Source of the DNA: an uncultured Alphaproteobacteria bacterium
GTDB lineage: Bacteria; Pseudomonadota; Alphaproteobacteria; UBA7985; CAJQQZ01
NCBI GenBank assembly: GCA_905480575.1
Contig: CAJQQZ010000057.1
Span: 1-58,020 of the forward strand
DNA: 58,020 nt
Reading direction: 5' to 3'
Each line of letters starts with the position of its first letter. The first letter of the stretch is position 1. The notes under the pieces are model-generated. The model saw only the letters and a program-made list of their open reading frames with translations. It made no database searches and had not been told where the DNA came from. Below, in pieces: positions 1 to 58,020 of the stretch. A program made the position numbers and the translations under genes.

Positions 1-64
1 CAGCAAGCAGTCGATAGAGCTTTCGAGTTTACCAAATGACCCAACCCCAACCACGAGAACAACA

Positions 65-460
65 ATGATATCAGCAAGTGAGCTATCAAGCGCCCTAGGA
101 GGCCAGCCTTGTTCAACCACTTTGCGGAAGTGGGCAAAAGATGGCAATGTTCCTGGTGCGGTCGTAACGCAAAGTAAAATATACTTCGATAAAGAATTAG
201 CTATTGAGTGGTTTAAAGCAGGATGCCAGAGCTTAACCTTGTCAGGCGACACGCCAAGGCCAATTGGGAATACAGGATCACTATCGACGGGAAGGACATC
301 CGCCGATCAACTGGAACGCGCAATAAGAAAGACGCGCTCCAGATCGCCGAAAAGAACGTTGACGCCGAGAAAGCCCGAGCAAAGGGCATCCCGCGACTCA
401 CGTTCGAACAGGCGGCGACATGCTTCCTTGAGGAACACATCGCAGGTGACGCAACAATGA
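65..460 (+). CDS. small helix-turn-helix protein, excisionase-like (tail doubtful)
   Basis: The first 50 or so residues look like a small winged-helix or excisionase-type DNA-binding domain: a helix, a turn (TLRKWAKDGNVPG), then a beta-hairpin-like stretch and a closing helix (FDKELAIEWFKAG). Such proteins bind DNA and set the direction of recombination by a neighbouring integrase. From about residue 53 the frame overlaps the integrase gene, and the Arg/Ser/Pro-rich tail looks like an out-of-frame reading of it, so only the N-terminal part is convincing. It could be a true overlapping xis gene, or the N-terminus of a formerly fused HTH-integrase separated by a frame change. No family name can be given with certainty. 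Confidence 0.45.
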   Translation: MISASELSSALGGQPCSTTLRKWAKDGNVPGAVVTQSKIYFDKELAIEWFKAGCQSLTLSGDTPRPIGNTGSLSTGRTSADQLERAIRKTRSRSPKRTLTPRKPEQRASRDSRSNRRRHASLRNTSQVTQQ

Positions 461-1329
461 GGAGATACGCCACATCAATAAGCATGTTGAGACCCTTCTT
501 CACGGGTGTTGACGTACAGGATATTGGCGAGAAGCTAAAGAAGTCTTACGACTGGCGCAAAGCCAGAGGCGTTGTGAACGCGAAAGGCCGAAGAGTTAAA
601 AACATAACCGGATCGGGCATGCGCAACGACTACGATGCGCTATCATCAATGTTCACGTTTCTTAGGCTGGATTACCCATCACTAGAAAACCCTATCCCTG
701 CTTTTCTGGAGAGAATGGGAGACCGCCTCGCCCACGGAAAGCCGCGAAAAAGAATAGTCTCTTTTGAAGAGCAGCAGTTAATCAAAGGCTACTACTTCAG
801 CCCGCCAAGTGGTTCCAGCAAAGCAATAATGCAAAAGATTTGGAACCGTCTCGAATTCTTTATTGAGACTGGATTACGCGATTGCGAGATGTCTTATCTC
901 ATCTGGGAAGATGCCGACCCTATGGCTTTAGATATCTTCGTTGTAGGCAAGGGCAACAGAGAGCGCCGCGTTCCTCTAACTGATAGGGCCATTGAGATAA
1001 TCAAGGCTGAGGCTGAGCACAGCAGCCCAACCGGCTACATATTCCCGTCACCCAATGGCGGACCTATGCCGAGGCTGGGCAAGTCCCTAGAACGGGCATG
1101 TGAGTCAGCCGGAATTGATAAAGTCGTTCCTCATGATCTGCGCAGGACGTGCGGCTGTAGGCTTCTAAGGGGCGAAGTGGTTTTCGACGGAAAGGCTAAG
1201 ACCTTTTCCATGCAAGAAGTAAGCAAGTGGCTGGGTCATTCTTCAATCTCTGTAACAGAAACTCACTACGCTTTTTTGTCAGATGGTGACATCAACCCGC
1301 GCAAAACCCGTACCAAGGCAGCTTGGTAA
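223..1329 (+). CDS. tyrosine recombinase / phage-type integrase
   Basis: Site-specific recombinase that would integrate and excise the mobile element at whose end it lies. The 368-residue protein has an N-terminal DNA-binding part (about 1-170) and a C-terminal catalytic domain with the full active-site set: R219 (ETGLRD), K243 (VGKGNRERR), H304 and R307 (HDLRR), H339 (WLGHSS) and the nucleophile Y349 (THY). The ATG at 223 is the first start after a stop codon in this frame. The gene reads straight toward a tRNA-Cys 3' fragment about 70 bp downstream, the usual arrangement of an integrase beside its attachment site. The upstream HTH reading frame overlaps its start. Family assignment is secure; whether the element is a prophage or an integrative island cannot be told. 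Confidence 0.93.
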   Translation: MPELNLVRRHAKANWEYRITIDGKDIRRSTGTRNKKDALQIAEKNVDAEKARAKGIPRLTFEQAATCFLEEHIAGDATMRRYATSISMLRPFFTGVDVQDIGEKLKKSYDWRKARGVVNAKGRRVKNITGSGMRNDYDALSSMFTFLRLDYPSLENPIPAFLERMGDRLAHGKPRKRIVSFEEQQLIKGYYFSPPSGSSKAIMQKIWNRLEFFIETGLRDCEMSYLIWEDADPMALDIFVVGKGNRERRVPLTDRAIEIIKAEAEHSSPTGYIFPSPNGGPMPRLGKSLERACESAGIDKVVPHDLRRTCGCRLLRGEVVFDGKAKTFSMQEVSKWLGHSSISVTETHYAFLSDGDINPRKTRTKAAW

Positions 1330-1400
1330 TGGCTACTGCAATGAGATTTACCCAACCGAATCAATGGCTTGCTGGTCAAGTTCTTTTCGCTTATACCGTA

Positions 1401-1444
1401 TTGCAAATTCTTGTACGTCGGTTCGATTCCGGCTCGGGCCTCCA
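1401..1444 (+). other. tRNA-Cys 3' half, probable integrase attachment site (att)
   Basis: The stretch reads as the 3' part of tRNA-Cys: anticodon loop TTGCAAA (anticodon GCA), 3' anticodon-stem strand TTCTT, a short variable loop, T-arm GTCGG-TTCGATT-CCGGC, acceptor strand TCGGGCC, discriminator T and an encoded CCA. No 5' half precedes it: there is no GGCCCGA acceptor strand within a tRNA length upstream, and the bases before the loop (ccgta) do not pair with TTCTT. A 3' tRNA fragment next to an integrase gene is the classic att footprint; the intact tRNA-Cys should lie beyond the left edge, at the other end of the element. An antisense reading frame across it is a common annotation artefact. 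Confidence 0.8.
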
Positions 1445-1463
1445 AAACCTCAATAGTTTGTCT

Positions 1464-1940
1464 ATGACAATATCCATTAAAATTGCAGAAAAGCGAGACA
1501 TTGACGCCATCGTCAAACTGAACAGTTTCGTGCAGGCAATCCACTCTGCAAACGTTCCTGAAATATTTCACTCAAGCGTCGATCAGTCAGGGCTTAGAAA
1601 GCTGGTCTCTGAAATCGTCGAAGCAGAGGCGTCCATTGTTTTGTTGGCTATGGAGCGCCGAGAACCCCTTGGGTATCTATGGGGCGAAACCATTGAACGA
1701 AAAGAAGGGCTCTTCTCCAAAGCGAACCGCTTCTTTTATGTCCATCACATCGTTGTCGAACCTGAAGCGAGACGAAAAGGTATTGCTAGCAGCCTATTCA
1801 ACGAATTAGAATCTCACCTTGTTTCCCAGAAAACAGGGAAACTCGTCCTGGACAGTTGGAGTTTTAACGAGGAAGCTCACCGTTTTTTTGAGTCGCTAGA
1901 TTTCAAGGCTCAGACAACCAAATTTAGTAAAGCAGTCTAA
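1464..1940 (+). CDS. GNAT family N-acetyltransferase
   Basis: Predicted acetyl-CoA-dependent N-acyltransferase of 158 residues; substrate unknown. The acetyl-CoA-binding motif A is visible as VEPEARRKGIASSLF, followed by the C-terminal SWSFNEEAHRFFESLDF stretch typical of the fold (helix before the last beta strand, side chain packing on the acyl donor). The start is placed at the ATG at 1464 (MTISIKIAEKRD), because the longer frame runs back through the tRNA-Cys fragment. It is the first gene to the right of the putative attachment site. Its stop overlaps by four bases the stop of a second, convergent GNAT gene. The two proteins are not close copies. Confidence 0.85.
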   Translation: MTISIKIAEKRDIDAIVKLNSFVQAIHSANVPEIFHSSVDQSGLRKLVSEIVEAEASIVLLAMERREPLGYLWGETIERKEGLFSKANRFFYVHHIVVEPEARRKGIASSLFNELESHLVSQKTGKLVLDSWSFNEEAHRFFESLDFKAQTTKFSKAV

Positions 1941-2368
1941 CGACTAAGAATATGGCTGTAAGGTTGGTTTGTTACTGCTTCAAAACCAATTGCCTCCCAA
2001 AACAGTGGTGCCACACTTGTCCCGGCGTTCACAACTATGTTCCGATCGTCACTTTCTAAGCCGAGCAGAATCTCTGACACAAGCAGCGTCGCCACTGACT
2101 TTCGCCTGAATTTCGAGCAAATAAAAAAGCGCCTCATCCTTAACAGATCTGGATTGCCAGGCTCCCAAGTGATCCCACCAATGCCTGCTAAGACATCATT
2201 CTCAAAAGCTAGAAGGAGAACTTCGCCATCTCTATCAAAGCGATTTGTTCCGTCTCGCCATTCCTCCAGAAGCCGATCTACAAATCGGTAGCCTTCGGCA
2301 CTAGCCTCTTTAGCGGGCTCATCGAAATTGTCTAATGAGAGCGTCGTTGCCTTTATGAATTCCAACAT
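1937..2368 (-). CDS. GNAT family N-acetyltransferase (second, convergent)
   Basis: About 143 residues. It has GNAT features: the central strand LLAFENDVLAGIGGI, an acetyl-CoA loop in the region MRRFFICSKFRRKSVATLLV, and the C-terminal FWEAIGFEAV motif. The CoA loop is degenerate (RRKSVA rather than the usual R/Q-x-x-G-x-G/A), so binding may be weakened. ATG at 2368 is preferred over the TTG three codons upstream. It ends tail-to-tail with the other GNAT gene, overlapping by four bases. Substrate unknown. Confidence 0.75.
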   Translation of the reverse strand: MLEFIKATTLSLDNFDEPAKEASAEGYRFVDRLLEEWRDGTNRFDRDGEVLLLAFENDVLAGIGGITWEPGNPDLLRMRRFFICSKFRRKSVATLLVSEILLGLESDDRNIVVNAGTSVAPLFWEAIGFEAVTNQPYSHILSR

Positions 2369-2414
2369 ATGTACCAAGGGTTCTGCGGGATTGAGCTTTC
2401 TATTTCATGCATAG

Positions 2415-2771
2415 TCAAATCAATCCGAGCTCTTGTCTCTTTGCCTTTGTGAGTTTCTTAACCACCAGACCATAAGCCGTGCTGATGTAAGCTTGGACAT
2501 CTTCATCGTTCATGGCTTCGGGATCTTGTACTTGGATCCATTTGTAACGCCCTAAGTATGGTGCGGAAATGATGCCCGGTTGTTCGCGCAAAATATCATA
2601 AGCAAGTTCGCTTGCTTTGAAGACGACTTTGTAGTGTTTGTCATCGCCCCAAATGCCACAAAGTGCAAAGACTTTACCGCCAACTTTCCAAACGGAAGCG
2701 CCACCCCACTGGATAACGTTGGTGGTGGATTTAAGCGATCCGCAGAATAGGTTGAACTCTTCCAAAGTCAT
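2415..2771 (-). CDS. MmcQ/YjbR-like (CyaY-like fold) protein
   Basis: Small protein of about 118 residues in the YjbR/MmcQ family, judged from MTLEEFNLFCGSL at the start, the central WKVGGKVFALCGIWGDD strand pair, KASELAYDILREQPGI and the aromatic PYLGRYKWIQV segment. Family members are small DNA-binding-like or CyaY-like fold proteins of uncertain role. The start at 2771 is chosen because it begins at the conserved MTLEEF; the longer frame overlaps the end of the upstream gene. It lies directly downstream of the enolase-superfamily gene on the same strand, so the two may be co-transcribed. Confidence 0.7.
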   Translation of the reverse strand: MTLEEFNLFCGSLKSTTNVIQWGGASVWKVGGKVFALCGIWGDDKHYKVVFKASELAYDILREQPGIISAPYLGRYKWIQVQDPEAMNDEDVQAYISTAYGLVVKKLTKAKRQELGLI

Positions 2772-2785
2772 AAAAGCACTCCTTA

Positions 2786-3910
2786 TCAATTGCCATACGT
2801 AGCAATTGGCTCGCCTAAGAGAGCAAGGTCTGGCTCAACACCTAAACCCGGCAAACCAGGAGCCACGATACCGCCGTCGAAAATGGGAGCATCAATCTTC
2901 GCAGTCGAGGCCGAAACCATGGATCTAACGTCCAAAACACAATTGAGATATTGTGAAGGCACCGTTTGGCCGAGGTGTAAAATAGCTGCCAATGCGATCT
3001 CCGACCCAACAGTATCTTGAACAGACATCGTCATTCCTGCTGCCAGACACAAATCCCTTTGCCGCCTGCCTCTGGTCAGCCCGCCTCCTTTTGAGATTTT
3101 GAGGCCAATGCCATCTGCGATATCGCCGGCGATGATATGTGCGATGGTATCATCGTCTGTCGCCAACTCATCCATAATGATGGGCACATTGGTCCGCCGT
3201 CTCAGCGATTGGCATTCTCTAAGTGTTCTGCATGGGGCCTCCAGCACGATATCAGTTTCATCGGGAAGGAGACGGAGCAATCTCAACGCGTGTTCAACTG
3301 TCAAACCGCCATTGGCATCGACCAGAAAGAACTCACCTGGTTGACGATCTGCGAGACAGGCACGGATCTTCTCAGCATCCAACGATGGGCCTCCGTCACG
3401 TTCAGCGGTCCCTACTTTTAAAGAGTGCCCCATGAAGCCCTGAGCTCGATGTGCCGCCACCCGACGTCGCATATCCTCTGGATCACCACCGTGAATGGAT
3501 GAGATCACAGGCATACGCTGATTAGTGCTGCCACCAAGAAGATCACAAACAGGCATGCCAACTGATTTTCCAAAGAGATCCCAGCAGGCAACATCAATGG
3601 CCGTTTTCGCGTGCAAGTGACCAACCAGCGTTTCATCCATAGCTTGATTGATGCGATCAACATGACGAGAGTCCATGCCAATTAGTTGCCCCGCCATCTC
3701 CTCGATGCCAGCTCGAACCCCTCTCGCGTGTGCGGCTACATAGGTTGATCCAAAAGGCGTACTTTCTCCCCATCCCTCAATCCCATCGTCACTGGTCACA
3801 CGAACGAACGTCGCATCGAAGGAAGTGTAGGTTCTGCCACCAGACAAATGATAAACACCACCAGAAAAGGGCAAGTCGTATTGAAAGACATCGATGCGTT
3901 TGATTTTCAT
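2786..3910 (-). CDS. enolase-superfamily enzyme, likely cis-3-hydroxy-L-proline dehydratase or related epimerase
   Basis: A 374-residue member of the mandelate racemase/muconate-lactonising group. The N-terminal capping domain covers about 1-120; the barrel carries K165 (GHSLKVG), metal ligands D198 (VDANGG), E224 (LEAPC) and D247 (MDELA), and the opposing lysine K271 (GLKISKGGG). The GHSLKVG and LEAPCRTLRE stretches resemble enzymes that dehydrate cis-3-hydroxy-L-proline, but related family members epimerise hydroxyproline betaine or dipeptides, so the substrate is inferred. The start is the ATG at 3910 (MKIKRIDVF). It is divergent from the MDR oxidoreductase, with about 60 bp between starts. 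An aldehyde dehydrogenase of ketoglutarate-semialdehyde type lies far away at 24365. Confidence 0.8.
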   Translation of the reverse strand: MKIKRIDVFQYDLPFSGGVYHLSGGRTYTSFDATFVRVTSDDGIEGWGESTPFGSTYVAAHARGVRAGIEEMAGQLIGMDSRHVDRINQAMDETLVGHLHAKTAIDVACWDLFGKSVGMPVCDLLGGSTNQRMPVISSIHGGDPEDMRRRVAAHRAQGFMGHSLKVGTAERDGGPSLDAEKIRACLADRQPGEFFLVDANGGLTVEHALRLLRLLPDETDIVLEAPCRTLRECQSLRRRTNVPIIMDELATDDDTIAHIIAGDIADGIGLKISKGGGLTRGRRQRDLCLAAGMTMSVQDTVGSEIALAAILHLGQTVPSQYLNCVLDVRSMVSASTAKIDAPIFDGGIVAPGLPGLGVEPDLALLGEPIATYGN

Positions 3911-3970
3911 TGACAGCTCGTTGCTCTTGTTTTCTTTGCCAAACCAGTAACATCTCTAGGATTGAAATCA

Positions 3971-5068
3971 ATGACTAACATACCAACCAAAATGTCCGCT
4001 GTTTTACTGACCGGACACGGTGGCCTCGACAAGCTCGTTTTCAGTGAAGATGTCGACGTCCCCCAGGCTGGCCCTGGAGAGGTTTTGATTAACGTAACGG
4101 GTGCCGGTGTTAACAATACCGATATCAACACACGCATTGGCTGGTATTCAAAGTCTGTTAAAGACGATACAGCTGCTGGAGCAGCAGATGGGCTAGACGA
4201 AGTCGATGACGATGACGCCAGTTGGTCTGGCGAGGCCCTACAATTCCCTCGCATCCAGGGTGCTGATGCTTGTGGGTATATCGTTGCCGTCGGTGATGGG
4301 GTTTCTCCAGGCCGAATTGGCGAACGGGTTATTGTCCGCACCATGATGGAAGACAAGAAGGCAGGTAAGCCCTTCTATTGTTGGACAAGAGGCTCTGAAT
4401 GCGACGGTGGGTTTGCACAGTTCATGTCCGCCCCTCATGATGAGACATTCGCTGTTAACTGTGACTGGTCTGACGCAGAATTAGCCTCCTTACCCTGTGC
4501 ATACTCAACGTCAGAGAATATGCTCCACCGAGCTCACGTTGGCGCAGAAAGAGTTTTAATCACTGGAGCCTCCGGTGGTGTGGGGTCGGCCACCATCCAA
4601 TTGGCCAAGCGTCGTGGTGCTTATGTCATTGCTCAATCTTCAGTGGCTAAATTTGACGATGTCAAAGCAGCGGGGGCAGACCAAGTTGTTGACCGTAATG
4701 CTGACTTGGTTGCTGAATTGGGCGCAGACTCCATTGACGTTGTCGTTGATCTGGTTGCCGGTCCTAAGTGGCCAGAGCTGCTTGACGTCCTTCGCCGCGG
4801 TGGTCGCTATGCCGTTGCTGGCGCTATCGCTGGACCTCTTGTTGAACTTGATGTTCGCACTTTGTATCTGAAGGACCTCACATTCTTTGGGTGTACTTAC
4901 CAGGAACGCGTCGTGTTTGAAAATCTTGTGTCCTATGTGGATCGCGGAGAAATCAAGCCAATGGTTTCAAAAACCTATCCGTTGTCTGATATTCACGAAG
5001 CGCAAGAAGATTTCATTGCCAAGAAATTCACAGGCAAATTGGTTCTCATCCCACCGGCGGTTAACTAG
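3971..5068 (+). CDS. MDR-family NAD(P)-dependent alcohol dehydrogenase / quinone oxidoreductase-like
   Basis: Medium-chain dehydrogenase/reductase of about 365 residues. The N-terminal GroES-like domain contains GPGEVLINVTGAGVNNTD, and the Rossmann domain contains GASGGVGSATIQLAKRRGA. The usual catalytic-zinc ligand pattern is not evident: the region before QGADACGYI has an acidic insertion (DEVDDDDASW) where many relatives are shorter. It therefore more likely belongs to a zinc-independent quinone-oxidoreductase-type branch. The ATG at 3971 is preferred to a TTG nine bases upstream. The 3' end overlaps the convergent mobA-like gene by eight bases. Substrate not predictable. Confidence 0.78.
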   Translation: MTNIPTKMSAVLLTGHGGLDKLVFSEDVDVPQAGPGEVLINVTGAGVNNTDINTRIGWYSKSVKDDTAAGAADGLDEVDDDDASWSGEALQFPRIQGADACGYIVAVGDGVSPGRIGERVIVRTMMEDKKAGKPFYCWTRGSECDGGFAQFMSAPHDETFAVNCDWSDAELASLPCAYSTSENMLHRAHVGAERVLITGASGGVGSATIQLAKRRGAYVIAQSSVAKFDDVKAAGADQVVDRNADLVAELGADSIDVVVDLVAGPKWPELLDVLRRGGRYAVAGAIAGPLVELDVRTLYLKDLTFFGCTYQERVVFENLVSYVDRGEIKPMVSKTYPLSDIHEAQEDFIAKKFTGKLVLIPPAVN

Positions 5069-5660
5069 TCTTATCCGATGCAAATGAAGCTGGGTCATCA
5101 AAATCTCTGATGACCCCTTCATCGCTGACCTCGACTTCAATCACATGTCCCTCGAACTTCTTGAGCAACGGTTTTGCGCCGATGTCGTCATTCAGTTCAC
5201 TGAAGTGACAGCGGTAACCGTTTGACCAAAGTACAGGATTACCGCGCCTACCCCCAAAGGTTGGCACAACAATTGACGAACCACCAGGCTCTATAGCATC
5301 GAGTAACTGTTGTATTGTTTCTTTGGAAATCAATGGCATATCACCGAGGCAAACAAGAAAAGCGTCAATCTCCCCCGACAGCGTCGAGACGGCAACTTTT
5401 AGAGACGACGCCATGCCAGAGCCATAGTCTGAATTATAAACTGCACGGACACTTGGGGAATCGGCCAACACGTGAGCAACTTTTTCAGCATCATGCCCCA
5501 AAACAGCAACAATATCAGCAGCTTCCAAATTCGAGACGGTCCTAGCAACATGTCCAATCAGCGGAGCGCCGCGAAAGGTCTTAGTAAGCTTGTTTTCCTC
5601 GCCCATCCTCTTCGATTGGCCAGCAGCCAGGATAATGACACCGAGGCGAATTTTGCTCAT
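5061..5660 (-). CDS. MobA-like nucleotidyltransferase (molybdenum-cofactor cytidylyltransferase type)
   Basis: A 199-residue NTP transferase with the signature LAAGQSKRMGEENKL near the N-terminus, LGDMPLI in the middle and GRRGNPVLW after it. This pattern fits MocA/MobA-like enzymes that attach CMP (or GMP) to molybdopterin. Xanthine-oxidase-family enzymes use the cytosine dinucleotide cofactor, so a MocA-type role supplying the neighbouring CoxL is the natural reading. Its start overlaps the xdhC-like stop (ATGA), making it the last gene of the cox operon. Specificity for CTP rather than GTP cannot be settled by eye. Confidence 0.85.
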   Translation of the reverse strand: MSKIRLGVIILAAGQSKRMGEENKLTKTFRGAPLIGHVARTVSNLEAADIVAVLGHDAEKVAHVLADSPSVRAVYNSDYGSGMASSLKVAVSTLSGEIDAFLVCLGDMPLISKETIQQLLDAIEPGGSSIVVPTFGGRRGNPVLWSNGYRCHFSELNDDIGAKPLLKKFEGHVIEVEVSDEGVIRDFDDPASFASDKTS

Positions 5661-6595
5661 TCACGTCCTCTAAACGTAGCAATGATCTCCGCCAAAACAG
5701 AAACCGCTATTTCTTGCGGTCCCATGGCACCGATATCTAACCCAATGGGTGCAGAGATCTTTCCGATTTCTTCCTCGGTCAGCCCCTCCTCCATAAGTCG
5801 TTCGACCCTTTTGGCATGGCTTCTGTTGCTACCTAGAGCACCGATGTAGCCTGCTTCAGATTTGACCGCCGCGATCAATGCTGGATCATCAAGTTTAATA
5901 TCATGAGAAAGAGCCACTATGGCAGTCTTTGAGTTCGGCTTCAGTTCCTCAATGACTTCATCTGGCCATCGTCGGTGAATAGAAATGTTAGGAAACCGTT
6001 CCTCGGTTACATAAGAATCTCGTGGATCAATCAACTCAACATTCCAGCTAAACTCCTTAACCATCGGGATCAGAGCCTGAGAAATATGTACTCCGCCTAC
6101 TATTATGAGCCGTGGTTCGGGCTCAAACAACTGAAGAAAGGTATCGCCTTGCTTCTGACTCTTTAGGCGGTCCAACGTTTCAACAGCTTCGATCGATTGC
6201 TCACCGCTGGCAAGAGATTTCTTTAGAACAAATGATTGATTTTCTGCCTGCCCAATTTTAATAGCGTCAGAGAGATTCCGATCATTCCAGGCTTCAATGA
6301 AGACCTCCAGCTCGCCACCGCATGCCAACCCGACTTGCCAGGCCTGGTCATTGGTGATGCCGTAATTTCTCAAGCGTGGTTTACCAGTCTTCATCGCGTC
6401 CAGAGCTTCAAAAACTACATCGCCATCGACGCAACCGCCAGAAACCGAACCTTCGAAATTTCCCTTGTCATCGATAATCATGATGGCGCCAACTTGGCGA
6501 GGTGCAGATCCCCAGTTCGCTGTCACAGTCGCGATCGCACAGCCTCGACCTTCGTCCATCCAAGAGAATAGCTTTTGCCAAACGGCTTGTTCCAT
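5657..6595 (-). CDS. XdhC/CoxF-family molybdenum-enzyme maturation protein
   Basis: A 312-residue protein with both halves of the family. The N-terminal XdhC/CoxI domain has VTANWGSAPRQVGA, SVSGGCVDGDVVFEA and GLACGGELEVFIEAW; the C-terminal Rossmann-like XdhC_C domain starts at RLIIVGGVHISQAL and ends with LGSNRSHAKR and APIGLDIGAMGPQEIAVS. Family members bind molybdenum cofactor and help insert its sulfurated form into xanthine dehydrogenase or CO-dehydrogenase-type apoenzymes. The gene sits between coxE (11-bp gap) and the mobA-like gene (ATGA overlap), so coupled translation is likely. Confidence 0.92.
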   Translation of the reverse strand: MEQAVWQKLFSWMDEGRGCAIATVTANWGSAPRQVGAIMIIDDKGNFEGSVSGGCVDGDVVFEALDAMKTGKPRLRNYGITNDQAWQVGLACGGELEVFIEAWNDRNLSDAIKIGQAENQSFVLKKSLASGEQSIEAVETLDRLKSQKQGDTFLQLFEPEPRLIIVGGVHISQALIPMVKEFSWNVELIDPRDSYVTEERFPNISIHRRWPDEVIEELKPNSKTAIVALSHDIKLDDPALIAAVKSEAGYIGALGSNRSHAKRVERLMEEGLTEEEIGKISAPIGLDIGAMGPQEIAVSVLAEIIATFRGRE

Positions 6596-6606
6596 TTCGA
6601 TTTGCC

Positions 6607-7806
6607 TTATCTGAAAGGGTTGCTTTGTTGATGTTTAGCATTGCCGAGAGCATCCGCGAATTGTGACAAGCTTTCCAATGAATGAACTGAACGCACCTCG
6701 TCAGCATGGCGAACAATGGCGGCTGCACCTTTGGCTTTCGGTTGGTATCCGCCGTAACGCAGCAATGGATTGAGCCAAATTAACTTACTAGCTGTTCGAC
6801 TGAGACGTTCAGTGGCTTTGCCAACCAACTCGCCACCTTGACGGTCTAATCCATCAGTGACCAAAAGCACCAACGCACCTTGCCCCAACACACGCCGTGC
6901 CCAGTTCTTATTGAAGTCTTCTAGACAATCACCAATTCGCGTACCACCTGACCAATCAGCCACTGAATCACCGACTGCAGCCAGAGCTTCATCAACATCC
7001 TTGTGCTTCAATTGGTGGGTTATGTGGGTCAACCTTGTTCCAAAAACGAATGTCTGAATTCGTTCTTTCTCAATCATCAACCTATGAAAGAAATGAAGCA
7101 ACATACGCGAGTAGCCCGCCATAGATCCAGAGATATCACAGAGCACAACAACTGGCGGCTGCCGCTCTTTTCGTCTTCTCTTTTCCAGTCTTACCAACTC
7201 GCCTCCATAACTCATTGATCGACGCAAGGTTTTGCGAAAGTCTAAATCTCTCCCCTTATTCCCACTTTCAAACCTTCTGGTGTTCAAGGGTGCAATCGGT
7301 AGCTCCATCCGACGAATGATTTGCTTAGCTTCATCAATTTCAGCAACCGACATCATTTCGAAATCCATAGCTTGCAGGATCTCTTTGTCAGAAAAGGTAT
7401 AAGCAGCGTCAAACTCTGTTTCCTCTTCTTTCTGCTCGCTTTTACTCTCGTTCGTGGATTGCAAGGCTTCCGCCAACCGTCGGCTGAGTTCTTTATCTTT
7501 CTGTTTATTAGGGTCCAATTCGCCTTCCAGCTCCGGCAGCATCATTCTAAGCATACGTTCCAATAGCTTGGGGTTGCGCCAAAACAGATGAAAAGCCTGA
7601 TCAAAGAGTTCCTGTTGTTCTTTCTTTTTGATTAAAACGGAATGGAGTGCCCAATAGAAATCATCACGTCGTGCGAAACCGACGGTTTGCGCCACTTGCA
7701 AGGCATCCAACGTTTGTGCAGGCCCAATTGGTATACCAGCGGACCTCAGCGTCTTAACAAAAAGAACCAAGTTCTCAGGAAGCCTGCCACCAAGAGACAT
7801 AATCAA
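6607..7806 (-). CDS. coxE: CoxE-like VWA-domain protein
   Basis: A 399-residue cytosolic protein with a charged linker (about residues 100-135, rich in Lys/Glu) and a C-terminal von Willebrand A domain whose metal-ion site reads D224-I-S226-G-S228 (CDISGSMAGYS), followed by GGTRIG and VTDGLDRQGG. In the cox system of carboxydotrophs, CoxE works with the AAA ATPase CoxD in assembling the copper-sulfur-molybdenum site. The gene follows coxD by 12 bp on the same strand. The name follows from domain content and gene order; in a form II cluster the exact metal chemistry it supports is not known. Confidence 0.9.
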   Translation of the reverse strand: MIMSLGGRLPENLVLFVKTLRSAGIPIGPAQTLDALQVAQTVGFARRDDFYWALHSVLIKKKEQQELFDQAFHLFWRNPKLLERMLRMMLPELEGELDPNKQKDKELSRRLAEALQSTNESKSEQKEEETEFDAAYTFSDKEILQAMDFEMMSVAEIDEAKQIIRRMELPIAPLNTRRFESGNKGRDLDFRKTLRRSMSYGGELVRLEKRRRKERQPPVVVLCDISGSMAGYSRMLLHFFHRLMIEKERIQTFVFGTRLTHITHQLKHKDVDEALAAVGDSVADWSGGTRIGDCLEDFNKNWARRVLGQGALVLLVTDGLDRQGGELVGKATERLSRTASKLIWLNPLLRYGGYQPKAKGAAAIVRHADEVRSVHSLESLSQFADALGNAKHQQSNPFR

Positions 7807-7818
7807 ACTGCCTCGCGG

Positions 7819-8754
7819 TTAGCCAAGATTGGCAAAGGCTTGAGCCTTGATGCCCGACCGCACGTCTTCGAGGATCAATGCCGCTTCTGAACCACGAATT
7901 TTCTCGATGTCATCTTGGTATTTGAGCACAACACCCAGGGTGTCCTGGATGGCTTGCGGATCGATAGCAACGTAGTCAAGTTGGACCAAGGCATCTGCCC
8001 AATCCAATGTCTCAGCAATACCCGGTTTCTTGTAAAGATCTTGCTTTCTCAGCTCCTGAACGAAAGCCACTAATTCTTTCGCCAGTTTCTCAGAGGCGTG
8101 AGGCGCTTTGGCTTTAACAATCGCCATTTCTCGCTCAGCATCAGGGTAATCCACCCAGTGATAGAAACAACGGCGTTTTAGGGCGTCATGAATTTCACGG
8201 GTGCGGTTCGAAGTAATGATAACAATCGGCGGTGTGCTCGCCTTGATCGTTCCCATCTCAGGGATCGAGATTTGGTAATCTGAAAGTACTTCAAGCAAGA
8301 AAGCTTCAAAGGGCTCATCTGTTCGGTCGAGTTCATCGATCAGCAATATTGGCGATTCTTCATCGCCGCCGGTCTCCAGCGCTTGTAGCAAAGGCCGCTT
8401 GATCAAAAATTCGTCAGAAAACAAGTCTTTAGATAAGGAATCTTTGTTCTTCTCGCCCGCTGCCTCCGCCAGACGGATTTCCATCATCTGACGCGGAAAG
8501 TTCCATTCGTAAACCGCTGATGAAACATCCAAGCCTTCATAACATTGTAACCGGACTAACCTTCGACCAAGGCTAGCAGATAGCACCTTAGCTATTTCCG
8601 TTTTCCCCACTCCGGCTTCGCCTTCAAGAAATAAAGGCCGACCTAATTTGAGCGTCAGATAGAGCACAGTAGCTAAGCTGCGATCAGCGACATAGCCTTC
8701 AGCCGTCAACAGATCCAACGTTTGATCAACATTTTTTGGTAAGGAGATGCTCAT
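7819..8754 (-). CDS. coxD: CoxD-like MoxR-family AAA+ ATPase
   Basis: A 311-residue AAA+ ATPase. It has Walker A GEAGVGKT at residues 45-52, Walker B ILLIDELDR near 136-144, and sensor 1 in VIITSNRTREIHDALKRR. MoxR-type ATPases are chaperones that pair with VWA proteins, here the adjacent CoxE, to mature metal enzymes. The start is set at MSISLPKNVDQ (8754); a longer frame to 8805 begins inside the hairpin that separates this gene from coxM and is unlikely. No good ribosome-binding site precedes the ATG, which suggests a processed leader or weak initiation. Confidence 0.9.
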   Translation of the reverse strand: MSISLPKNVDQTLDLLTAEGYVADRSLATVLYLTLKLGRPLFLEGEAGVGKTEIAKVLSASLGRRLVRLQCYEGLDVSSAVYEWNFPRQMMEIRLAEAAGEKNKDSLSKDLFSDEFLIKRPLLQALETGGDEESPILLIDELDRTDEPFEAFLLEVLSDYQISIPEMGTIKASTPPIVIITSNRTREIHDALKRRCFYHWVDYPDAEREMAIVKAKAPHASEKLAKELVAFVQELRKQDLYKKPGIAETLDWADALVQLDYVAIDPQAIQDTLGVVLKYQDDIEKIRGSEAALILEDVRSGIKAQAFANLG

Positions 8755-8761
8755 ACAACAG

Positions 8762-8788
8762 AAAAAGGGCGGCGTTAAACACCGCCCC
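8762..8788 (-). terminator. intrinsic terminator/attenuator between coxM and coxD
   Basis: Read on the minus strand, GGGCGGTG pairs with CGCCGCCC (8 bp with one G-T wobble, loop TTTAA), followed by five T residues. This is the form of a rho-independent terminator. It lies in the 54-bp gap between the end of coxM and the start of coxD, inside an otherwise tightly packed operon. It would end most transcripts after coxSLM and let a fraction continue into the maturation genes. Confidence 0.75.
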
Positions 8789-8808
8789 TTACACTTTCTT
8801 TTCAAATG

Positions 8809-9603
8809 TTAACCGCAGGCGTCGACCGCTCGTTTGGCCATAACACCAACCAAATGAGCGCGATACTCTGGTGATGCATGAATGTCTGAGTTCAAATCAT
8901 CAGCAGACACAGCAACGCCATCCAATGCCGAAGAAGAAAAATCGCCGTCTAAAGCGCTTTCCATCGCCGATGCCCTGAACACCGACGGACCAGCGCCGGT
9001 GACAGCAACACGGACACCGTCCGCGTTCTTGGCCACGAAGACCCCAACCATTGCATAACGAGACGCCGGGTTTGGGAACTTGGCATAGGCTGCCTTTTCG
9101 ACAAGAGGGAAGGAAACCGACGTTACAATCTCGTCTTCCGCCAACGCTGTCTCAAACATTTCAACGAAGAAATCTTCCGCCGGTATCTCCCGAGTATTGG
9201 TTTTGACAGTCGCACCCAGCGCCACCAATGCGGCTGGATAGTCAGCCGCTGGATCATTGTTAGAAATTGAACCGCCTAACGTACCTCTCGCACGAACCTG
9301 ACGGTCACCAATGCTTTCTGCTAAAGCGGCGAGCGCAGGAAGGTCTGACTGAATAAGTGCGCTAGAGGCAACCACAGAGTGCGATGTCATCGCCCCAATC
9401 TCAATTGCGTCAGCCCCTTCGGCCACACCAGCAATGCCGTCGATACCGTGAAGATCAATCAAATCTTCAGGCGCCGCAAGCCCTTGCTTCATCGTCGGCA
9501 ACATCGTCATGCCACCGGCTAGGAACTTACCGTCGTCTGACGCCTGCATATTAGCAACCGCTTCGTCAACACTGTTTGGCTTATGATAATCAAAGTTTTG
9601 CAT
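8809..9603 (-). CDS. coxM: CoxM-like FAD-binding subunit of a molybdenum hydroxylase
   Basis: Medium subunit (264 residues) that carries FAD and passes electrons from the iron-sulfur subunit to an acceptor. The FAD motifs are clear: FLAGGMTMLP at 27-36 and TLGGSISNNDPAADYPAA at 108-125, followed by the CO-dehydrogenase flavoprotein C-terminal domain. The length is slightly below the usual 280-300. It follows coxL with a 14-bp gap. Note that the order here is S-L-M, whereas well-studied form I clusters run M-S-L; the S-L-M order is usual for form II. Confidence 0.93.
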   Translation of the reverse strand: MQNFDYHKPNSVDEAVANMQASDDGKFLAGGMTMLPTMKQGLAAPEDLIDLHGIDGIAGVAEGADAIEIGAMTSHSVVASSALIQSDLPALAALAESIGDRQVRARGTLGGSISNNDPAADYPAALVALGATVKTNTREIPAEDFFVEMFETALAEDEIVTSVSFPLVEKAAYAKFPNPASRYAMVGVFVAKNADGVRVAVTGAGPSVFRASAMESALDGDFSSSALDGVAVSADDLNSDIHASPEYRAHLVGVMAKRAVDACG

Positions 9604-9617
9604 CTCTCAGCCCTCCC

Positions 9618-11990
9618 TTAGTTGTTTTCTTGCAGAGCGCGCCAAACACGTTCTGGCGTCGCCGGCATCTCAACAGTAACAGCTCCTGTTGCATCCGTGA
9701 TTGCGTTGATCAATGCTGCCGGAGCCGCAATAGCTCCTGCTTCACCGCACCCCTTCACCCCGAGTGGGTTGTGAGTACAAGCCGTTGTCGTCATATCAAC
9801 GCGGAAACTTGGCAGATCATCAGCTCTAGGCATGCAATAATCCATGTATGAACCCGTCACCAACTGACCTGAGTCTTTGTCGTAAACCGTGCCTTCCAAC
9901 AACGCCTGACCAACACCCTGAGCAATACCACCGTGGACCTGACCTTCAACTATCATCGGATTGATCACGTTTCCGAAGTCATCAACAGCCACCCAATCCA
10001 CGATCTCGGTTACACCCGTCGCCTCGTCGATTTCAACTTCGGCTATGTGTGTTCCGGCAGGATAGGTAAAGTTGCCAGGGTCATAGAAAGCTGTTTCATC
10101 CATACCTGGTTCAACGCCTTCTGGGTAATCATGAGGCACATAAGCCGCAAAGACGATTTCTTCCATCGCTTTAGACTTATCCGTTCCCGCGACCGTAAAG
10201 TTACCATCGGCGAACTCAATGTCCTCAACGGCTGCTTCAAGCAGATGAGCAGCAACCTTTTTGCCCTTTTCAATGATCTTATCGCAAGCCCTATCGATGG
10301 CAGAGCCACCAACAGCCAAGGATCTAGAACCATAGGTTCCCATGCCCATTGGAACTTTCGAAGTATCGCCGTGAACAACCTCGACGTTCTCGAACGGGAT
10401 GCCAAGCTTTGTGGCTGCCAGTTGAGCGAAGGCCGTCTCATGACCTTGTCCGTGGGAATGTGATCCCGTGAAGACAGAAACACTACCGGTCGCATTGAAG
10501 CGAACTTGCGCTGACTCCCACAAACCGACACCAGCACCAAGCGATCCAACGACCGCCGAAGGAGCTATGCCGCAAGCTTCGATATAGGCGGAGATGCCTA
10601 AGCCACGTTTCTTGCCATTGGCTTCTGACTTTGCCCGACGAGCTGGGAAACCAGCATAGTCAATCATCCCCATGGCCTTATCCAGAGAGGCCTCATAATT
10701 GCCTGTGTCATAAGTCAGAGCCACGGGCGTGTCATAAGGGAACTGATCAGGCTGTATGAAGTTCTTCCGTCTCAATTCAGCTGGGTCCACACCTAACTCA
10801 CGAGCCGCCGTTTCAACAATCCGTTCTACGACGAACGTAGCCTCCGGGCGTCCTGCTCCACGATAAGCATCTACAGCAACGGTATTGGTGAAAACTGCTT
10901 TAGTATTGCAGAAAATCACCGGCGTTGTGTATTGCCCAGCCAACAAAGTTGCATAGAGATATGTCGGAACAGAACTAGCGAACGTGGAAAGATAAGCCCC
11001 CATATTGGCTATTGTTTCGACTTTCAGCGCCGTGAACTTACCGTTCGCATCAAGGCCGAGCTTCACATGACTAACATGATCGCGACCGTGAGCGTCCGTC
11101 AGGAACGCTTCTGATCTAGTGGAAGTCCACTTAACGGGCCTGCCAATTTTCTTGGAAGCCCAAACACAGGTGGTTTCTTCCGCATAACAGAAGATCTTTG
11201 AACCAAATCCACCGCCTACGTCCGGTGCAATCACTTTTAACTTTGTCTCAGGAATTCCCAGAACAAACGCACAGAGAATAAGACGAAGCACGTGGGGGTT
11301 TTGACTGGTGGAGAAGCAAGTATACTCGCCAGTTGCCATATCGTATTCGCCGATGGCCGCTCTTGGCTCCATCGGATTAGGAACCAAGCGATTGTTGATA
11401 ATATCGAGTTCTGTAACGTGGGCCGAATTTGCGAGAGCTTTGTCCACGTCGGCTTCTTCGCCCAAAATCCAGTCATAACAAAGATTGCTTGGCGCTTCTG
11501 GATGAATTTCTGGACCTGACAGTGCAGAACCAGTATCAACGTTAGCCGCTAGAACTTCATAGTCCACTTCGACAAGTTCTGCTGCTGCTTGTGCTTCACT
11601 TAGGGTTTCCGCAATCACGACAGCAACCTGATCACCGACATGTTTGACGGTGTCGTGAGCCAAGGGTGGATGCGGTGGCGCTTTGTGGCCCTCCCCATGT
11701 CGATCAACGACGTTCCAGCCACAAATTAGGCTGCCGACTTCATCGGCCACCATATCTGCACCGGTTAGAATACTGACCACTCCAGAAGCCTGCGACGCTG
11801 CCGAGGTATCAACAGATCTGATTTTCGCATGTGCATGGGGGGAACGGACGAACACAGCATAAGTTTGCCCCATTCGATTTATGTCGTCAGTGTAAGTGCC
11901 TCTGCCGGTTAAGAAGCGAAAGTCTTCCTTACGTTGGACCGCATCACCTATTCCGCCTGAGGTAATTGTACCTGTATCTGGCATGATCAA
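9618..11990 (-). CDS. coxL: form II CoxL-like molybdopterin-binding catalytic subunit
   Basis: A 790-residue large subunit of the xanthine oxidase/CO dehydrogenase family. The active-site loop reads A375-Y-R-G-A-G-R381, which defines form II; form I CO dehydrogenases carry AYXCSFR with the copper-binding cysteine. Other family marks are DVGGGFGSK at about 258, [15 protein letters not shown] in the second half, and the C-terminal [11 protein letters not shown] with the catalytic glutamate. Without the cysteine a CO-oxidising Cu-S-Mo site is unlikely, so the true substrate may be an aldehyde, purine or other heterocycle. The start overlaps the coxS stop (ATGA), indicating coupled synthesis. Confidence 0.93.
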
Positions 11991-12454
11991 CCTCCCATCG
12001 CTTTAGCGCCAGCCTGAACAGACTTGACGATATTATGATATCCTGTACAGCGACAGATGTTGCCTTCCAGACCTTCCCGAATTTCGGTCTCAGAAATATC
12101 TGGGTTTCCCGCAACCAAATCCACCGCGCTCATCACCATCCCTGGGGTACAAAAACCGCACTGAAGGCCATGGTTCTGACGAAAAGCTTCCTGCATCGGA
12201 TGCAGCTCTTCACCTGTCGCTAGACCTTCGATAGTCGTAACTTCCGAACCGTCGACTTGCACAGCTAACATAGTGCAGGATTTAACGGATTTACCATCAA
12301 CGTGCACAACGCAGGAACCACATTGGCTTGTGTCACAGCCGACGTGCGTTCCCGTAAGTTTCTGATTTTCTCTGATGTAATCGACGAGCAAAGTCTTGGT
12401 TTCGACTTCACCGCTCACTGAACGCCCATTGAGCGTCAAGGAAATGCTTGGCAT
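11987..12454 (-). CDS. coxS: CoxS-like [2Fe-2S] subunit
   Basis: Small iron-sulfur subunit of 155 residues. Plant-type [2Fe-2S] cluster ligands are C40, C45, C48 and C60; the second, helical-domain cluster uses C99, C102, C134 and C136 (CGFCTPGM and CRCTGYHNI). It relays electrons from the molybdenum site of CoxL to the FAD of CoxM. The start codon at 12454 is preceded by a good Shine-Dalgarno sequence (AGGGAG), which is itself enclosed in a 10-bp hairpin, so translation of the whole structural operon may be gated here. Confidence 0.95.
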
Positions 12455-12456
12455 AA

Positions 12457-12501
12457 AAATCTCCCTATTTTTTGAGTTGACTAACTCTTTAAGGGAGATT
12501 T
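12457..12501 (-). promoter_or_regulatory. hairpin enclosing the coxS ribosome-binding site
   Basis: In the minus-strand transcript, AAATCTCCCT (12501-12492) is perfectly complementary to AGGGAGATTT (12466-12457), and the second arm contains the coxS Shine-Dalgarno AGGGAG. Between the arms a second perfect stem occurs, GAGTT-AGTC-AACTC (12487-12474). The whole would fold into a long bulged hairpin ending three bases before the ATG. This arrangement would hide the ribosome-binding site until melted or bound. It has no long U-run, so it is not a typical terminator. Confidence 0.6.
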
Positions 12502-12562
12502 ATCTGTTCTTATTTCTCCCCCGTGGAAGAAACATTAGCGCAAATCTGGCGTTTGACCAGAG

Positions 12563-13021
12563 CTATTCTGGATTTTCTTCTTCACCATTGATTACAGCGG
12601 CAAAGCGACTAAAGAACTTATCGGATAGTTTTTTGGCGGCTCCTCCTACCAACCGAGAACCAATCTGAGCTATTTTTCCACCGACTTGAGCGTCTACCAA
12701 GTAGATCAATTCCGTCCCATCATTATGCTCATTCAACGAAACATCAGCAGAACCCGTGGCAAAGCCAGCCAAGCCACCTTTACCTTCTCCGGTCAGGGTA
12801 TAAGAATGTGGAGGATTGAGATTCTCTAGGTTCACTTCGCCTGTAAATGACGCCTTCACCGGCCCAATTTTTGCCTTGATGACTGCGGTAAATTGAGTGT
12901 CAGAGATCTTTTCCAAACTTTCGCAGCCAGGAATAGCCTGCTGCAAAATAGCTGGGTCATTCATTGCCTTCCAGACTTCCTCCTTGGAGGCATTTATAAT
13001 GTAAGTCCCTTCCAATTTCAT
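12563..13021 (-). CDS. coxG: CoxG-like SRPBCC-domain protein
   Basis: A 152-residue protein of the CO dehydrogenase subunit G family (START/SRPBCC fold), recognised from MKLEGTYIINASKEEVWKAM, AIPGCESLEKI, KASFTGEVNLENL and VGGKIAQIGSRLVGGAAKKL. CoxG proteins are not part of the enzyme; they have been linked to membrane anchoring or quinone interaction. The gene lies 108 bp upstream of coxS on the same strand and 24 bp downstream of the PlsC-type gene, so it may share transcription with either. Confidence 0.88.
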   Translation of the reverse strand: MKLEGTYIINASKEEVWKAMNDPAILQQAIPGCESLEKISDTQFTAVIKAKIGPVKASFTGEVNLENLNPPHSYTLTGEGKGGLAGFATGSADVSLNEHNDGTELIYLVDAQVGGKIAQIGSRLVGGAAKKLSDKFFSRFAAVINGEEENPE

Positions 13022-13045
13022 TTTGCTGACTTTCTTTTGTTGAAC

Positions 13046-13720
13046 CTATTGGGCGCCTTTTTTCTTACTTCCAAGGAAACCAGCATTTCTGCCTTCCATT
13101 GTCTCAAGGTATTCATGAATTTTACTAAACACTTCTTCTTCCGACAAAGAGGCTTCCAAAAAGAGCCCCGTGTCAAATCTCTTGTTTGGGTAATCTATTC
13201 CAACAACCAAAATGGGGACCTTTGCTTTAACTGCAATACGGTAGAAGCCAGTTTTTAAGACGCCATCACTTTTACGGGTGCCTTCGGGTGTGATCGCCAA
13301 AATCAATCGATCGGCGCTCTTAAAAGCCCTGACTGCATCACCAACAATGCCGTTTGCTGCTGAACGGTCAACAGGAATGCCGCCCAGAAATTTTAAGATG
13401 GGACCAAAAACTGGTACAAAAACTGACTTTTTGATGAGGAAGGAGAACTTGATCCCTACCGCATACATCAACATCATTCCAATCACCCAATCCCAGTTGG
13501 ACGTGTGAGGAGCGCCGATAGCGACAAACTTCGGACAATCAGGAATTTCACCTGTTACTTGCCAGCCCGAAAGTTTGAAGGCGAGACGTGCCAGGAACTT
13601 AGTGACGGCATTGCCTCTACGAGCCACATTTTTATTGCCGAGTTCAGGAACCACTGAAGTAAAAACCCTCAAATCCAATAGGAAGGATCGCATTTGCACT
13701 ATTTTTGGCAGTACCGCCAC
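13046..13720 (-). CDS. PlsC-type 1-acyl-glycerol-3-phosphate acyltransferase-like protein
   Basis: A 224-residue acyltransferase of the lysophospholipid group. The catalytic HxxxxD motif is present (APHTSNWDW), the third motif reads ITPEGTR, and GGIPVDRSA matches the substrate-binding block. The hydrophobic segment near residues 85-105 (MMLMYAVGIKFSFLI) suggests membrane association. The GTG at 13720 has a modest ribosome-binding site; ATG at 13693 is an alternative. It is divergent from the ACP/ketosynthase/P450 genes and reads toward coxG, and may belong functionally with the lipid genes. Acyl acceptor unknown. Confidence 0.85.
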   Translation of the reverse strand: MAVLPKIVQMRSFLLDLRVFTSVVPELGNKNVARRGNAVTKFLARLAFKLSGWQVTGEIPDCPKFVAIGAPHTSNWDWVIGMMLMYAVGIKFSFLIKKSVFVPVFGPILKFLGGIPVDRSAANGIVGDAVRAFKSADRLILAITPEGTRKSDGVLKTGFYRIAVKAKVPILVVGIDYPNKRFDTGLFLEASLSEEEVFSKIHEYLETMEGRNAGFLGSKKKGAQ

Positions 13721-13836
13721 AAAATTCCCATTCCCTTGCTTCTTTAGTCATTGCATTTCTCAGGTATTACGGCGTATTAAGGCCCCAAATATTGGAACCT
13801 GGTGGTTTCTTTTCTTATTCAGCTTGAGGGATAAAA

Positions 13837-14103
13837 ATGTCTAATGACATCAGTGTCGAGGATCGCGTTAAAGAGATCGTCACCAAATATATCAAGGCAG
13901 ATGATGGTTCCACTCCTGAATTGACCAGAGAAACCGAGCTTCAGACGGTCAACTTGGAATCATTGGACTTAATCGAAATTATTTTCGAAGTTGAAGACGA
14001 ATTTGATATCGATATCGAACAAGACGAAAAAACCGCCGAATTAAAAACGCTTGGTGATGTGCTCGATTGGTTAACGACCAACATCGAAGACCAGACCGCA
14101 TAA
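13837..14103 (+). CDS. acyl carrier protein (specialised)
   Basis: An acidic 88-residue protein with the ACP four-helix pattern. The phosphopantetheine serine is S42 in NLESLDLIEI; the usual DSL reads ESL here. Helix II then carries the acidic FEVEDEFDIDIEQD face that contacts partner enzymes. A good ribosome-binding site (GAGGG) precedes the ATG. It is too divergent from the housekeeping ACP sequence to be the fatty-acid-synthesis AcpP and is followed 13 bp later by its likely partner ketosynthase, as in NodF/NodE-like or AcpXL-type dedicated pairs. Confidence 0.9.
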   Translation: MSNDISVEDRVKEIVTKYIKADDGSTPELTRETELQTVNLESLDLIEIIFEVEDEFDIDIEQDEKTAELKTLGDVLDWLTTNIEDQTA

Positions 14104-14116
14104 TAGAAAGTCTTCG

Positions 14117-15325
14117 ATGCATCGTGTCGTCATAACCGGCGTCGGAACAATATCTGGCCTCGGACCCAATCTTAATGATTCATGGAACGCAGCACTATCT
14201 GGTAAAACGGCTATTGGCCAACTGGATATTCCGTCCATTCAACCACTTCGTCAGAAACTTGCCGCCCAAATACACAGCTACAAGCCTGAAGACCATTTCA
14301 GTGCTGGCGAATTGGCGCTCATCGACCGTTTCTCGCAGTTCATTATTCTCAGTGGCCGAGAAGCGATAGCAGATTCAGGCATTGATTTCTCCACAGATAT
14401 CGCTGAAGAAACGGCGGTTCTAACGGGTTCAGGCCTCGGAGGTTGGGAAACCATCAACGAATCAGCGAAAAAGGTTTTTTACGACCAGAAACCACGCGTT
14501 CATCCCTTTACCGTTCCTAAAATCATGCCAAGTGCCGGTTCCAGCCATCTCACGATGGAATATGGGATAACCGGACCGGCTTTCACAATTTCCAGCGCTT
14601 GCTCCTCTTCAGGACATGCAATCGGCGAAGCATTCGAAATGGTTCGGCGTGGCCGGGTCAAAGCCGCTGTTACTGGTGGTGGTGAAGCACCCTTGATTTA
14701 CGGTGGTATCATCCCTTGGCAAGCTTTGAGAGTTATGTCCAGCACAGCCTGTAGGCCTTTCTGCAAAGATAGAGATGGCATGATTTTGGGCGAAGGCGCA
14801 GGCATGCTCGTTTTAGAAGAATATGAGTACGCCAAATCACGCGGTGCGCGCATTTATGGTGAACTTTGTGGCTATGGTTTGTCTTCGGACGCTGGCGACA
14901 TTGTTGACCCCTCACCCGATGGCGCTGCTAAATCTGTTCGGAAATGTCTTGTGGACGCTCAGCTGAACCCGGAAGATGTGACATACATTAACGCCCACGG
15001 TACCGGCACAACTGCAAACGACAGAACAGAAACCTCGGCTATTCGACAGGTTTTCGGATCAGCAGTGGATGATGTTTGGGTATCGTCGACAAAATCACTT
15101 CACGGTCATGCCTTAGGCGGTGCAGGTGCAATTGAACTAGCGCTGACGGTTAGAGCACTTGAAAGCGGTATTTTACCACCGACAGTTAACTTTACTGAAG
15201 CTGATGAAGAGTGTCAGTTGCGCCACGTTGCAAACGAACCAGTAGAAACAAAAGTAAAAGCGGTTATATCCAATTCTTTTGCTTTCGGCGGTTTGAATGC
15301 CACTTTGGCTATCAAAGCTATTTAG
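14117..15325 (+). CDS. beta-ketoacyl-ACP synthase (KAS II/NodE-like)
   Basis: A 402-residue condensing enzyme with a complete active site: nucleophile C162 (SSACSSSGHA), H294 (NAHGTGT), K326 and H329 (TKSLHGHALGG). It elongates an acyl-ACP by two carbons using malonyl-ACP. The length and layout match FabF/NodE-like enzymes. It follows the dedicated ACP by 13 bp and precedes the P450 by 28 bp on the same strand, so the product is probably a chain that is then oxidised and transferred by the next two gene products. Confidence 0.93.
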   Translation: MHRVVITGVGTISGLGPNLNDSWNAALSGKTAIGQLDIPSIQPLRQKLAAQIHSYKPEDHFSAGELALIDRFSQFIILSGREAIADSGIDFSTDIAEETAVLTGSGLGGWETINESAKKVFYDQKPRVHPFTVPKIMPSAGSSHLTMEYGITGPAFTISSACSSSGHAIGEAFEMVRRGRVKAAVTGGGEAPLIYGGIIPWQALRVMSSTACRPFCKDRDGMILGEGAGMLVLEEYEYAKSRGARIYGELCGYGLSSDAGDIVDPSPDGAAKSVRKCLVDAQLNPEDVTYINAHGTGTTANDRTETSAIRQVFGSAVDDVWVSSTKSLHGHALGGAGAIELALTVRALESGILPPTVNFTEADEECQLRHVANEPVETKVKAVISNSFAFGGLNATLAIKAI

Positions 15326-15353
15326 GAACTACTTTTAGCAGGCTCCCTCGATA

Positions 15354-16727
15354 ATGAGTGCCAAACGAAAACTACTAACTCCACCGATGCCTAGTGCATC
15401 AAAGCATGCTTTGCCGCCTTTCAAAGCTTTGAGAGTCGCGAAACGTAACGTCATAGCAGTTTGGACTAGGCAAGCTTATTTTGCTCCGTTCATGGCGGAG
15501 AAATATCTCTTTCGCTGGATGTATGTTGCTAACAATCCAGATGCTGTGCGTCATGTTTTAGTTTCAAACGCAGCCAACTACGAAAAAAGCATCGCCGTCA
15601 AAAGAGCCCTCCAGCCGCTTGTTGGCAATGGCATGTTTGTTTCAAACGGAGAAACTTGGCACAAACAACGACGTATCGCTATTCCGGCTTTTCATCACAA
15701 ACGGATTCAATCCTTTGGCGACTTCATGTCGAAAGGCATTGAGACATTGATGGAAGAGTGGGCAAAAAAACCTGACGGTTCAACAATCGCTATTGATGAA
15801 GAAATGGCAAACATAACAGCAGGTGTGGTTTGCCAGGCTATGTTCTCTGAAACTCTCGGAGAAAGAGGCCGGATCGTTTATGACGGCTTTTCAGAGTATC
15901 AAGCAAATCTCACGCAAATTGATTATGCAGAAATGTTAGGCCTTCCCAGCATTTTCTCCGCGTGGCCAAGTTTTTCCTCCAGACGAGCAGCAAAAAGAAT
16001 TCGTCAGGTTATCGAAGAAATAATTGGAGACCGCTGGCAGGACAAAGAGGATCGCGGGGATTTCCTTTCATCTCTCCTTTTGACAAAGGACAGTGAAACC
16101 GGAAAAGGACTGAGTGAAACGGAAATTCGGGATGAGATGGCTGTCATTTTTCTGGCAGGCCATGAGACCACCGCGATCACTATCTGCTGGGCTCTCTATT
16201 TGATTTCACAAGCATCCGATGTCGAAGAACGCCTCTTAGCCGAAGTAAAAGAAGTTCTTAACGGAAGAACAGCCACCTTTGCTGACATCAATAACCTGAA
16301 ATACACCAGAGCTGTGGTAGATGAGGTTCTGCGCCTCTATCCTCCAGTCCCAGTTTTTTCTCGCACCGCCGTAGAAGATGACATAGTCGACGGGCACGAA
16401 ATTCAAGCCGGATCAAACATGATGGTGTCTCCATGGTTGTTGCACCGCCATCGGGCACTCTGGAAAAACCCTAATCGGTTTGATCCAGATCGCTTTTTCT
16501 TGAAAGAGAAACGTTCACACTCGAAATACGCCTATATTCCCTTTGGCGTTGGACCGAGAACCTGTTTGGGTGCCTCATTTGCATTGACAGAGGCTGTCAT
16601 TATGTTGGCATCCATTGTTCAAAAATTTTCACTCACATTGCCCAAGGATAAAGACGTCCAACCTGTCGCCAAGCTAAGTCTCCGCCCTCATCCGGATCTG
16701 CCTATGATCCTTCACAAAAGAAACTGA
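15354..16727 (+). CDS. cytochrome P450
   Basis: A 457-residue haem-thiolate monooxygenase. The I-helix motif AGHETTA is at 258-264, the ExxR of the K-helix is E314-V-L-R317, and the haem ligand is C394 in FGVGPRTCLGA. No membrane anchor is obvious, so it is a soluble bacterial type, though the N-terminal layout and total length resemble fatty-acid hydroxylases (CYP4/CYP102-like). It is sandwiched between an ACP/ketosynthase pair and an acyltransferase, suggesting an acyl-ACP or acyl-lipid substrate. No redox partner gene is nearby. Confidence 0.93.
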   Translation: MSAKRKLLTPPMPSASKHALPPFKALRVAKRNVIAVWTRQAYFAPFMAEKYLFRWMYVANNPDAVRHVLVSNAANYEKSIAVKRALQPLVGNGMFVSNGETWHKQRRIAIPAFHHKRIQSFGDFMSKGIETLMEEWAKKPDGSTIAIDEEMANITAGVVCQAMFSETLGERGRIVYDGFSEYQANLTQIDYAEMLGLPSIFSAWPSFSSRRAAKRIRQVIEEIIGDRWQDKEDRGDFLSSLLLTKDSETGKGLSETEIRDEMAVIFLAGHETTAITICWALYLISQASDVEERLLAEVKEVLNGRTATFADINNLKYTRAVVDEVLRLYPPVPVFSRTAVEDDIVDGHEIQAGSNMMVSPWLLHRHRALWKNPNRFDPDRFFLKEKRSHSKYAYIPFGVGPRTCLGASFALTEAVIMLASIVQKFSLTLPKDKDVQPVAKLSLRPHPDLPMILHKRN

Positions 16728-16738
16728 ACGTTAAAGCT

Positions 16739-17641
16739 ATGAGGTTCCGCCACACGAAGTTTGGCCAAGTTGTAAGATACCAAGTGGTTCATCCACTGCT
16801 TGGGCTATTAGTACATGGTCTCTATTACTTAGGGACCTGCATGCCTGTGGACTTCGCCTCTAATCTTGGCGGCTTCATGGGCAGAAGACTTGGCCCTTCT
16901 CTTGGAAAGAAATCTCATAAACGCGCGGAGAAAAACCTTCGTTTATGTTTCCCTGAGAAATCTGACAAAGAAATCAATACTATCCTTGGTGATATGTGGG
17001 AGCATATCGGTCGAGTTGGCGGCGAGTTCCCGGTACTTGCGAAAATCACCAAACAAGATCGGATCAAGATTGTTGGCCAAGATCTTATCATGGAGAGTTG
17101 GACCGAAGGCAGACCAACGTTATTCTTCAGCGGCCACATGGGCAATTGGGAGTTAGCACCTGCGCTAGGTCAGCGTTGGGACATGGATATGGTCGCGATT
17201 TACCAGCCGCCAACCAATCGCTTTATCGATCGATTGACCAAAAAGATAAGACTCAACATTGGCCTCACTATTGTTCCTCGCGGACCAGACGCTGTTGATA
17301 AAGCTTTTAGAAAACTCAAAAATGGCGGCACACTGGCTTTCCTAGCCGATCAGCGAAGAACCGGCGGTGAATTGGTACCTTTTTTTGGGCACCCGGCGAA
17401 AACAATTGTTACCCTTGGTCAAATCGCCATGCGGTTCAACTGCCAAGTTTATCCTGTCAGAATCGTTCGAACCAAGGGTGCAAACTTTGAGCTTCGATGT
17501 TATCCAGCTTTCGAATTCCAGCCTAGTGGAGATAGAAAGAAAGACGCTCTAGAGTACATGGAGCTCGTAAATATTTTGTACGAAGGCTGGATCCGTGAAT
17601 TTCCAGAGCAGTGGCTATGGCCGCACCGTCGGTGGCGCTAG
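16739..17641 (+). CDS. LpxL/HtrB-like lysophospholipid/lauroyl acyltransferase
   Basis: A 300-residue membrane-associated acyltransferase of the LpxL/LpxM group. The catalytic H-x4-E is H133-MGNW-E138, with an N-terminal hydrophobic stretch (about 14-36), the FLADQRRTGG block, and the C-terminal PEQWLWPHRRWR that closes many family members. LpxL-type enzymes move an acyl chain from acyl-ACP to lipid A or a related lipid. Starting 11 bp after the P450, it is the natural final step of the ACP-KAS-P450 set. The convergent Gfo/Idh/MocA gene ends five bases beyond it. Confidence 0.88.
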   Translation: MRFRHTKFGQVVRYQVVHPLLGLLVHGLYYLGTCMPVDFASNLGGFMGRRLGPSLGKKSHKRAEKNLRLCFPEKSDKEINTILGDMWEHIGRVGGEFPVLAKITKQDRIKIVGQDLIMESWTEGRPTLFFSGHMGNWELAPALGQRWDMDMVAIYQPPTNRFIDRLTKKIRLNIGLTIVPRGPDAVDKAFRKLKNGGTLAFLADQRRTGGELVPFFGHPAKTIVTLGQIAMRFNCQVYPVRIVRTKGANFELRCYPAFEFQPSGDRKKDALEYMELVNILYEGWIREFPEQWLWPHRRWR

Positions 17642-17646
17642 CAACC

Positions 17647-18627
17647 TCACAGGACGGCAGTCATTCCTGAAAAAGACGCATTGATTTTCAAACTAGCTTC
17701 CAATGCTCTCAATCCATCCATTCCAGAGACAACAGGCGCAGCTCTCGTCGCTATAGATTGGGCGAACGAGTCAGCCTCTAACTGAAGGTTATCCGTTTTA
17801 GGGAAAGACTTCTCAATCCCGCTCCATTCCAACTCTTCGCCGCCACGCAAACGCTGGTCGGTCTTTACAAATGAGTTAGCACCTAGATCTAGGGTCATAT
17901 AAGAGCCAGCCTGATAAACCTTCATCACACGGTCAATTTTAGGGCTCACACGGCTAGCCGTGATCGTTGCCAAACAACCGCTCTCGAATACGATCCAAGC
18001 CTTGGCCATATCTTCCTCGTCACTCATTAAAGGATAGCCAACGGCCTCGATAGATTTAATCGGAGAATCGGCCAAGTGAAGAACCAAATCAATATCATGG
18101 ATCATCATATCCAACACGACATTGACATCGGTCCCGCGCTTTTTGAACGGAGCCATACGTTCGCACTCAATGAAACGAGGTTGCTTCAGGTGTTCGCGTA
18201 AAACACCGATAGCAGGGTTAAAACGCTCCAGATGTCCAACTTGTAAAACAGACTTCTTCTTTTCAGCGAGATCAATAAGATCTTGAGCCTCCCCAAGGCT
18301 TTGGCACATAGGTTTTTCAACCAACACGTCCGCGCCTGAATCTAGAAAATCGCGCCCAATGGAATAATGGAACCGGGTTGGTACAGCGACGGATACACCA
18401 TCCACTTTTCCCATCAAATCTCGATGATCAGAATAGGCCTGGACACCTAGCTCCTTCGCAAGCCTGCCAACACTATCACTGTTGGGATCGCAGACACCAA
18501 CCAGTTCAGCATGAGGCGACTGGCTAAACTTTCTGGCATGAAGGGACCCGAAATACCCTGATCCAATGACAGCTATTCGAGGTTTATTGGCTTGTTTTTG
18601 TTGTTCCACGTGGACCTCAAATTTCAC
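17647..18627 (-). CDS. Gfo/Idh/MocA-family oxidoreductase
   Basis: A 326-residue NAD(P)-dependent dehydrogenase. The N-terminal Rossmann motif is AVIGSGYFGSLHARKF, followed by the conserved VEKPMC with the catalytic lysine and the motif VGHLERFNPA. The latter is shared with sugar-nucleotide 3-dehydrogenases such as the UDP-GlcNAc 3-dehydrogenase GnnA, which prepares amide-linked lipid A. Given the LpxL-like neighbour, a sugar-nucleotide or lipid A role is an attractive inference but not proven. No paired aminotransferase (gnnB) is seen here. The start at 18627 is divergent from the MocR regulator. Confidence 0.82.
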   Translation of the reverse strand: MKFEVHVEQQKQANKPRIAVIGSGYFGSLHARKFSQSPHAELVGVCDPNSDSVGRLAKELGVQAYSDHRDLMGKVDGVSVAVPTRFHYSIGRDFLDSGADVLVEKPMCQSLGEAQDLIDLAEKKKSVLQVGHLERFNPAIGVLREHLKQPRFIECERMAPFKKRGTDVNVVLDMMIHDIDLVLHLADSPIKSIEAVGYPLMSDEEDMAKAWIVFESGCLATITASRVSPKIDRVMKVYQAGSYMTLDLGANSFVKTDQRLRGGEELEWSGIEKSFPKTDNLQLEADSFAQSIATRAAPVVSGMDGLRALEASLKINASFSGMTAVL

Positions 18628-18632
18628 TAAAG

Positions 18633-18697
18633 GCTTATTTCAGAAAATTCCGATGACGCTTTCGCGTCAACAAGCTGCTTATCTCAGAAAGCTCGAT
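18633..18697. promoter_or_regulatory. imperfect direct repeats in the Gfo/Idh-MocR divergent region
   Basis: Two imperfect copies, GCTTATTTCAGAAAATTC (from 18633) and GCTTATCTCAGAAAGCTC (from 18677), lie 44 bp apart, about four helical turns. Between them is a perfect 6-bp inverted repeat TGACGC-TTTC-GCGTCA (18654-18669). MocR-type regulators of the GabR kind often bind direct repeats, and this region is shared by the divergent dehydrogenase and regulator genes. Site function is inferred. Confidence 0.35.
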
Positions 18698-18763
18698 TCG
18701 CTTCAATAAAAAAGCGTTCATATTCAGGCGAACCGCAATCACTAAATATAGAATTCCTTACAA

Positions 18764-18800
18764 ATCTGGTATATAGTATTGATCACTGACAGGACCAGAT
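18764..18800. promoter_or_regulatory. inverted repeat overlapping a candidate mocR promoter
   Basis: ATCTGGT (18764-18770) and ACCAGAT (18794-18800) are perfect 7-bp inverted repeats. The left arm overlaps an extended -10-like element (TGG followed by TATATA, 18767-18775) about 65 bp before the GTG start of the MocR gene. This may be an operator for autoregulation. No good -35 was seen. Confidence 0.35.
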
Positions 18801-18840
18801 TCGAACTTCTCATTTCTAAGCAAATAGGCGCATCCAGGCT

Positions 18841-20331
18841 GTGAAAGACATACTGTTCATTTTGGACAAAAATAGCGAACTAACTCTCCAGGCCCAATTG
18901 AGAGAGCAGGTTACTTCTGCGATCATGCGCGGACACTTGAGTCCAGGAGATCCCCTTCCTTCATCAAGACGGTTAGCGCAGCGCCTATCCATCGGCAGAG
19001 GGACAGTCATGCTTGCCTATCAAGCCATGGCAGAAGATGGCATTCTAGACAGCAGCGAACGTAAAAAATTCATCGTAGCTAGGGACTTGGCCGCCTCCAA
19101 CTTTCGCCTGCCTACTTCGAAATCAACCGAAGGAACCTTGCCGCCTCCCTCTCAGGTGCAATGGGATCAGCGTTTCAAGCGGGATATCTCGAAACAACGT
19201 TATCAAAAGAAATCGTCGAATTGGCAGTCTCTACCCTACCCCTTTATTTATGGGCAAGTCGATCCGACTCTGTTTCCCGTTAACGCTTGGCGGGCTTGTT
19301 CGCGTGAAGCACTAGCACGATTGTCCATCCAAGAATGGGGTCCAGATAATGTTAACAAAGACGATCCCTTCCTCATTGATCAGATCCGGACGAAGGTTTT
19401 ACTTCGTCGGGGTGTTTGGGTCGAACGGGATGAGATACTTGTAACTTTGGGCGCTCAAAACGCTCTGTGGCTTCTCACTGCTCTGTTAGTCGGTCAAGAT
19501 ACAGTGGTTGGGTTGGAAGATCCGGGCTACGCCGATGCGCGGAATGCGTTTGCGACACGGACAGACAATGTCAAACCTTTGGCCGTTGACAATGGCGGAA
19601 TGATAATCGACTCCCACCTACATGACTGTGATTACGTCTATGTAACCCCGAGCCATCACGCGCCGACCACCTCTACGCTACCGCTCGAACGGCGAAAGGC
19701 CCTGCTAGAAAAGGCAGAACAACAAGATTTCATCATCATCGAAGACGATTACGAGGGGGAGATGAATTACGTTGGTGAGCCAACCCCCGCTCTCAAATCC
19801 ATCGATCAATCCGGCCGCGTTATCTATGTTGGCAGCTTCTCTAAAGTTCTGGCACCAGGATTACGGTTGGGTTATCTTGTCGGTTCCAAGGAGCTAATCG
19901 CCGCTGCACGAGATATGCGGCGTCTTATTCTTCGCCATCCACCAGCCAACAATCAACGCTGTGCGGCACTGTTTTTGGCCAATGGACATTACGATGCTTT
20001 CGTCAACAAACTTCACAAGGTCTACCATCAGCGTTGGCACTTGCTTGCGGAAGCATTGGACCGCTATCTTCCCGAATATTACAGAGCTCCGTCATTCGGT
20101 GGCACTTCCTTTTGGCTGACCGGGCCTGAGGAGTTGGACACCGTTGTCCTTGCTGAAAAAGCTCTAGAAAAGGGGATAGTTTTGGAACCCGGCGATGTTC
20201 ACTTCATGCAAGAGCCAGCACCACGAAACCATTTCCGCCTCGGCTTCTCCTCAATCGCGGATGAAAAAATTGAACCGGGTGTGAAAATTTTGGCAGAACT
20301 TATCGAAGAGCAAGTCAATCAAACAGGTTAG
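18841..20331 (+). CDS. MocR-type regulator (GntR winged helix plus aminotransferase-like domain)
   Basis: A 496-residue transcription factor. The N-terminal winged helix (about 1-75) includes LREQVTSAIMRG, GDPLPSSRRLAQRLSIGRGTV and YQAMAEDG. The C-terminal fold-type I PLP domain includes TLGAQNALWLLTALL, IIEDDYEGE and the Schiff-base lysine in YVGSFSKVLAPGLRLGY. MocR proteins sense PLP or amino compounds such as GABA, taurine or pyridoxal and often control a divergent gene. The GTG at 18841 is used as start, since no ATG precedes the conserved LTLQAQLREQV. It is convergent with the phosphotransacetylase-like gene, with only three bases between stops. Confidence 0.9.
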   Translation: MKDILFILDKNSELTLQAQLREQVTSAIMRGHLSPGDPLPSSRRLAQRLSIGRGTVMLAYQAMAEDGILDSSERKKFIVARDLAASNFRLPTSKSTEGTLPPPSQVQWDQRFKRDISKQRYQKKSSNWQSLPYPFIYGQVDPTLFPVNAWRACSREALARLSIQEWGPDNVNKDDPFLIDQIRTKVLLRRGVWVERDEILVTLGAQNALWLLTALLVGQDTVVGLEDPGYADARNAFATRTDNVKPLAVDNGGMIIDSHLHDCDYVYVTPSHHAPTTSTLPLERRKALLEKAEQQDFIIIEDDYEGEMNYVGEPTPALKSIDQSGRVIYVGSFSKVLAPGLRLGYLVGSKELIAAARDMRRLILRHPPANNQRCAALFLANGHYDAFVNKLHKVYHQRWHLLAEALDRYLPEYYRAPSFGGTSFWLTGPEELDTVVLAEKALEKGIVLEPGDVHFMQEPAPRNHFRLGFSSIADEKIEPGVKILAELIEEQVNQTG

Positions 20332-20334
20332 TGA

Positions 20335-21246
20335 CTAAGCTGCGTGATTAGAGACGACCGCTGCAAGGGCGACGGAAGCCAAACGAGCAGCGGGCGGATC
20401 AGCGCGAGATGTCACAATCACAGGAACCTTAGCCCCCAACACCAAGCCAGCTGCGGTAGCACCGCGCAGATAAACCATTGATTTAAACAACATATTTCCA
20501 CATTCGATATTCGGCACAATCAATACATCGGCATTTCCGGCAACCGGATGATCGATACCCTTAATCTTGGCAGCGTCGGCAGATACAGCATTATCAAATG
20601 CAAAGGGGCCACCAACAACCGCTGAACCAAAATCCTGCTCCGCCAACCAGGCTGCTTCTTCCGTCAATGGCATTGCAGTTGAAACAGATTCACTGGCTGT
20701 CAGGCATGCTACTTTTGGCGCTTCCGTACCCAATGCCTGAGCCGTCAACACGGAATTCCTCACGATGTCCAGCATCGTTGTTCTGTCAGGCGCAACATTC
20801 AGTGCAGCATCGCTGATCAAAAAATCGCGATCACTGTCTGGCACTGACATATGGAAAACGTGCGACAAGCGCTTTCCAATCCTAAGCCCGGCTTCCTTGT
20901 TCAAAACAGCGCGTAGAAGACTGTCTGTGTGAATGTGCCCTTTCATAATGAGGGAAGCCTCGCCACTGGACGCGAATCCAATCCCTTTAGCTGCTATTTC
21001 TTGCTCGCCCGAACAATCGGCTATTTCGACTCCTGAAATGTCCCAGTCTAGCTCATTTGCCAACCGGGCAATCTTCTCTTTCTCTCCAACTAGGATTGGA
21101 TTAATCAGCCCTTCTTCGGCGGCTTGTTTTGCACTTTCAAGTGTCAAGGCTTCAGCCGCCCCTACGACAACTGTGCGGACTGCCCTGAAGGCTTTTGCTT
21201 TATCAAGCAAGCCTTGAGGGCAAACGTAAGAACCTGAATAGAGCAT
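20335..21246 (-). CDS. phosphate acetyl/butyryltransferase family protein
   Basis: A 303-residue Pta/Ptb-type acyltransferase, moving an acyl group between CoA and phosphate. Family marks are NPILVGEKEKI, MKGHIHTDSLLRAVLN, RIGKRLSHVFHM, ISDAALNVAPD and the C-terminal PNIECGNMLFKSMVYL. The short form resembles Ptb or the Pta domain that is fused to an enoyl-CoA hydratase in some proteobacteria. No acetate or butyrate kinase gene adjoins it. A good ribosome-binding site (AGGAG) precedes the ATG. It follows panC by 18 bp on the same strand, so the two may form a small CoA-related operon. Confidence 0.85.
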   Translation of the reverse strand: MLYSGSYVCPQGLLDKAKAFRAVRTVVVGAAEALTLESAKQAAEEGLINPILVGEKEKIARLANELDWDISGVEIADCSGEQEIAAKGIGFASSGEASLIMKGHIHTDSLLRAVLNKEAGLRIGKRLSHVFHMSVPDSDRDFLISDAALNVAPDRTTMLDIVRNSVLTAQALGTEAPKVACLTASESVSTAMPLTEEAAWLAEQDFGSAVVGGPFAFDNAVSADAAKIKGIDHPVAGNADVLIVPNIECGNMLFKSMVYLRGATAAGLVLGAKVPVIVTSRADPPAARLASVALAAVVSNHAA

Positions 21247-21264
21247 TTATATCTCCTGGGGCCG

Positions 21265-22107
21265 CTATGCGGCGATGTTATCAATAAGTCTGGCTTTTCC
21301 AAGCCAAGCCGCGGCCAAAAATCTAGCGGGGCGATTTGTCAACCTTCTATCGCATGGGGCCAAGGTATCAGCATCGCAATAGACAAAGTAGTCAATCGCT
21401 TCAAACCCAACAGAAATGAGATACTGCTCACTATCCCAAAGCACTTTGCTGATCGATTCGCCAGCGTGAATACGATGTTGCGCCTGGGTAAGCGCGTAAT
21501 AAAGGTGCGGCGCGGAGATGCGCTCATCTTCAGACAAATAGGCATTGCGGGAAGATAGCGCCAACCCGTCATTTTCGCGAACCGTTGAACCACTTTCAAT
21601 AGTAACTGGAATATCCAGATCCTGAGCCATGCGTTTAATCACCAACAGCTGCTGATAATCCTTTTCGCCAAAGATGGCGACGTCGGGTAGACATTGTAAA
21701 AGGAGCTTCGCAACAACAGTTGCCACGCCAGAAAAGAAGTCTGGCCGCGTTGCCTGGCACAACCCTTCTCCAACCCCAACAACATTCACAGTTGTTGAAG
21801 CGCCCGCTTGATACATCTCATCACGCGTCGGCATATAAAGCACATCAACATCCAACTCAGACAACAACTGAGCATCTCGCTCATAAGTTCTGGGGTAGCT
21901 ATCGAGGTCTTCGCCTGCACTGAACTGCTTCGGATTGACGAAAAGTGACACAATCACGCGTTGGCAACGGTACTTCGCTTGTCGAACAAGACTCAAATGC
22001 CCTTCATGAAGCGCGCCCATAGTCGGCACAAGCGCAACGGTTTCCCGGCCCTCTGTGTAATGCTGTCTTAAACGACGCAAATCCTTAACAGTGCGCACTG
22101 TGCGCAT
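21265..22107 (-). CDS. panC: pantoate--beta-alanine ligase
   Basis: Joins pantoate and beta-alanine with ATP to make pantothenate, the CoA precursor. The 280-residue protein shows the MGALHEGHLSLV motif of the nucleotidyltransferase fold, FVNPKQFSAGEDLDSYPRT, FGEKDYQQL and LALSSRNAYL. ATG at 22107 (MRTVRTVKDL) is preferred to the 39-residue upstream extension, because it has a nearby ribosome-binding site (AGAGG) and matches the family N-terminus. A PanE-like reductase is encoded far away at 49118. Confidence 0.95.
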   Translation of the reverse strand: MRTVRTVKDLRRLRQHYTEGRETVALVPTMGALHEGHLSLVRQAKYRCQRVIVSLFVNPKQFSAGEDLDSYPRTYERDAQLLSELDVDVLYMPTRDEMYQAGASTTVNVVGVGEGLCQATRPDFFSGVATVVAKLLLQCLPDVAIFGEKDYQQLLVIKRMAQDLDIPVTIESGSTVRENDGLALSSRNAYLSEDERISAPHLYYALTQAQHRIHAGESISKVLWDSEQYLISVGFEAIDYFVYCDADTLAPCDRRLTNRPARFLAAAWLGKARLIDNIAA

Positions 22108-22317
22108 GTTGTACCTCTGAGCTATCTTGTTGGAACATGTTAATTTACGACGAGTCGAACTATGCAGAATTTTTCCACACAGGCAAGAATATTCGCCCCG
22201 TTTCATGGCTTCAAAATGATTCACCTAACGAGGCTCTCACAATAATTTGACCACCTCAATCTTGCTAATTTTCCGTTGATGGTTAAGTTGCCCAAACTTG
22301 TATATCAGGAGTCATGA

Positions 22318-23274
22318 ATGCTGGACAAAACAGCTTACCAAATCACCCCCGCCTTGAACGGGAAATTCATGGATCCTTTTGTAACAACCAAAGGAGAAAC
22401 GCGCGCGTCAGTGAGGCTTTTGAAGCTGGAGACCCTTTGGATAAACACGGGAACTATCTGTAACCTCACTTGTCGCAATTGCTATATTGAATCGAGCCCT
22501 ACAAATGATCGGCTCGTCTATATCTCCGACGCTGAAGTTCGCGAATACTTAAATGAGATCATGAAAGGTGAACTCGGCACAAAAGAGATTGCCTTCACGG
22601 GTGGTGAACCGTTTATCAACACTGAGTTCATCGCAATTATGACGAGTTGCCTGGAAGCGGGTTTCGATGTGCTGGTCTTGACCAACGCTATGCGTCCTAT
22701 GATGAAGGTGGCAGACAAATTGTTGGATCTGCAAACCAGATTCGCGGACCAGCTGACTCTGCGTGTATCGACTGACCACTACACGGCTGACCTACACGAA
22801 GAAGAGCGCGGCGAGAACACTTGGACACCAATGCTCAAAGGCCTGAAATGGCTTTCCGATCATGGCTTCAATATTGCTGTTGCTGGCCGTACTTGTTGGA
22901 ATGAAGAAGAAGTTTCCATGCGAGCTGGTTATAAAGAACTGTTCTCACGGGAGAACATCCGCATCAACGCTGACAATCCTCAATCCTTAGTACTCTTCCC
23001 TGAAATGAGTGAGATCGCAGACGTTCCAGAAATCACCACCGCTTGTTGGGATATTCTTAATGTTTCTCCTAAAGCGATGATGTGCTCTTCTCAACGCATG
23101 ATCGTTAAACGCAAAGGTGCGGACAAGCCAACCGTCGTACCTTGTACTTTGTTGCCCTACGACGAACAGTTTGATCTCGGAGAAGAGCTCCTGACTGCCG
23201 AGAAGACAGTACAGCTCAACCATCCGCATTGTGCCAAGTTTTGTGTCTTAGGCGGTGGCTCCTGCACAGGGTAG
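22318..23274 (+). CDS. radical SAM protein with C-terminal cysteine-rich segment
   Basis: A 318-residue radical SAM enzyme. The [4Fe-4S] cluster motif is C48-NLT-C52-RN-C55, followed by the SAM-binding AFTGGEPF. The C-terminal part has spaced cysteines (MMCSSQRM, VVPCTLLP, then C305, C309 and C316 in HPHCAKFCVLGGGSC), which could hold an auxiliary cluster of the SPASM/twitch type. A strong ribosome-binding site (AGGAG) lies seven bases before the ATG. It stands alone between panC (divergent) and a LysR gene (convergent). No small peptide substrate gene is recognised. The function is unknown; a peptide-modifying or cofactor role is possible. Confidence 0.85.
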   Translation: MLDKTAYQITPALNGKFMDPFVTTKGETRASVRLLKLETLWINTGTICNLTCRNCYIESSPTNDRLVYISDAEVREYLNEIMKGELGTKEIAFTGGEPFINTEFIAIMTSCLEAGFDVLVLTNAMRPMMKVADKLLDLQTRFADQLTLRVSTDHYTADLHEEERGENTWTPMLKGLKWLSDHGFNIAVAGRTCWNEEEVSMRAGYKELFSRENIRINADNPQSLVLFPEMSEIADVPEITTACWDILNVSPKAMMCSSQRMIVKRKGADKPTVVPCTLLPYDEQFDLGEELLTAEKTVQLNHPHCAKFCVLGGGSCTG

Positions 23275-23291
23275 CGAGCAGGTATTTCCAC

Positions 23292-24215
23292 TCAGTAAGA
23301 TCTGCTTGCCGTCTCTAAGTGCCAGGGTTGTTTTGTTGCGAATTTTTCCACGATAAAATCGATGAAGGCCCTAACCTTGCCAGCAACGTATCGGTTAGCT
23401 GGATAAAGCACATAGACGTCAACAGGGTCACGGTGGTCGTGGACCAATATTTCTTTCACCAAGCCCTGCTTTAAGGACGGTCCGCAGATAAAGTCGGGTA
23501 AGACGGTAATCCCTAAACCCGCAATACAGGCCTCAAGAACTGCACGACCATTGTTGCTTTTAAAATTGCCATTTACTGGCACCCTCACCGCCTCACCACT
23601 ATGGATGTAGGACCAATGATAAAGATCGCTCGCATATGAATAGAGCAAACAGTTATGTTTTGAGAGATCCTGTGGCTCTCTAGGTTCCCCTTTCAGCTCA
23701 AGATATGACGGTGCTGCAATAGTTTTTATCCCACAAGAAACTAGTTTCCGGCCTCTCAGTGTTGAATCATTCAACCGCCCAATCCGCACCGCCAAATCGT
23801 ACCCTTCGTCAACCATGTCAACATGACGGTCATTCAGTTCCAGTTCGATTTCAATATCTGGGTAACGAGTACAAAACTCCGCCACCAGAGGTGTTATGTG
23901 CATAGTCCCAAACGTCATTGGTGCAGTAAGGCGCAATTTTCCTCGAGGGTTTTTCTGAAGATCCGTTAGCGCTGTCTCAGTCGCATTAACTTCCGCTACA
24001 ATTCTTTGGCAATGCTCGTAGTATTCTGTTCCCGCTTCAGTAAGTGAAATTCGTCTTGTGGTTCTATTGAGCAATCTAATACCGAGGCGATCTTCTAAAT
24101 GAGAAATGGTTTTCGAAACCACAGCCTTTGAACGACCAATCCGTTCCGCTGCACGTGAGAATGAGCCTTGCTCAACAACGTGTAAGAATGTTTCCATCGC
24201 ATATAAGCGATCCAT
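23292..24215 (-). CDS. LysR-family transcriptional regulator
   Basis: A 307-residue LysR regulator. The N-terminal helix-turn-helix is METFLHVVEQGSFSRAAERI and beyond, ending in LEDRLGIRLLNRTTRRISLT, with an effector-binding domain following (LRLTAPMTFGTMH, then FKSNNGRAVLEACIAGLGI). The closest family branch by eye is the CrgA/DsdC-like group. The ATG at 24215 follows a strong ribosome-binding site (AGGAGG), so the longer frame is discarded. It is divergent from the aldehyde dehydrogenase/M19 pair across 149 bp and probably controls it. Confidence 0.92.
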   Translation of the reverse strand: MDRLYAMETFLHVVEQGSFSRAAERIGRSKAVVSKTISHLEDRLGIRLLNRTTRRISLTEAGTEYYEHCQRIVAEVNATETALTDLQKNPRGKLRLTAPMTFGTMHITPLVAEFCTRYPDIEIELELNDRHVDMVDEGYDLAVRIGRLNDSTLRGRKLVSCGIKTIAAPSYLELKGEPREPQDLSKHNCLLYSYASDLYHWSYIHSGEAVRVPVNGNFKSNNGRAVLEACIAGLGITVLPDFICGPSLKQGLVKEILVHDHRDPVDVYVLYPANRYVAGKVRAFIDFIVEKFATKQPWHLETASRSY

Positions 24216-24227
24216 AAGGCCTCCTGT

Positions 24228-24250
24228 TTGTATCAACCGCTATTGTATCA
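24228..24250. promoter_or_regulatory. direct repeat in the LysR-aldehyde dehydrogenase divergent region
   Basis: TTGTATCA occurs twice, at 24228-24235 and 24243-24250, 15 bp apart, just upstream of the lysR-like gene. The spacing resembles LysR contact half-sites, though the classical T-N11-A palindrome is not clear. It could serve autoregulation of the regulator. Assignment is tentative. Confidence 0.3.
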
Positions 24251-24364
24251 CAAAACGAAACAATCAACGGACAACTATTGACTCTAGGCTCTTTTTATCT
24301 TCTTACCGCCCGAACATTTCGGGTGACCGAAGTATCCCTTAGCCTTCTTGGAAAAACTGAAACT

Positions 24365-25804
24365 ATGAGCAACATGAAATCAAACTACATCAATGGACAA
24401 TGGGTTGGATCTTCCCAAGGTCGTGAAAACTATAACCCATCTGATTTGGATTCGTTGGTCGGCACCTACGCGGTAGCCGACGAGCAGATGACACAAGACG
24501 CCATCGCTGCTGCGCAAGCTGCTTGGCCAAAGTGGAACGCAGTTGGCCTAGAGCAACGCGGCACAATTCTAACTTCCATTGGCAATGAAATTATCGCGAG
24601 AAAAGAAGAGCTCGGCAAACTTCTTTCTTCTGAGGAAGGCAAGCCACACGCTGAGGGTATGGGCGAAGTGATGCGCGCCGGGCAGTTCTTCCAGTACTAC
24701 GGTGGTGAATGTCTTCGCCAGGTCGACGACTTCGCAATGTCAGTCCGTGCAAACGTAGAAGCAGATTGTCGTCGCGAGCCAGTTGGTGTTGTTGGCATCA
24801 TTACACCTTGGAACTTCCCAATTGCTATCGCTGCATGGAAAGCTGCACCCGCTTTAGCTTATGGTAACTCCGTTGTATTGAAGTCCGCCGATCTTGTTCC
24901 AGCTTCTGCGTGGGCATTGACAGAAATCATTTCCCGCCATGGCCTTCCAGATGGCACTTTCAATCTAGTTATGGGCCGCGGTTCTGTTGTTGGCGAAACG
25001 TTAATCACCTCTCCTGACGTTGATGCCATTACTTTCACAGGCTCTGACGCAACAGGTCGTCATATCGCTCGCGCCGCAGCAGAAAATCTAACAAAGCTGC
25101 AGATGGAGATGGGTGGTAAAAACCCTATAGTTGTATTGGATGATGCAGATCTCGACACTGCTGTTGCTTCCGCCGTCAATGGCGCTTTCTTTGCAACGGG
25201 TCAGCGTTGTACAGCTTCCTCTCGTATGATCGTTCAAGAAGGCATCCACGACAAATTTGTGGCTGGCGTGACCGAAGCCATCAAAAACCTCAAAGTTGGT
25301 CACGCGCTTGAAGCTGGCACACAACTTGGCCCAGTAGTCGATGAAAAGCAGTTCTCCACCAATATGAAGTACATGGACATCGGCAAGTCTGAAGCCAATC
25401 TCGTTTGGGGTGGTGAGGCGCTAGAACAGAAGACCAGAGGCTACTACATGTCTCCTGCTCTCTTCACAGAAGCCAACAACCAAATGCGCATCAGCCGCGA
25501 AGAAATTTTTGGCCCGATTGCTTCTGTTATCCGTGTGAAAGACTATGACGAGGCCCTGGAGGTTTCCAACGATACGCCATTTGGATTAACCTCGGCGATC
25601 ATCACTTCATCACTTAAACATGCTACACACTACAAGCGTAATTCTGTGTCAGGTGTTGTGACGGTTAATCTTCCATCTGCTGGTGTCGATTACCATTTGG
25701 CCTTCGGCGGCAGAAAAGGGTCATCTTACGGTTCGCGTGAACAGGGACAATATGCTAAGGAATTTTTCACAACAGTGAAAACCACCTACACCAACCCTAT
25801 GTAA
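24365..25804 (+). CDS. NAD(P)-dependent aldehyde dehydrogenase (ketoglutarate-semialdehyde type)
   Basis: A 479-residue aldehyde dehydrogenase. It has the substrate-channel motif TPWNFPIAIAAWK, cofactor-binding FTGSDATGRHI, the general-base glutamate in MEMGGKNP and the nucleophilic cysteine in FFATGQRCTASS. The sequence style matches 2,5-dioxovalerate (alpha-ketoglutarate semialdehyde) dehydrogenases that end sugar-acid and hydroxyproline catabolism, but other aldehydes are possible. ATG at 24365 is chosen because the preceding 29 residues do not look like this family. It is followed nine bases later by the M19-like gene. Confidence 0.88.
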   Translation: MSNMKSNYINGQWVGSSQGRENYNPSDLDSLVGTYAVADEQMTQDAIAAAQAAWPKWNAVGLEQRGTILTSIGNEIIARKEELGKLLSSEEGKPHAEGMGEVMRAGQFFQYYGGECLRQVDDFAMSVRANVEADCRREPVGVVGIITPWNFPIAIAAWKAAPALAYGNSVVLKSADLVPASAWALTEIISRHGLPDGTFNLVMGRGSVVGETLITSPDVDAITFTGSDATGRHIARAAAENLTKLQMEMGGKNPIVVLDDADLDTAVASAVNGAFFATGQRCTASSRMIVQEGIHDKFVAGVTEAIKNLKVGHALEAGTQLGPVVDEKQFSTNMKYMDIGKSEANLVWGGEALEQKTRGYYMSPALFTEANNQMRISREEIFGPIASVIRVKDYDEALEVSNDTPFGLTSAIITSSLKHATHYKRNSVSGVVTVNLPSAGVDYHLAFGGRKGSSYGSREQGQYAKEFFTTVKTTYTNPM

Positions 25805-25813
25805 GATTTAGTT

Positions 25814-26815
25814 ATGGCTGAACTTGAAAAGATGGCCGGTGTTCGCATCGATGGCCTGCAGTATACGAACTACAACCGAGAACTTTTCGAAGATCTCAAA
25901 GCAGCGGGCCTCGATTGTGTACATGTTACACTCGCTTATTGGGAGGATGCCAGGCAATGTCTGACGCTTTTCTCTAAGTGGAATCGCCATTTTGTTGAGC
26001 ACAGCGACTTAATCATGCCGGTAAAAACCGGCGCCGATATCGTCAAAGCGCGTGAGACAGGCAAAGTTGGCATCGTGTTTGGAGCACAGAACTGTTCTCC
26101 TATCGATGCCGAACTTGGCTTGGTTGAGGTGATGAATGGCCTGGGCCTCAAGTTCATGCAATTGACCTATAATAATCAAAGCTTGATCGGTGCAGGTTGT
26201 TTTGAAACTGAAGACCCAGGCATTTCTCGCTTTGGTAAGAATGTAATTGCCGAGATGAACCGCGTTGGCATGGTGATCGACATGTCCCATTCGGCGGAAA
26301 GAACCACGCTGGAAGCCATTGATATCTCGTCTCGTCCGATATCAATTACGCACGCAAATCCGCTTTCATTCAAGAAATCACTACGTAACAAGTCCAAAGC
26401 AGTTCTAAGCGCGTTGACCGAGCGCGGTGGCATGTTGGGCTTTGTACTTTATCCGCTTTTCCTAAAAGACGGTGCCGAAACAAGCCTCGAAGACTTCACT
26501 GAGATGGTCGCAGATACCGCTGACCGTTATGGCGTTGACAACATCGGAATCGGCAGCGATCTATGCCGCAATTGGCCCTATGAGGTTGTAGAGTGGATGC
26601 GCAACGGCAGCTGGACCTTCGAGACCGTTTACGGTGAAGGCGGCGCAGGTGTTCGTGAATGGCCCAAACAGCCGGAATGGTTTGAAAAAGCATCCGACTT
26701 CATCAAAATTGAAAGTGGCCTAAAACGTCAGGGCTTCCACTCAACTGAGATCGACAAGATCCTCGGTCTGAACTGGTATCGTTTCATGGATGAAAGCTTT
26801 GCGCCCCAATCCTGA
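25814..26815 (+). CDS. M19 (renal dipeptidase-like) protein with incomplete zinc site
   Basis: A 333-residue amidohydrolase-superfamily protein of the membrane dipeptidase (M19) family: LKFMQLTYNN, IDMSHSAERT with H159, ISITHANP with H180 and GIGSDL with D249 match the conserved strands. The usual N-terminal HxD pair is absent (RIDGLQYTNYN in its place), and the bridging glutamate position reads GAQN. So only the ligands of one metal and the base-binding aspartate remain. No signal peptide is present. It therefore probably does not act as a standard binuclear dipeptidase. Its close coupling to the aldehyde dehydrogenase suggests a hydrolytic or ring-opening step in the same pathway. Confidence 0.82.
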   Translation: MAELEKMAGVRIDGLQYTNYNRELFEDLKAAGLDCVHVTLAYWEDARQCLTLFSKWNRHFVEHSDLIMPVKTGADIVKARETGKVGIVFGAQNCSPIDAELGLVEVMNGLGLKFMQLTYNNQSLIGAGCFETEDPGISRFGKNVIAEMNRVGMVIDMSHSAERTTLEAIDISSRPISITHANPLSFKKSLRNKSKAVLSALTERGGMLGFVLYPLFLKDGAETSLEDFTEMVADTADRYGVDNIGIGSDLCRNWPYEVVEWMRNGSWTFETVYGEGGAGVREWPKQPEWFEKASDFIKIESGLKRQGFHSTEIDKILGLNWYRFMDESFAPQS

Positions 26816-26916
26816 TCTATTGTTTCTTTTTTGAGACATAGTTGTCGCCAAACACAGTGATTGCGCTTCAATTGAAGGCCCGTTAAACCTCCTCTATCTT
26901 AAAACATGGAGGTCTT

Positions 26917-27867
26917 ATGGGATTGTTGGTTGACGGTGTCTGGCATACGGATTGGTACGAAACTAAATCGTCTGGTGGCAAATTTGAGCGCAGTGAAGCT
27001 CAATTCAGGAAATGGGTTTCTGCGTCCTCGAACGCTCAATTCAAGCCAGAGAGAAATAGATACCATCTCTATATCTCCCACGCCTGCCCTTGGGCCAACA
27101 GAACGGCTATCGTCAGAAAGCTTAAGAACTTAGAAGACGTTATTTCTCTCTCTTCGGTTGAAGCTTTCATGGGTGATGACGGTTGGAGCTTTGGCACTGA
27201 TGGCGACCCAGTCAATGGCAAGTCTTTTGCCAGAGAAATTTATACGACAGCAGACCCTCAGTATTCGGGCAGAGTAACCGTTCCTATTCTTTGGGACAGA
27301 CAATTAAAAACCATCGTCAGCAATGAATCGGCAGAAATCATCAGGATGCTGAATTCTGAGTTTTCAGAATTTTCCGGTAACAGTCCCGACCTTTATCCGG
27401 AGCCGCTGAGGGACGACATCGATCAAATCAATGCCAAAATCTACGAAAGCCTGAACAACGGCGTTTACAGGTGCGGGTTCGCAACCACTCAAGCATCCTA
27501 TGAAGCAGCTTTCTATCCGCTCTTCGATTGCCTCGACCAACTTGAAGAGCGCCTTTCAAATCAACGTTATCTCGTTGGAGATCAGTTGACGGAAGCTGAC
27601 GTTCGACTGTTCACTACGCTTGTTCGATTTGACGCTGTCTATGTATCGCACTTCAAATGCAATAAAAAGAGGATCGCCGATTACCCAGCACTTTCAGGCT
27701 ATTTATGTGATCTTTATCACAGAAACGAATTTAGCAGCACCGTAGTCATGAGTGAAATCAAAGATCACTATTACGGAAGTCACGAATCTATCAATCCAAC
27801 GAGGATCGTACCAGTTGGACCGGAACTGAACTTTGACAGGGCACACAACCGTGCCGAATTGCCTTAA
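26917..27867 (+). CDS. glutathionyl-hydroquinone reductase (GST xi class)
   Basis: A 316-residue glutathione-dependent reductase of the YqjG/ECM4 family, which removes glutathione from glutathionyl-hydroquinones. The active-site cysteine lies in ISHACPWANRT, with the partner motifs VPILWDRQLKTIVSNESAEI and LTEADVRLFTTLVRFD. A strong GGAGGT ribosome-binding site precedes the ATG. It stands alone on its strand, well separated from neighbours. It would act in the cytosol in quinone or aromatic detoxification. Confidence 0.93.
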   Translation: MGLLVDGVWHTDWYETKSSGGKFERSEAQFRKWVSASSNAQFKPERNRYHLYISHACPWANRTAIVRKLKNLEDVISLSSVEAFMGDDGWSFGTDGDPVNGKSFAREIYTTADPQYSGRVTVPILWDRQLKTIVSNESAEIIRMLNSEFSEFSGNSPDLYPEPLRDDIDQINAKIYESLNNGVYRCGFATTQASYEAAFYPLFDCLDQLEERLSNQRYLVGDQLTEADVRLFTTLVRFDAVYVSHFKCNKKRIADYPALSGYLCDLYHRNEFSSTVVMSEIKDHYYGSHESINPTRIVPVGPELNFDRAHNRAELP

Positions 27868-27919
27868 CAGCAATAAGTATATCAGAAATCCCGCAGAACT
27901 AAATCAGAGAGAAAGATTA

Positions 27920-28497
27920 ATGAAAAAAGTACTTTAGCGACAACGCTTCTGGGCGCATTTGCCTTTTCAACTTCGGCAATCGCAGCCGACAAATGGGAGT
28001 TTGACTCCAGCCACGCGACCATTTTGTTCGAGTACAATCACCTTGGTTTCTCAACAACGTATGGTGTATTTCGCACTTTCACAGGTGAGTTAATGTTAGA
28101 CGAAGACGATCCAACGAACTCGTCCGTCACAGCAGAAATTCCGTTGAGTTCATTGGATACCCTTTGGGAAAAAAGAGACAACCATCTGAGATCGCCTGAT
28201 TTCTTCGATGCTGATATGGACCCTGTCATCACGTTCACGAGCACGAGTGTGACAAACGTCGATGGCAATACGGCTCAAGTGAACGGCGACCTGTCCATTC
28301 ACGGAACAACAGCCTCCGTCACATTGGATGTTGTCTTGAACAAAATGGCAGATCACCCCATGGCGAAAAAGCCTTGGGCTGGTTTCGATGCTTCCACAAC
28401 CATTAAACGGTCAGATTTCGGTGTCGACAAGTTTGCGCCATGGGTTGGTGACGAAGTCAAAGTGACTATCTCAGTCGAAGCTATGAAAGCCGAGTAA
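27920..28497 (+). pseudogene. YceI-family periplasmic protein, start cut off by an apparent frameshift
   Basis: The body (DKWEFDSSHATILFEYNHLGF onward) is a clear YceI lipocalin-like domain, which binds polyisoprenoid-type lipids. The natural ATG at 27920 reads MKKVL and stops. One extra A in the six-A run at 27923-27928 would give MKKSTLATTLLGAFAF and then STSAIAADKW, a proper signal peptide ending at AIA. So the gene appears to lack one base. The only in-frame start available otherwise is a TTG at 28024 inside the mature domain. It precedes cytochrome b561 and a second intact YceI gene. This may be a sequencing error in a homopolymer, a real inactivating deletion, or a slippage-controlled gene. 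Confidence 0.8.
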
Positions 28498-28603
28498 TCT
28501 CCAACAGTTAACCTAATCAGCGATGGATTGGCTCGAATCACCTTTTGGTGCTGCCCTTCCATCGCCACTAAAGCCATTTAGAACCGGTACCGGAGTTTTG
28601 AGA

Positions 28604-29158
28604 ATGTCATTGATGAATACCAGAGAAAGCTACGGCACTATCGCCAAATTGTTCCATTGGACAATTGGTTTAATGCTGTTGTTTAATCTTGGACTTGGGA
28701 AGTACATGCATAATCTCCCAAACACTCCTGACAAGTTCCAACTTTATGCACTCCACAAGTCATTGGGTATCACGATCCTGACCCTGGTTGTTTTGAGGCT
28801 CGTTTGGACGTTGGTGAATCCTAAGCCCAGAATGCTCGACGAGAAAATGAAGAGTTGGGAAGTGAAATTGGCAAAGGGCGTTCACTATGTCCTTTATATC
28901 CTCATGATTTTTGTCCCGCTGACTGGATGGCTCATGAACTCTGCGGCCGGATTCCCTACGTCCTGGTTTAACATCCTGACGCTACCATCTTTGTTAAGTG
29001 CCGATAAAACTATGCAGGGCTTTTTTGGCGAAGTTCATGAAATACTTGCGATGGGATTCATCCTTATCTTCTTGCTGCATTTAGCCGGAGCTTTAAAACA
29101 TCATTTCATTGTGAAAGATCGCACTTTGCTGCGTATGCTCCCGTTCACCAAAAATTAG
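28604..29158 (+). CDS. cytochrome b561
   Basis: A 184-residue four-helix membrane protein of the bacterial b561 type. Haem-ligand histidines are seen in AKLFHWTIG, ALHKSLG, KGVHYVLY and VHEILAMG. Start at 28604 (MSLMNTRESYG) follows CGGAG; the ORF extends further upstream without family resemblance. It lies between two YceI genes, as in the yceJ-yceI arrangement, and probably passes electrons between quinones and a periplasmic partner. Confidence 0.9.
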   Translation: MSLMNTRESYGTIAKLFHWTIGLMLLFNLGLGKYMHNLPNTPDKFQLYALHKSLGITILTLVVLRLVWTLVNPKPRMLDEKMKSWEVKLAKGVHYVLYILMIFVPLTGWLMNSAAGFPTSWFNILTLPSLLSADKTMQGFFGEVHEILAMGFILIFLLHLAGALKHHFIVKDRTLLRMLPFTKN

Positions 29159-29167
29159 GATCCAGAC

Positions 29168-29722
29168 ATGAAACTTAAATTGATCACACTTGCTTTGGCC
29201 TCCACATTGTCCATCCCTGCTTTCGCAAGCGATTGGGTGATGGACAAAGAAGCCAGCTCTCTCTCATTTATGGCGACGCAGTCAGGAGCAGAATTCACAG
29301 GCCAGTTTAAAACCTTCGACGCCAAAATTAATTTTGATCAGGAAGCACTCGACAGCTTAACAATCTCAGTCACAATCGACATGGCTTCAGTGGACACAAA
29401 TGCCGGTGATAGAGATTCCCAACTGCCGACAGCGGCTTGGTTCGATACCAGCCAATTTACGACAGCTATTTTTGAAAGCAACACCATCAGATCTTTGGGC
29501 GGAGACAACTATGAGGCCGAAGGGAAACTGAGTATCAAGGGCATTGCCCAAGATGTCACCCTTCCCTTTTCATTGGTGATTGATGGCAACAAGGCTTCAT
29601 CTACTGGTTCACTAATCCTCGACCGGTTAGATTATCAGGTTGGTTCTGGAGACTGGGCCAACGAATCAATGGTTGGCTTCCCGGTTACGGTTTCTTTCTC
29701 TATTGAAGCGACTTCCAACTAA
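29168..29722 (+). CDS. YceI-family periplasmic protein
   Basis: A 184-residue exported protein. Its signal peptide MKLKLITLALASTLSIPAFA is followed by SDWVMDKEASSLSFMATQSG, the beta-barrel lipocalin-like YceI domain, including DRDSQLPTAAWFDTSQF and LSIKGIAQDVTLPFSL. Family members bind amphiphiles such as polyisoprenoid quinone precursors. It starts nine bases after b561 and is the intact member of the two YceI genes here. The two YceI proteins are not near-identical, so they are not a recent duplicate. Confidence 0.93.
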   Translation: MKLKLITLALASTLSIPAFASDWVMDKEASSLSFMATQSGAEFTGQFKTFDAKINFDQEALDSLTISVTIDMASVDTNAGDRDSQLPTAAWFDTSQFTTAIFESNTIRSLGGDNYEAEGKLSIKGIAQDVTLPFSLVIDGNKASSTGSLILDRLDYQVGSGDWANESMVGFPVTVSFSIEATSN

Positions 29723-29798
29723 ACAGCTTGAAAGCCATTGAGGTCATAAAGAAAGGCCATTAGGATCAACAAAGTTTCAAAAACTGAAGTTAGTCCAA

Positions 29799-30608
29799 TT
29801 GTCTTTAACCCAATGCACGATCACAGAAATTGCTGCAGAAGTCGCAAACGGTTCTTTGCTTGGAGTGCCCGCCGACTATAGCGGCGTTCCAATGGCTTTT
29901 ACCCGAGAGCTAATACGCCAGGGCAAACAGGACCTTGATCTCTTTTGCCTGCCCCAATCAACGTTGCAAGCTGATATGCTTATCGGAGCAGGTTGTGTGC
30001 GCAGCGTTGAAACCGCCGCGATAACTTTGGGCGAGTACGGTCTTGCGCCCTGTTTCACCAGATTTGTGCAAGAAGGCCAACTTCAGATTAAGGATTCCAC
30101 TTGCCCGGCTCTTCATGCCGCTTTGCAAGCTACTGAGAGAGCTGTTCCCTTCTCTCCGCTGCGCGGGCTGATCGGAAGCGATCTCGTAAAACATCGCTCC
30201 GATTGGCAGATCATCTCTAACCCCTTTTCAGACGATGAAGATCCGATAATTCTAATACCGGCTGTTTCTCCAGATGTTTCGGTCATCCACGCGCAAAAGG
30301 CCGATCGAAACGGCAATGTCTGGATTGGTCGCCGCAAAGAAGTAGCAACCTTGATTCATGCCTCAAAGAAGAATTTCATGACTGTCGAAGAAATTGTCGA
30401 CGTGGACTTCTATGACAACGAAGTTCTAGCGGCTGGTGTCCTGCCGGGGTTTTACATTGACGCTATAGCAATCGCCGAGAATGGTGCTTGGCCGTTGGCT
30501 CTCGGCAATCGCTACGCCACCGACGAAACTCATATGAAAGACTATGCTTTAAGGGCGAAAACGGAAGAAGGGTTTCAAGCTTATCTCTCTGAGAACTTGA
30601 AGGTCTAA
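29799..30608 (+). CDS. CoA-transferase family I, subunit A
   Basis: A 269-residue alpha subunit of the glutaconate CoA-transferase-like family, recognised from LIRQGKQDLDLFCLPQ, MLIGAGCVRSVETAAITLGEYG, SVIHAQKADRNGNVWIG and the C-terminal ENGAWPLALGNRYATD. It is shorter than the 320-residue Acidaminococcus enzyme. The start is a TTG at 29799 (MSLTQCTITEIA); no better in-frame ATG matches the family. It is followed four bases later by the beta subunit. Because the beta subunit lacks the catalytic glutamate, the pair may be a ring-opening hydrolase of the IpdAB kind rather than a transferase. Confidence 0.85.
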   Translation: MSLTQCTITEIAAEVANGSLLGVPADYSGVPMAFTRELIRQGKQDLDLFCLPQSTLQADMLIGAGCVRSVETAAITLGEYGLAPCFTRFVQEGQLQIKDSTCPALHAALQATERAVPFSPLRGLIGSDLVKHRSDWQIISNPFSDDEDPIILIPAVSPDVSVIHAQKADRNGNVWIGRRKEVATLIHASKKNFMTVEEIVDVDFYDNEVLAAGVLPGFYIDAIAIAENGAWPLALGNRYATDETHMKDYALRAKTEEGFQAYLSENLKV

Positions 30609-30612
30609 AGCG

Positions 30613-31338
30613 ATGGATTATAAACTCGAAGAATTGCTAATCTGTTGCCTATCAAGCAAGCTTCATTCAATGCGGCATATAGCAATCGGCGCCGCATCTC
30701 CTATCCCGGCGGGCGCAGCCTTCATGGCAAGAGAGCAAGCGAACAAGTCCATGCACATCACCTTGCTTGCCAGCCAAAAACACAACCACTTTACAGATGG
30801 TAGTCGCGAGCTCTTTGATGCCGCCGCACAAGGGCGCATAGATGCTTTCTTCTTGGGTGGTGTGCAGATCGATGGCAAAGCGAACATCAATTTGATCGGG
30901 ACAGGAGAGTACCCAAACACAGAACGCAGGTTCCCAGGATCCTTTGGCTCGGCCTTGATGTACTACGTCGTTCCATCTGTTTTCCTGTTTCGATTGCAAC
31001 ACAATCGCCGCTCAATGGTGGAGACTGTTGATTTCATATCTGCGCCGGGATTTTCTCCACCTGAAGTCTACCGCCCTGGTGGGCCGGTTGCCTTGATCAC
31101 CAACAAGTGCCTCTTCTCCGTTGACAAAGAACGACAGCGTTTCCGGTTGGAAAGCTTGCATCCCGGTGTCACCCTCGAGGAAATCAAAGATCTCACTGGC
31201 TTCGACTTCGATCATGATAGAGCTCCAGACATCACGCAAGAACCAACCCAAGAACAGTTGCAACTGTTGCGTGGTATAATAGCACTAGAAATCGCTGAAT
31301 CTTACCCCTTATTCGCCAAACAAACTTTTGACATTTAG
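30613..31338 (+). CDS. CoA-transferase family I, subunit B, lacking the catalytic glutamate
   Basis: A 241-residue beta subunit of the same family as subunit A, with RHIAIGAASPIPAGAAFMAR near residues 21-40, FFLGGVQIDGKANINLIG and GPVALITNKCLF. In true transferases a YESG-type strand carries the glutamate that forms the CoA ester; the equivalent strand here reads ITLLASQKHNH (about 49-59), so the residue is missing. Proteins of this family without it, such as IpdB, hydrolyse or open rings of CoA thioesters. Substrate unknown; the neighbouring CaiB/BaiF gene fits CoA-thioester catabolism. Confidence 0.83.
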   Translation: MDYKLEELLICCLSSKLHSMRHIAIGAASPIPAGAAFMAREQANKSMHITLLASQKHNHFTDGSRELFDAAAQGRIDAFFLGGVQIDGKANINLIGTGEYPNTERRFPGSFGSALMYYVVPSVFLFRLQHNRRSMVETVDFISAPGFSPPEVYRPGGPVALITNKCLFSVDKERQRFRLESLHPGVTLEEIKDLTGFDFDHDRAPDITQEPTQEQLQLLRGIIALEIAESYPLFAKQTFDI

Positions 31339-31349
31339 AAAGCCGATAC

Positions 31350-32540
31350 ATGACAGAAAATAAAGGCGCCCTCGCCGGTCTAAAAGTGCTCGACCTCTCT
31401 CGGGTCCTCGGTGGCCCTTATGCGACACAAATTTTGGCCGACCACGGCGCAGAGCTTATCAAAGTCGAGCCACCAACTGGTGACGAAGTACGCACCTGGG
31501 GGCCGCCCTTCAAAGATGGGGCTGCTTCTTACTTCATCGGTGTTAACCGCAACAAACGGGGCATGTCTCTCGACTTTCGTAAGGAAGAAGCCCGTGAAAT
31601 ACTGTTTAAGCTGTTGGAAGACGCCGACGTGCTGATCGAGAACCTGAAGGCTGGCACCCTGGAGAAATGGGGTCTTGGGTATGATGATATTCTGAAGGAA
31701 CGCTTTCCGCGCCTGATATATTGCCGGCTAACAGGCTTTGGTGTCGACGGGCCTTTGGGAGGGCTTCCTGGTTATGACGCCGCTATTCAGGCCTTTGCTG
31801 GCCTTATGTCGATCAACGGAGATCCACAAGCCGGCCCAACAAAACTCGGCACGCCTATCGTTGACATAGGGGCTGGTATGATGTGTCTCAATGGCATCCT
31901 CATGGCACTCTATGAACGCCAGACATCGGGACTTGGACAATGCATCGACGTCTCTCTCTTTGATGCTGGCATAGCGATGCTGCACCCTCAAGCCCCCAAC
32001 TGGTTCCTTTCAGGTAAAGATCCAGTCCCCATGGGCAACGGCCATCCCAACATCACACCTTATGATCGTTTTGAAACTGCCAACGGACAAATCTTCCTTG
32101 CCGTTGGTAACAACAAGCAATTCAAAATTTTCTGCAATGAATTAGGTTTGGACGGCGTTGCCGAAGACTCTCGCTTCCTGAACATGTCCGACCGCAACAA
32201 CAACCGAGAAGCCCTCAATGAAATTGTCCGCGAAGCCTTGCTGAAAGTTGACGGCAAGACGTTCGCCGAGCATTTGCTCAAGATCGGTGTACCAGCTGGA
32301 CCAGTGCTTTCTATCCCAGAGGTAATGAACCACCCTCACACCATCCACAACAAAATGCGGGTATCAAAAGATGGATATGAGGGCACGGGTATCCCGATCA
32401 AATTTAGCCGCACGCCTGGAGAAGTTCGCCAAGGCCCACCTGTCTTTAACGGCGAGACGAAAACCATTCTCCGCGAACATGGTTACAGTGACGAAGACAT
32501 TTCAAAATTGGAAGCCACGGGAGCATTTCCGTCAACTTGA
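31350..32540 (+). CDS. CaiB/BaiF-family (class III) CoA-transferase
   Basis: A 396-residue class III CoA-transferase. The N-terminal motif LKVLDLSRVLGGPYATQILAD, the GYDAAIQAFAGLM block and the catalytic aspartate D172 in GTPIVDIGAGM are all present, with the C-terminal NPHTI-type segment (MNHPHTIHNKM). It moves CoA between carboxylic acids, as in formyl-CoA or (S)-methylmalyl/carnitine systems. It is 11 bp downstream of subunit B. One CoA-transferase of each class next to each other suggests a pathway that needs a dedicated CoA-loading step. Confidence 0.9.
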   Translation: MTENKGALAGLKVLDLSRVLGGPYATQILADHGAELIKVEPPTGDEVRTWGPPFKDGAASYFIGVNRNKRGMSLDFRKEEAREILFKLLEDADVLIENLKAGTLEKWGLGYDDILKERFPRLIYCRLTGFGVDGPLGGLPGYDAAIQAFAGLMSINGDPQAGPTKLGTPIVDIGAGMMCLNGILMALYERQTSGLGQCIDVSLFDAGIAMLHPQAPNWFLSGKDPVPMGNGHPNITPYDRFETANGQIFLAVGNNKQFKIFCNELGLDGVAEDSRFLNMSDRNNNREALNEIVREALLKVDGKTFAEHLLKIGVPAGPVLSIPEVMNHPHTIHNKMRVSKDGYEGTGIPIKFSRTPGEVRQGPPVFNGETKTILREHGYSDEDISKLEATGAFPST

Positions 32541-32605
32541 CTCAAATCAAAGCCACGAGAGTAGTTTGCTGATATCATTTGAATAACCTAGAAAAGGAGA
32601 TATGC

Positions 32606-33097
32606 ATGATAAAGCAAACGTCAAACTTCTCTGAAGGCGCCGAAGTTCAGTGGTTAACTGGTAAAACACTGTTTACTCGCATTGCTGCTGGCAAGCTTAC
32701 AGGTTTTCTGATTGGTGCCGTCGGCTTTTTTGTGATGCCTTATCTATGGCCAGACAGCTCGCCTGCTATTCGGTGGGGGATACTTTGTTGGTACACCACT
32801 CTAGGTGCCTTCATCGCCATGTTTGGGCTGATGACTTGGCATCCAGTTCTTAAAATATCCATGCCGTGGTGGTTCAGAGGGATATTCCTTGGTGCCTGGA
32901 TGAACTTCCTATTGGTGTTGTTTGCTTACCAGCAACTAGAGGCAATGCTAGCAATCTGGCCTGGTAACGGCGGGATTTTTCAGTCTCCCCTCTGGTTCAT
33001 CGTCGAAGGTGCCATCATTGGGTTAGTCATCGACTATGCAGCAACAAAGCTCGTGGGCGAAGGCAGCAAACTTACGATTTCTTCGAAGCCTTCTTGA
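32606..33097 (+). CDS. hypothetical integral membrane protein
   Basis: A 163-residue protein with about four hydrophobic segments (ending in YAATKLVGEG), including GFLIGAVGFFVMPYLW, WGILCWYTTLGAFIAMFGL, GIFLGAWMNFLLVLFAY and IVEGAIIGLVIDY. Start at 32606 is supported by a strong AAAGGAGA ribosome-binding site; the longer frame begins at a TTG without support. No family is recognised. It lies downstream of the CaiB/BaiF gene and is convergent with the S41 peptidase. Confidence 0.75.
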   Translation: MIKQTSNFSEGAEVQWLTGKTLFTRIAAGKLTGFLIGAVGFFVMPYLWPDSSPAIRWGILCWYTTLGAFIAMFGLMTWHPVLKISMPWWFRGIFLGAWMNFLLVLFAYQQLEAMLAIWPGNGGIFQSPLWFIVEGAIIGLVIDYAATKLVGEGSKLTISSKPS

Positions 33098-33115
33098 GGT
33101 CAATTAGGCTGGCAA

Positions 33116-34624
33116 CTAGTTTTGGGGTGCGCGGGCCGGTTTGGGTTTAGGCTTTTCAAAGGCCCAGTCATCTTTGATCACCTTCTGCACGAAGGTCAGT
33201 AAGCGGTCAGCCCTTCGCCTATCAGGTTTCGTGTCCGAAAAGAAATAGTCCGGTTCGAAAAGGTCACCCTTTGAGTTAGGATCTTGAATGTTACAAGCCC
33301 ATGCAACATCAAGCCTAAACTTGCTATGGGGCAATTCGTAAAAGAAACTAGGCGCATTACAATTTCTGTTTGGGCTGCCGCCAGTTGGTTCCCCGTAGAA
33401 AGTTGCTTTTCTGTTGAGATCAATTTGCGCCGCCATCATACTTGCGGCAGAGAACGTGCCACTATCAATCAAGACATGTAGCCCATCTTTGTAGGCTTTC
33501 TTGCCCCAAACTCTTTGTGTCAGCAAGACGTAATACCCTTGTGGCTGAGCCTTTCTTCTGCCTCCAAACCGATGAATTCTTCGTAGCACGTTGTTCGCTG
33601 CAGCAACTGGGTCTTTGCTGTTTGAATTGAGGTCCGTTCTTTTCTTAACATCCATCAAAGGCTGCAGCTTTGCTTTTGGTACATGAATGTGTTTTGGAAA
33701 ATAATGTTTCTTGTTCAACAGGTAGGCCAGCAACAGAGAAGCGTTATCGATTGTGCCACCCGGGTTGCCACGCAGGTCAAGGATAAGTTCCTCAACTCCC
33801 AAGTCACTAATTTCTTTGAACACACTTTCCAATGTCGCCGCAAACCTCCCCTTGTCTGCTAGAAAAGTGCGGACTCTCAGATAAAAAGCTTCGCTCTCCT
33901 CTAATTTTTTGCCCCACATAAACGGTTTTGGAAGCCAGGATCCATCACGGTACTTCGCGGCCGCATAAGAAAGTGTTTCGCCCCCATAGCGTCGTTCACT
34001 TTCCTCGCCTTTTTCATCTGCAAAAGTCAGAATAAAGTCGGTGCGCGGTTCCTCAAACGCTAGAGAATACAAAGTTGGGAAATTTTTATTTGCCTCATAG
34101 AGATCACTGCTGGAATTGGAACCATCGTTACAGGCATAGTTTGAGAGAATTTGGACGATCTCTTCAATAGGTCTGCCATCAATTTTGGTGACTGTAGCAC
34201 CAGCGGGGAAAGGATAACTTTCCTCGCTAACGACTGTACGGTCATGAAGGAAATTGAGGAGCAAAGGAAATCCGTTTTGAAAATAGAAGAATTTTCTCTC
34301 GGCTTCCTCGGACATAAATATGCAGGTATGGCCATCTCGTACTTGGGCCACCAATGGCAATACAATGCGGTAGTACTCCTGAGGTGACAACGAGTGCGTT
34401 AGTTCTTTTCTAGTTTTAGAAAATGAAGCTCTGAATTCTTTCTTGCTTTGGTGAAGTCCCAAATTTGGGTGCTGTGTTTCTAGAACTTCTTGGATCAAAG
34501 CGAGTTCGGCCTGCATTTGCTTTACAGATAGCTTCTCAACTTCTGTCGAGGAGGCTGACGAGGTAAAAGCAAAAATAGAGGCGGCTGAAAGGCAAACGGT
34601 CAGCACCATTCGGCTCAAGGTCAT
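33116..34624 (-). CDS. S41-family peptidase, secreted
   Basis: A 502-residue protein with an N-terminal signal peptide (MTLSRMVLTVCLSAASIFAF) and an S41 (tail-specific protease) core. The core is seen in VEELILDLRGNPGGTIDNAS, the nucleophile-bearing IDSGTFSAASMMAAQ and the later TFYGEPTGGSPN. The PDZ-like part is weak. S41 enzymes cut peptides or process lipoproteins in the periplasm. The ATG at 34624 overlaps the MFS stop (ATGA), so translation is coupled; the much longer frame upstream runs inside the MFS gene and is discarded. It ends with a proline-rich Lys/Pro/Ala tail. Confidence 0.85.
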   Translation of the reverse strand: MTLSRMVLTVCLSAASIFAFTSSASSTEVEKLSVKQMQAELALIQEVLETQHPNLGLHQSKKEFRASFSKTRKELTHSLSPQEYYRIVLPLVAQVRDGHTCIFMSEEAERKFFYFQNGFPLLLNFLHDRTVVSEESYPFPAGATVTKIDGRPIEEIVQILSNYACNDGSNSSSDLYEANKNFPTLYSLAFEEPRTDFILTFADEKGEESERRYGGETLSYAAAKYRDGSWLPKPFMWGKKLEESEAFYLRVRTFLADKGRFAATLESVFKEISDLGVEELILDLRGNPGGTIDNASLLLAYLLNKKHYFPKHIHVPKAKLQPLMDVKKRTDLNSNSKDPVAAANNVLRRIHRFGGRRKAQPQGYYVLLTQRVWGKKAYKDGLHVLIDSGTFSAASMMAAQIDLNRKATFYGEPTGGSPNRNCNAPSFFYELPHSKFRLDVAWACNIQDPNSKGDLFEPDYFFSDTKPDRRRADRLLTFVQKVIKDDWAFEKPKPKPARAPQN

Positions 34625-35871
34625 TGCAAACCACCTTCGACTTGCTGTCGAGGTTTTGCCTGCAACGAAGGGATTACATAAAACATCAACATTGCCAACA
34701 AAGCTGCCGTCGCAGAGAACAAGAACGCCGGAACGTAGCTGCCGGTCCAATCCAGCAAGAGCCCAGACACCCAGCCACCTAGAGCGCCGCCCGCCCCCAG
34801 ACCTATCGTCGTAGCACCGTAGACTGCGGCTACGTGCTTGGGGAAATGGATCGCAACAAGGCTGGAAAACACCGGACCGCGAGAGCCTTGGGTGATCCCG
34901 AAGAAGAAGACGTAACCAACCAGAAAAATCATAAGATTGGTTTGACCGACCATCGCTAAACACAAGATCCCTAGTGCACTAAAAGTATAGCTAAAAGTCA
35001 GCACCTGCTTCCTGCCAAAGATATCCCCCAGCCAAGCGGTAAACACCATCCCAACAACAGACAACATGCCGGCCAGACCGTAAGCCCAAGCAGCCGTTAG
35101 TGGTGAATAGCCGTTTTCAACCAGATAAGCGACAGATTGCAACGCCACTGCGTAAATCGTAACAGCAGTTAAAAAGAAGGCAATTGTAATCGCCCAAAAC
35201 GGCTTTGTCGCAAAGGCTTTAAGCAAAGATCCAAAGTGTTCATTTACTGAAACCGGGGCTGGCTTTGAATAGAACTCCGAGTTTCCTGCCGCTAGTTTCC
35301 GCCAAGGCAGCAACAAGATAATCGGGCAGAGAACCAAAAGTGTGACGCCCATAATCTGGTAAGTTGATCGCCAGCCAAAAGCTTGAATCAAGATTTCAGT
35401 CAGGGGTGCAAGCGCAATGACACCCGCGCCAAGACCGCCGTAGGCGACCCCCATAGCTAACGTCAGCCGACTGTTGAACCACCGCGATACTAGGCCAGCT
35501 GCTGTCACCATTCCGATGGCAGCAACACCGATTCCAGCGCCAAGGCCAACACCAAAATACAAATGCCAGATAGAGGTTGAGAAAGAGGCCAAGACAAACC
35601 CCGCCCCCATTAGAGAAAACCCGAAGCCGTATGTCACTCGAGCCCCAAAACGATCGAACAACCAACCCATAAACGGAGCCATCGCCCCATGCGCCAACAT
35701 GTAGACAGAATAAACTGAAATGACTTTCGATCTAGTCCAACCAAATTCCTCCGTCAAAGGCAGAACGAACACCGCATACCCCTCGCCAATCCCCCTTGCC
35801 AACACATTGCATAGTGTAACAATTAGCAAGACCGTCATGGCCCACGTCATAGGGGATTTAGGGGCCGACAT
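34621..35871 (-). CDS. MFS transporter (monocarboxylate-porter-like)
   Basis: A 416-residue major facilitator with about 12 membrane segments. The loop 2-3 motif reads GWLFDRFGARVTYGFGF, and FGWTRSKVI precedes the second helix, a style typical of bacterial monocarboxylate or oxalate:formate-like porters. The gene starts one base before the KdsB-like stop ends (TAATG) and overlaps the S41 gene at its end, so the three are one translationally coupled unit. Substrate unknown. Confidence 0.88.
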   Translation of the reverse strand: MSAPKSPMTWAMTVLLIVTLCNVLARGIGEGYAVFVLPLTEEFGWTRSKVISVYSVYMLAHGAMAPFMGWLFDRFGARVTYGFGFSLMGAGFVLASFSTSIWHLYFGVGLGAGIGVAAIGMVTAAGLVSRWFNSRLTLAMGVAYGGLGAGVIALAPLTEILIQAFGWRSTYQIMGVTLLVLCPIILLLPWRKLAAGNSEFYSKPAPVSVNEHFGSLLKAFATKPFWAITIAFFLTAVTIYAVALQSVAYLVENGYSPLTAAWAYGLAGMLSVVGMVFTAWLGDIFGRKQVLTFSYTFSALGILCLAMVGQTNLMIFLVGYVFFFGITQGSRGPVFSSLVAIHFPKHVAAVYGATTIGLGAGGALGGWVSGLLLDWTGSYVPAFLFSATAALLAMLMFYVIPSLQAKPRQQVEGGLQ

Positions 35872-36659
35872 TAGGCGCCTAAAGCGTTGGAAACGATCTC
35901 AATATCTTCAGGGTTGTTTACTTCCCAAAACCCGCGGCCTTTGGCGTCGACTTCCACGGCTTTAATCGGAATTGAGTTTTCTAGAAACCTCAGCTGTTCT
36001 AGACCTTCTAATTCCTCGAGCAGCCCCGGTTCAAATCCACAGTAAGTTTCCAACGCCGAAAACCGATAGGCGTAGACGCCTACGTGATGAAAGACCGGAA
36101 TTTCATCGTCTTCTTTGTAGTTTTTTGACGTGAATGGGATGACTTCTTTGGAGAAATAGAGCGCATTACCTTGATTGGATAAAACCATCGTCGTGCCACC
36201 AACCAGGCCAACCGACCTTTGTTGCTTGAAGCGATCGAAGCTCTCTAAATCACAACGTAGTGCAGGCGTTGCCACATCAACCTTCTGGTCATCCATTGTA
36301 TCAATCAAGGCCGTGATAAAGTCAGCAGGCGTTAGTGGAGCGTCGCCTTGCCAATTAACAACGACATCTGGTTTCGGTTCTAACTGCTGTGCTGCTTCAT
36401 AGACACGTTCTGTGCCATTTCTGCAGTCAACCGAAGTCATTAAAACTTTAGCACCAAAAGCCTCCGCCGCACTTTTGATACGATCATCATCGGTCGCGAC
36501 ATAGATATCGGCTATATCTGCAAGAACTTTCGCCGCTTCGAAAGTGCGTTCGATTAGCGGCTTTTCCAAGCCATCTGCGCCTTTGAGCATCGCGGTTAGA
36601 GGTTTACCCGCAAAGCGTGATGATCCCCAGCGAGCCGGGATGATGATGACTGGTTTCAT
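35871..36659 (-). CDS. KdsB-like cytidylyltransferase with altered motifs
   Basis: A 262-residue nucleotidyltransferase of the CMP-Kdo synthetase family, judged from IIIPARWGSSRFAGKPL, ATDDDRI, VVNWQGDAPL, SVGLVGGTTMV, HHVGVYAYR and LEQLRFLENSIPIKAVEV. Two motifs differ from canonical KdsB: HxSGT(D/E)R reads CRNGTERV, and NVQGDEP reads NWQGDAP. It may therefore use a different 3-deoxy sugar, or be a second copy with a special role. It heads the operon with the MFS and S41 genes. Confidence 0.8.
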   Translation of the reverse strand: MKPVIIIPARWGSSRFAGKPLTAMLKGADGLEKPLIERTFEAAKVLADIADIYVATDDDRIKSAAEAFGAKVLMTSVDCRNGTERVYEAAQQLEPKPDVVVNWQGDAPLTPADFITALIDTMDDQKVDVATPALRCDLESFDRFKQQRSVGLVGGTTMVLSNQGNALYFSKEVIPFTSKNYKEDDEIPVFHHVGVYAYRFSALETYCGFEPGLLEELEGLEQLRFLENSIPIKAVEVDAKGRGFWEVNNPEDIEIVSNALGA

Positions 36660-36720
36660 GAAAGTGATTGCCCCGAAATGATATCAGAAACAATCTCTTA
36701 TCATTGCTCCGAAAAGACCG

Positions 36721-37434
36721 CTAGTCTTCATACTGGTCATGACGCTTCAACCAAGACATTGAATGTGGAAGGTTCTGTTCATCTCGCCCTTTCGGCAACA
36801 GATCCATGTAGTGGTATGCTGCGTTCAACATGTCCAAGCCTCTTGAGTAGCAAGAATAGGTGTGGAAAACTTCGCCGTTTTCGTTCTTATAGAAAATTGA
36901 AATTCCCGGCGCTTCGGACATGGGGAAAGTAGAGGGTTTGTAGTTGTACGTTGCAGACCCGTCTTTCACCTCATCCTCTGTAAAGGATACATTGAAGTCT
37001 CGGTTGAACTCACTCCCAAGTGAGGATACCCAATCAAAACTCCAACCCATTCGGTCGCGATAGGCCAACAGTTTGTCTAGCGGTGCATTCGACACGGATT
37101 TCATGGTCGCATCTCGGTGCCCTAGGTGAACCTGAAATCCGTCGTATCCGTCTGCCCAAAAAGAGCAAGAAGTGCAGCCCTCTTCCCAATCTTCGCCGAA
37201 CATGAAGTGTTGAACGATCAACTGACTTCTTCCTTCAAAAAGATCAACCAAAGAAGCTTCACCACTGGCTGTTTGAAATCGGTAGTCATTGCCGATTTTT
37301 ACCCAAGGCATTTCCCGCCTCGCCTTGCTCAAGGCATCTCTTTGGCGGGTAAATTCTTTCTCCTGGGCGAGATGCTCCTTGCGGGCTTTCAACCATTCCT
37401 CGCGGGAAACAATTGGGTTCTGAACGTTTGACAT
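36721..37434 (-). CDS. DUF899-family thioredoxin-like protein
   Basis: A 237-residue protein of the DUF899 group (thioredoxin-like fold): EEWLKARKEHLAQEKEFTRQ at the start, MPWVKIGNDYRFQT, HFMFGEDWEEGCTSCSFWAD and ISIFYKNENGEVFHTYSCYSRG. The GCTSCSFW stretch has a CxxC pair (C-T-S-C). The role is unknown. It lies between the KdsB-like and MaoC genes, all on the minus strand, but with gaps of 60 and 46 bp. Confidence 0.88.
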   Translation of the reverse strand: MSNVQNPIVSREEWLKARKEHLAQEKEFTRQRDALSKARREMPWVKIGNDYRFQTASGEASLVDLFEGRSQLIVQHFMFGEDWEEGCTSCSFWADGYDGFQVHLGHRDATMKSVSNAPLDKLLAYRDRMGWSFDWVSSLGSEFNRDFNVSFTEDEVKDGSATYNYKPSTFPMSEAPGISIFYKNENGEVFHTYSCYSRGLDMLNAAYHYMDLLPKGRDEQNLPHSMSWLKRHDQYED

Positions 37435-37480
37435 GCCGAGCTCCTTCTGTGGCTAGTTTCTTTCCAGACGTTTCACAGAC

Positions 37481-37981
37481 CTAGTCATCGACACCATGAC
37501 CTGCTTTAGGCACCAAAAAAGTGCGCTCATACTCAATAACCGAAACCCCATCTTGGTTCCGTCCAATCGTTTTGATCGTCACCAGTCCTTGCGTTGGTCG
37601 CGATTTCGACTCACGCTTGGCAAGAACTTTACTTTCTGCATAAAGCGTATCACCGTTGAAAACAGGTGCCGTGAGCTTGATCTTATCCCAACCCAAGTTA
37701 GCGATGGCCTTCTGGCTTGTGTCAGAGACAGACATGCCGCCGACGATAGCGAGTGTCAGAAAGGAATTCACTAGAGGTTTGCCGAATTCTGACTTCTTCG
37801 AATACTCTTGATCAAAGTGCAATGGATGCGTGTTCATCGTCAATATCGTGAACCAAGAATTGTCAGCTTCAGTGATGGTCCGACCGGGCCGGTGCTCATA
37901 AGTCACCCCGACTTCAAAGTCGTCGTAGTATCTACCTGGGTCATCTCTGTATCTGGTTTCGCTGATCTTCTTGACACCCAC
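37481..37981 (-). CDS. MaoC-family dehydratase
   Basis: A 166-residue hot-dog fold enzyme. DFEVGVTYEHRPGRTITEAD contains the family motif, followed by HPLHFDQEYSKKSEFGKPLV with the hydratase aspartate/histidine pair. It probably hydrates an enoyl- or mesaconyl-type CoA. The start is set at the GTG at 37981, which has a good AGGAG seven bases upstream; the longer frame starts at an unsupported TTG. It is divergent from the acyl-CoA ligase at 38073, a functional neighbour in CoA-ester catabolism. Confidence 0.85.
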   Translation of the reverse strand: MGVKKISETRYRDDPGRYYDDFEVGVTYEHRPGRTITEADNSWFTILTMNTHPLHFDQEYSKKSEFGKPLVNSFLTLAIVGGMSVSDTSQKAIANLGWDKIKLTAPVFNGDTLYAESKVLAKRESKSRPTQGLVTIKTIGRNQDGVSVIEYERTFLVPKAGHGVDD

Positions 37982-38072
37982 GTCATTTCTCCTAATTGTG
38001 TAAAGCAACTAATGCTGCTCCAGTCCTAATAAATCAATTCGGCAGCGTAAACAGGAAATCCAGGGAGTTACA

Positions 38073-39704
38073 ATGCTAGGCCTAATGCAAGACCGTCCGA
38101 TGATGATTTCATCGATCCTTTCCTTCGCGGCCCAATATCACGGTGATGTAGAGATTGTTTCTGTTACAGCCGACAATCCTCGCCATCGTTATGGCTATGC
38201 TGACGCCCACAAACGCGCCTGCAAACTTGCCAATGCTTTGCAACGCTACGGTGTCAAACTTGGCGATCGAATTGCTACACTTGCGTGGAACGACTACCGC
38301 CATTTTGAACTCTATTTCGGTGTATCTGGGATCGGTGCTGTTCTCCATACGGTCAATCCCCGGCTCTTTGCTGATCAACTGTCTTACATTTTCAACCATG
38401 CTGAGGATCGCTTGCTGTTCATCGATCCACAGTTCATTCCTCTGGTTGAACAACTGGGCACACAATGGAAATCAATTGAAAGAGTTGTTGTCCTGGCCCC
38501 TGCGGACAAAATGCCAGAGACCAGTGTGGACGGTTTGATCTCTTACGAAGAGTTCATTTCAGCCGAGAGCGAAGGCTTCGATTGGCCAGAGTTTGATGAA
38601 AGAACAGCCTCCAGCCTATGTTATACTTCGGGAACGACGGGCAATCCGAAGGGCGTTCTTTTTTCGCACCGTTCGACCGTTCTTCACACTTTGACTGTCG
38701 CAGCGGCCTCTAACATGGCAATTATGCCACATGACAATTTCCTCCCAGTGGTTCCCATGTTTCACGCCAATGCCTGGGGCACTCCCTACATAACCCCAAC
38801 AGCCGGTTCAAAAATGGTTTTCCCAGGCGCTCATCTTGACGGCGCACGTCTCTATGCTCTGCTCGAGGAAGAGAAAGTGACGATGAGCGCTGGCGTTCCT
38901 ACCGTCTGGCTCGGCCTTCTCAACTATGTCAAAGAACAAGGCATCGGCTTCAACCATTTGCAACGTGTTCTAATCGGCGGTGCGGCAGCGCCCGGGGCCA
39001 TGATTGATTCGTTTGAGAAAGACTATGGCGTAACAGTCAATCATGCGTGGGGTATGACCGAAATGAGCCCAGTTGGCACCATCGGCAACATCAAGCGTGG
39101 CCATGCTGACAAACCACAAGAAGAGATCCTCGCTCTCAAGCGCAGCCAAGGACATGCTTTTTGGGGCTGCGATCTGAAGATTGTTGACGATCAAGGTAAC
39201 CGGCTTCCGGAAGACGGAGAGACCACTGGTGATCTTTACGTCAAAGGTTATTTCATTACTTCTGGCTACTACAACAATCCGGATGCTACGTCAGAAGCTT
39301 TCGACAAAGACGGATGGTTCCAGACTGGCGACGTTGCTTCTATCGACAAGGATGGTTATCTGCGTATCACTGACAGATCAAAGGACGTCATCAAGTCCGG
39401 CGGAGAATGGATTAGCTCTATTGACCTTGAGAACTTAGCCGTCGGTCATCCTGATGTCGCAGAAGCCGCAGTGATCGGCCGCCCGCACCACAAATGGGAC
39501 GAACGACCTCTCCTGATTATCCTCCCCCACGACCAAGATAATCCACCAAGCAAAGAGTCAATCCTGAGCTTCATGGAAGGTAAGATTGCCAAATGGTGGA
39601 TGCCGGATGACGTCGCCTACGTCAGCGAAATCCCACATACAGCAACTGGGAAAATTCAAAAGACAGAGCTTCGAAAAACCTTTGCTGACTTCAAATTTTC
39701 TTAA
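38073..39704 (+). CDS. AMP-dependent fatty acid--CoA ligase (AlkK-like)
   Basis: A 543-residue acyl-CoA synthetase of the ANL superfamily. P-loop SLCYTSGTTGNPKGVLF, adenylate-binding HAWGMTEMSPVG, ATPase motif WFQTGDVASIDKDGYLRITD, the hinge RSKDVIKSGGEWIS and the C-terminal lysine in ATGKIQKTEL are all visible. This layout fits medium- or long-chain substrates. The gene is divergent from maoC and its end overlaps that of the convergent FAD monooxygenase gene by 14 bp. Confidence 0.9.
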   Translation: MLGLMQDRPMMISSILSFAAQYHGDVEIVSVTADNPRHRYGYADAHKRACKLANALQRYGVKLGDRIATLAWNDYRHFELYFGVSGIGAVLHTVNPRLFADQLSYIFNHAEDRLLFIDPQFIPLVEQLGTQWKSIERVVVLAPADKMPETSVDGLISYEEFISAESEGFDWPEFDERTASSLCYTSGTTGNPKGVLFSHRSTVLHTLTVAAASNMAIMPHDNFLPVVPMFHANAWGTPYITPTAGSKMVFPGAHLDGARLYALLEEEKVTMSAGVPTVWLGLLNYVKEQGIGFNHLQRVLIGGAAAPGAMIDSFEKDYGVTVNHAWGMTEMSPVGTIGNIKRGHADKPQEEILALKRSQGHAFWGCDLKIVDDQGNRLPEDGETTGDLYVKGYFITSGYYNNPDATSEAFDKDGWFQTGDVASIDKDGYLRITDRSKDVIKSGGEWISSIDLENLAVGHPDVAEAAVIGRPHHKWDERPLLIILPHDQDNPPSKESILSFMEGKIAKWWMPDDVAYVSEIPHTATGKIQKTELRKTFADFKFS

Positions 39705-40902
39705 GCGAGGAAAACGGGCCTGTTTTAACTCCAGCCAAAGTTTGCATCATGAGCTCGCTCATGAAGGGTAGCTTGGACATTGGATGAAAAGTAAGATCTC
39801 TAATGGTCGATAAAACTTTGCTATCTGATTGAAAGAAAGGGGTCAGATAGTGGCTCATCATTTGGTAGAATCTAACTTGCTTCTTACGGTTGTTCTCGTA
39901 GTCTTTTAGGGCATCAAGCAGCTCATCAAGGCGGGTTAAGGATTTTGCCAACCGACGAGCGTCCATCAGTCCCATGTTTGCTCCCTGCCCCAATTGCGGT
40001 GATGTTGCGTGGGCGGCATCTCCAATGAAAACCAACCGGCCTTTGCTATAAGTTTTCAAAGCTGTGTCGTGATAACTAGCAAGCGTAAGCTGGCCATGGT
40101 TCGAGAATTGATCGACATATGGCTTAGCTTTCGGCCAAATGGACGCCACTTGCTGTTGCCAGTTTTCAAACGGTGAATTGAGCCAATCGTCGTATTCCTC
40201 TAGTTTCAAACTCCAGAAGAACGCAGTTTGTTTTCCGCCCGTGGCAGAGAAAGCCGATCCTAAAGGTAATAGTCCGATCATGATCTTCGCGTCCACATAC
40301 CGTTGGATCAAAGCCGATTGCTCAATGTCTAGCGCGTCAGTCTCGCAAACACCCCAAAGAGCACCAAATTCGTAGGTCTTATCTCTTTTGAAATCGCCAT
40401 GCATTTGGCGCAGAACCTAACCGGTACCAGAGGCATCGATGACAAGATCAAAGGGACCGATCTCAGTCGCGTCCTCTCTTAGAAGCCAGGCTTCTTGGTC
40501 AGATTGCAAACAATCAACGATCCTATGAGAGGTTTCAACGGCAAGATTGAGCGAACTCAGTTTTTCAAAGAGAACATCGAAAAGAACACCTCTGTGCATC
40601 CCCAAAGCAAAGGACGTTCCCCCCAACACGTCATAAGGAATGTCAAAGATGACTTTGCCTTTGGGTGTGTCGCCATAAATCCCTTCTATCCTCGCGCTGT
40701 GCTCGATTGCTGCTTCAGAAAGCCCTAGATCTGCTAAACAAGAAAGACCTGTTGGTTGGATCATCAACCCAGAACCGATGGCTTTTGGTGCATCAAACCG
40801 CTCAAAAATGGTCGGATTAAAACCAGCCTCCGCCAAGAATAACGCCGCAGCCAGCCCGGTTGGACCAGCCCCAACGATAGCTATTTTCATATCAGTTTTC
40901 AT
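39691..40902 (-). pseudogene. FAD-dependent monooxygenase interrupted by an in-frame amber codon
   Basis: The reading frame codes for a p-hydroxybenzoate-hydroxylase-like flavoprotein: the N-terminal Rossmann motif VGAGPTGLAAALFLAEAG, then FDLVIDASGTG, and the C-terminal GRLVFIGDAAHATSP with LGQGANMGLMDA. Codon 162 is TAG (40419-40417), placed between IDASGTG and VLRQMHGDFK in the same frame, where relatives usually have a Ser. A single substitution (for example TCG to TAG) explains it. Both halves are otherwise intact. The ATG at 40902 follows the DUF2269 gene. Whether this is a pseudogene, read-through or a sequencing error is not known. Confidence 0.82.
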
Positions 40903-40906
40903 CAAC

Positions 40907-41379
40907 TCACCAGAAACTTGGGCGGGCAATCATCAACCAAACAATTGCCAGGATGGAAACAAATGCAGGGATACCCAGTATAAACCATAGGGAAAAGAGC
41001 CTTGAATACCGTTGTGACAAGGGTGCCTCGTATTCTGCTGACACCTGCGCCTCGTTACGAAGTTGCACCTGTATCCAGACAACTGGCAACCAACAAATGC
41101 CGATGAAAAAATACAGCCCGATCGACACTACTATCCAACCCTCGGCCAGCGACCAGCCAGTTTCAAGGGCAAGCAGAATGCCTGTGATTGGCTGCAAAAC
41201 AACGGCTGCCGCGGTAAACAAAAATCTGCCACAACAACCATTTGGGCGACTTGAGCAATAACGACTGCTTCTCTCGTGCGATGAGCCATCAACATAAAGA
41301 AGGCGATACCAGCCCCAGTTCCAATCAAGACACAGGCTCCCAGAACATGAAACCAGCGAAGGATCAGCTCGTATTCCAT
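40907..41379 (-). pseudogene. DUF2269-like membrane protein with apparent frameshift
   Basis: The N-terminal part (MEYELILRWFHVLGACVLIG, then MVVVADF) is in one frame and the rest (LFTAAAVVLQPITGILLALE to IVWLMIARPSFW) is in another. Together they form a four-helix membrane protein of the DUF2269 type. The break is at a run of five T (minus strand; 41224-41220): with six T the frames join as ADF-LFTAAAV. ATG at 41379 overlaps the SDR-DoxX stop (TGATG). Function unknown; it sits between the SDR-DoxX and FAD monooxygenase genes, and its intactness depends on whether the base is truly missing. Confidence 0.78.
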
Positions 41380-42674
41380 CACCTATCGTCCAACATAACC
41401 CGCACGAAGAGCGGCAGGAATAAACCTGGAAGAATCTTCAATAGAGGCCCTAACGGATCAATCAACAAGTGAGGTGCAAAGATCAAACCAGACAGCAGAT
41501 AAACCAAAGCAACAACAACCATTGCGCCACAGGCCAACTTTGCGGCTCTCCTGACCATCAACATTCCTGCCAAAACAACGTCAACAACTGACCAAAAGCA
41601 AACCGCAGCTGTCGCTGTCTTACTTGACCAGCCAATTGTGGTAAGGTGTTTCGCCGCCTCCTCCATACTTAGGAAGCCGATCAAACCTGACAATAGCCAA
41701 TAGAAAAATAGCGTTGCCAGGGCGAAAGGAAACAGAAAGGCCATGCGAGCATACCAGCGATCCTGAACACGAACAGGGGTTGCCGCCAGACTTTCCTCTA
41801 GGCTTGTGATTTCGAGGTCTGTTCTGTGTGTCCCAACCACATCTTCAGACAAGACTTTTACTGCCGTGGATCTTAAAGGAGAGCGCCAACCGAGCCACCC
41901 CAACATGTCTGCAGCTTTTCCCATACCTTTTGCTACAATCGTAGGAATTGGCAGCATCATTAACGGTGGACTGAACCCCAGCCATTTTCGGACAGACAAG
42001 ACTAGACCTTTGATCTCGTGCTCTTCAAATTCAACCAGATCGAACTCACGAGGACCGCCAAGCTGACCTAATGCAAGTTTTCCAATCACCGAGGCTAAAT
42101 CATCAACGCTGACAGACTGAACTTTCGCAGTTTGAAACGCGACCGGTTGGATCAATGGAGTGGCAGCCGCCATTCTTAGCAACGCCGTGCCGCCATAACT
42201 GTTAGCTGATATCACCAAACCTGGTTTGATGATCCACCAATCAATCTCGCTTTTTCTTATCGCCTCGTCACCCAAGGCTTTGGTTTTCATGAAATAAGTG
42301 GAGGCCTCTGGTGTAGCACCAACTGCGGAGATCTGTATCAACTTGACTTGAGGTTTAGCTGCTATTGCTTCCACTAATGCAGTCACCATTCGGCCGTGAA
42401 TAGCCATCAGGTCATCTTTACCACTGTCCTGCAAAGCTCCGGCGCAGTTCACGACGATGCTTACGTCAGTCAACAGATCGTGCCAATCTGAAGAGGCCAC
42501 GAGCTTACTCAGATCTACGATCTTCCATTCCAGATCAGGAAGCACAGAACGAGCGGTCTTGCCATTTCGCCCTGCACCAACAACGTCAAAGCCAACACTA
42601 GACAAATGACGGCAAACAGAGGCCCCGATCAAGCCATATGCACCTAGAACCAGAACCTTCTGTTTTTTAAACAC
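41379..42674 (-). CDS. SDR-family epimerase fused to a DoxX-like membrane domain
   Basis: A 431-residue fusion. The N-terminal NAD(P)-binding domain (about 1-290) starts with VLVLGAYGLIGASVCRHL, with DLAS-type elements following; the C-terminal 120 residues form a DoxX-like four-helix bundle. Such fusions are common in proteobacteria near acyl-CoA dehydrogenases, yet the reaction is unknown. The start is a GTG directly after the stop of the acyl-CoA dehydrogenase gene. It overlaps the DUF2269-like start. Confidence 0.82.
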   Translation of the reverse strand: MFKKQKVLVLGAYGLIGASVCRHLSSVGFDVVGAGRNGKTARSVLPDLEWKIVDLSKLVASSDWHDLLTDVSIVVNCAGALQDSGKDDLMAIHGRMVTALVEAIAAKPQVKLIQISAVGATPEASTYFMKTKALGDEAIRKSEIDWWIIKPGLVISANSYGGTALLRMAAATPLIQPVAFQTAKVQSVSVDDLASVIGKLALGQLGGPREFDLVEFEEHEIKGLVLSVRKWLGFSPPLMMLPIPTIVAKGMGKAADMLGWLGWRSPLRSTAVKVLSEDVVGTHRTDLEITSLEESLAATPVRVQDRWYARMAFLFPFALATLFFYWLLSGLIGFLSMEEAAKHLTTIGWSSKTATAAVCFWSVVDVVLAGMLMVRRAAKLACGAMVVVALVYLLSGLIFAPHLLIDPLGPLLKILPGLFLPLFVRVMLDDR

Positions 42675-43751
42675 TTACCCGATGAAACGCTTCAAGTGCC
42701 AATCTCTGTCACCAAACGATTGGCAAATCATCGTCAAACGTTTGAAATAGTGACCGGCTGCATACTCGTTGGTCATACCAATGCCACCATGCAACTGGAT
42801 CGCGTCCTGCCCCACAAGACGTGCCGCTTCGCAAACTTTCACTTTGGCTGCTGAAACCGTACGGTTTCTTTCAACAACATCATTACTGTCTGCAAGCATC
42901 GATGCTTTGAGAGAGATTGCTCTTGCTTCCGTTACCGCGACCATCATATCGACCAAACGGAATTGGAGTGCTTGGAACGTTGCCAGCGGCCGTCCAAACT
43001 GTTGCCTTGTTTGAAGGTACTCTTTTGTCAGTTTTGTGACCGCTTCCATCGCGCCGACAGCTTCTGCGCAGATGGCTGAGTTTACTTGATCAAAAGCCTT
43101 ATCGATCGTAGGCCAAGCATCTTCGACAAGAAGCGCCGCCTCAACGCCGTCAAAATCGACATCGCCTGCCTGCATTCCGTCTTGAGTGACGTAGCCCTTC
43201 GTTGACATCCCTTCTGCGTCCTTAGTAACTGCAAAAAGGCCAATCCCTGCTTGGTCGCGAAGATCACCATTCAATCGGGCCGTAACAAGTACCGTATCGG
43301 CATCAGTTGCATTGAGGACCATAACCTTTGATCCATCAATCTTGTAACCATCGCCGTTTTTCGAAGCTTTGGTTGCTACGTGGTTTAGATCATAGCGACC
43401 GCCCATTTCCGTGAGTGCAGCGGCTACGCTTTTGCCATTACCGACAACATCTCCTGGCTTGCCAGCGAGCAATGCGGTGCCAATCACAGTTGACCCAAGA
43501 TAGGGTTCCGTCACCAATGCACGGCCAAGCTCCTCCATGACAATCGCAGTATCAACCGAATTGCCGCCAAATCCGCCATCATCCTCGCTGAGTGTAAGTG
43601 CGTTAAGTCCCATTTCGTCCAATGACTGTGCAACGAGGGATGATCCTGCTTCCAGATAACCTTTACGGTGCTCAAAGGAATAATTGTCAGCTAGATAGCG
43701 GGACAAAGACTCACGGAGAAGATTTTGTTCTTCAGTAAAATTTAAATCCAT
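42675..43751 (-). CDS. acyl-CoA dehydrogenase
   Basis: A 358-residue flavoprotein with acyl-CoA dehydrogenase signatures: LNFTEEQNLLRESLSRYLAD at the start, QFGRPLATFQALQFRLVDM, and the C-terminal IQLHGGIGMTNEYAAGHYFKR. The start is at 43751 (MDLNFTEEQ), with AAGGAAA upstream; a longer frame to 43871 is inside the previous gene. It follows a second acyl-CoA dehydrogenase by 10 bp; paired genes like this often form a heteromeric enzyme acting on branched or steroid-like side chains (as FadE28-FadE29 in mycobacteria). Confidence 0.92.
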   Translation of the reverse strand: MDLNFTEEQNLLRESLSRYLADNYSFEHRKGYLEAGSSLVAQSLDEMGLNALTLSEDDGGFGGNSVDTAIVMEELGRALVTEPYLGSTVIGTALLAGKPGDVVGNGKSVAAALTEMGGRYDLNHVATKASKNGDGYKIDGSKVMVLNATDADTVLVTARLNGDLRDQAGIGLFAVTKDAEGMSTKGYVTQDGMQAGDVDFDGVEAALLVEDAWPTIDKAFDQVNSAICAEAVGAMEAVTKLTKEYLQTRQQFGRPLATFQALQFRLVDMMVAVTEARAISLKASMLADSNDVVERNRTVSAAKVKVCEAARLVGQDAIQLHGGIGMTNEYAAGHYFKRLTMICQSFGDRDWHLKRFIG

Positions 43752-43761
43752 TTCCGTTTCC

Positions 43762-44958
43762 TTAAGCGCTGAGAACTGTTTTTGCGATGATTTGGCGTTG
43801 TACTTCGTTGGAACCGCCATAAATCGAAGATTTGCGCATATTGAAGTAAGCGGGTGCTGCGCCAGCGGCATACTCTGGCCCCGCCAGCTCTTCGTTCCAC
43901 CCTTCGATCAAACCTGCAGGTTGGAATGGAGCGGAATACGGACCTAGCACAGCCATAGTCAATTCTGTCAGTCCCTGTTGAATTTCTGTGCCCTTAATTT
44001 TGAGCATGGCGGCCTCTTCCAATGGTGGCGAACCTGAGGTCATCGCATTCAGCAGACGTAGGTTCATCATTTCCAATGTCAGAAGATTGATTTCGACTTC
44101 AGCAATCCTGCGTGCAAAGTCTGGATCTTCCGTCATCGGTCTGCCACCGGCTTGCTCGATTTTGGCAAGTGATTTCAAATGCTCTAGGCGACGCTTGGAC
44201 AAACCTACTTCGGCAATCCCTTTACGTTCATTACCAAGAAGGAACTTGGCATAGGTCCAACCTTTGTTTTCTTCTCCGACCAAGTTCTCCACAGGAACCT
44301 TCACATTGTCTAAGAAAACCTCGTTGACTTCATGGCCCCCGTCCATTGTCTGGATCGGGCGAACTTCAACGCCCGGCGACTTCATGTCGATCAACAACAT
44401 TGTGATGCCAGCCTGAGGCTTACAGTCTGGGTCCGTCTTAACGAGACAAAAAATCCAGTCGGCATGTTGGGCCATGGTCGTCCAGGTTTTCTGACCATTG
44501 ACGATGTAATGATCGCCTTCTCTAACGGCCTTGGTCTTAAGTGACGCCAAATCGGAACCAGCGCCTGGCTCAGAAAAGCCTTGGCACCACCAAACAGTCG
44601 AGTTTTGAATGCCTGGTAAGTGTTCCTTCTTCATTTCATCACTTGCGAACTGGATAAGGACAGGGCCTATCATAGAAATGCCGAAAACAACCAGACGCGG
44701 CGCACCCGCACCATAAGCTTCTTCTTCGAAGATCAAATGCTGAAAGGGCGTCCAATCACAACCGCCATGTTCGACCGGCCAACTAGGTGTCAGCCAACCT
44801 TTTGATGCCAACGCCCGCTGCCAACCCAGAACATCTTCCTTGGTATGGCGCTTCCCATTGTAGGACTTAGACTTTAGTTCGGGCGTGATGGTCGCTTCGC
44901 AGAAGGATCTTACTTCTTGCTGAAAGGCAAGTTCTTCGGCGGATAAGTTCATGTCCAT
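43762..44958 (-). CDS. acyl-CoA dehydrogenase (first of the pair)
   Basis: A 398-residue acyl-CoA dehydrogenase. Key segments are LSAEELAFQQEVRSF, WCQGFSEPGAGSDLASLKTKA, GQKTWTTMAQHADWIFCLVKTD and the C-terminal SIYGGSNEVQRQIIAKTVL. Start at ATG 44958 (MDMNLSAEE) is preferred because a GAGAG precedes it; a second ATG lies 18 bp upstream. The protein probably pairs with the next acyl-CoA dehydrogenase. The gene is divergent from a quinone oxidoreductase with about 150 bp between them. Confidence 0.92.
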   Translation of the reverse strand: MDMNLSAEELAFQQEVRSFCEATITPELKSKSYNGKRHTKEDVLGWQRALASKGWLTPSWPVEHGGCDWTPFQHLIFEEEAYGAGAPRLVVFGISMIGPVLIQFASDEMKKEHLPGIQNSTVWWCQGFSEPGAGSDLASLKTKAVREGDHYIVNGQKTWTTMAQHADWIFCLVKTDPDCKPQAGITMLLIDMKSPGVEVRPIQTMDGGHEVNEVFLDNVKVPVENLVGEENKGWTYAKFLLGNERKGIAEVGLSKRRLEHLKSLAKIEQAGGRPMTEDPDFARRIAEVEINLLTLEMMNLRLLNAMTSGSPPLEEAAMLKIKGTEIQQGLTELTMAVLGPYSAPFQPAGLIEGWNEELAGPEYAAGAAPAYFNMRKSSIYGGSNEVQRQIIAKTVLSA

Positions 44959-45111
44959 GGCATTTGGCTCTCTCATAAATTCATTCTACAATGAACTTAA
45001 AGAGGCCCGCCTGTATTGGCAATGTCAGATTGGAAATTGAAGTTGAGAAAAATCAACGCAAGACTCTGATTCAGCCTTGCAGCAAAAAATTTCTCTGCTT
45101 AATAGTTTTTT

Positions 45112-46089
45112 ATGAAAGCGCTTATCTGCACAGAATATGGTGGCCCTGAGAAACTATCCGTCCAGGACGTCGCAACACCGACGCCCGGACCGGGGCAAAT
45201 CCGTGTCAGAGTACATGCTTGTGGTGTCAATTTTGCCGATACATTGGTGATTCAGGGACTTTACCAGGTGAAGCCTGAACCGCCATTTTCGCCGGGCTTG
45301 GAACTAGCAGGCCAGATTTCTGCTGTTGGTGAAGGTGTTACCCACCTTAAAGTTGACGACAAAGTCGGCTCTGTCGCTAGCCACGGTGGCATGGCTGAAG
45401 AAGTGGTCGTCGATGCTAAGGGCGCTATACCGATCCCAAAAGGATTGAGTTGCACGGAGGCAGCCGCTTTTCCCGTTGCCTATGGCACTTCTCATCTCGG
45501 CCTTTGGCACAGAGCGAAGCTACAACCAGGTGAAAACCTGCTCGTACTCGGTGCGAGTGGCGGCGTAGGACTAACGGCGGTTCAGATCGGTAGGGAAATG
45601 GGCGCCAATGTCATTGCTGCGGCCTCCACCGATGCTAAGTTAGAAGTGGCGCGCGAAGCCGGCGCGCACCACCTTATCAACTATGAAAAAGAAGATATCC
45701 GAGAAGCCGTTCTCGCCCTCGGCGGCGCAGATGTCATCTATGATCCCGTCGGTGGCGCAGCGCTCAAGAACGCGATGCGAGCCATCAATTGGGAAGGCCG
45801 TATCGCCGTGATTGGCTTTGCATCGGGTGACATCCCACAAATCCCAGCCAATATTCTTTTGGTTAAGAACATTTCTGCGGTTGGTGTGTTCTGGGGCGCT
45901 TATCCTGAGAAAAACCCTAGTCTCATGGCAGCCTCGCTTAAGCAATTGATGCAATGGCGCGTGGAAGGCAAATTCGAGCCCCATATTTCCAAGCTCTATT
46001 CTCTGGAAGAAGCGCCACAAGCTCTGATGGACATAGCCGCCCGAAAATCGACGGGTAAACTTGTTGTTCAGCTTTGTGACGATTGTTAA
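45112..46089 (+). CDS. NAD(P)H:quinone oxidoreductase-type MDR protein
   Basis: A 325-residue zinc-independent medium-chain reductase: MKALICTEYGGPEKLSV, HACGVNFADTLVIQGLYQ, LVLGASGGVGLTAVQIGREMGA, and VIYDPVGG in the nucleotide domain. The family uses NADPH to reduce quinones or enoyl groups. Its end overlaps the convergent MFS gene by four bases. It is the first plus-strand gene after the acyl-CoA dehydrogenases. No strong ribosome-binding site is visible, but MKALICTEYGG is a usual family N-terminus. Confidence 0.9.
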   Translation: MKALICTEYGGPEKLSVQDVATPTPGPGQIRVRVHACGVNFADTLVIQGLYQVKPEPPFSPGLELAGQISAVGEGVTHLKVDDKVGSVASHGGMAEEVVVDAKGAIPIPKGLSCTEAAAFPVAYGTSHLGLWHRAKLQPGENLLVLGASGGVGLTAVQIGREMGANVIAAASTDAKLEVAREAGAHHLINYEKEDIREAVLALGGADVIYDPVGGAALKNAMRAINWEGRIAVIGFASGDIPQIPANILLVKNISAVGVFWGAYPEKNPSLMAASLKQLMQWRVEGKFEPHISKLYSLEEAPQALMDIAARKSTGKLVVQLCDDC

Positions 46090-47327
46090 TCGCCAAGCGC
46101 GCGCTTCATCCCACCTTTAAAGAAAAACCACACCCAAGCTAGCGCGAAGAGCGCGGTGAGTACTCCGAATGCGAAACTGTAAGCTTCGGCCGAGTAAACC
46201 GCATTGCTGTTTGTTGGTTGATCCCAAAAATCCAGCGCAACACCCAGCAGAAACTGAATGCCGAACGAGCCGACCCCGAATAGAGCTATGTTAGCAACGC
46301 CATTAGCCCGACCAGCTTTCTCTGGGCCAAAGCGTTCAGCCAACCGAGCGTAGGTCATTTGGGTGCCTGTAGCAAAGAGGCCAAACAATGGCCATATCCA
46401 AGGTAATCCAGCGGCTCCACCCAGGGCTATCACTGCAAGAACGACAAGGGCGAGGAAAGCGGACAAACCCAGAACTTGCTCCAATTCAAAACCCCGCTTC
46501 CGTGCAGCCGCAACTATGTAGCCAGAGACCGCAGATCCAAAAGCTTGTGCAAACGCCATGAGGGTCAGAACTTGAGCAACCGTAGAAGTGCTTTGGTTTG
46601 CGACATCCCGCAAATACGGCGCGGCCCAGAGACCCAAGACAGCCATGGAAGAGCCACTGCAAATAATCAACAAAGGTATAAGGCGTACGAAAACCGGGTC
46701 TTTCCATACTTCTGTGATGACGGCGTATTGTGAAGCTAGCGACGACGGTGGCCTGTGATCCAGATCGTTTCTTTTAGGCACGATCACAAAGATCAACAGA
46801 GAAACCCCAGTCGTAATCACAGCCAACCACCAAAACACATCTCGCCAGACCATGGATTGCAACAGAACTTCGATGGGCCCAGCGGCAGCCATCGCACCTA
46901 GTCCCCCTACCGCGAACATCAATCCGTTCAACCGAGGAATTTGTTCTTTCGGAAACCAAGTAGCAATCGCCTTGAAACCAGCCATTAATGCTCCTGATGT
47001 TCCAAGACCGATCAACGCTCGGCCGATAGTTAATCCAGCAATGGATTGAGAGAAATAGAAAACCAGCGCTCCTACCCCAGCAGCCAAGATCAAAGCTGAT
47101 TGGACTTTCCTCGGCCCAAAGCGATCCAGCATGACTCCCAGCGGCAATTGAAAAATGGCAAAAGCCAAGAAGTAAACTGACGTCAAAAGGCCTAGATCAC
47201 TGGCCGTCAATGACAGTTCAGCCGCCAATGGTTGGCTGAGAACTGCATTTACGTTTCTGAAAACGTAAGACAGGAAGTATCCCGCACTGAACGGTGCAAA
47301 GACTAGGAACATTAACCAGAGTGTCAT
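46086..47327 (-). CDS. MFS transporter
   Basis: A 413-residue major facilitator with about 12 membrane segments. The loop motif GVMLDRFGPRKVQS lies between helices 2 and 3, and helix 1 begins FLVFAPFSAGYFLSYVFR with QPLAAELSLTASDLGLLTSVY. No specific substrate can be assigned. The start overlaps the stop of a small upstream membrane-protein gene (TGATG), suggesting coupled translation. Confidence 0.88.
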   Translation of the reverse strand: MTLWLMFLVFAPFSAGYFLSYVFRNVNAVLSQPLAAELSLTASDLGLLTSVYFLAFAIFQLPLGVMLDRFGPRKVQSALILAAGVGALVFYFSQSIAGLTIGRALIGLGTSGALMAGFKAIATWFPKEQIPRLNGLMFAVGGLGAMAAAGPIEVLLQSMVWRDVFWWLAVITTGVSLLIFVIVPKRNDLDHRPPSSLASQYAVITEVWKDPVFVRLIPLLIICSGSSMAVLGLWAAPYLRDVANQSTSTVAQVLTLMAFAQAFGSAVSGYIVAAARKRGFELEQVLGLSAFLALVVLAVIALGGAAGLPWIWPLFGLFATGTQMTYARLAERFGPEKAGRANGVANIALFGVGSFGIQFLLGVALDFWDQPTNSNAVYSAEAYSFAFGVLTALFALAWVWFFFKGGMKRALGD

Positions 47328-47509
47328 CAGGTCTCTTCCTGATTAACTGTTTTTGAGGATGCAGGAGTTCCCTTCTTTGTTCCAGTGTCATTCAGCCCAA
47401 GATCATAGCCCGAGCACTGTGCCCAGGCCGTGAAACCCATGGCCAAGAAAACCCAGAAGAATACCCGACGAAAGGGTAACCAGCGAAACAGAAAACCGAA
47501 ACCCAGCAT
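47327..47509 (-). CDS. small membrane protein coupled to the MFS gene
   Basis: A 60-residue protein starting MLGFGFLFRWLPFRRVFFWV, one hydrophobic segment with a positive start, then a polar C-terminal tail (SKTVNQEET). Its stop overlaps the MFS start by one base, which supports real translation. A longer frame upstream lies antisense to the acyl-CoA ligase and is discarded. No family is recognised; it may be an accessory to the transporter. Confidence 0.55.
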   Translation of the reverse strand: MLGFGFLFRWLPFRRVFFWVFLAMGFTAWAQCSGYDLGLNDTGTKKGTPASSKTVNQEET

Positions 47510-47603
47510 GTTGGTCCGTTCTACAGATTGGAATAAGCGTTGACAGAATAGACAGAGCTTCCCATTAACCACAACCAAAGAAATGTATTTTTCAGGATAT
47601 GGC

Positions 47604-49118
47604 ATGGACGCCCAGACTATTTTAGAACTTTTGGAAAACTCTGACGACAATGCCGTGGCTCTTTCGGCGCCAGGGCGCACTGACCTAACTTTCGGGGCTA
47701 TAAGTGCACAGATTTTTAAGAGCGGTAAACTGCTTTCTAGTCTAAATGTTGGACGTAATGATCGCGTTGCTATCGTTCTGCCCAACGGTCCTGAAATGGC
47801 TTCCGCATTTGTTTCTGTTGGTGCATGGGCAACAACGGCTCCCCTCAATCCAAATTACAAAGCTGACGAGTACGAGTTTTACTTGAGTGACCTCAATGCA
47901 AAACTACTCATCGTCCGTGAAGGTGTCGACAGTCCCTCAAGAGAAGTGGCGGCGAAACTTGGCCTGCAAGTTGTGGAGCTAACCGTTGCTGACGGTGCTG
48001 CGGCTGGCGAATTTGACTTGAAGGGTGTTGAGATGGCGTCATTGCCGCCCACTCCCGCCACCAAAGATGATATCGCGTTAGTTCTTCATACTTCCGGCAC
48101 GACTTCACGTCCGAAGATCGTTCCTTTGACACAAACAAACGTCGCGGCATCCGCTAAGCATATCCGCGAAACATTGAGCCTTTCGCCAACTGACAAATGC
48201 ATGTCAATGATGCCGCTGTTCCATATCCATGGGTTGATCGCTGCTGTGCTTTCCAGCTTGGGTGCTGGTGCTTCGATCTACTGTGCACCTGGTTTCAATG
48301 CTTTGAAGGTTTTCGAGTGGCTCAAAGACTCTGAGCCTACTTGGTACACTGCAGTTCCAACCATGCATCAGACGTTACTCGCTCGCGCATCTAGAAATAA
48401 GGAGGTGGTTGAAAGCACAAAATTGCGTTTCATCCGTTCATCTTCTGCTTCCTTGCCACCAGCGGTCATGGAAGAGTTGGAGGCTACTTTCGGCTGTCCT
48501 GTGATCGAATCCTACGGCATGACCGAAGCCGCTCATCAGATGGCATCAAACCAGTTGCCGCCAGGGTTACGCAAATCTGGTTTTGTTGGAGCAGCAGCAG
48601 GACCCAAGGTTTCGATCATGGACAGTGATGGCAATCTTGTTGAACAGGGTGGTTTAGGTGAAGTTGTTATATCAGGTCCCAACGTAACGCTGGGATATGA
48701 GAACAATCCAAAAGCAAACGAAGAGAATTTCACAAATGACTGGTTCAGAACAGGCGATCAGGGTTTCCTAGACGAAGACGGCTTCCTGAAGATCACCGGA
48801 CGCTTGAAGGAAATCATTAACCGAGGCGGCGAAAAGATCTCCCCCCTCGAAGTCGACGACACTTTGATGGACCATCCTGCCGTGCAACAGGTCGTAACCT
48901 TCGCAAAGCCACACAAAATGCTCGGCGAAGACGTCGCGGCCGTCATCGTCCTGAAAGAAGGCATGGAAGCAACGGATCGCGAAATCAAGGACTTCGCCTC
49001 GGAACGCCTTGCTGGCTTCAAAGTTCCTGCAACCATTCTGTTCATGGACGAAATACCAAAGGGTGCTACCGGCAAACTACAACGCATTGGGCTCGCAGAA
49101 AAGTTAGGGATCGCCTGA
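47604..49118 (+). CDS. acyl-CoA synthetase (oxalate/short-acid type, ANL superfamily)
   Basis: A 504-residue adenylate-forming ligase with VLHTSGTTSRPKIVPLTQ, YGMTEAAHQMASN, WFRTGDQGFLDEDGFLKITG, RLKEIINRGGEKISP and the C-terminal ATGKLQRIG. It resembles oxalyl-CoA synthetase/Pcs60 in length and style. Start at ATG 47604 (MDAQTILELL) is preferred over the ATG at 47583. The stop overlaps the next gene start (TGATG). Substrate not certain. Confidence 0.87.
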   Translation: MDAQTILELLENSDDNAVALSAPGRTDLTFGAISAQIFKSGKLLSSLNVGRNDRVAIVLPNGPEMASAFVSVGAWATTAPLNPNYKADEYEFYLSDLNAKLLIVREGVDSPSREVAAKLGLQVVELTVADGAAAGEFDLKGVEMASLPPTPATKDDIALVLHTSGTTSRPKIVPLTQTNVAASAKHIRETLSLSPTDKCMSMMPLFHIHGLIAAVLSSLGAGASIYCAPGFNALKVFEWLKDSEPTWYTAVPTMHQTLLARASRNKEVVESTKLRFIRSSSASLPPAVMEELEATFGCPVIESYGMTEAAHQMASNQLPPGLRKSGFVGAAAGPKVSIMDSDGNLVEQGGLGEVVISGPNVTLGYENNPKANEENFTNDWFRTGDQGFLDEDGFLKITGRLKEIINRGGEKISPLEVDDTLMDHPAVQQVVTFAKPHKMLGEDVAAVIVLKEGMEATDREIKDFASERLAGFKVPATILFMDEIPKGATGKLQRIGLAEKLGIA

Positions 49119-50092
49119 TGAAAGTCTGCGTTTTTGGTGCTGGTGCCATTGGCGGCTATATGGCGACGGCTTTGGTTGAAGGTGGCGCAGATGTCTCGAT
49201 CGTGGCCAGGGGCCCTCACCTGGCGGCGATCAAAGATAAGGGCCTTCGCATCCAAATTGGTGGACAGGAAAAATCCTACTCTGTCCAAGCATCAGACAAT
49301 GCTTCTGATCTTGGCGAGCAGGATTATGTCATTATCGCGTTGAAAGCACATTCGGTGCCACCAATTGTCGAAAAACTCTCTCCACTTATAGGGTCAAAAA
49401 CAGCTATCGTCACTGCTATGAACGGTGTTCCCTGGTGGTACTTCCATGATCTAGCTGGCGACTATCAAAACAAGCAACTGGAAACCGTGGACCCCGGTGG
49501 CAAGCAATGGTCACTCTTGGGGCCAGAAAGAGCGATCGGTTGTGTTGTCTATCCAGCCTGTGAAATTGAAGAGCCAGGATTAATCCGCCATATTGATGGA
49601 AATCGCTTTACCCTTGGTGAACCTAGTGGCGAGAAAACTGATCGAGCTACTGCAATCTCTAAAGCCATGATCGCCGGAGGCCTTAAAGCCCCTGTGCGCC
49701 CAAAAATCCGCGATGAAATTTGGGTCAAACTCTGGGGTAACCTTTGTTTCAACCCTGTGTCTGCTTTAACTGGGATGACACTTGAGGAAATGGCGACCGA
49801 ACCAACTATTCGCGCTCTATGCAGGTCTATGATGCTTGAGGCACAGGAAATTGGCGAAAAGCTAGGGGTTCGCTTTGCCATCGACGTCGACAAGCGGATC
49901 GACGGTGCAAAAGCGGTTGGCGCTCATAAAACATCTATGCTTCAAGATCTCGAGCTAGGTCGACCGATGGAGATCGATGCGCTCGTAACTGCGGTTCAGG
50001 AGATGGGACAGCTGGTTGGAACACCCACGCCGAACATAGATACAGTTCTGGCACTGGTTCAGCAAAGGGCAAAAAAGGCTGGTTGTTACTAG
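49118..50092 (+). CDS. PanE/ApbA-type 2-dehydropantoate 2-reductase-like protein
   Basis: A 324-residue ketopantoate-reductase-family enzyme. MKVCVFGAGAIGGYMATALV is the nucleotide-binding start, KAHSVPPIVEKL follows, and RDEIWVKLWGN contains the catalytic lysine, with NPVSALTG after it. True PanE makes pantoate from ketopantoate, but many paralogues act on other 2-oxo acids, and here it is coupled to an acyl-CoA ligase rather than to panB/panC, so a side role is plausible. It is the last gene before a long intergenic gap. Confidence 0.85.
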   Translation: MKVCVFGAGAIGGYMATALVEGGADVSIVARGPHLAAIKDKGLRIQIGGQEKSYSVQASDNASDLGEQDYVIIALKAHSVPPIVEKLSPLIGSKTAIVTAMNGVPWWYFHDLAGDYQNKQLETVDPGGKQWSLLGPERAIGCVVYPACEIEEPGLIRHIDGNRFTLGEPSGEKTDRATAISKAMIAGGLKAPVRPKIRDEIWVKLWGNLCFNPVSALTGMTLEEMATEPTIRALCRSMMLEAQEIGEKLGVRFAIDVDKRIDGAKAVGAHKTSMLQDLELGRPMEIDALVTAVQEMGQLVGTPTPNIDTVLALVQQRAKKAGCY

Positions 50093-50448
50093 ACCCATTG
50101 GCCTTAAGGGGACGTCTTATACCAGAGGTGCCAAGTAACGAACCAGCCTGTCAATGTTGATATCGATGGAGTACCGCGATCATCCAATTAGTCGAACTTT
50201 CTTCAATTGGTTTTCGGGCAAACAGGTCGCTATCTAGCCTGACGCTACAAGGGATTGTCGTTTTCCGCACCTGCCTAATTTTTCCGCCTTGTCATTACAT
50301 TTAGTAGTTTCGGAAGCGGTTAGAAAAAGGAATCTAGCGGTAAAAACAGAGTCGATCTCAAATTGCTTGCTAGTCGTGGCAGTGTGAGGCGCAAAAAAAG
50401 CCGGTTGAATGAACAACCGGCTTTTTAAACTAGAAAATTTTAGAACTG
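50093..50448. other. intergenic region with only a terminator
   Basis: A 356-bp stretch between the PanE-like stop and the stop of the RTX gene. Apart from the strong inverted repeat at its right end, no tRNA, other hairpin, repeat or convincing small gene is seen. A 60-codon minus frame (50234-50416) has no recognisable feature and overlaps the terminator. Confidence 0.6.
50395..50426 (-). terminator. intrinsic terminator of the RTX gene, bidirectional
   Basis: AAAAAGCCGGTTG pairs perfectly with CAACCGGCTTTTT (13 bp, loop AATGAA); on the minus strand the hairpin is followed by a run of T residues. It lies 22 bp beyond the RTX stop codon and can also act on plus-strand transcription from the PanE-like gene. 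Confidence 0.92.
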
Positions 50449-51900
50449 TTAGCTTACAGCGTCGACCAGATCATCAATCGTGCGGTAAGCGCCAAAGGCT
50501 ACGCCACGATCAACGGTGATATCAGCCTCAGTGATTAAGTCTCCGTAAACTGTGATGGTGCCCAGCTGATCACCCTGATGCGCACCCGCACCTCCTTGAT
50601 CAGAGTAGAGGTTGATTACTGAATAATCCATCTCTCCATCACCATCTTCATCAAACTGGAAAACTTCAGCTTCTACTGTGTGCCCTTTGATGACAATTGC
50701 ATCGCCTTCTGCAAGCGAGAAGTCAGTAATCGTGTCGTTGCCAATGGAATCAACCCAATGATCATGCACATCGCCATTTTCTCCAGCAACGCCCATCCAA
50801 TCGATCACGCCGTTCTCATTAGTATGTTGAGCAGCGATTTCAACTTTCGCATTAATATCCAAACGGAAAAAGAACTTGTCAGCGCCGCCACCGCCAGTCA
50901 GAACATCATCAGCATTCAAATAGAGATCGTCATCGTATACTCGAACGAAGTTAGGATCTTGAGCCGCTTCCGGTTCGCCCGCATCTGACCTTGTCTTGAT
51001 TAGATCGTCACCATCGCCACCGTCTAATGCATCGCTTCCCCAACGGGCAAAGAGCTTGTCGTTGCCATCACCACCGTTGAGCACGTCATCACCTTTACCG
51101 TCGACCAACCTATCATTGCCGTCGCCGCCATTGAGCGCGTCATCACCGTCACCGCCTTTAAGGCGATCATTACCAGCACCGCCATTCAGCTCATCATTGC
51201 CGGAACCGCCGCTCATGCGATCATCGCCATCGCCGCCATTCATTTCGTCGTTGCCAGAACCACCATTCATACGGTCGTTACCAGCACCACCACTCATCTC
51301 GTCATCGCCGGAACCACCGCCCATACGGTCGTCGCCATCACCGCCATTCAACTCATCATCACCTGACCCACCGCTCATACGATCATTGCCGTCTCCGCCG
51401 TTCATTTCATCTTCGCCGGAACCGCCGCTCATTCGGTCATTGCCGTCTCCGCCGTTCATTTCATCTTCGCCGGAACCGCCACTCATTCGGTCATTGCCGT
51501 CGCCACCGTTGAGTTCGTCATCACCAGTGCCCCCGCCCATATTGTCGTCGCCGTCACCGCCATACATTTCATCGCCGTCATGACCGCCACGCATAAAGTC
51601 GTTACCATCGCCGCCTTCCATGTGGTCTTCGCCACGGCCGCCTCTTAATGAATCATTCCCATCTCCGCCGAACAAAGCGTCTTCACCCTGACCGCCACGG
51701 ATGTCGTCATTACCGGCACCACCGTCCACAACATCGTCGCCTTTACGCGCTTTGATTAGATCATCACCAGCATCGCCGTAAATTGCGTCGTTGGCATTGG
51801 TCCCAAACAAGGTTTCTCCGGTTACACCGCCGATGAACTCGTTGTGAATTGTTCGTGAATTATTAGTGACGAACAAGTCGATCCAATCAGAAACTGCCAT
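50449..51900 (-). CDS. methionine-rich RTX (hemolysin-type Ca-binding repeat) protein
   Basis: A 483-residue acidic protein of some 30 nonapeptide RTX repeats (GGxGxDxUx) in residues 45-305, followed by a C-terminal domain typical of type I secreted proteins (TGGGGADKFFFRL, DTITDFSLAEGDAIVIKG). The large hydrophobic position U is very often Met (DRM, DEM), unlike the usual Leu/Ile/Phe. Such proteins fold on calcium binding outside the cell. No ABC-type exporter gene adjoins it. A strong GGGAGGA ribosome-binding site precedes the ATG and a strong terminator follows. A function beyond calcium binding is not visible: no protease, lipase or adhesin domain. Confidence 0.9.
   Translation of the reverse strand: MAVSDWIDLFVTNNSRTIHNEFIGGVTGETLFGTNANDAIYGDAGDDLIKARKGDDVVDGGAGNDDIRGGQGEDALFGGDGNDSLRGGRGEDHMEGGDGNDFMRGGHDGDEMYGGDGDDNMGGGTGDDELNGGDGNDRMSGGSGEDEMNGGDGNDRMSGGSGEDEMNGGDGNDRMSGGSGDDELNGGDGDDRMGGGSGDDEMSGGAGNDRMNGGSGNDEMNGGDGDDRMSGGSGNDELNGGAGNDRLKGGDGDDALNGGDGNDRLVDGKGDDVLNGGDGNDKLFARWGSDALDGGDGDDLIKTRSDAGEPEAAQDPNFVRVYDDDLYLNADDVLTGGGGADKFFFRLDINAKVEIAAQHTNENGVIDWMGVAGENGDVHDHWVDSIGNDTITDFSLAEGDAIVIKGHTVEAEVFQFDEDGDGEMDYSVINLYSDQGGAGAHQGDQLGTITVYGDLITEADITVDRGVAFGAYRTIDDLVDAVS
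51382..51489 (-). repeat. 54-bp near-identical tandem duplication inside the RTX gene
   Basis: Two consecutive copies of 54 bp (51382-51435 and 51436-51489), differing at only a few positions, code for the unit MNGGDGNDRMSGGSGEDE twice. They show a recent in-frame expansion of two nonapeptides each, within the RTX array. Confidence 0.8.
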
Positions 51901-51909
51901 AGAAATATT

Positions 51910-51929
51910 TCCTCCCTTAGATGATTATA
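51910..51929 (-). promoter_or_regulatory. -10 element and ribosome-binding site of the RTX gene
   Basis: On the minus strand a consensus TATAAT (51929-51924) lies shortly before AAGGGAGGA and the ATG at 51900. No good -35 is seen 17 bp before it, so the promoter may need an activator. The short leader it implies makes this tentative. Confidence 0.35.
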
Positions 51930-52159
51930 TGTTTTTCCATAAGTGTATTCTAAATTAAGTCAGTTCCGAAAACAGCTCCCAAAAATGGCATTTTTGGCAA
52001 AAAATCAGCCTTAGAGAGATTGTCGCCCTTAAGGCACAAACACTGAATGCACGACTCTCAATCTGAAAGCCTATTCACCAAACTGCATGGTCGAACATTC
52101 ATTTTGCGAAGAACAATCTGAACGGTTGATCGCATGGATTAGATCGCTAGATTGAAGCA

Positions 52160-53938
52160 ATGAACAATTTGCCCAGGGTCCCCATTCGCATTACCGTTCT
52201 GCTCACTCTTGCTATCAGTGGTTTGGTAGCCTTGGCTGTTGGTGCTGTTCTTTTAGTCAATGCCTATTCAAACTACCAAAACACGATGCAGCTTTTCGAG
52301 AGAACAGCCAAGCTCGTTGTTAACTCCGTTGAACAAGGTGTCCGTGCTCATCTAGAGCCAGCTAATGACGTACTGATCCATTTGCAACACCTAGCCCACG
52401 ACGGAAGTTTAGATCATCAATCCCAAAAAGAAGTCGAAGCCATGCTAAGAGGAGCCTTAGCCGCTCCAACCCAGATCTATGGCATCGACTTTTGGGACAT
52501 GAAACTCCAAAAAACAGAAGCTTTTCATAGCGACCATGAAGTTCTCATTGAACATACTGACGACAGCAAAAATTTTGAACTGAAAGCGCTTCTTAGTTCG
52601 CTCAAAGGTTTTGATCAGATTTACTGGGACAGCCCCTTTTACGAGGATGGAGAAACTTACTTAGTTGCCTACACTTTACTCCATCACGAAAGCCACCAAA
52701 TTGGAAGTTCAGCCACTGGTGTTTCCGTTACGGCTTTAACTGAACTAGTCACCGAACTTGGTGGTCAACATGGAATGACCGCCTTTTTAGCTTATGATGA
52801 GAATCATGTTCTGGCACACCCAGATTTAAACTTACCACAAGTGCGAGCAAGTGTGAGTGCCCACGATGCCTTGCTTCATGTAGACGAATTGACCACGCCT
52901 TTACTTAGCCAACTACTTTCAAGCCAGTCAGGGCGCGAGTTCGAAAAAGACGGGTTTGTTATCCGGCGATACAAAAGCGCAGATGGTGCCTATTTTCTTT
53001 TTTCAAAACAACTTCGCGGCTTCAGCCATCGGCCAATGACGATTGGTGTTTATTCTCGTGCTGACCAAATCAACGAACAATTGAAACGAATGCTCATTTC
53101 TTTGATTATGGGGGGACTTTTGTTCGTCACCTCAATCATTGCTGCCATCATTTTAGCCCGCAGCATGGCCACGCCAATCAAACAAGTTTCAGCGGCGGCA
53201 TCTCAGATTGGCAAGCTTGAACTGGACAATGTCACGCCTTTGCCCAGATCTAGAATCAAAGAATTGGATGATCAGGCCACTGCCTTTAATCGAATGCTCG
53301 AAGCGCTTTATTGGTTCCGCACTTATGTACCTGCGAGGCTCGTTCAAAGCCTAGTTTTTGGTGACGGTAAATCGCTTGCGGCGTCGCGTAAAGAAGACTT
53401 AACGGTCATGTTCACGGACATAATCGGTTTTACTACAATGTCAGAAGCAATGGCCCCAGAGGAAGTTGCTGCTCTCCTGAACAAGCACTTCGAAGCCATA
53501 AATCAGGGTATCGAAAAAACTGGTGGAACATTGGACAAATATATCGGCGATTCAGTCATGGCCTTCTGGGGAGCACCTGAGAAACAGAAAGACCACGCTG
53601 TCAGAGCCTGCCGTGCAGCTTTACTCATCGACAAAGAACTACAAAGCACCTCCGACTTGAGAATTAAAATTGGCATCCACTCTGGCCCTTTAATCGTCGG
53701 CAATATAGGTGCCAAAGCGCGAATGAACTACACCGTCATCGGAGACACCGTGAACGTTTGTTCGAGAATTGAATCACTGTGTGGCGAATTAGACGATGGG
53801 AAAGGTGGTTCAATGATTCTAATCAGTGATGCCACGAAAGAAGCCCTAGGCGATGATTTTATAACTGTTCGAGTAGGAGAGTTTTCGGTCAAAAACCGAG
53901 CTGAAACAGTTTCGGTTTGGCGACTAGTGTCCGGATAG
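52160..53938 (+). CDS. membrane adenylate cyclase with extracytoplasmic sensor and HAMP
   Basis: A 592-residue class III cyclase. A membrane helix (11-35), a periplasmic Cache-like domain (about 40-310), a second helix (311-335), a HAMP linker (ARSMATPIKQVSAAASQIGKL) and the catalytic domain follow. Metal ligands are D420 (MFTDIIGFTT) and D464 (YIGDSVMAF), the base-recognising lysine is K460, and the transition-state pair is N532/R536 (VNVCSRIE). The K/D specificity pair indicates ATP, hence cAMP. It senses an outside ligand and its gene is convergent with the WYL regulator gene, overlapping by 15 bp. Confidence 0.92.
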   Translation: MNNLPRVPIRITVLLTLAISGLVALAVGAVLLVNAYSNYQNTMQLFERTAKLVVNSVEQGVRAHLEPANDVLIHLQHLAHDGSLDHQSQKEVEAMLRGALAAPTQIYGIDFWDMKLQKTEAFHSDHEVLIEHTDDSKNFELKALLSSLKGFDQIYWDSPFYEDGETYLVAYTLLHHESHQIGSSATGVSVTALTELVTELGGQHGMTAFLAYDENHVLAHPDLNLPQVRASVSAHDALLHVDELTTPLLSQLLSSQSGREFEKDGFVIRRYKSADGAYFLFSKQLRGFSHRPMTIGVYSRADQINEQLKRMLISLIMGGLLFVTSIIAAIILARSMATPIKQVSAAASQIGKLELDNVTPLPRSRIKELDDQATAFNRMLEALYWFRTYVPARLVQSLVFGDGKSLAASRKEDLTVMFTDIIGFTTMSEAMAPEEVAALLNKHFEAINQGIEKTGGTLDKYIGDSVMAFWGAPEKQKDHAVRACRAALLIDKELQSTSDLRIKIGIHSGPLIVGNIGAKARMNYTVIGDTVNVCSRIESLCGELDDGKGGSMILISDATKEALGDDFITVRVGEFSVKNRAETVSVWRLVSG

Positions 53939-54619
53939 CTCTTGTTGCTGTCTTTCGAAATAGCGATTGAGATAGGGCACGCGATTAGGACGAAAGCTGC
54001 CACTTATGACCTCCAGAGAAACCATTCGGTCTAACCGGAATGACCGAAAATCTCCCCTCAGTTCACACCAAGCAATCAATAGATCTTTCTGTTCCAGATA
54101 GACGATCCCCAACGGCCAAAGACGCCGTCTGGTTTCATCTCCATCCGCATCGCGGTAAACGATATCGATCTTTCGTTCTTCATGTGCCGCCCGGCGAAGC
54201 TCACCGATTTCAATCTCGATCTTCTCTCGATAGCTAAAAGAATGAGAATGAGAAACTCCGTGATCGACCCGAACTTGCAAAATCTGCGGCAGCACCGCTC
54301 TGATTTTGGATATGGCATTCTCAGAAGCCAAAGTGAGTGTATCGTCCCCCAATGTCATCACCCGTCTCAAACCCAATGAAATGGCCTCCACTTCATCGGC
54401 TGTAAACATAAGAGGTGGCAACAAGCCATCGTCCAACAAGATGTAGCCAACCCCTGCCTCACCCTCGATTGATACCCTCAATCCTCGCAAGGCCTCAATG
54501 TCACGGTAAACGGTTCTAAGGGAGACCTCTAACTCTTCCGCAATCCGCTGCGCTTTGACCGGTTTCGGCAATCGGCGTAGCAATTGTAAAACTTCGAGGA
54601 GCCGGTCGGCCTTCTTCAC
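53924..54619 (-). CDS. WYL-domain transcriptional regulator
   Basis: A 231-residue YafY-type protein: the N-terminal HTH (RLLEVLQLLRRLPKPVKAQR, then LEVSLRTVYRDIEAL) and a WYL ligand-binding core (IVYRDADGDETRRRLWPLG, then LLIAWCELRGDFRSFRLDRM). WYL proteins bind small ligands or nucleic acid and repress nearby genes. The ATG overlaps the M20 gene stop (ATGA), so regulator and amidohydrolase are one coupled unit; the regulator probably controls it. Confidence 0.9.
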   Translation of the reverse strand: MKKADRLLEVLQLLRRLPKPVKAQRIAEELEVSLRTVYRDIEALRGLRVSIEGEAGVGYILLDDGLLPPLMFTADEVEAISLGLRRVMTLGDDTLTLASENAISKIRAVLPQILQVRVDHGVSHSHSFSYREKIEIEIGELRRAAHEERKIDIVYRDADGDETRRRLWPLGIVYLEQKDLLIAWCELRGDFRSFRLDRMVSLEVISGSFRPNRVPYLNRYFERQQQELSGH

Positions 54620-55782
54620 TTGAGCTCGCTTTCCACAAGCGAAACCCAGAAGTCGGCCCCAACGGTCAGCAGCTCATCGTTAAAATCAAACTGAGGACTG
54701 TGCAGGCCAATTGTTTGTTCGCCTGGTTTGTCATTCCCAAGGAAAAAGAAGCAGCCAGGTTTGTGCCTCAGCATATGGCCAAAATCCTCTGAGCCCATGA
54801 CGATGCCGCCTTCGCGATTAACCCGAGCTTCGCCGACAATGCCTTCTGCGATGTCTGCGGCTCTTTCCGTCTCTTCCGCTGTGTTTACAGTGGCGACAAA
54901 TTCGTGGCTGTATGAGAATGTGTAAGTGGCACCCTGCGTCGCGCATACACCGGCTACACGGGCGTTCATAGCTTCTTTTATCTGATCTTGGATCGCTTGG
55001 TCGAAAGCTCGGACATCACCTCGAATAGTCACCTGACTAGGCAGGATGTTACGCGATCCATCAGTGATGAACTCTGTCACCGACACGACCGCTTTCTCGA
55101 TTGGATTGACTGTACGAGAGACAATGGATTGTAGTGACAAAACCAACTCTGAGCCAAGGACAATAGGATCAATGCCCATATGCGGCATAGCCGCGTGGGT
55201 GCCTTTACCCTCTATGACAATCTCAAAATTATCTTCACAAGCCATCATCGGGCCTGTGCGTGTCGCGAAATTCCCTTGCGGGATCGAAGGCATATTGTGC
55301 ATACCGTAAACAGCGTCCGTTGGAAAGCGCTCGAACAATCCATCATCCATCATAGCAAGCGCGCCACGCCCGTGCTCCTCTGCTGGCTGAAAGAAAAAAT
55401 AGACAGTGCCATCAAAGTCGCTGGACTGAGCCAAATAAGCCGCGGCACCAAGGAGAGTGGCGGTATGGCCATCATGTCCGCACGCATGCATTTTACCCGA
55501 TGTTTGAGAACGATGGGGCAGATTGGTGGCTTCTTCGATTGGCAAGGCGTCCATATCGGCGCGCAGAGCCAATGATTTGTTGGACGCTCCCTTCCGCAAA
55601 ACACCAACAACGCCCGTGCCTCCAACACCAGCATGAACCTCGACGCCAAATCCCGTTAACAACTCGGCAACCTTGGCCGACGTCCTGTGTTCCTCAAATC
55701 CGAGTTCTGGATGGCGATGAAAATCATGTCGCCAAGATTGCATGTCGTTGAATAGATCCGAGGTTTTATATTGAGGTGTCAT
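54616..55782 (-). CDS. M20-family amidohydrolase
   Basis: A 388-residue zinc amidohydrolase (hippurate hydrolase/N-acyl-amino acid amidohydrolase type). Metal-binding HACGHDGHTATLLGAA, FFFQPAEEHGRGALAM and the dimerisation domain starting near EGKGTHAAMPHMGIDP are clear, with MGSEDFGHM near the end. It would remove an acyl group from an N-acyl amino acid or similar amide. Coupled to the downstream WYL regulator. Confidence 0.92.
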   Translation of the reverse strand: MTPQYKTSDLFNDMQSWRHDFHRHPELGFEEHRTSAKVAELLTGFGVEVHAGVGGTGVVGVLRKGASNKSLALRADMDALPIEEATNLPHRSQTSGKMHACGHDGHTATLLGAAAYLAQSSDFDGTVYFFFQPAEEHGRGALAMMDDGLFERFPTDAVYGMHNMPSIPQGNFATRTGPMMACEDNFEIVIEGKGTHAAMPHMGIDPIVLGSELVLSLQSIVSRTVNPIEKAVVSVTEFITDGSRNILPSQVTIRGDVRAFDQAIQDQIKEAMNARVAGVCATQGATYTFSYSHEFVATVNTAEETERAADIAEGIVGEARVNREGGIVMGSEDFGHMLRHKPGCFFFLGNDKPGEQTIGLHSPQFDFNDELLTVGADFWVSLVESELK

Positions 55783-55894
55783 AGTTTGATTTCGCTTGTT
55801 TATCCGTTCCTAAAACCAGCTAAGCTTTATCGCGGCGAAAAGCAACTGAAGCGAATAAACCTGAAAGTATTTCGACTCGGACGCGACTCGAGCA

Positions 55895-55923
55895 TTGACA
55901 ACTTAAGGGAAAGCAATCATAGA
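55895..55923 (+). promoter_or_regulatory. candidate sigma-70 promoter of the passenger-like gene
   Basis: A perfect -35 TTGACA (55895-55900) is followed after 17 bp by CATAGA, a weak -10. Transcription would begin about 60 bp before the ATG at 55987. The match is only good at -35. Confidence 0.35.
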
Positions 55924-55986
55924 TAGTTTAATTTTATTTTAGCCCGTTTTTTTGGGCAATTTTATCGACTTTATTTGAGTTGTATT

Positions 55987-57885
55987 ATGATTTTAAGCGC
56001 TGACGCTCGAGGTATTTCCCCTCGTCCCCATTTCTCTCCCCTGTTTCAAAAGACCAACCGTGTTGCCGCTTTGTTAGGCAGCGTAGCCCTTTTCGGCTTC
56101 CTCGCCTCGCAGAATGCTGAGGCAACAGGGACGTGTGATCCCGCTTTTCCTGCTCCAGGTGATACTGTGACGTGCAGTGGTGATTTTCACTCAACCATTT
56201 ATTTGTGGGGCGACAACATTGACGTTATCTTCAGTGAGGGCAGCACGATTGAGCCACTGGGTACTTATGGCGAGCCGGGCGTTGTCCTAAATGGAGACAT
56301 TAACAGTGTTACAAACAATGCAAATATTCAAACACAGGGATCCTACTCTGAAGGCTTCCTCGTCATAAGCAATGGCGGCACAACTGCTCTCAACAATGGC
56401 GACATTTCAACAAATGGAATGTACTCTCACGGTTTTGGCCTTTACTCAGGATCGTACGATGAAGACTCCACACTCATTAACAACGGCACCATCCACACCC
56501 AGGGTGACATGTCAAATGGATTGTATTTCTTAGGGTACGGGTACGAGTACGGCGACGCCAACGGTAGCGCTGTTAACACAGGGAAAATCACAGTTGAAGG
56601 AGATGAATCAAGTGCGATAGAATCCTCCAACTTCCATTTAATGAACAACAGTGGTGATCTTTTCGTTAAAGGAAATGATTCCTTTGGTATCAACCATGAG
56701 TATCTCTACCATGGCATGTCGGAAACTGAATCTTCCACTGTTAACAATAGTGGAGCGATAAATGTTGGAGGAGCAAGAAGCTACGGAATTCGAGCAACCA
56801 CCAACAGCAATTTGGAAATATCAAATTCTGGAGATATATTTCTCAACAATCTTTCTGCTGGAATATTTGCCATAGCGGATTCAACCTATTCGCCCTACTC
56901 CACTGGTGCAGCAGTAACCTTAAACAATTCAGGTGACATTGTCGGGAACTCCGAGTTCTCACTTGGCATTATCGTTGTCGGAACCACTGGGGTTAGTGCT
57001 GTCAATAGCGGCGACATTACCACGACTCATGACGCTATCGGGTTAGGAACAATTGATGGGAATGTATCACTCGAAAACAGCGGAAATATAACGGCTGGTT
57101 CAGACGGTATAGATGTAAGGGCCGGCGGTACGGGCCAGGTCGTGCTCACAAACAGCGGTGACCTGACCGTCCACGATATTGATGACGAAGTATTCGGTAT
57201 AAAGAGTTTGTCAGAAGAAGAATCCATCAGTTTGACAAACAGCGGAGACATTGTTTCCACGGGACTTACGGGCATTGCCATTGCCGCCATTGCCGAACAG
57301 GATGTGTTTATCGAAAATAGCAGTTCATTAACGACAAATGGAACTGAAAGCACTTTCATAAACACTCCCGACAACGGATATATGTACGTCGACACCAGCG
57401 GCATTGTAGCTCGTTCTTTCACAGGGTCTGTCGATGTCGTTAATGACGGGACCATTACAACAAATGGTGATTACGGATATGGCATTAGAGCTTGGTCAGA
57501 AACATCTACTAGCTTTAACAACACAGGATCCATAGCAGCTACCGGAATGTACTCAATGGGCGCGTCTATTTTCAGCGAAGGAACCGTAGATGTGATTTCC
57601 GAGGGCGGAGAAACTTCTGGGGATTTTCGTGGGCTCTTCGCTAAGAGTAACTGGGGTACAACCGTGACAACTAGCAGCGATTTGGTTGCTAACGAGAGTG
57701 AAGGAGTCGGTCTGGGGGCTAGATCGGAATTCGGCGACACCACGATCAACATAACAAATGGCACAATTACCGGAGAAACAGGCGTAAGCGCGACGTCTGG
57801 CAACAAGCGTACAACAACAATCCTTAATTCAGGTACAATCATTGGTACCGGCGGCACGGCGATTAACACTACCTATGCCCTGAGT
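55987..57885 (+). pseudogene. autotransporter-like passenger protein, truncated by an IS insertion
   Basis: The frame starts with a long signal region (about residues 1-46, hydrophobic core RVAALLGSVALFGFLASQ) ending in NAEA, then TGTCDPAFPAPGDTVTCSG, a form common in autotransporter adhesins. The rest is a series of about 20-residue repeats with the core NSGDI (VNNSGAI, ISNSGDIF, LNNSGDIV, LTNSGDL), which should make a right-handed beta-helix. The frame runs into a sequence typical of IS481-type ends and stops soon after, without any beta-barrel translocator domain. The gene is therefore probably inactivated; its 3' part should lie beyond the element. Confidence 0.78.
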
Positions 57886-58020
57886 TGTAGAAGTTCAGAC
57901 CTGATCTGACAGTTTCCGGATTTTGATGCGGTGTCTGTCGGATCAAATTCAGTTTATGAACTTGGCCTTCCAGATTTCTTTGCCCTCTATCATTGTCTCA
58001 AATGGCGTTCTTCCGCAACA
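57886..58020 (-). mobile_element. IS481-family-like insertion sequence, end only
   Basis: From 57886 the sequence no longer resembles the passenger gene. TGTAGAAGTTCAGACCTGAT begins a terminal-repeat-like end, and inside lies the minus-strand C-terminal end of a transposase. The element continues past the window edge, so the second terminal repeat and target duplication cannot be seen. Family placement is by the look of the end and of the transposase tail. Confidence 0.7.
57949..58020 (-). CDS. transposase C-terminal fragment (partial)
   Basis: The last 23 residues of a minus-strand frame are visible, ending GRTPFETMIEGKEIWKAKF and then Ile-Asn before the stop. The TPFETM(x)EGK motif is seen at the C-terminus of IS481/IS3-like transposases. 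The start lies outside the window. Confidence 0.65.
   Translation of the reverse strand, partial: CCGRTPFETMIEGKEIWKAKFIN

Follow-up and report, generated by a model that had tools for sequence, protein, structure and literature searches.

Four collinear genes lie at 13837-17641 of the window, by which we mean the whole stretch of DNA analysed here (58,020 nucleotides of contig CAJQQZ010000057.1, from an uncultured member of the Alphaproteobacteria). They code for an acyl carrier protein (ACP), a beta-ketoacyl-ACP synthase (KS), a cytochrome P450 and an LpxL-type acyltransferase (Table 1). All four are on the forward strand and the gaps between them are 13, 28 and 11 bp. Open reading frames, Pfam matches and intact motifs confirm this arrangement, which a first-pass annotation had proposed from the sequence.

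Table 1. Genes of the locus and its two flanking genes (window positions)
Feature	Position	Strand	Remarks
PlsC-type acyltransferase	13046-13720	-	divergent neighbour; PF01553 2.9e-14
ACP, dedicated acyl carrier protein	13837-14103	+	88 aa; PF00550 (PP-binding) 5e-5
KS, beta-ketoacyl-ACP synthase, NodE / LpxD-linked family	14117-15325	+	402 aa; ketoacyl-synt N+C
Cytochrome P450, LpxL-linked branch	15354-16727	+	457 aa; PF00067 3.6e-87
LpxL-type lipid A late acyltransferase	16739-17641	+	300 aa; PF03279 (Lip_A_acyltrans) 5.6e-48
Gfo/Idh/MocA oxidoreductase	17647-18627	-	convergent neighbour

The motifs are as follows. The ACP has its serine within NLESLDL and adjoins the KS, an adjacency that is kept in relatives. 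The KS has an intact Cys/His/His triad (SACSS, HGTGT, GHALG). The P450 has the I-helix motif AGHETT at 268 (AGxxT), EVLR at 324 (ExxR) and the heme-thiolate cysteine in FGVGPRTCLG at 397. The acyltransferase carries HMGNWE at residue 133, which is the H-x4-D/E motif in its H-x4-E form.

The two flanking genes named in the first-pass annotation, a PlsC-type acyltransferase (PF01553) and a sugar-nucleotide-type dehydrogenase, are both present. The second is a Gfo/Idh/MocA protein whose closest NCBIfam model is UDP-GlcNAc 3-dehydrogenase, with a score under that model's cut-off. The PlsC-type gene diverges from the ACP gene, their starts being 116 bp apart, and the Gfo/Idh/MocA gene runs towards the end of the LpxL gene, 5 bp away, so the transcription unit is likely to be exactly the four genes from ACP to LpxL. 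A scan for promoters and terminators gave nothing exceeding chance level. No ketoreductase, dehydratase or enoyl reductase is found in the four-gene operon, and no nod genes are found among the annotated neighbours (12.5-23.3 kb of the window). We also reject a sphingolipid operon, since neither a serine palmitoyltransferase nor an acyl-ACP synthetase adjoins the set, unlike in AcpR systems (PMC9386255).

The full four-gene order is found in only one further species, a congener of the window genome and the only other member of the taxonomic order with the set, represented by the metagenome-assembled contig CAJQQJ010000382.1; a search of genome contigs with the window P450 likewise gave a match in this congener only. 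Identities between the two are 97% for the ACP, 93% for the KS, 84% for the P450 and 78% for the LpxL. Purifying selection acts on all four genes, as in each of them synonymous differences are saturated (pS about 0.8) and non-synonymous differences are low (pN 0.03-0.16). The flanking region is also syntenic in the congener, so gene order alone says little. The conservation that the first-pass annotation asked about therefore holds in part: the order is kept in the congener and its two halves recur separately, but it is not kept outside the genus.

The ACP-KS pair and its neighbours

We searched 385 genomes of the class for the KS, taking matches at E 1e-104 or better. Including the window's own, 27 carry such a KS, the others at 42-54% identity to the window protein, which mostly exceeds the FabF background near 40%. 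At 31 fetched KS loci, a few of them weaker than this threshold, an ACP gene adjoins the KS in most cases. A hexapeptide acyltransferase gene of LpxD type stands with the pair in 18 of the 31, and all five of these acyltransferases that were tested pass the LpxD equivalog cut-off. Three genomes of one genus (G097, G377 and G300) have the set LpxB-LpxD-ACP-KS, and Paracoccus ferrooxidans pFER4 has an LpxD-ACP-KS set with a KS of the same family. A Sinorhizobium fredii plasmid has a pair of the same family beside nodABC, and this pair is NodF-NodE. An LptD gene is near the KS-ACP pair in two genomes of one family, G090 and G204, which we will return to below.

A KS tree of 42 rows puts the window KS, NodE and the LpxD-linked KSs together on a starred branch, separate from FabF and FabB. 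Because of this placement and the recurrent lpx neighbours we read the ACP-KS pair as a module resembling NodFE and most commonly accompanied by lipid A genes. The dedicated pair claimed in the first-pass annotation is tied to lipid A genes, although in most relatives it stands with LpxD and not with P450-LpxL. The LpxD-ACP-KS sets suggest that modules of the NodFE kind are used more widely in lipid A, and we know of no description of this.

The flanking genes fare differently in this comparison. In G097 and G377, whose contigs reach further, a Gfo/Idh/MocA homologue and MsbA are close by the KS set. The window protein is 47-48% identical to these two homologues, so the Gfo/Idh/MocA neighbour may be a member of the set and more than incidental. 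Nothing links the PlsC-type gene to the four-gene set.

The P450 and its LpxL-type partners

The closest relatives of the window P450 outside its genus are 35-44% identical to it and nearly all alphaproteobacterial. Most related P450s have neither LpxL-type nor ACP-KS partners, and for this reason we reject a general tie between the P450 and the KS across genomes. Of 93 related P450s, seven are followed directly by an LpxL-type gene on the same strand, and these seven all belong to one branch of ten members. The branch has an SH-aLRT support of 87 and lies within a starred set of 24 rows but is not itself starred. The linkage label needs 3 changes on the 93-row tree against a shuffled mean of 6.9, with 0 of 500 shuffles as low, though near-copies in the tree favour such a test; for these two reasons the evidence that one LpxL-linked P450 subfamily exists is good but not final. 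The first-pass annotation knew of no P450 in an acylation set of this kind. With 7 of 7 linked members in one branch, a P450 subfamily appears to travel with LpxL-type acyltransferases. The same annotation's concern that the P450 might be found with unrelated partners is justified for the wider family.

In G090 the LpxL-type gene is directly downstream of the P450 with a 4-nt overlap, and a 2OG-Fe(II) oxygenase gene is upstream; in G198 the two genes also overlap, and in G630 they are 13 bp apart. The same pair, with a 4-nt overlap, is found on pRtrCIAT899c of Rhizobium tropici CIAT 899 and on pgSHIWSC3 of Shinella sp. WSC3-e, where the second gene is annotated 'lipid A biosynthesis lauroyl acyltransferase'. 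No ACP-KS adjoins either of these two pairs. The G630 P450 and the R. tropici LpxL, each used as a query, returned the same eight Rhizobium/Shinella plasmid records, with the matches adjacent. R. tropici is a bean symbiont. In the sampled class the linked-branch P450 occurs in 5 genera, 3 of which share the KS family, itself present in 23 of 277 genera (hypergeometric p 0.0045, counted after the fact and ignoring phylogeny).

It could be argued that the P450 is a passenger in the operon and that its substrate has nothing to do with the chain handled by the ACP, the KS and the LpxL. The P450s outside the linked branch do have varied neighbours, and three members within it are unlinked to LpxL. 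We consider this unlikely, as the P450 directly adjoins LpxL genes of two clades in several families, and the genes often overlap.

These two clades bear on a second alternative. In the LpxL tree the window and congener proteins are among ordinary LpxLs, and the other P450-linked LpxLs form a divergent clade (100/100) separate from them, so one P450 branch has partners from two distinct kinds of LpxL. This would suit a P450 that acts after transfer, with LpxL adding a chain, whether ordinary or elongated, and the P450 then oxidising the resulting lipid at the inner membrane, much as LpxO-type dioxygenases oxidise secondary acyl chains. Coupling of the P450 subfamily to LpxL-type genes is also much more widespread than its coupling to ACP-KS, and the R. 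tropici and Shinella pairs do without an adjoining ACP-KS altogether. We nevertheless find oxidation after transfer rather unlikely for the window, whose operon starts with a dedicated ACP and a KS that would be superfluous for such an oxidase.

Lipid A as the putative acceptor

A search with PF03279 finds one gene in the window genome (99.8% complete) and one in its congener, in both cases the operon LpxL. This supports the LpxL-like acyltransferase of the first-pass annotation. Another contig of the window genome has bamA-skp-lpxD-fabZ-lpxA-lpxI-lpxB, in which bamA, skp, lpxI and fabZ are presumably what we call them, having been named by reading the sequence and not by family scan. With no other PF03279 gene found alongside lpxD-fabZ-lpxA-lpxI-lpxB in this genome, the window LpxL is most simply taken as the housekeeping lipid A secondary acyltransferase. 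Late acyltransferases of a family other than LpxL do exist, such as LpxJ (PMC6148475).

The situation in G090 and G204 is different. LpxL-type genes, the P450 and KS-ACP are present in both, but in a search of 20 genomes their LpxA/LpxD-like matches are none better than 4e-5 despite the LptD genes near the KS, while all 18 others have an LpxD match at 1e-45 or better. Because LpxA and LpxD went undetected there, the acceptor in these two genomes is probably not ordinary lipid A, and outside the window genus P450-LpxL may serve another lipid. One could extend this to all P450-LpxL pairs, perhaps the window's included, and have them act on a glycolipid, a sphingolipid-like lipid, an amino lipid or another envelope lipid that is not lipid A. 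The LpxLs of G090 and G204 fall in the divergent clade with other P450-linked LpxLs, which favours the extension. The lipid A cluster of the window genome and its sole detected LpxL-family gene, which groups with ordinary LpxLs, argue against it. We think it improbable.

Our own reading, to which we give about an even chance, is that the operon forms a module for an acyl chain of lipid A: a special chain would be built on its own ACP and then oxidised by the P450, and LpxL would attach it. The NodE-like KS would condense a chain carried on the dedicated ACP; ketoreductase, dehydratase and enoyl reductase would be supplied by housekeeping fatty-acid synthesis, as the operon has none. The P450 would oxidise the chain, most likely by hydroxylation and probably as acyl-ACP, and LpxL would move the oxidised chain onto a precursor of lipid A, where it would be a secondary chain. 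The sole detected LpxL-family gene, the recurrence of lpx genes beside ACP-KS and the pairing of the P450 with LpxL all favour the module. Against it, only one genus is known to have the four genes in this order, the window LpxL is outside the clade of the other P450-linked LpxLs, and G090 has both halves and no detected LpxA/LpxD.

The first-pass annotation had already suggested elongation, oxidation and transfer. This goes in the right direction and is partly supported: the two linkages favour it, but we infer the order of the steps, the kind and position of the oxidation, the ACP-bound substrate and the acceptor. For the window set lipid A is a well-supported inferred acceptor, and with the same P450 type directly before LpxL-type genes in other bacteria, an outer-membrane lipid chain is probably modified in an oxygen-dependent way. 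A more specific proposal, which we put forward tentatively and at somewhat less than even chance, is that lipid A biosynthesis includes the P450 as a committed step, in which it oxidises the chain on its dedicated ACP before LpxL transfers it, and that related P450-LpxL pairs give rhizobia a similar trait.

The acyl chains of lipid A set the rigidity of the outer membrane and the way a host senses the bacterium. If the proposal is true, lipid A would have secondary acyl chains that depend on oxygen. We know of no P450 that takes part in lipid A acylation. In the open-access literature searched we found no paper on the P450-LpxL pairing, no experiments on such pairs and nothing on 3-oxo lipid A chains. 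What weighs most among the new evidence is the recurrence of the P450-LpxL pair, together with the LpxD-ACP-KS sets, and the presence of the pair in a tractable symbiont, R. tropici CIAT 899, makes the idea directly testable.

Comparison with known systems

The obvious comparison is with acpXL-fabZXL-fabF2XL-fabF1XL-adhXL-lpxXL, the very-long-chain acyl cluster of rhizobial lipid A (PMC11901934, PMC5613085). Both sets bring together a dedicated ACP, a condensing enzyme, an oxidoreductase and an LpxL-family acyltransferase, and both have the acyltransferase as the last gene (PF03279 5.6e-48 in the window, a likeness at family level only). In A. fabrum an alcohol dehydrogenase gene precedes lpxXL with a 4 bp overlap (PMC11901934), and the window has the P450 in that place. 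The window set lacks FabZ and an alcohol dehydrogenase, has one KS instead of two, and shows no dehydratase or second KS between 13046 and 18627. For its ACP and KS, other families give the better match. NCBIfam PRK06508 (NF005079), which we take to be AcpXL-type though it is annotated only as 'acyl carrier protein', is absent among the window ACP matches at E 1e-3. Membership in the acpXL-lpxXL cluster is rejected, since the ACP and KS are of other families and there is no FabZ. Nor is a general (omega-1)-hydroxylase of very-long-chain acids supported, as the Agrobacterium and Bradyrhizobium clusters have no P450 (PMC11901934, PMC5613085).

NodF-NodE, which acts on the Nod factor acyl chain, is also an adjacent ACP-KS pair, and NodE is in the same KS clade as the window protein, apart from FabF. 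NodFE feeds NodA, whereas the window pair has no nodABC beside it and is followed by the P450 and LpxL. According to PMC3557214, alpha,beta-unsaturated chains require NodFE, and a pair of this kind can thus give unusual chains without extending them to very long ones. The LpxD-ACP-KS sets share the KS family, the adjacent ACP and an adjoining lipid A acyltransferase gene, but this gene is LpxD, for primary N-acylation, where the window has the P450 and an LpxL, for secondary O-acylation. The pairs of R. tropici CIAT 899 and Shinella sp. WSC3-e have a P450 of the same branch directly upstream of an LpxL-type gene, but theirs is an LpxL of the divergent clade and no ACP-KS adjoins it; CIAT 899 also carries a chromosomal acpXL-lpxXL cluster (PMC3557214). 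The window set follows the known design of a dedicated ACP, a KS and a late acyltransferase, and the P450 is the new part.

Neighbours of the four-gene set and of related loci

The carbon monoxide dehydrogenase-type block beside the ACP-KS-P450-LpxL set (acyl carrier protein, beta-ketoacyl-ACP synthase, P450, LpxL-type acyltransferase) comprises a molybdenum hydroxylase large subunit and, judging by sequence, FAD and iron-sulphur subunits. It includes a CoxG-family gene (PF06240), and the congener keeps the block. The Shinella plasmid carries a gene for a type I polyketide synthase (L227, 1-1397), some 5.6 kb upstream of its P450-LpxL pair. At two other KS loci (L088, L097), the genes upstream resemble an acetoin/2-oxoacid dehydrogenase set, namely a lipoyl-domain alpha/beta hydrolase and transketolase-type subunits.

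Loci discussed, with coordinates within each locus or the window
Feature	Locus and coordinates	Strand
Carbon monoxide dehydrogenase-type block, adjoining the ACP-KS-P450-LpxL set	window 8809-13021	-
LpxD with ACP-KS, family of G032, G163, G260 and G338, and Paracoccus	L084; L087; L091; L094; L229 (Paracoccus ferrooxidans pFER4) 5461-8209	
LpxB-LpxD-ACP-KS, one genus (G097, G377, G300)	L086 4956-11079; L092 3848-12453; L093	
KS without LpxD neighbour, acetoin/2-oxoacid dehydrogenase-like genes instead	L088 2860-5963; L097 9735-12849	
G090 and G204 loci	L085 3454-10101; L082 7463-13877; L153 9700-12648	

Genomes G090 and G204

Neither LpxA nor LpxD is detectable in these two genomes, both 99%-complete. 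Both have LptD near the ACP-KS pair and carry LpxL-type genes as well; in G090 a P450 and a 2OG-Fe(II) oxygenase stand beside one of these.

ACP-KS beside lipid A genes

Where the contig extends far enough, Gfo/Idh/MocA and MsbA genes lie near LpxB-LpxD-ACP-KS in the genus that has this arrangement. One member, G097, also has a complete lpxD-fabZ-lpxA-lpxI-lpxB cluster (L155), and the LpxB-LpxD-ACP-KS set possibly provides it with a second lipid A-like pathway.

G032, G163, G260 and G338 belong to a family that shares its gene neighbourhood with Paracoccus and in which the only LpxD detected is the copy adjoining ACP-KS. Lipid A of Rhodobacter and Paracoccus carries amide-linked 3-oxo chains, and these might be the product of a dedicated ACP-KS pair that has no ketoreductase of its own.
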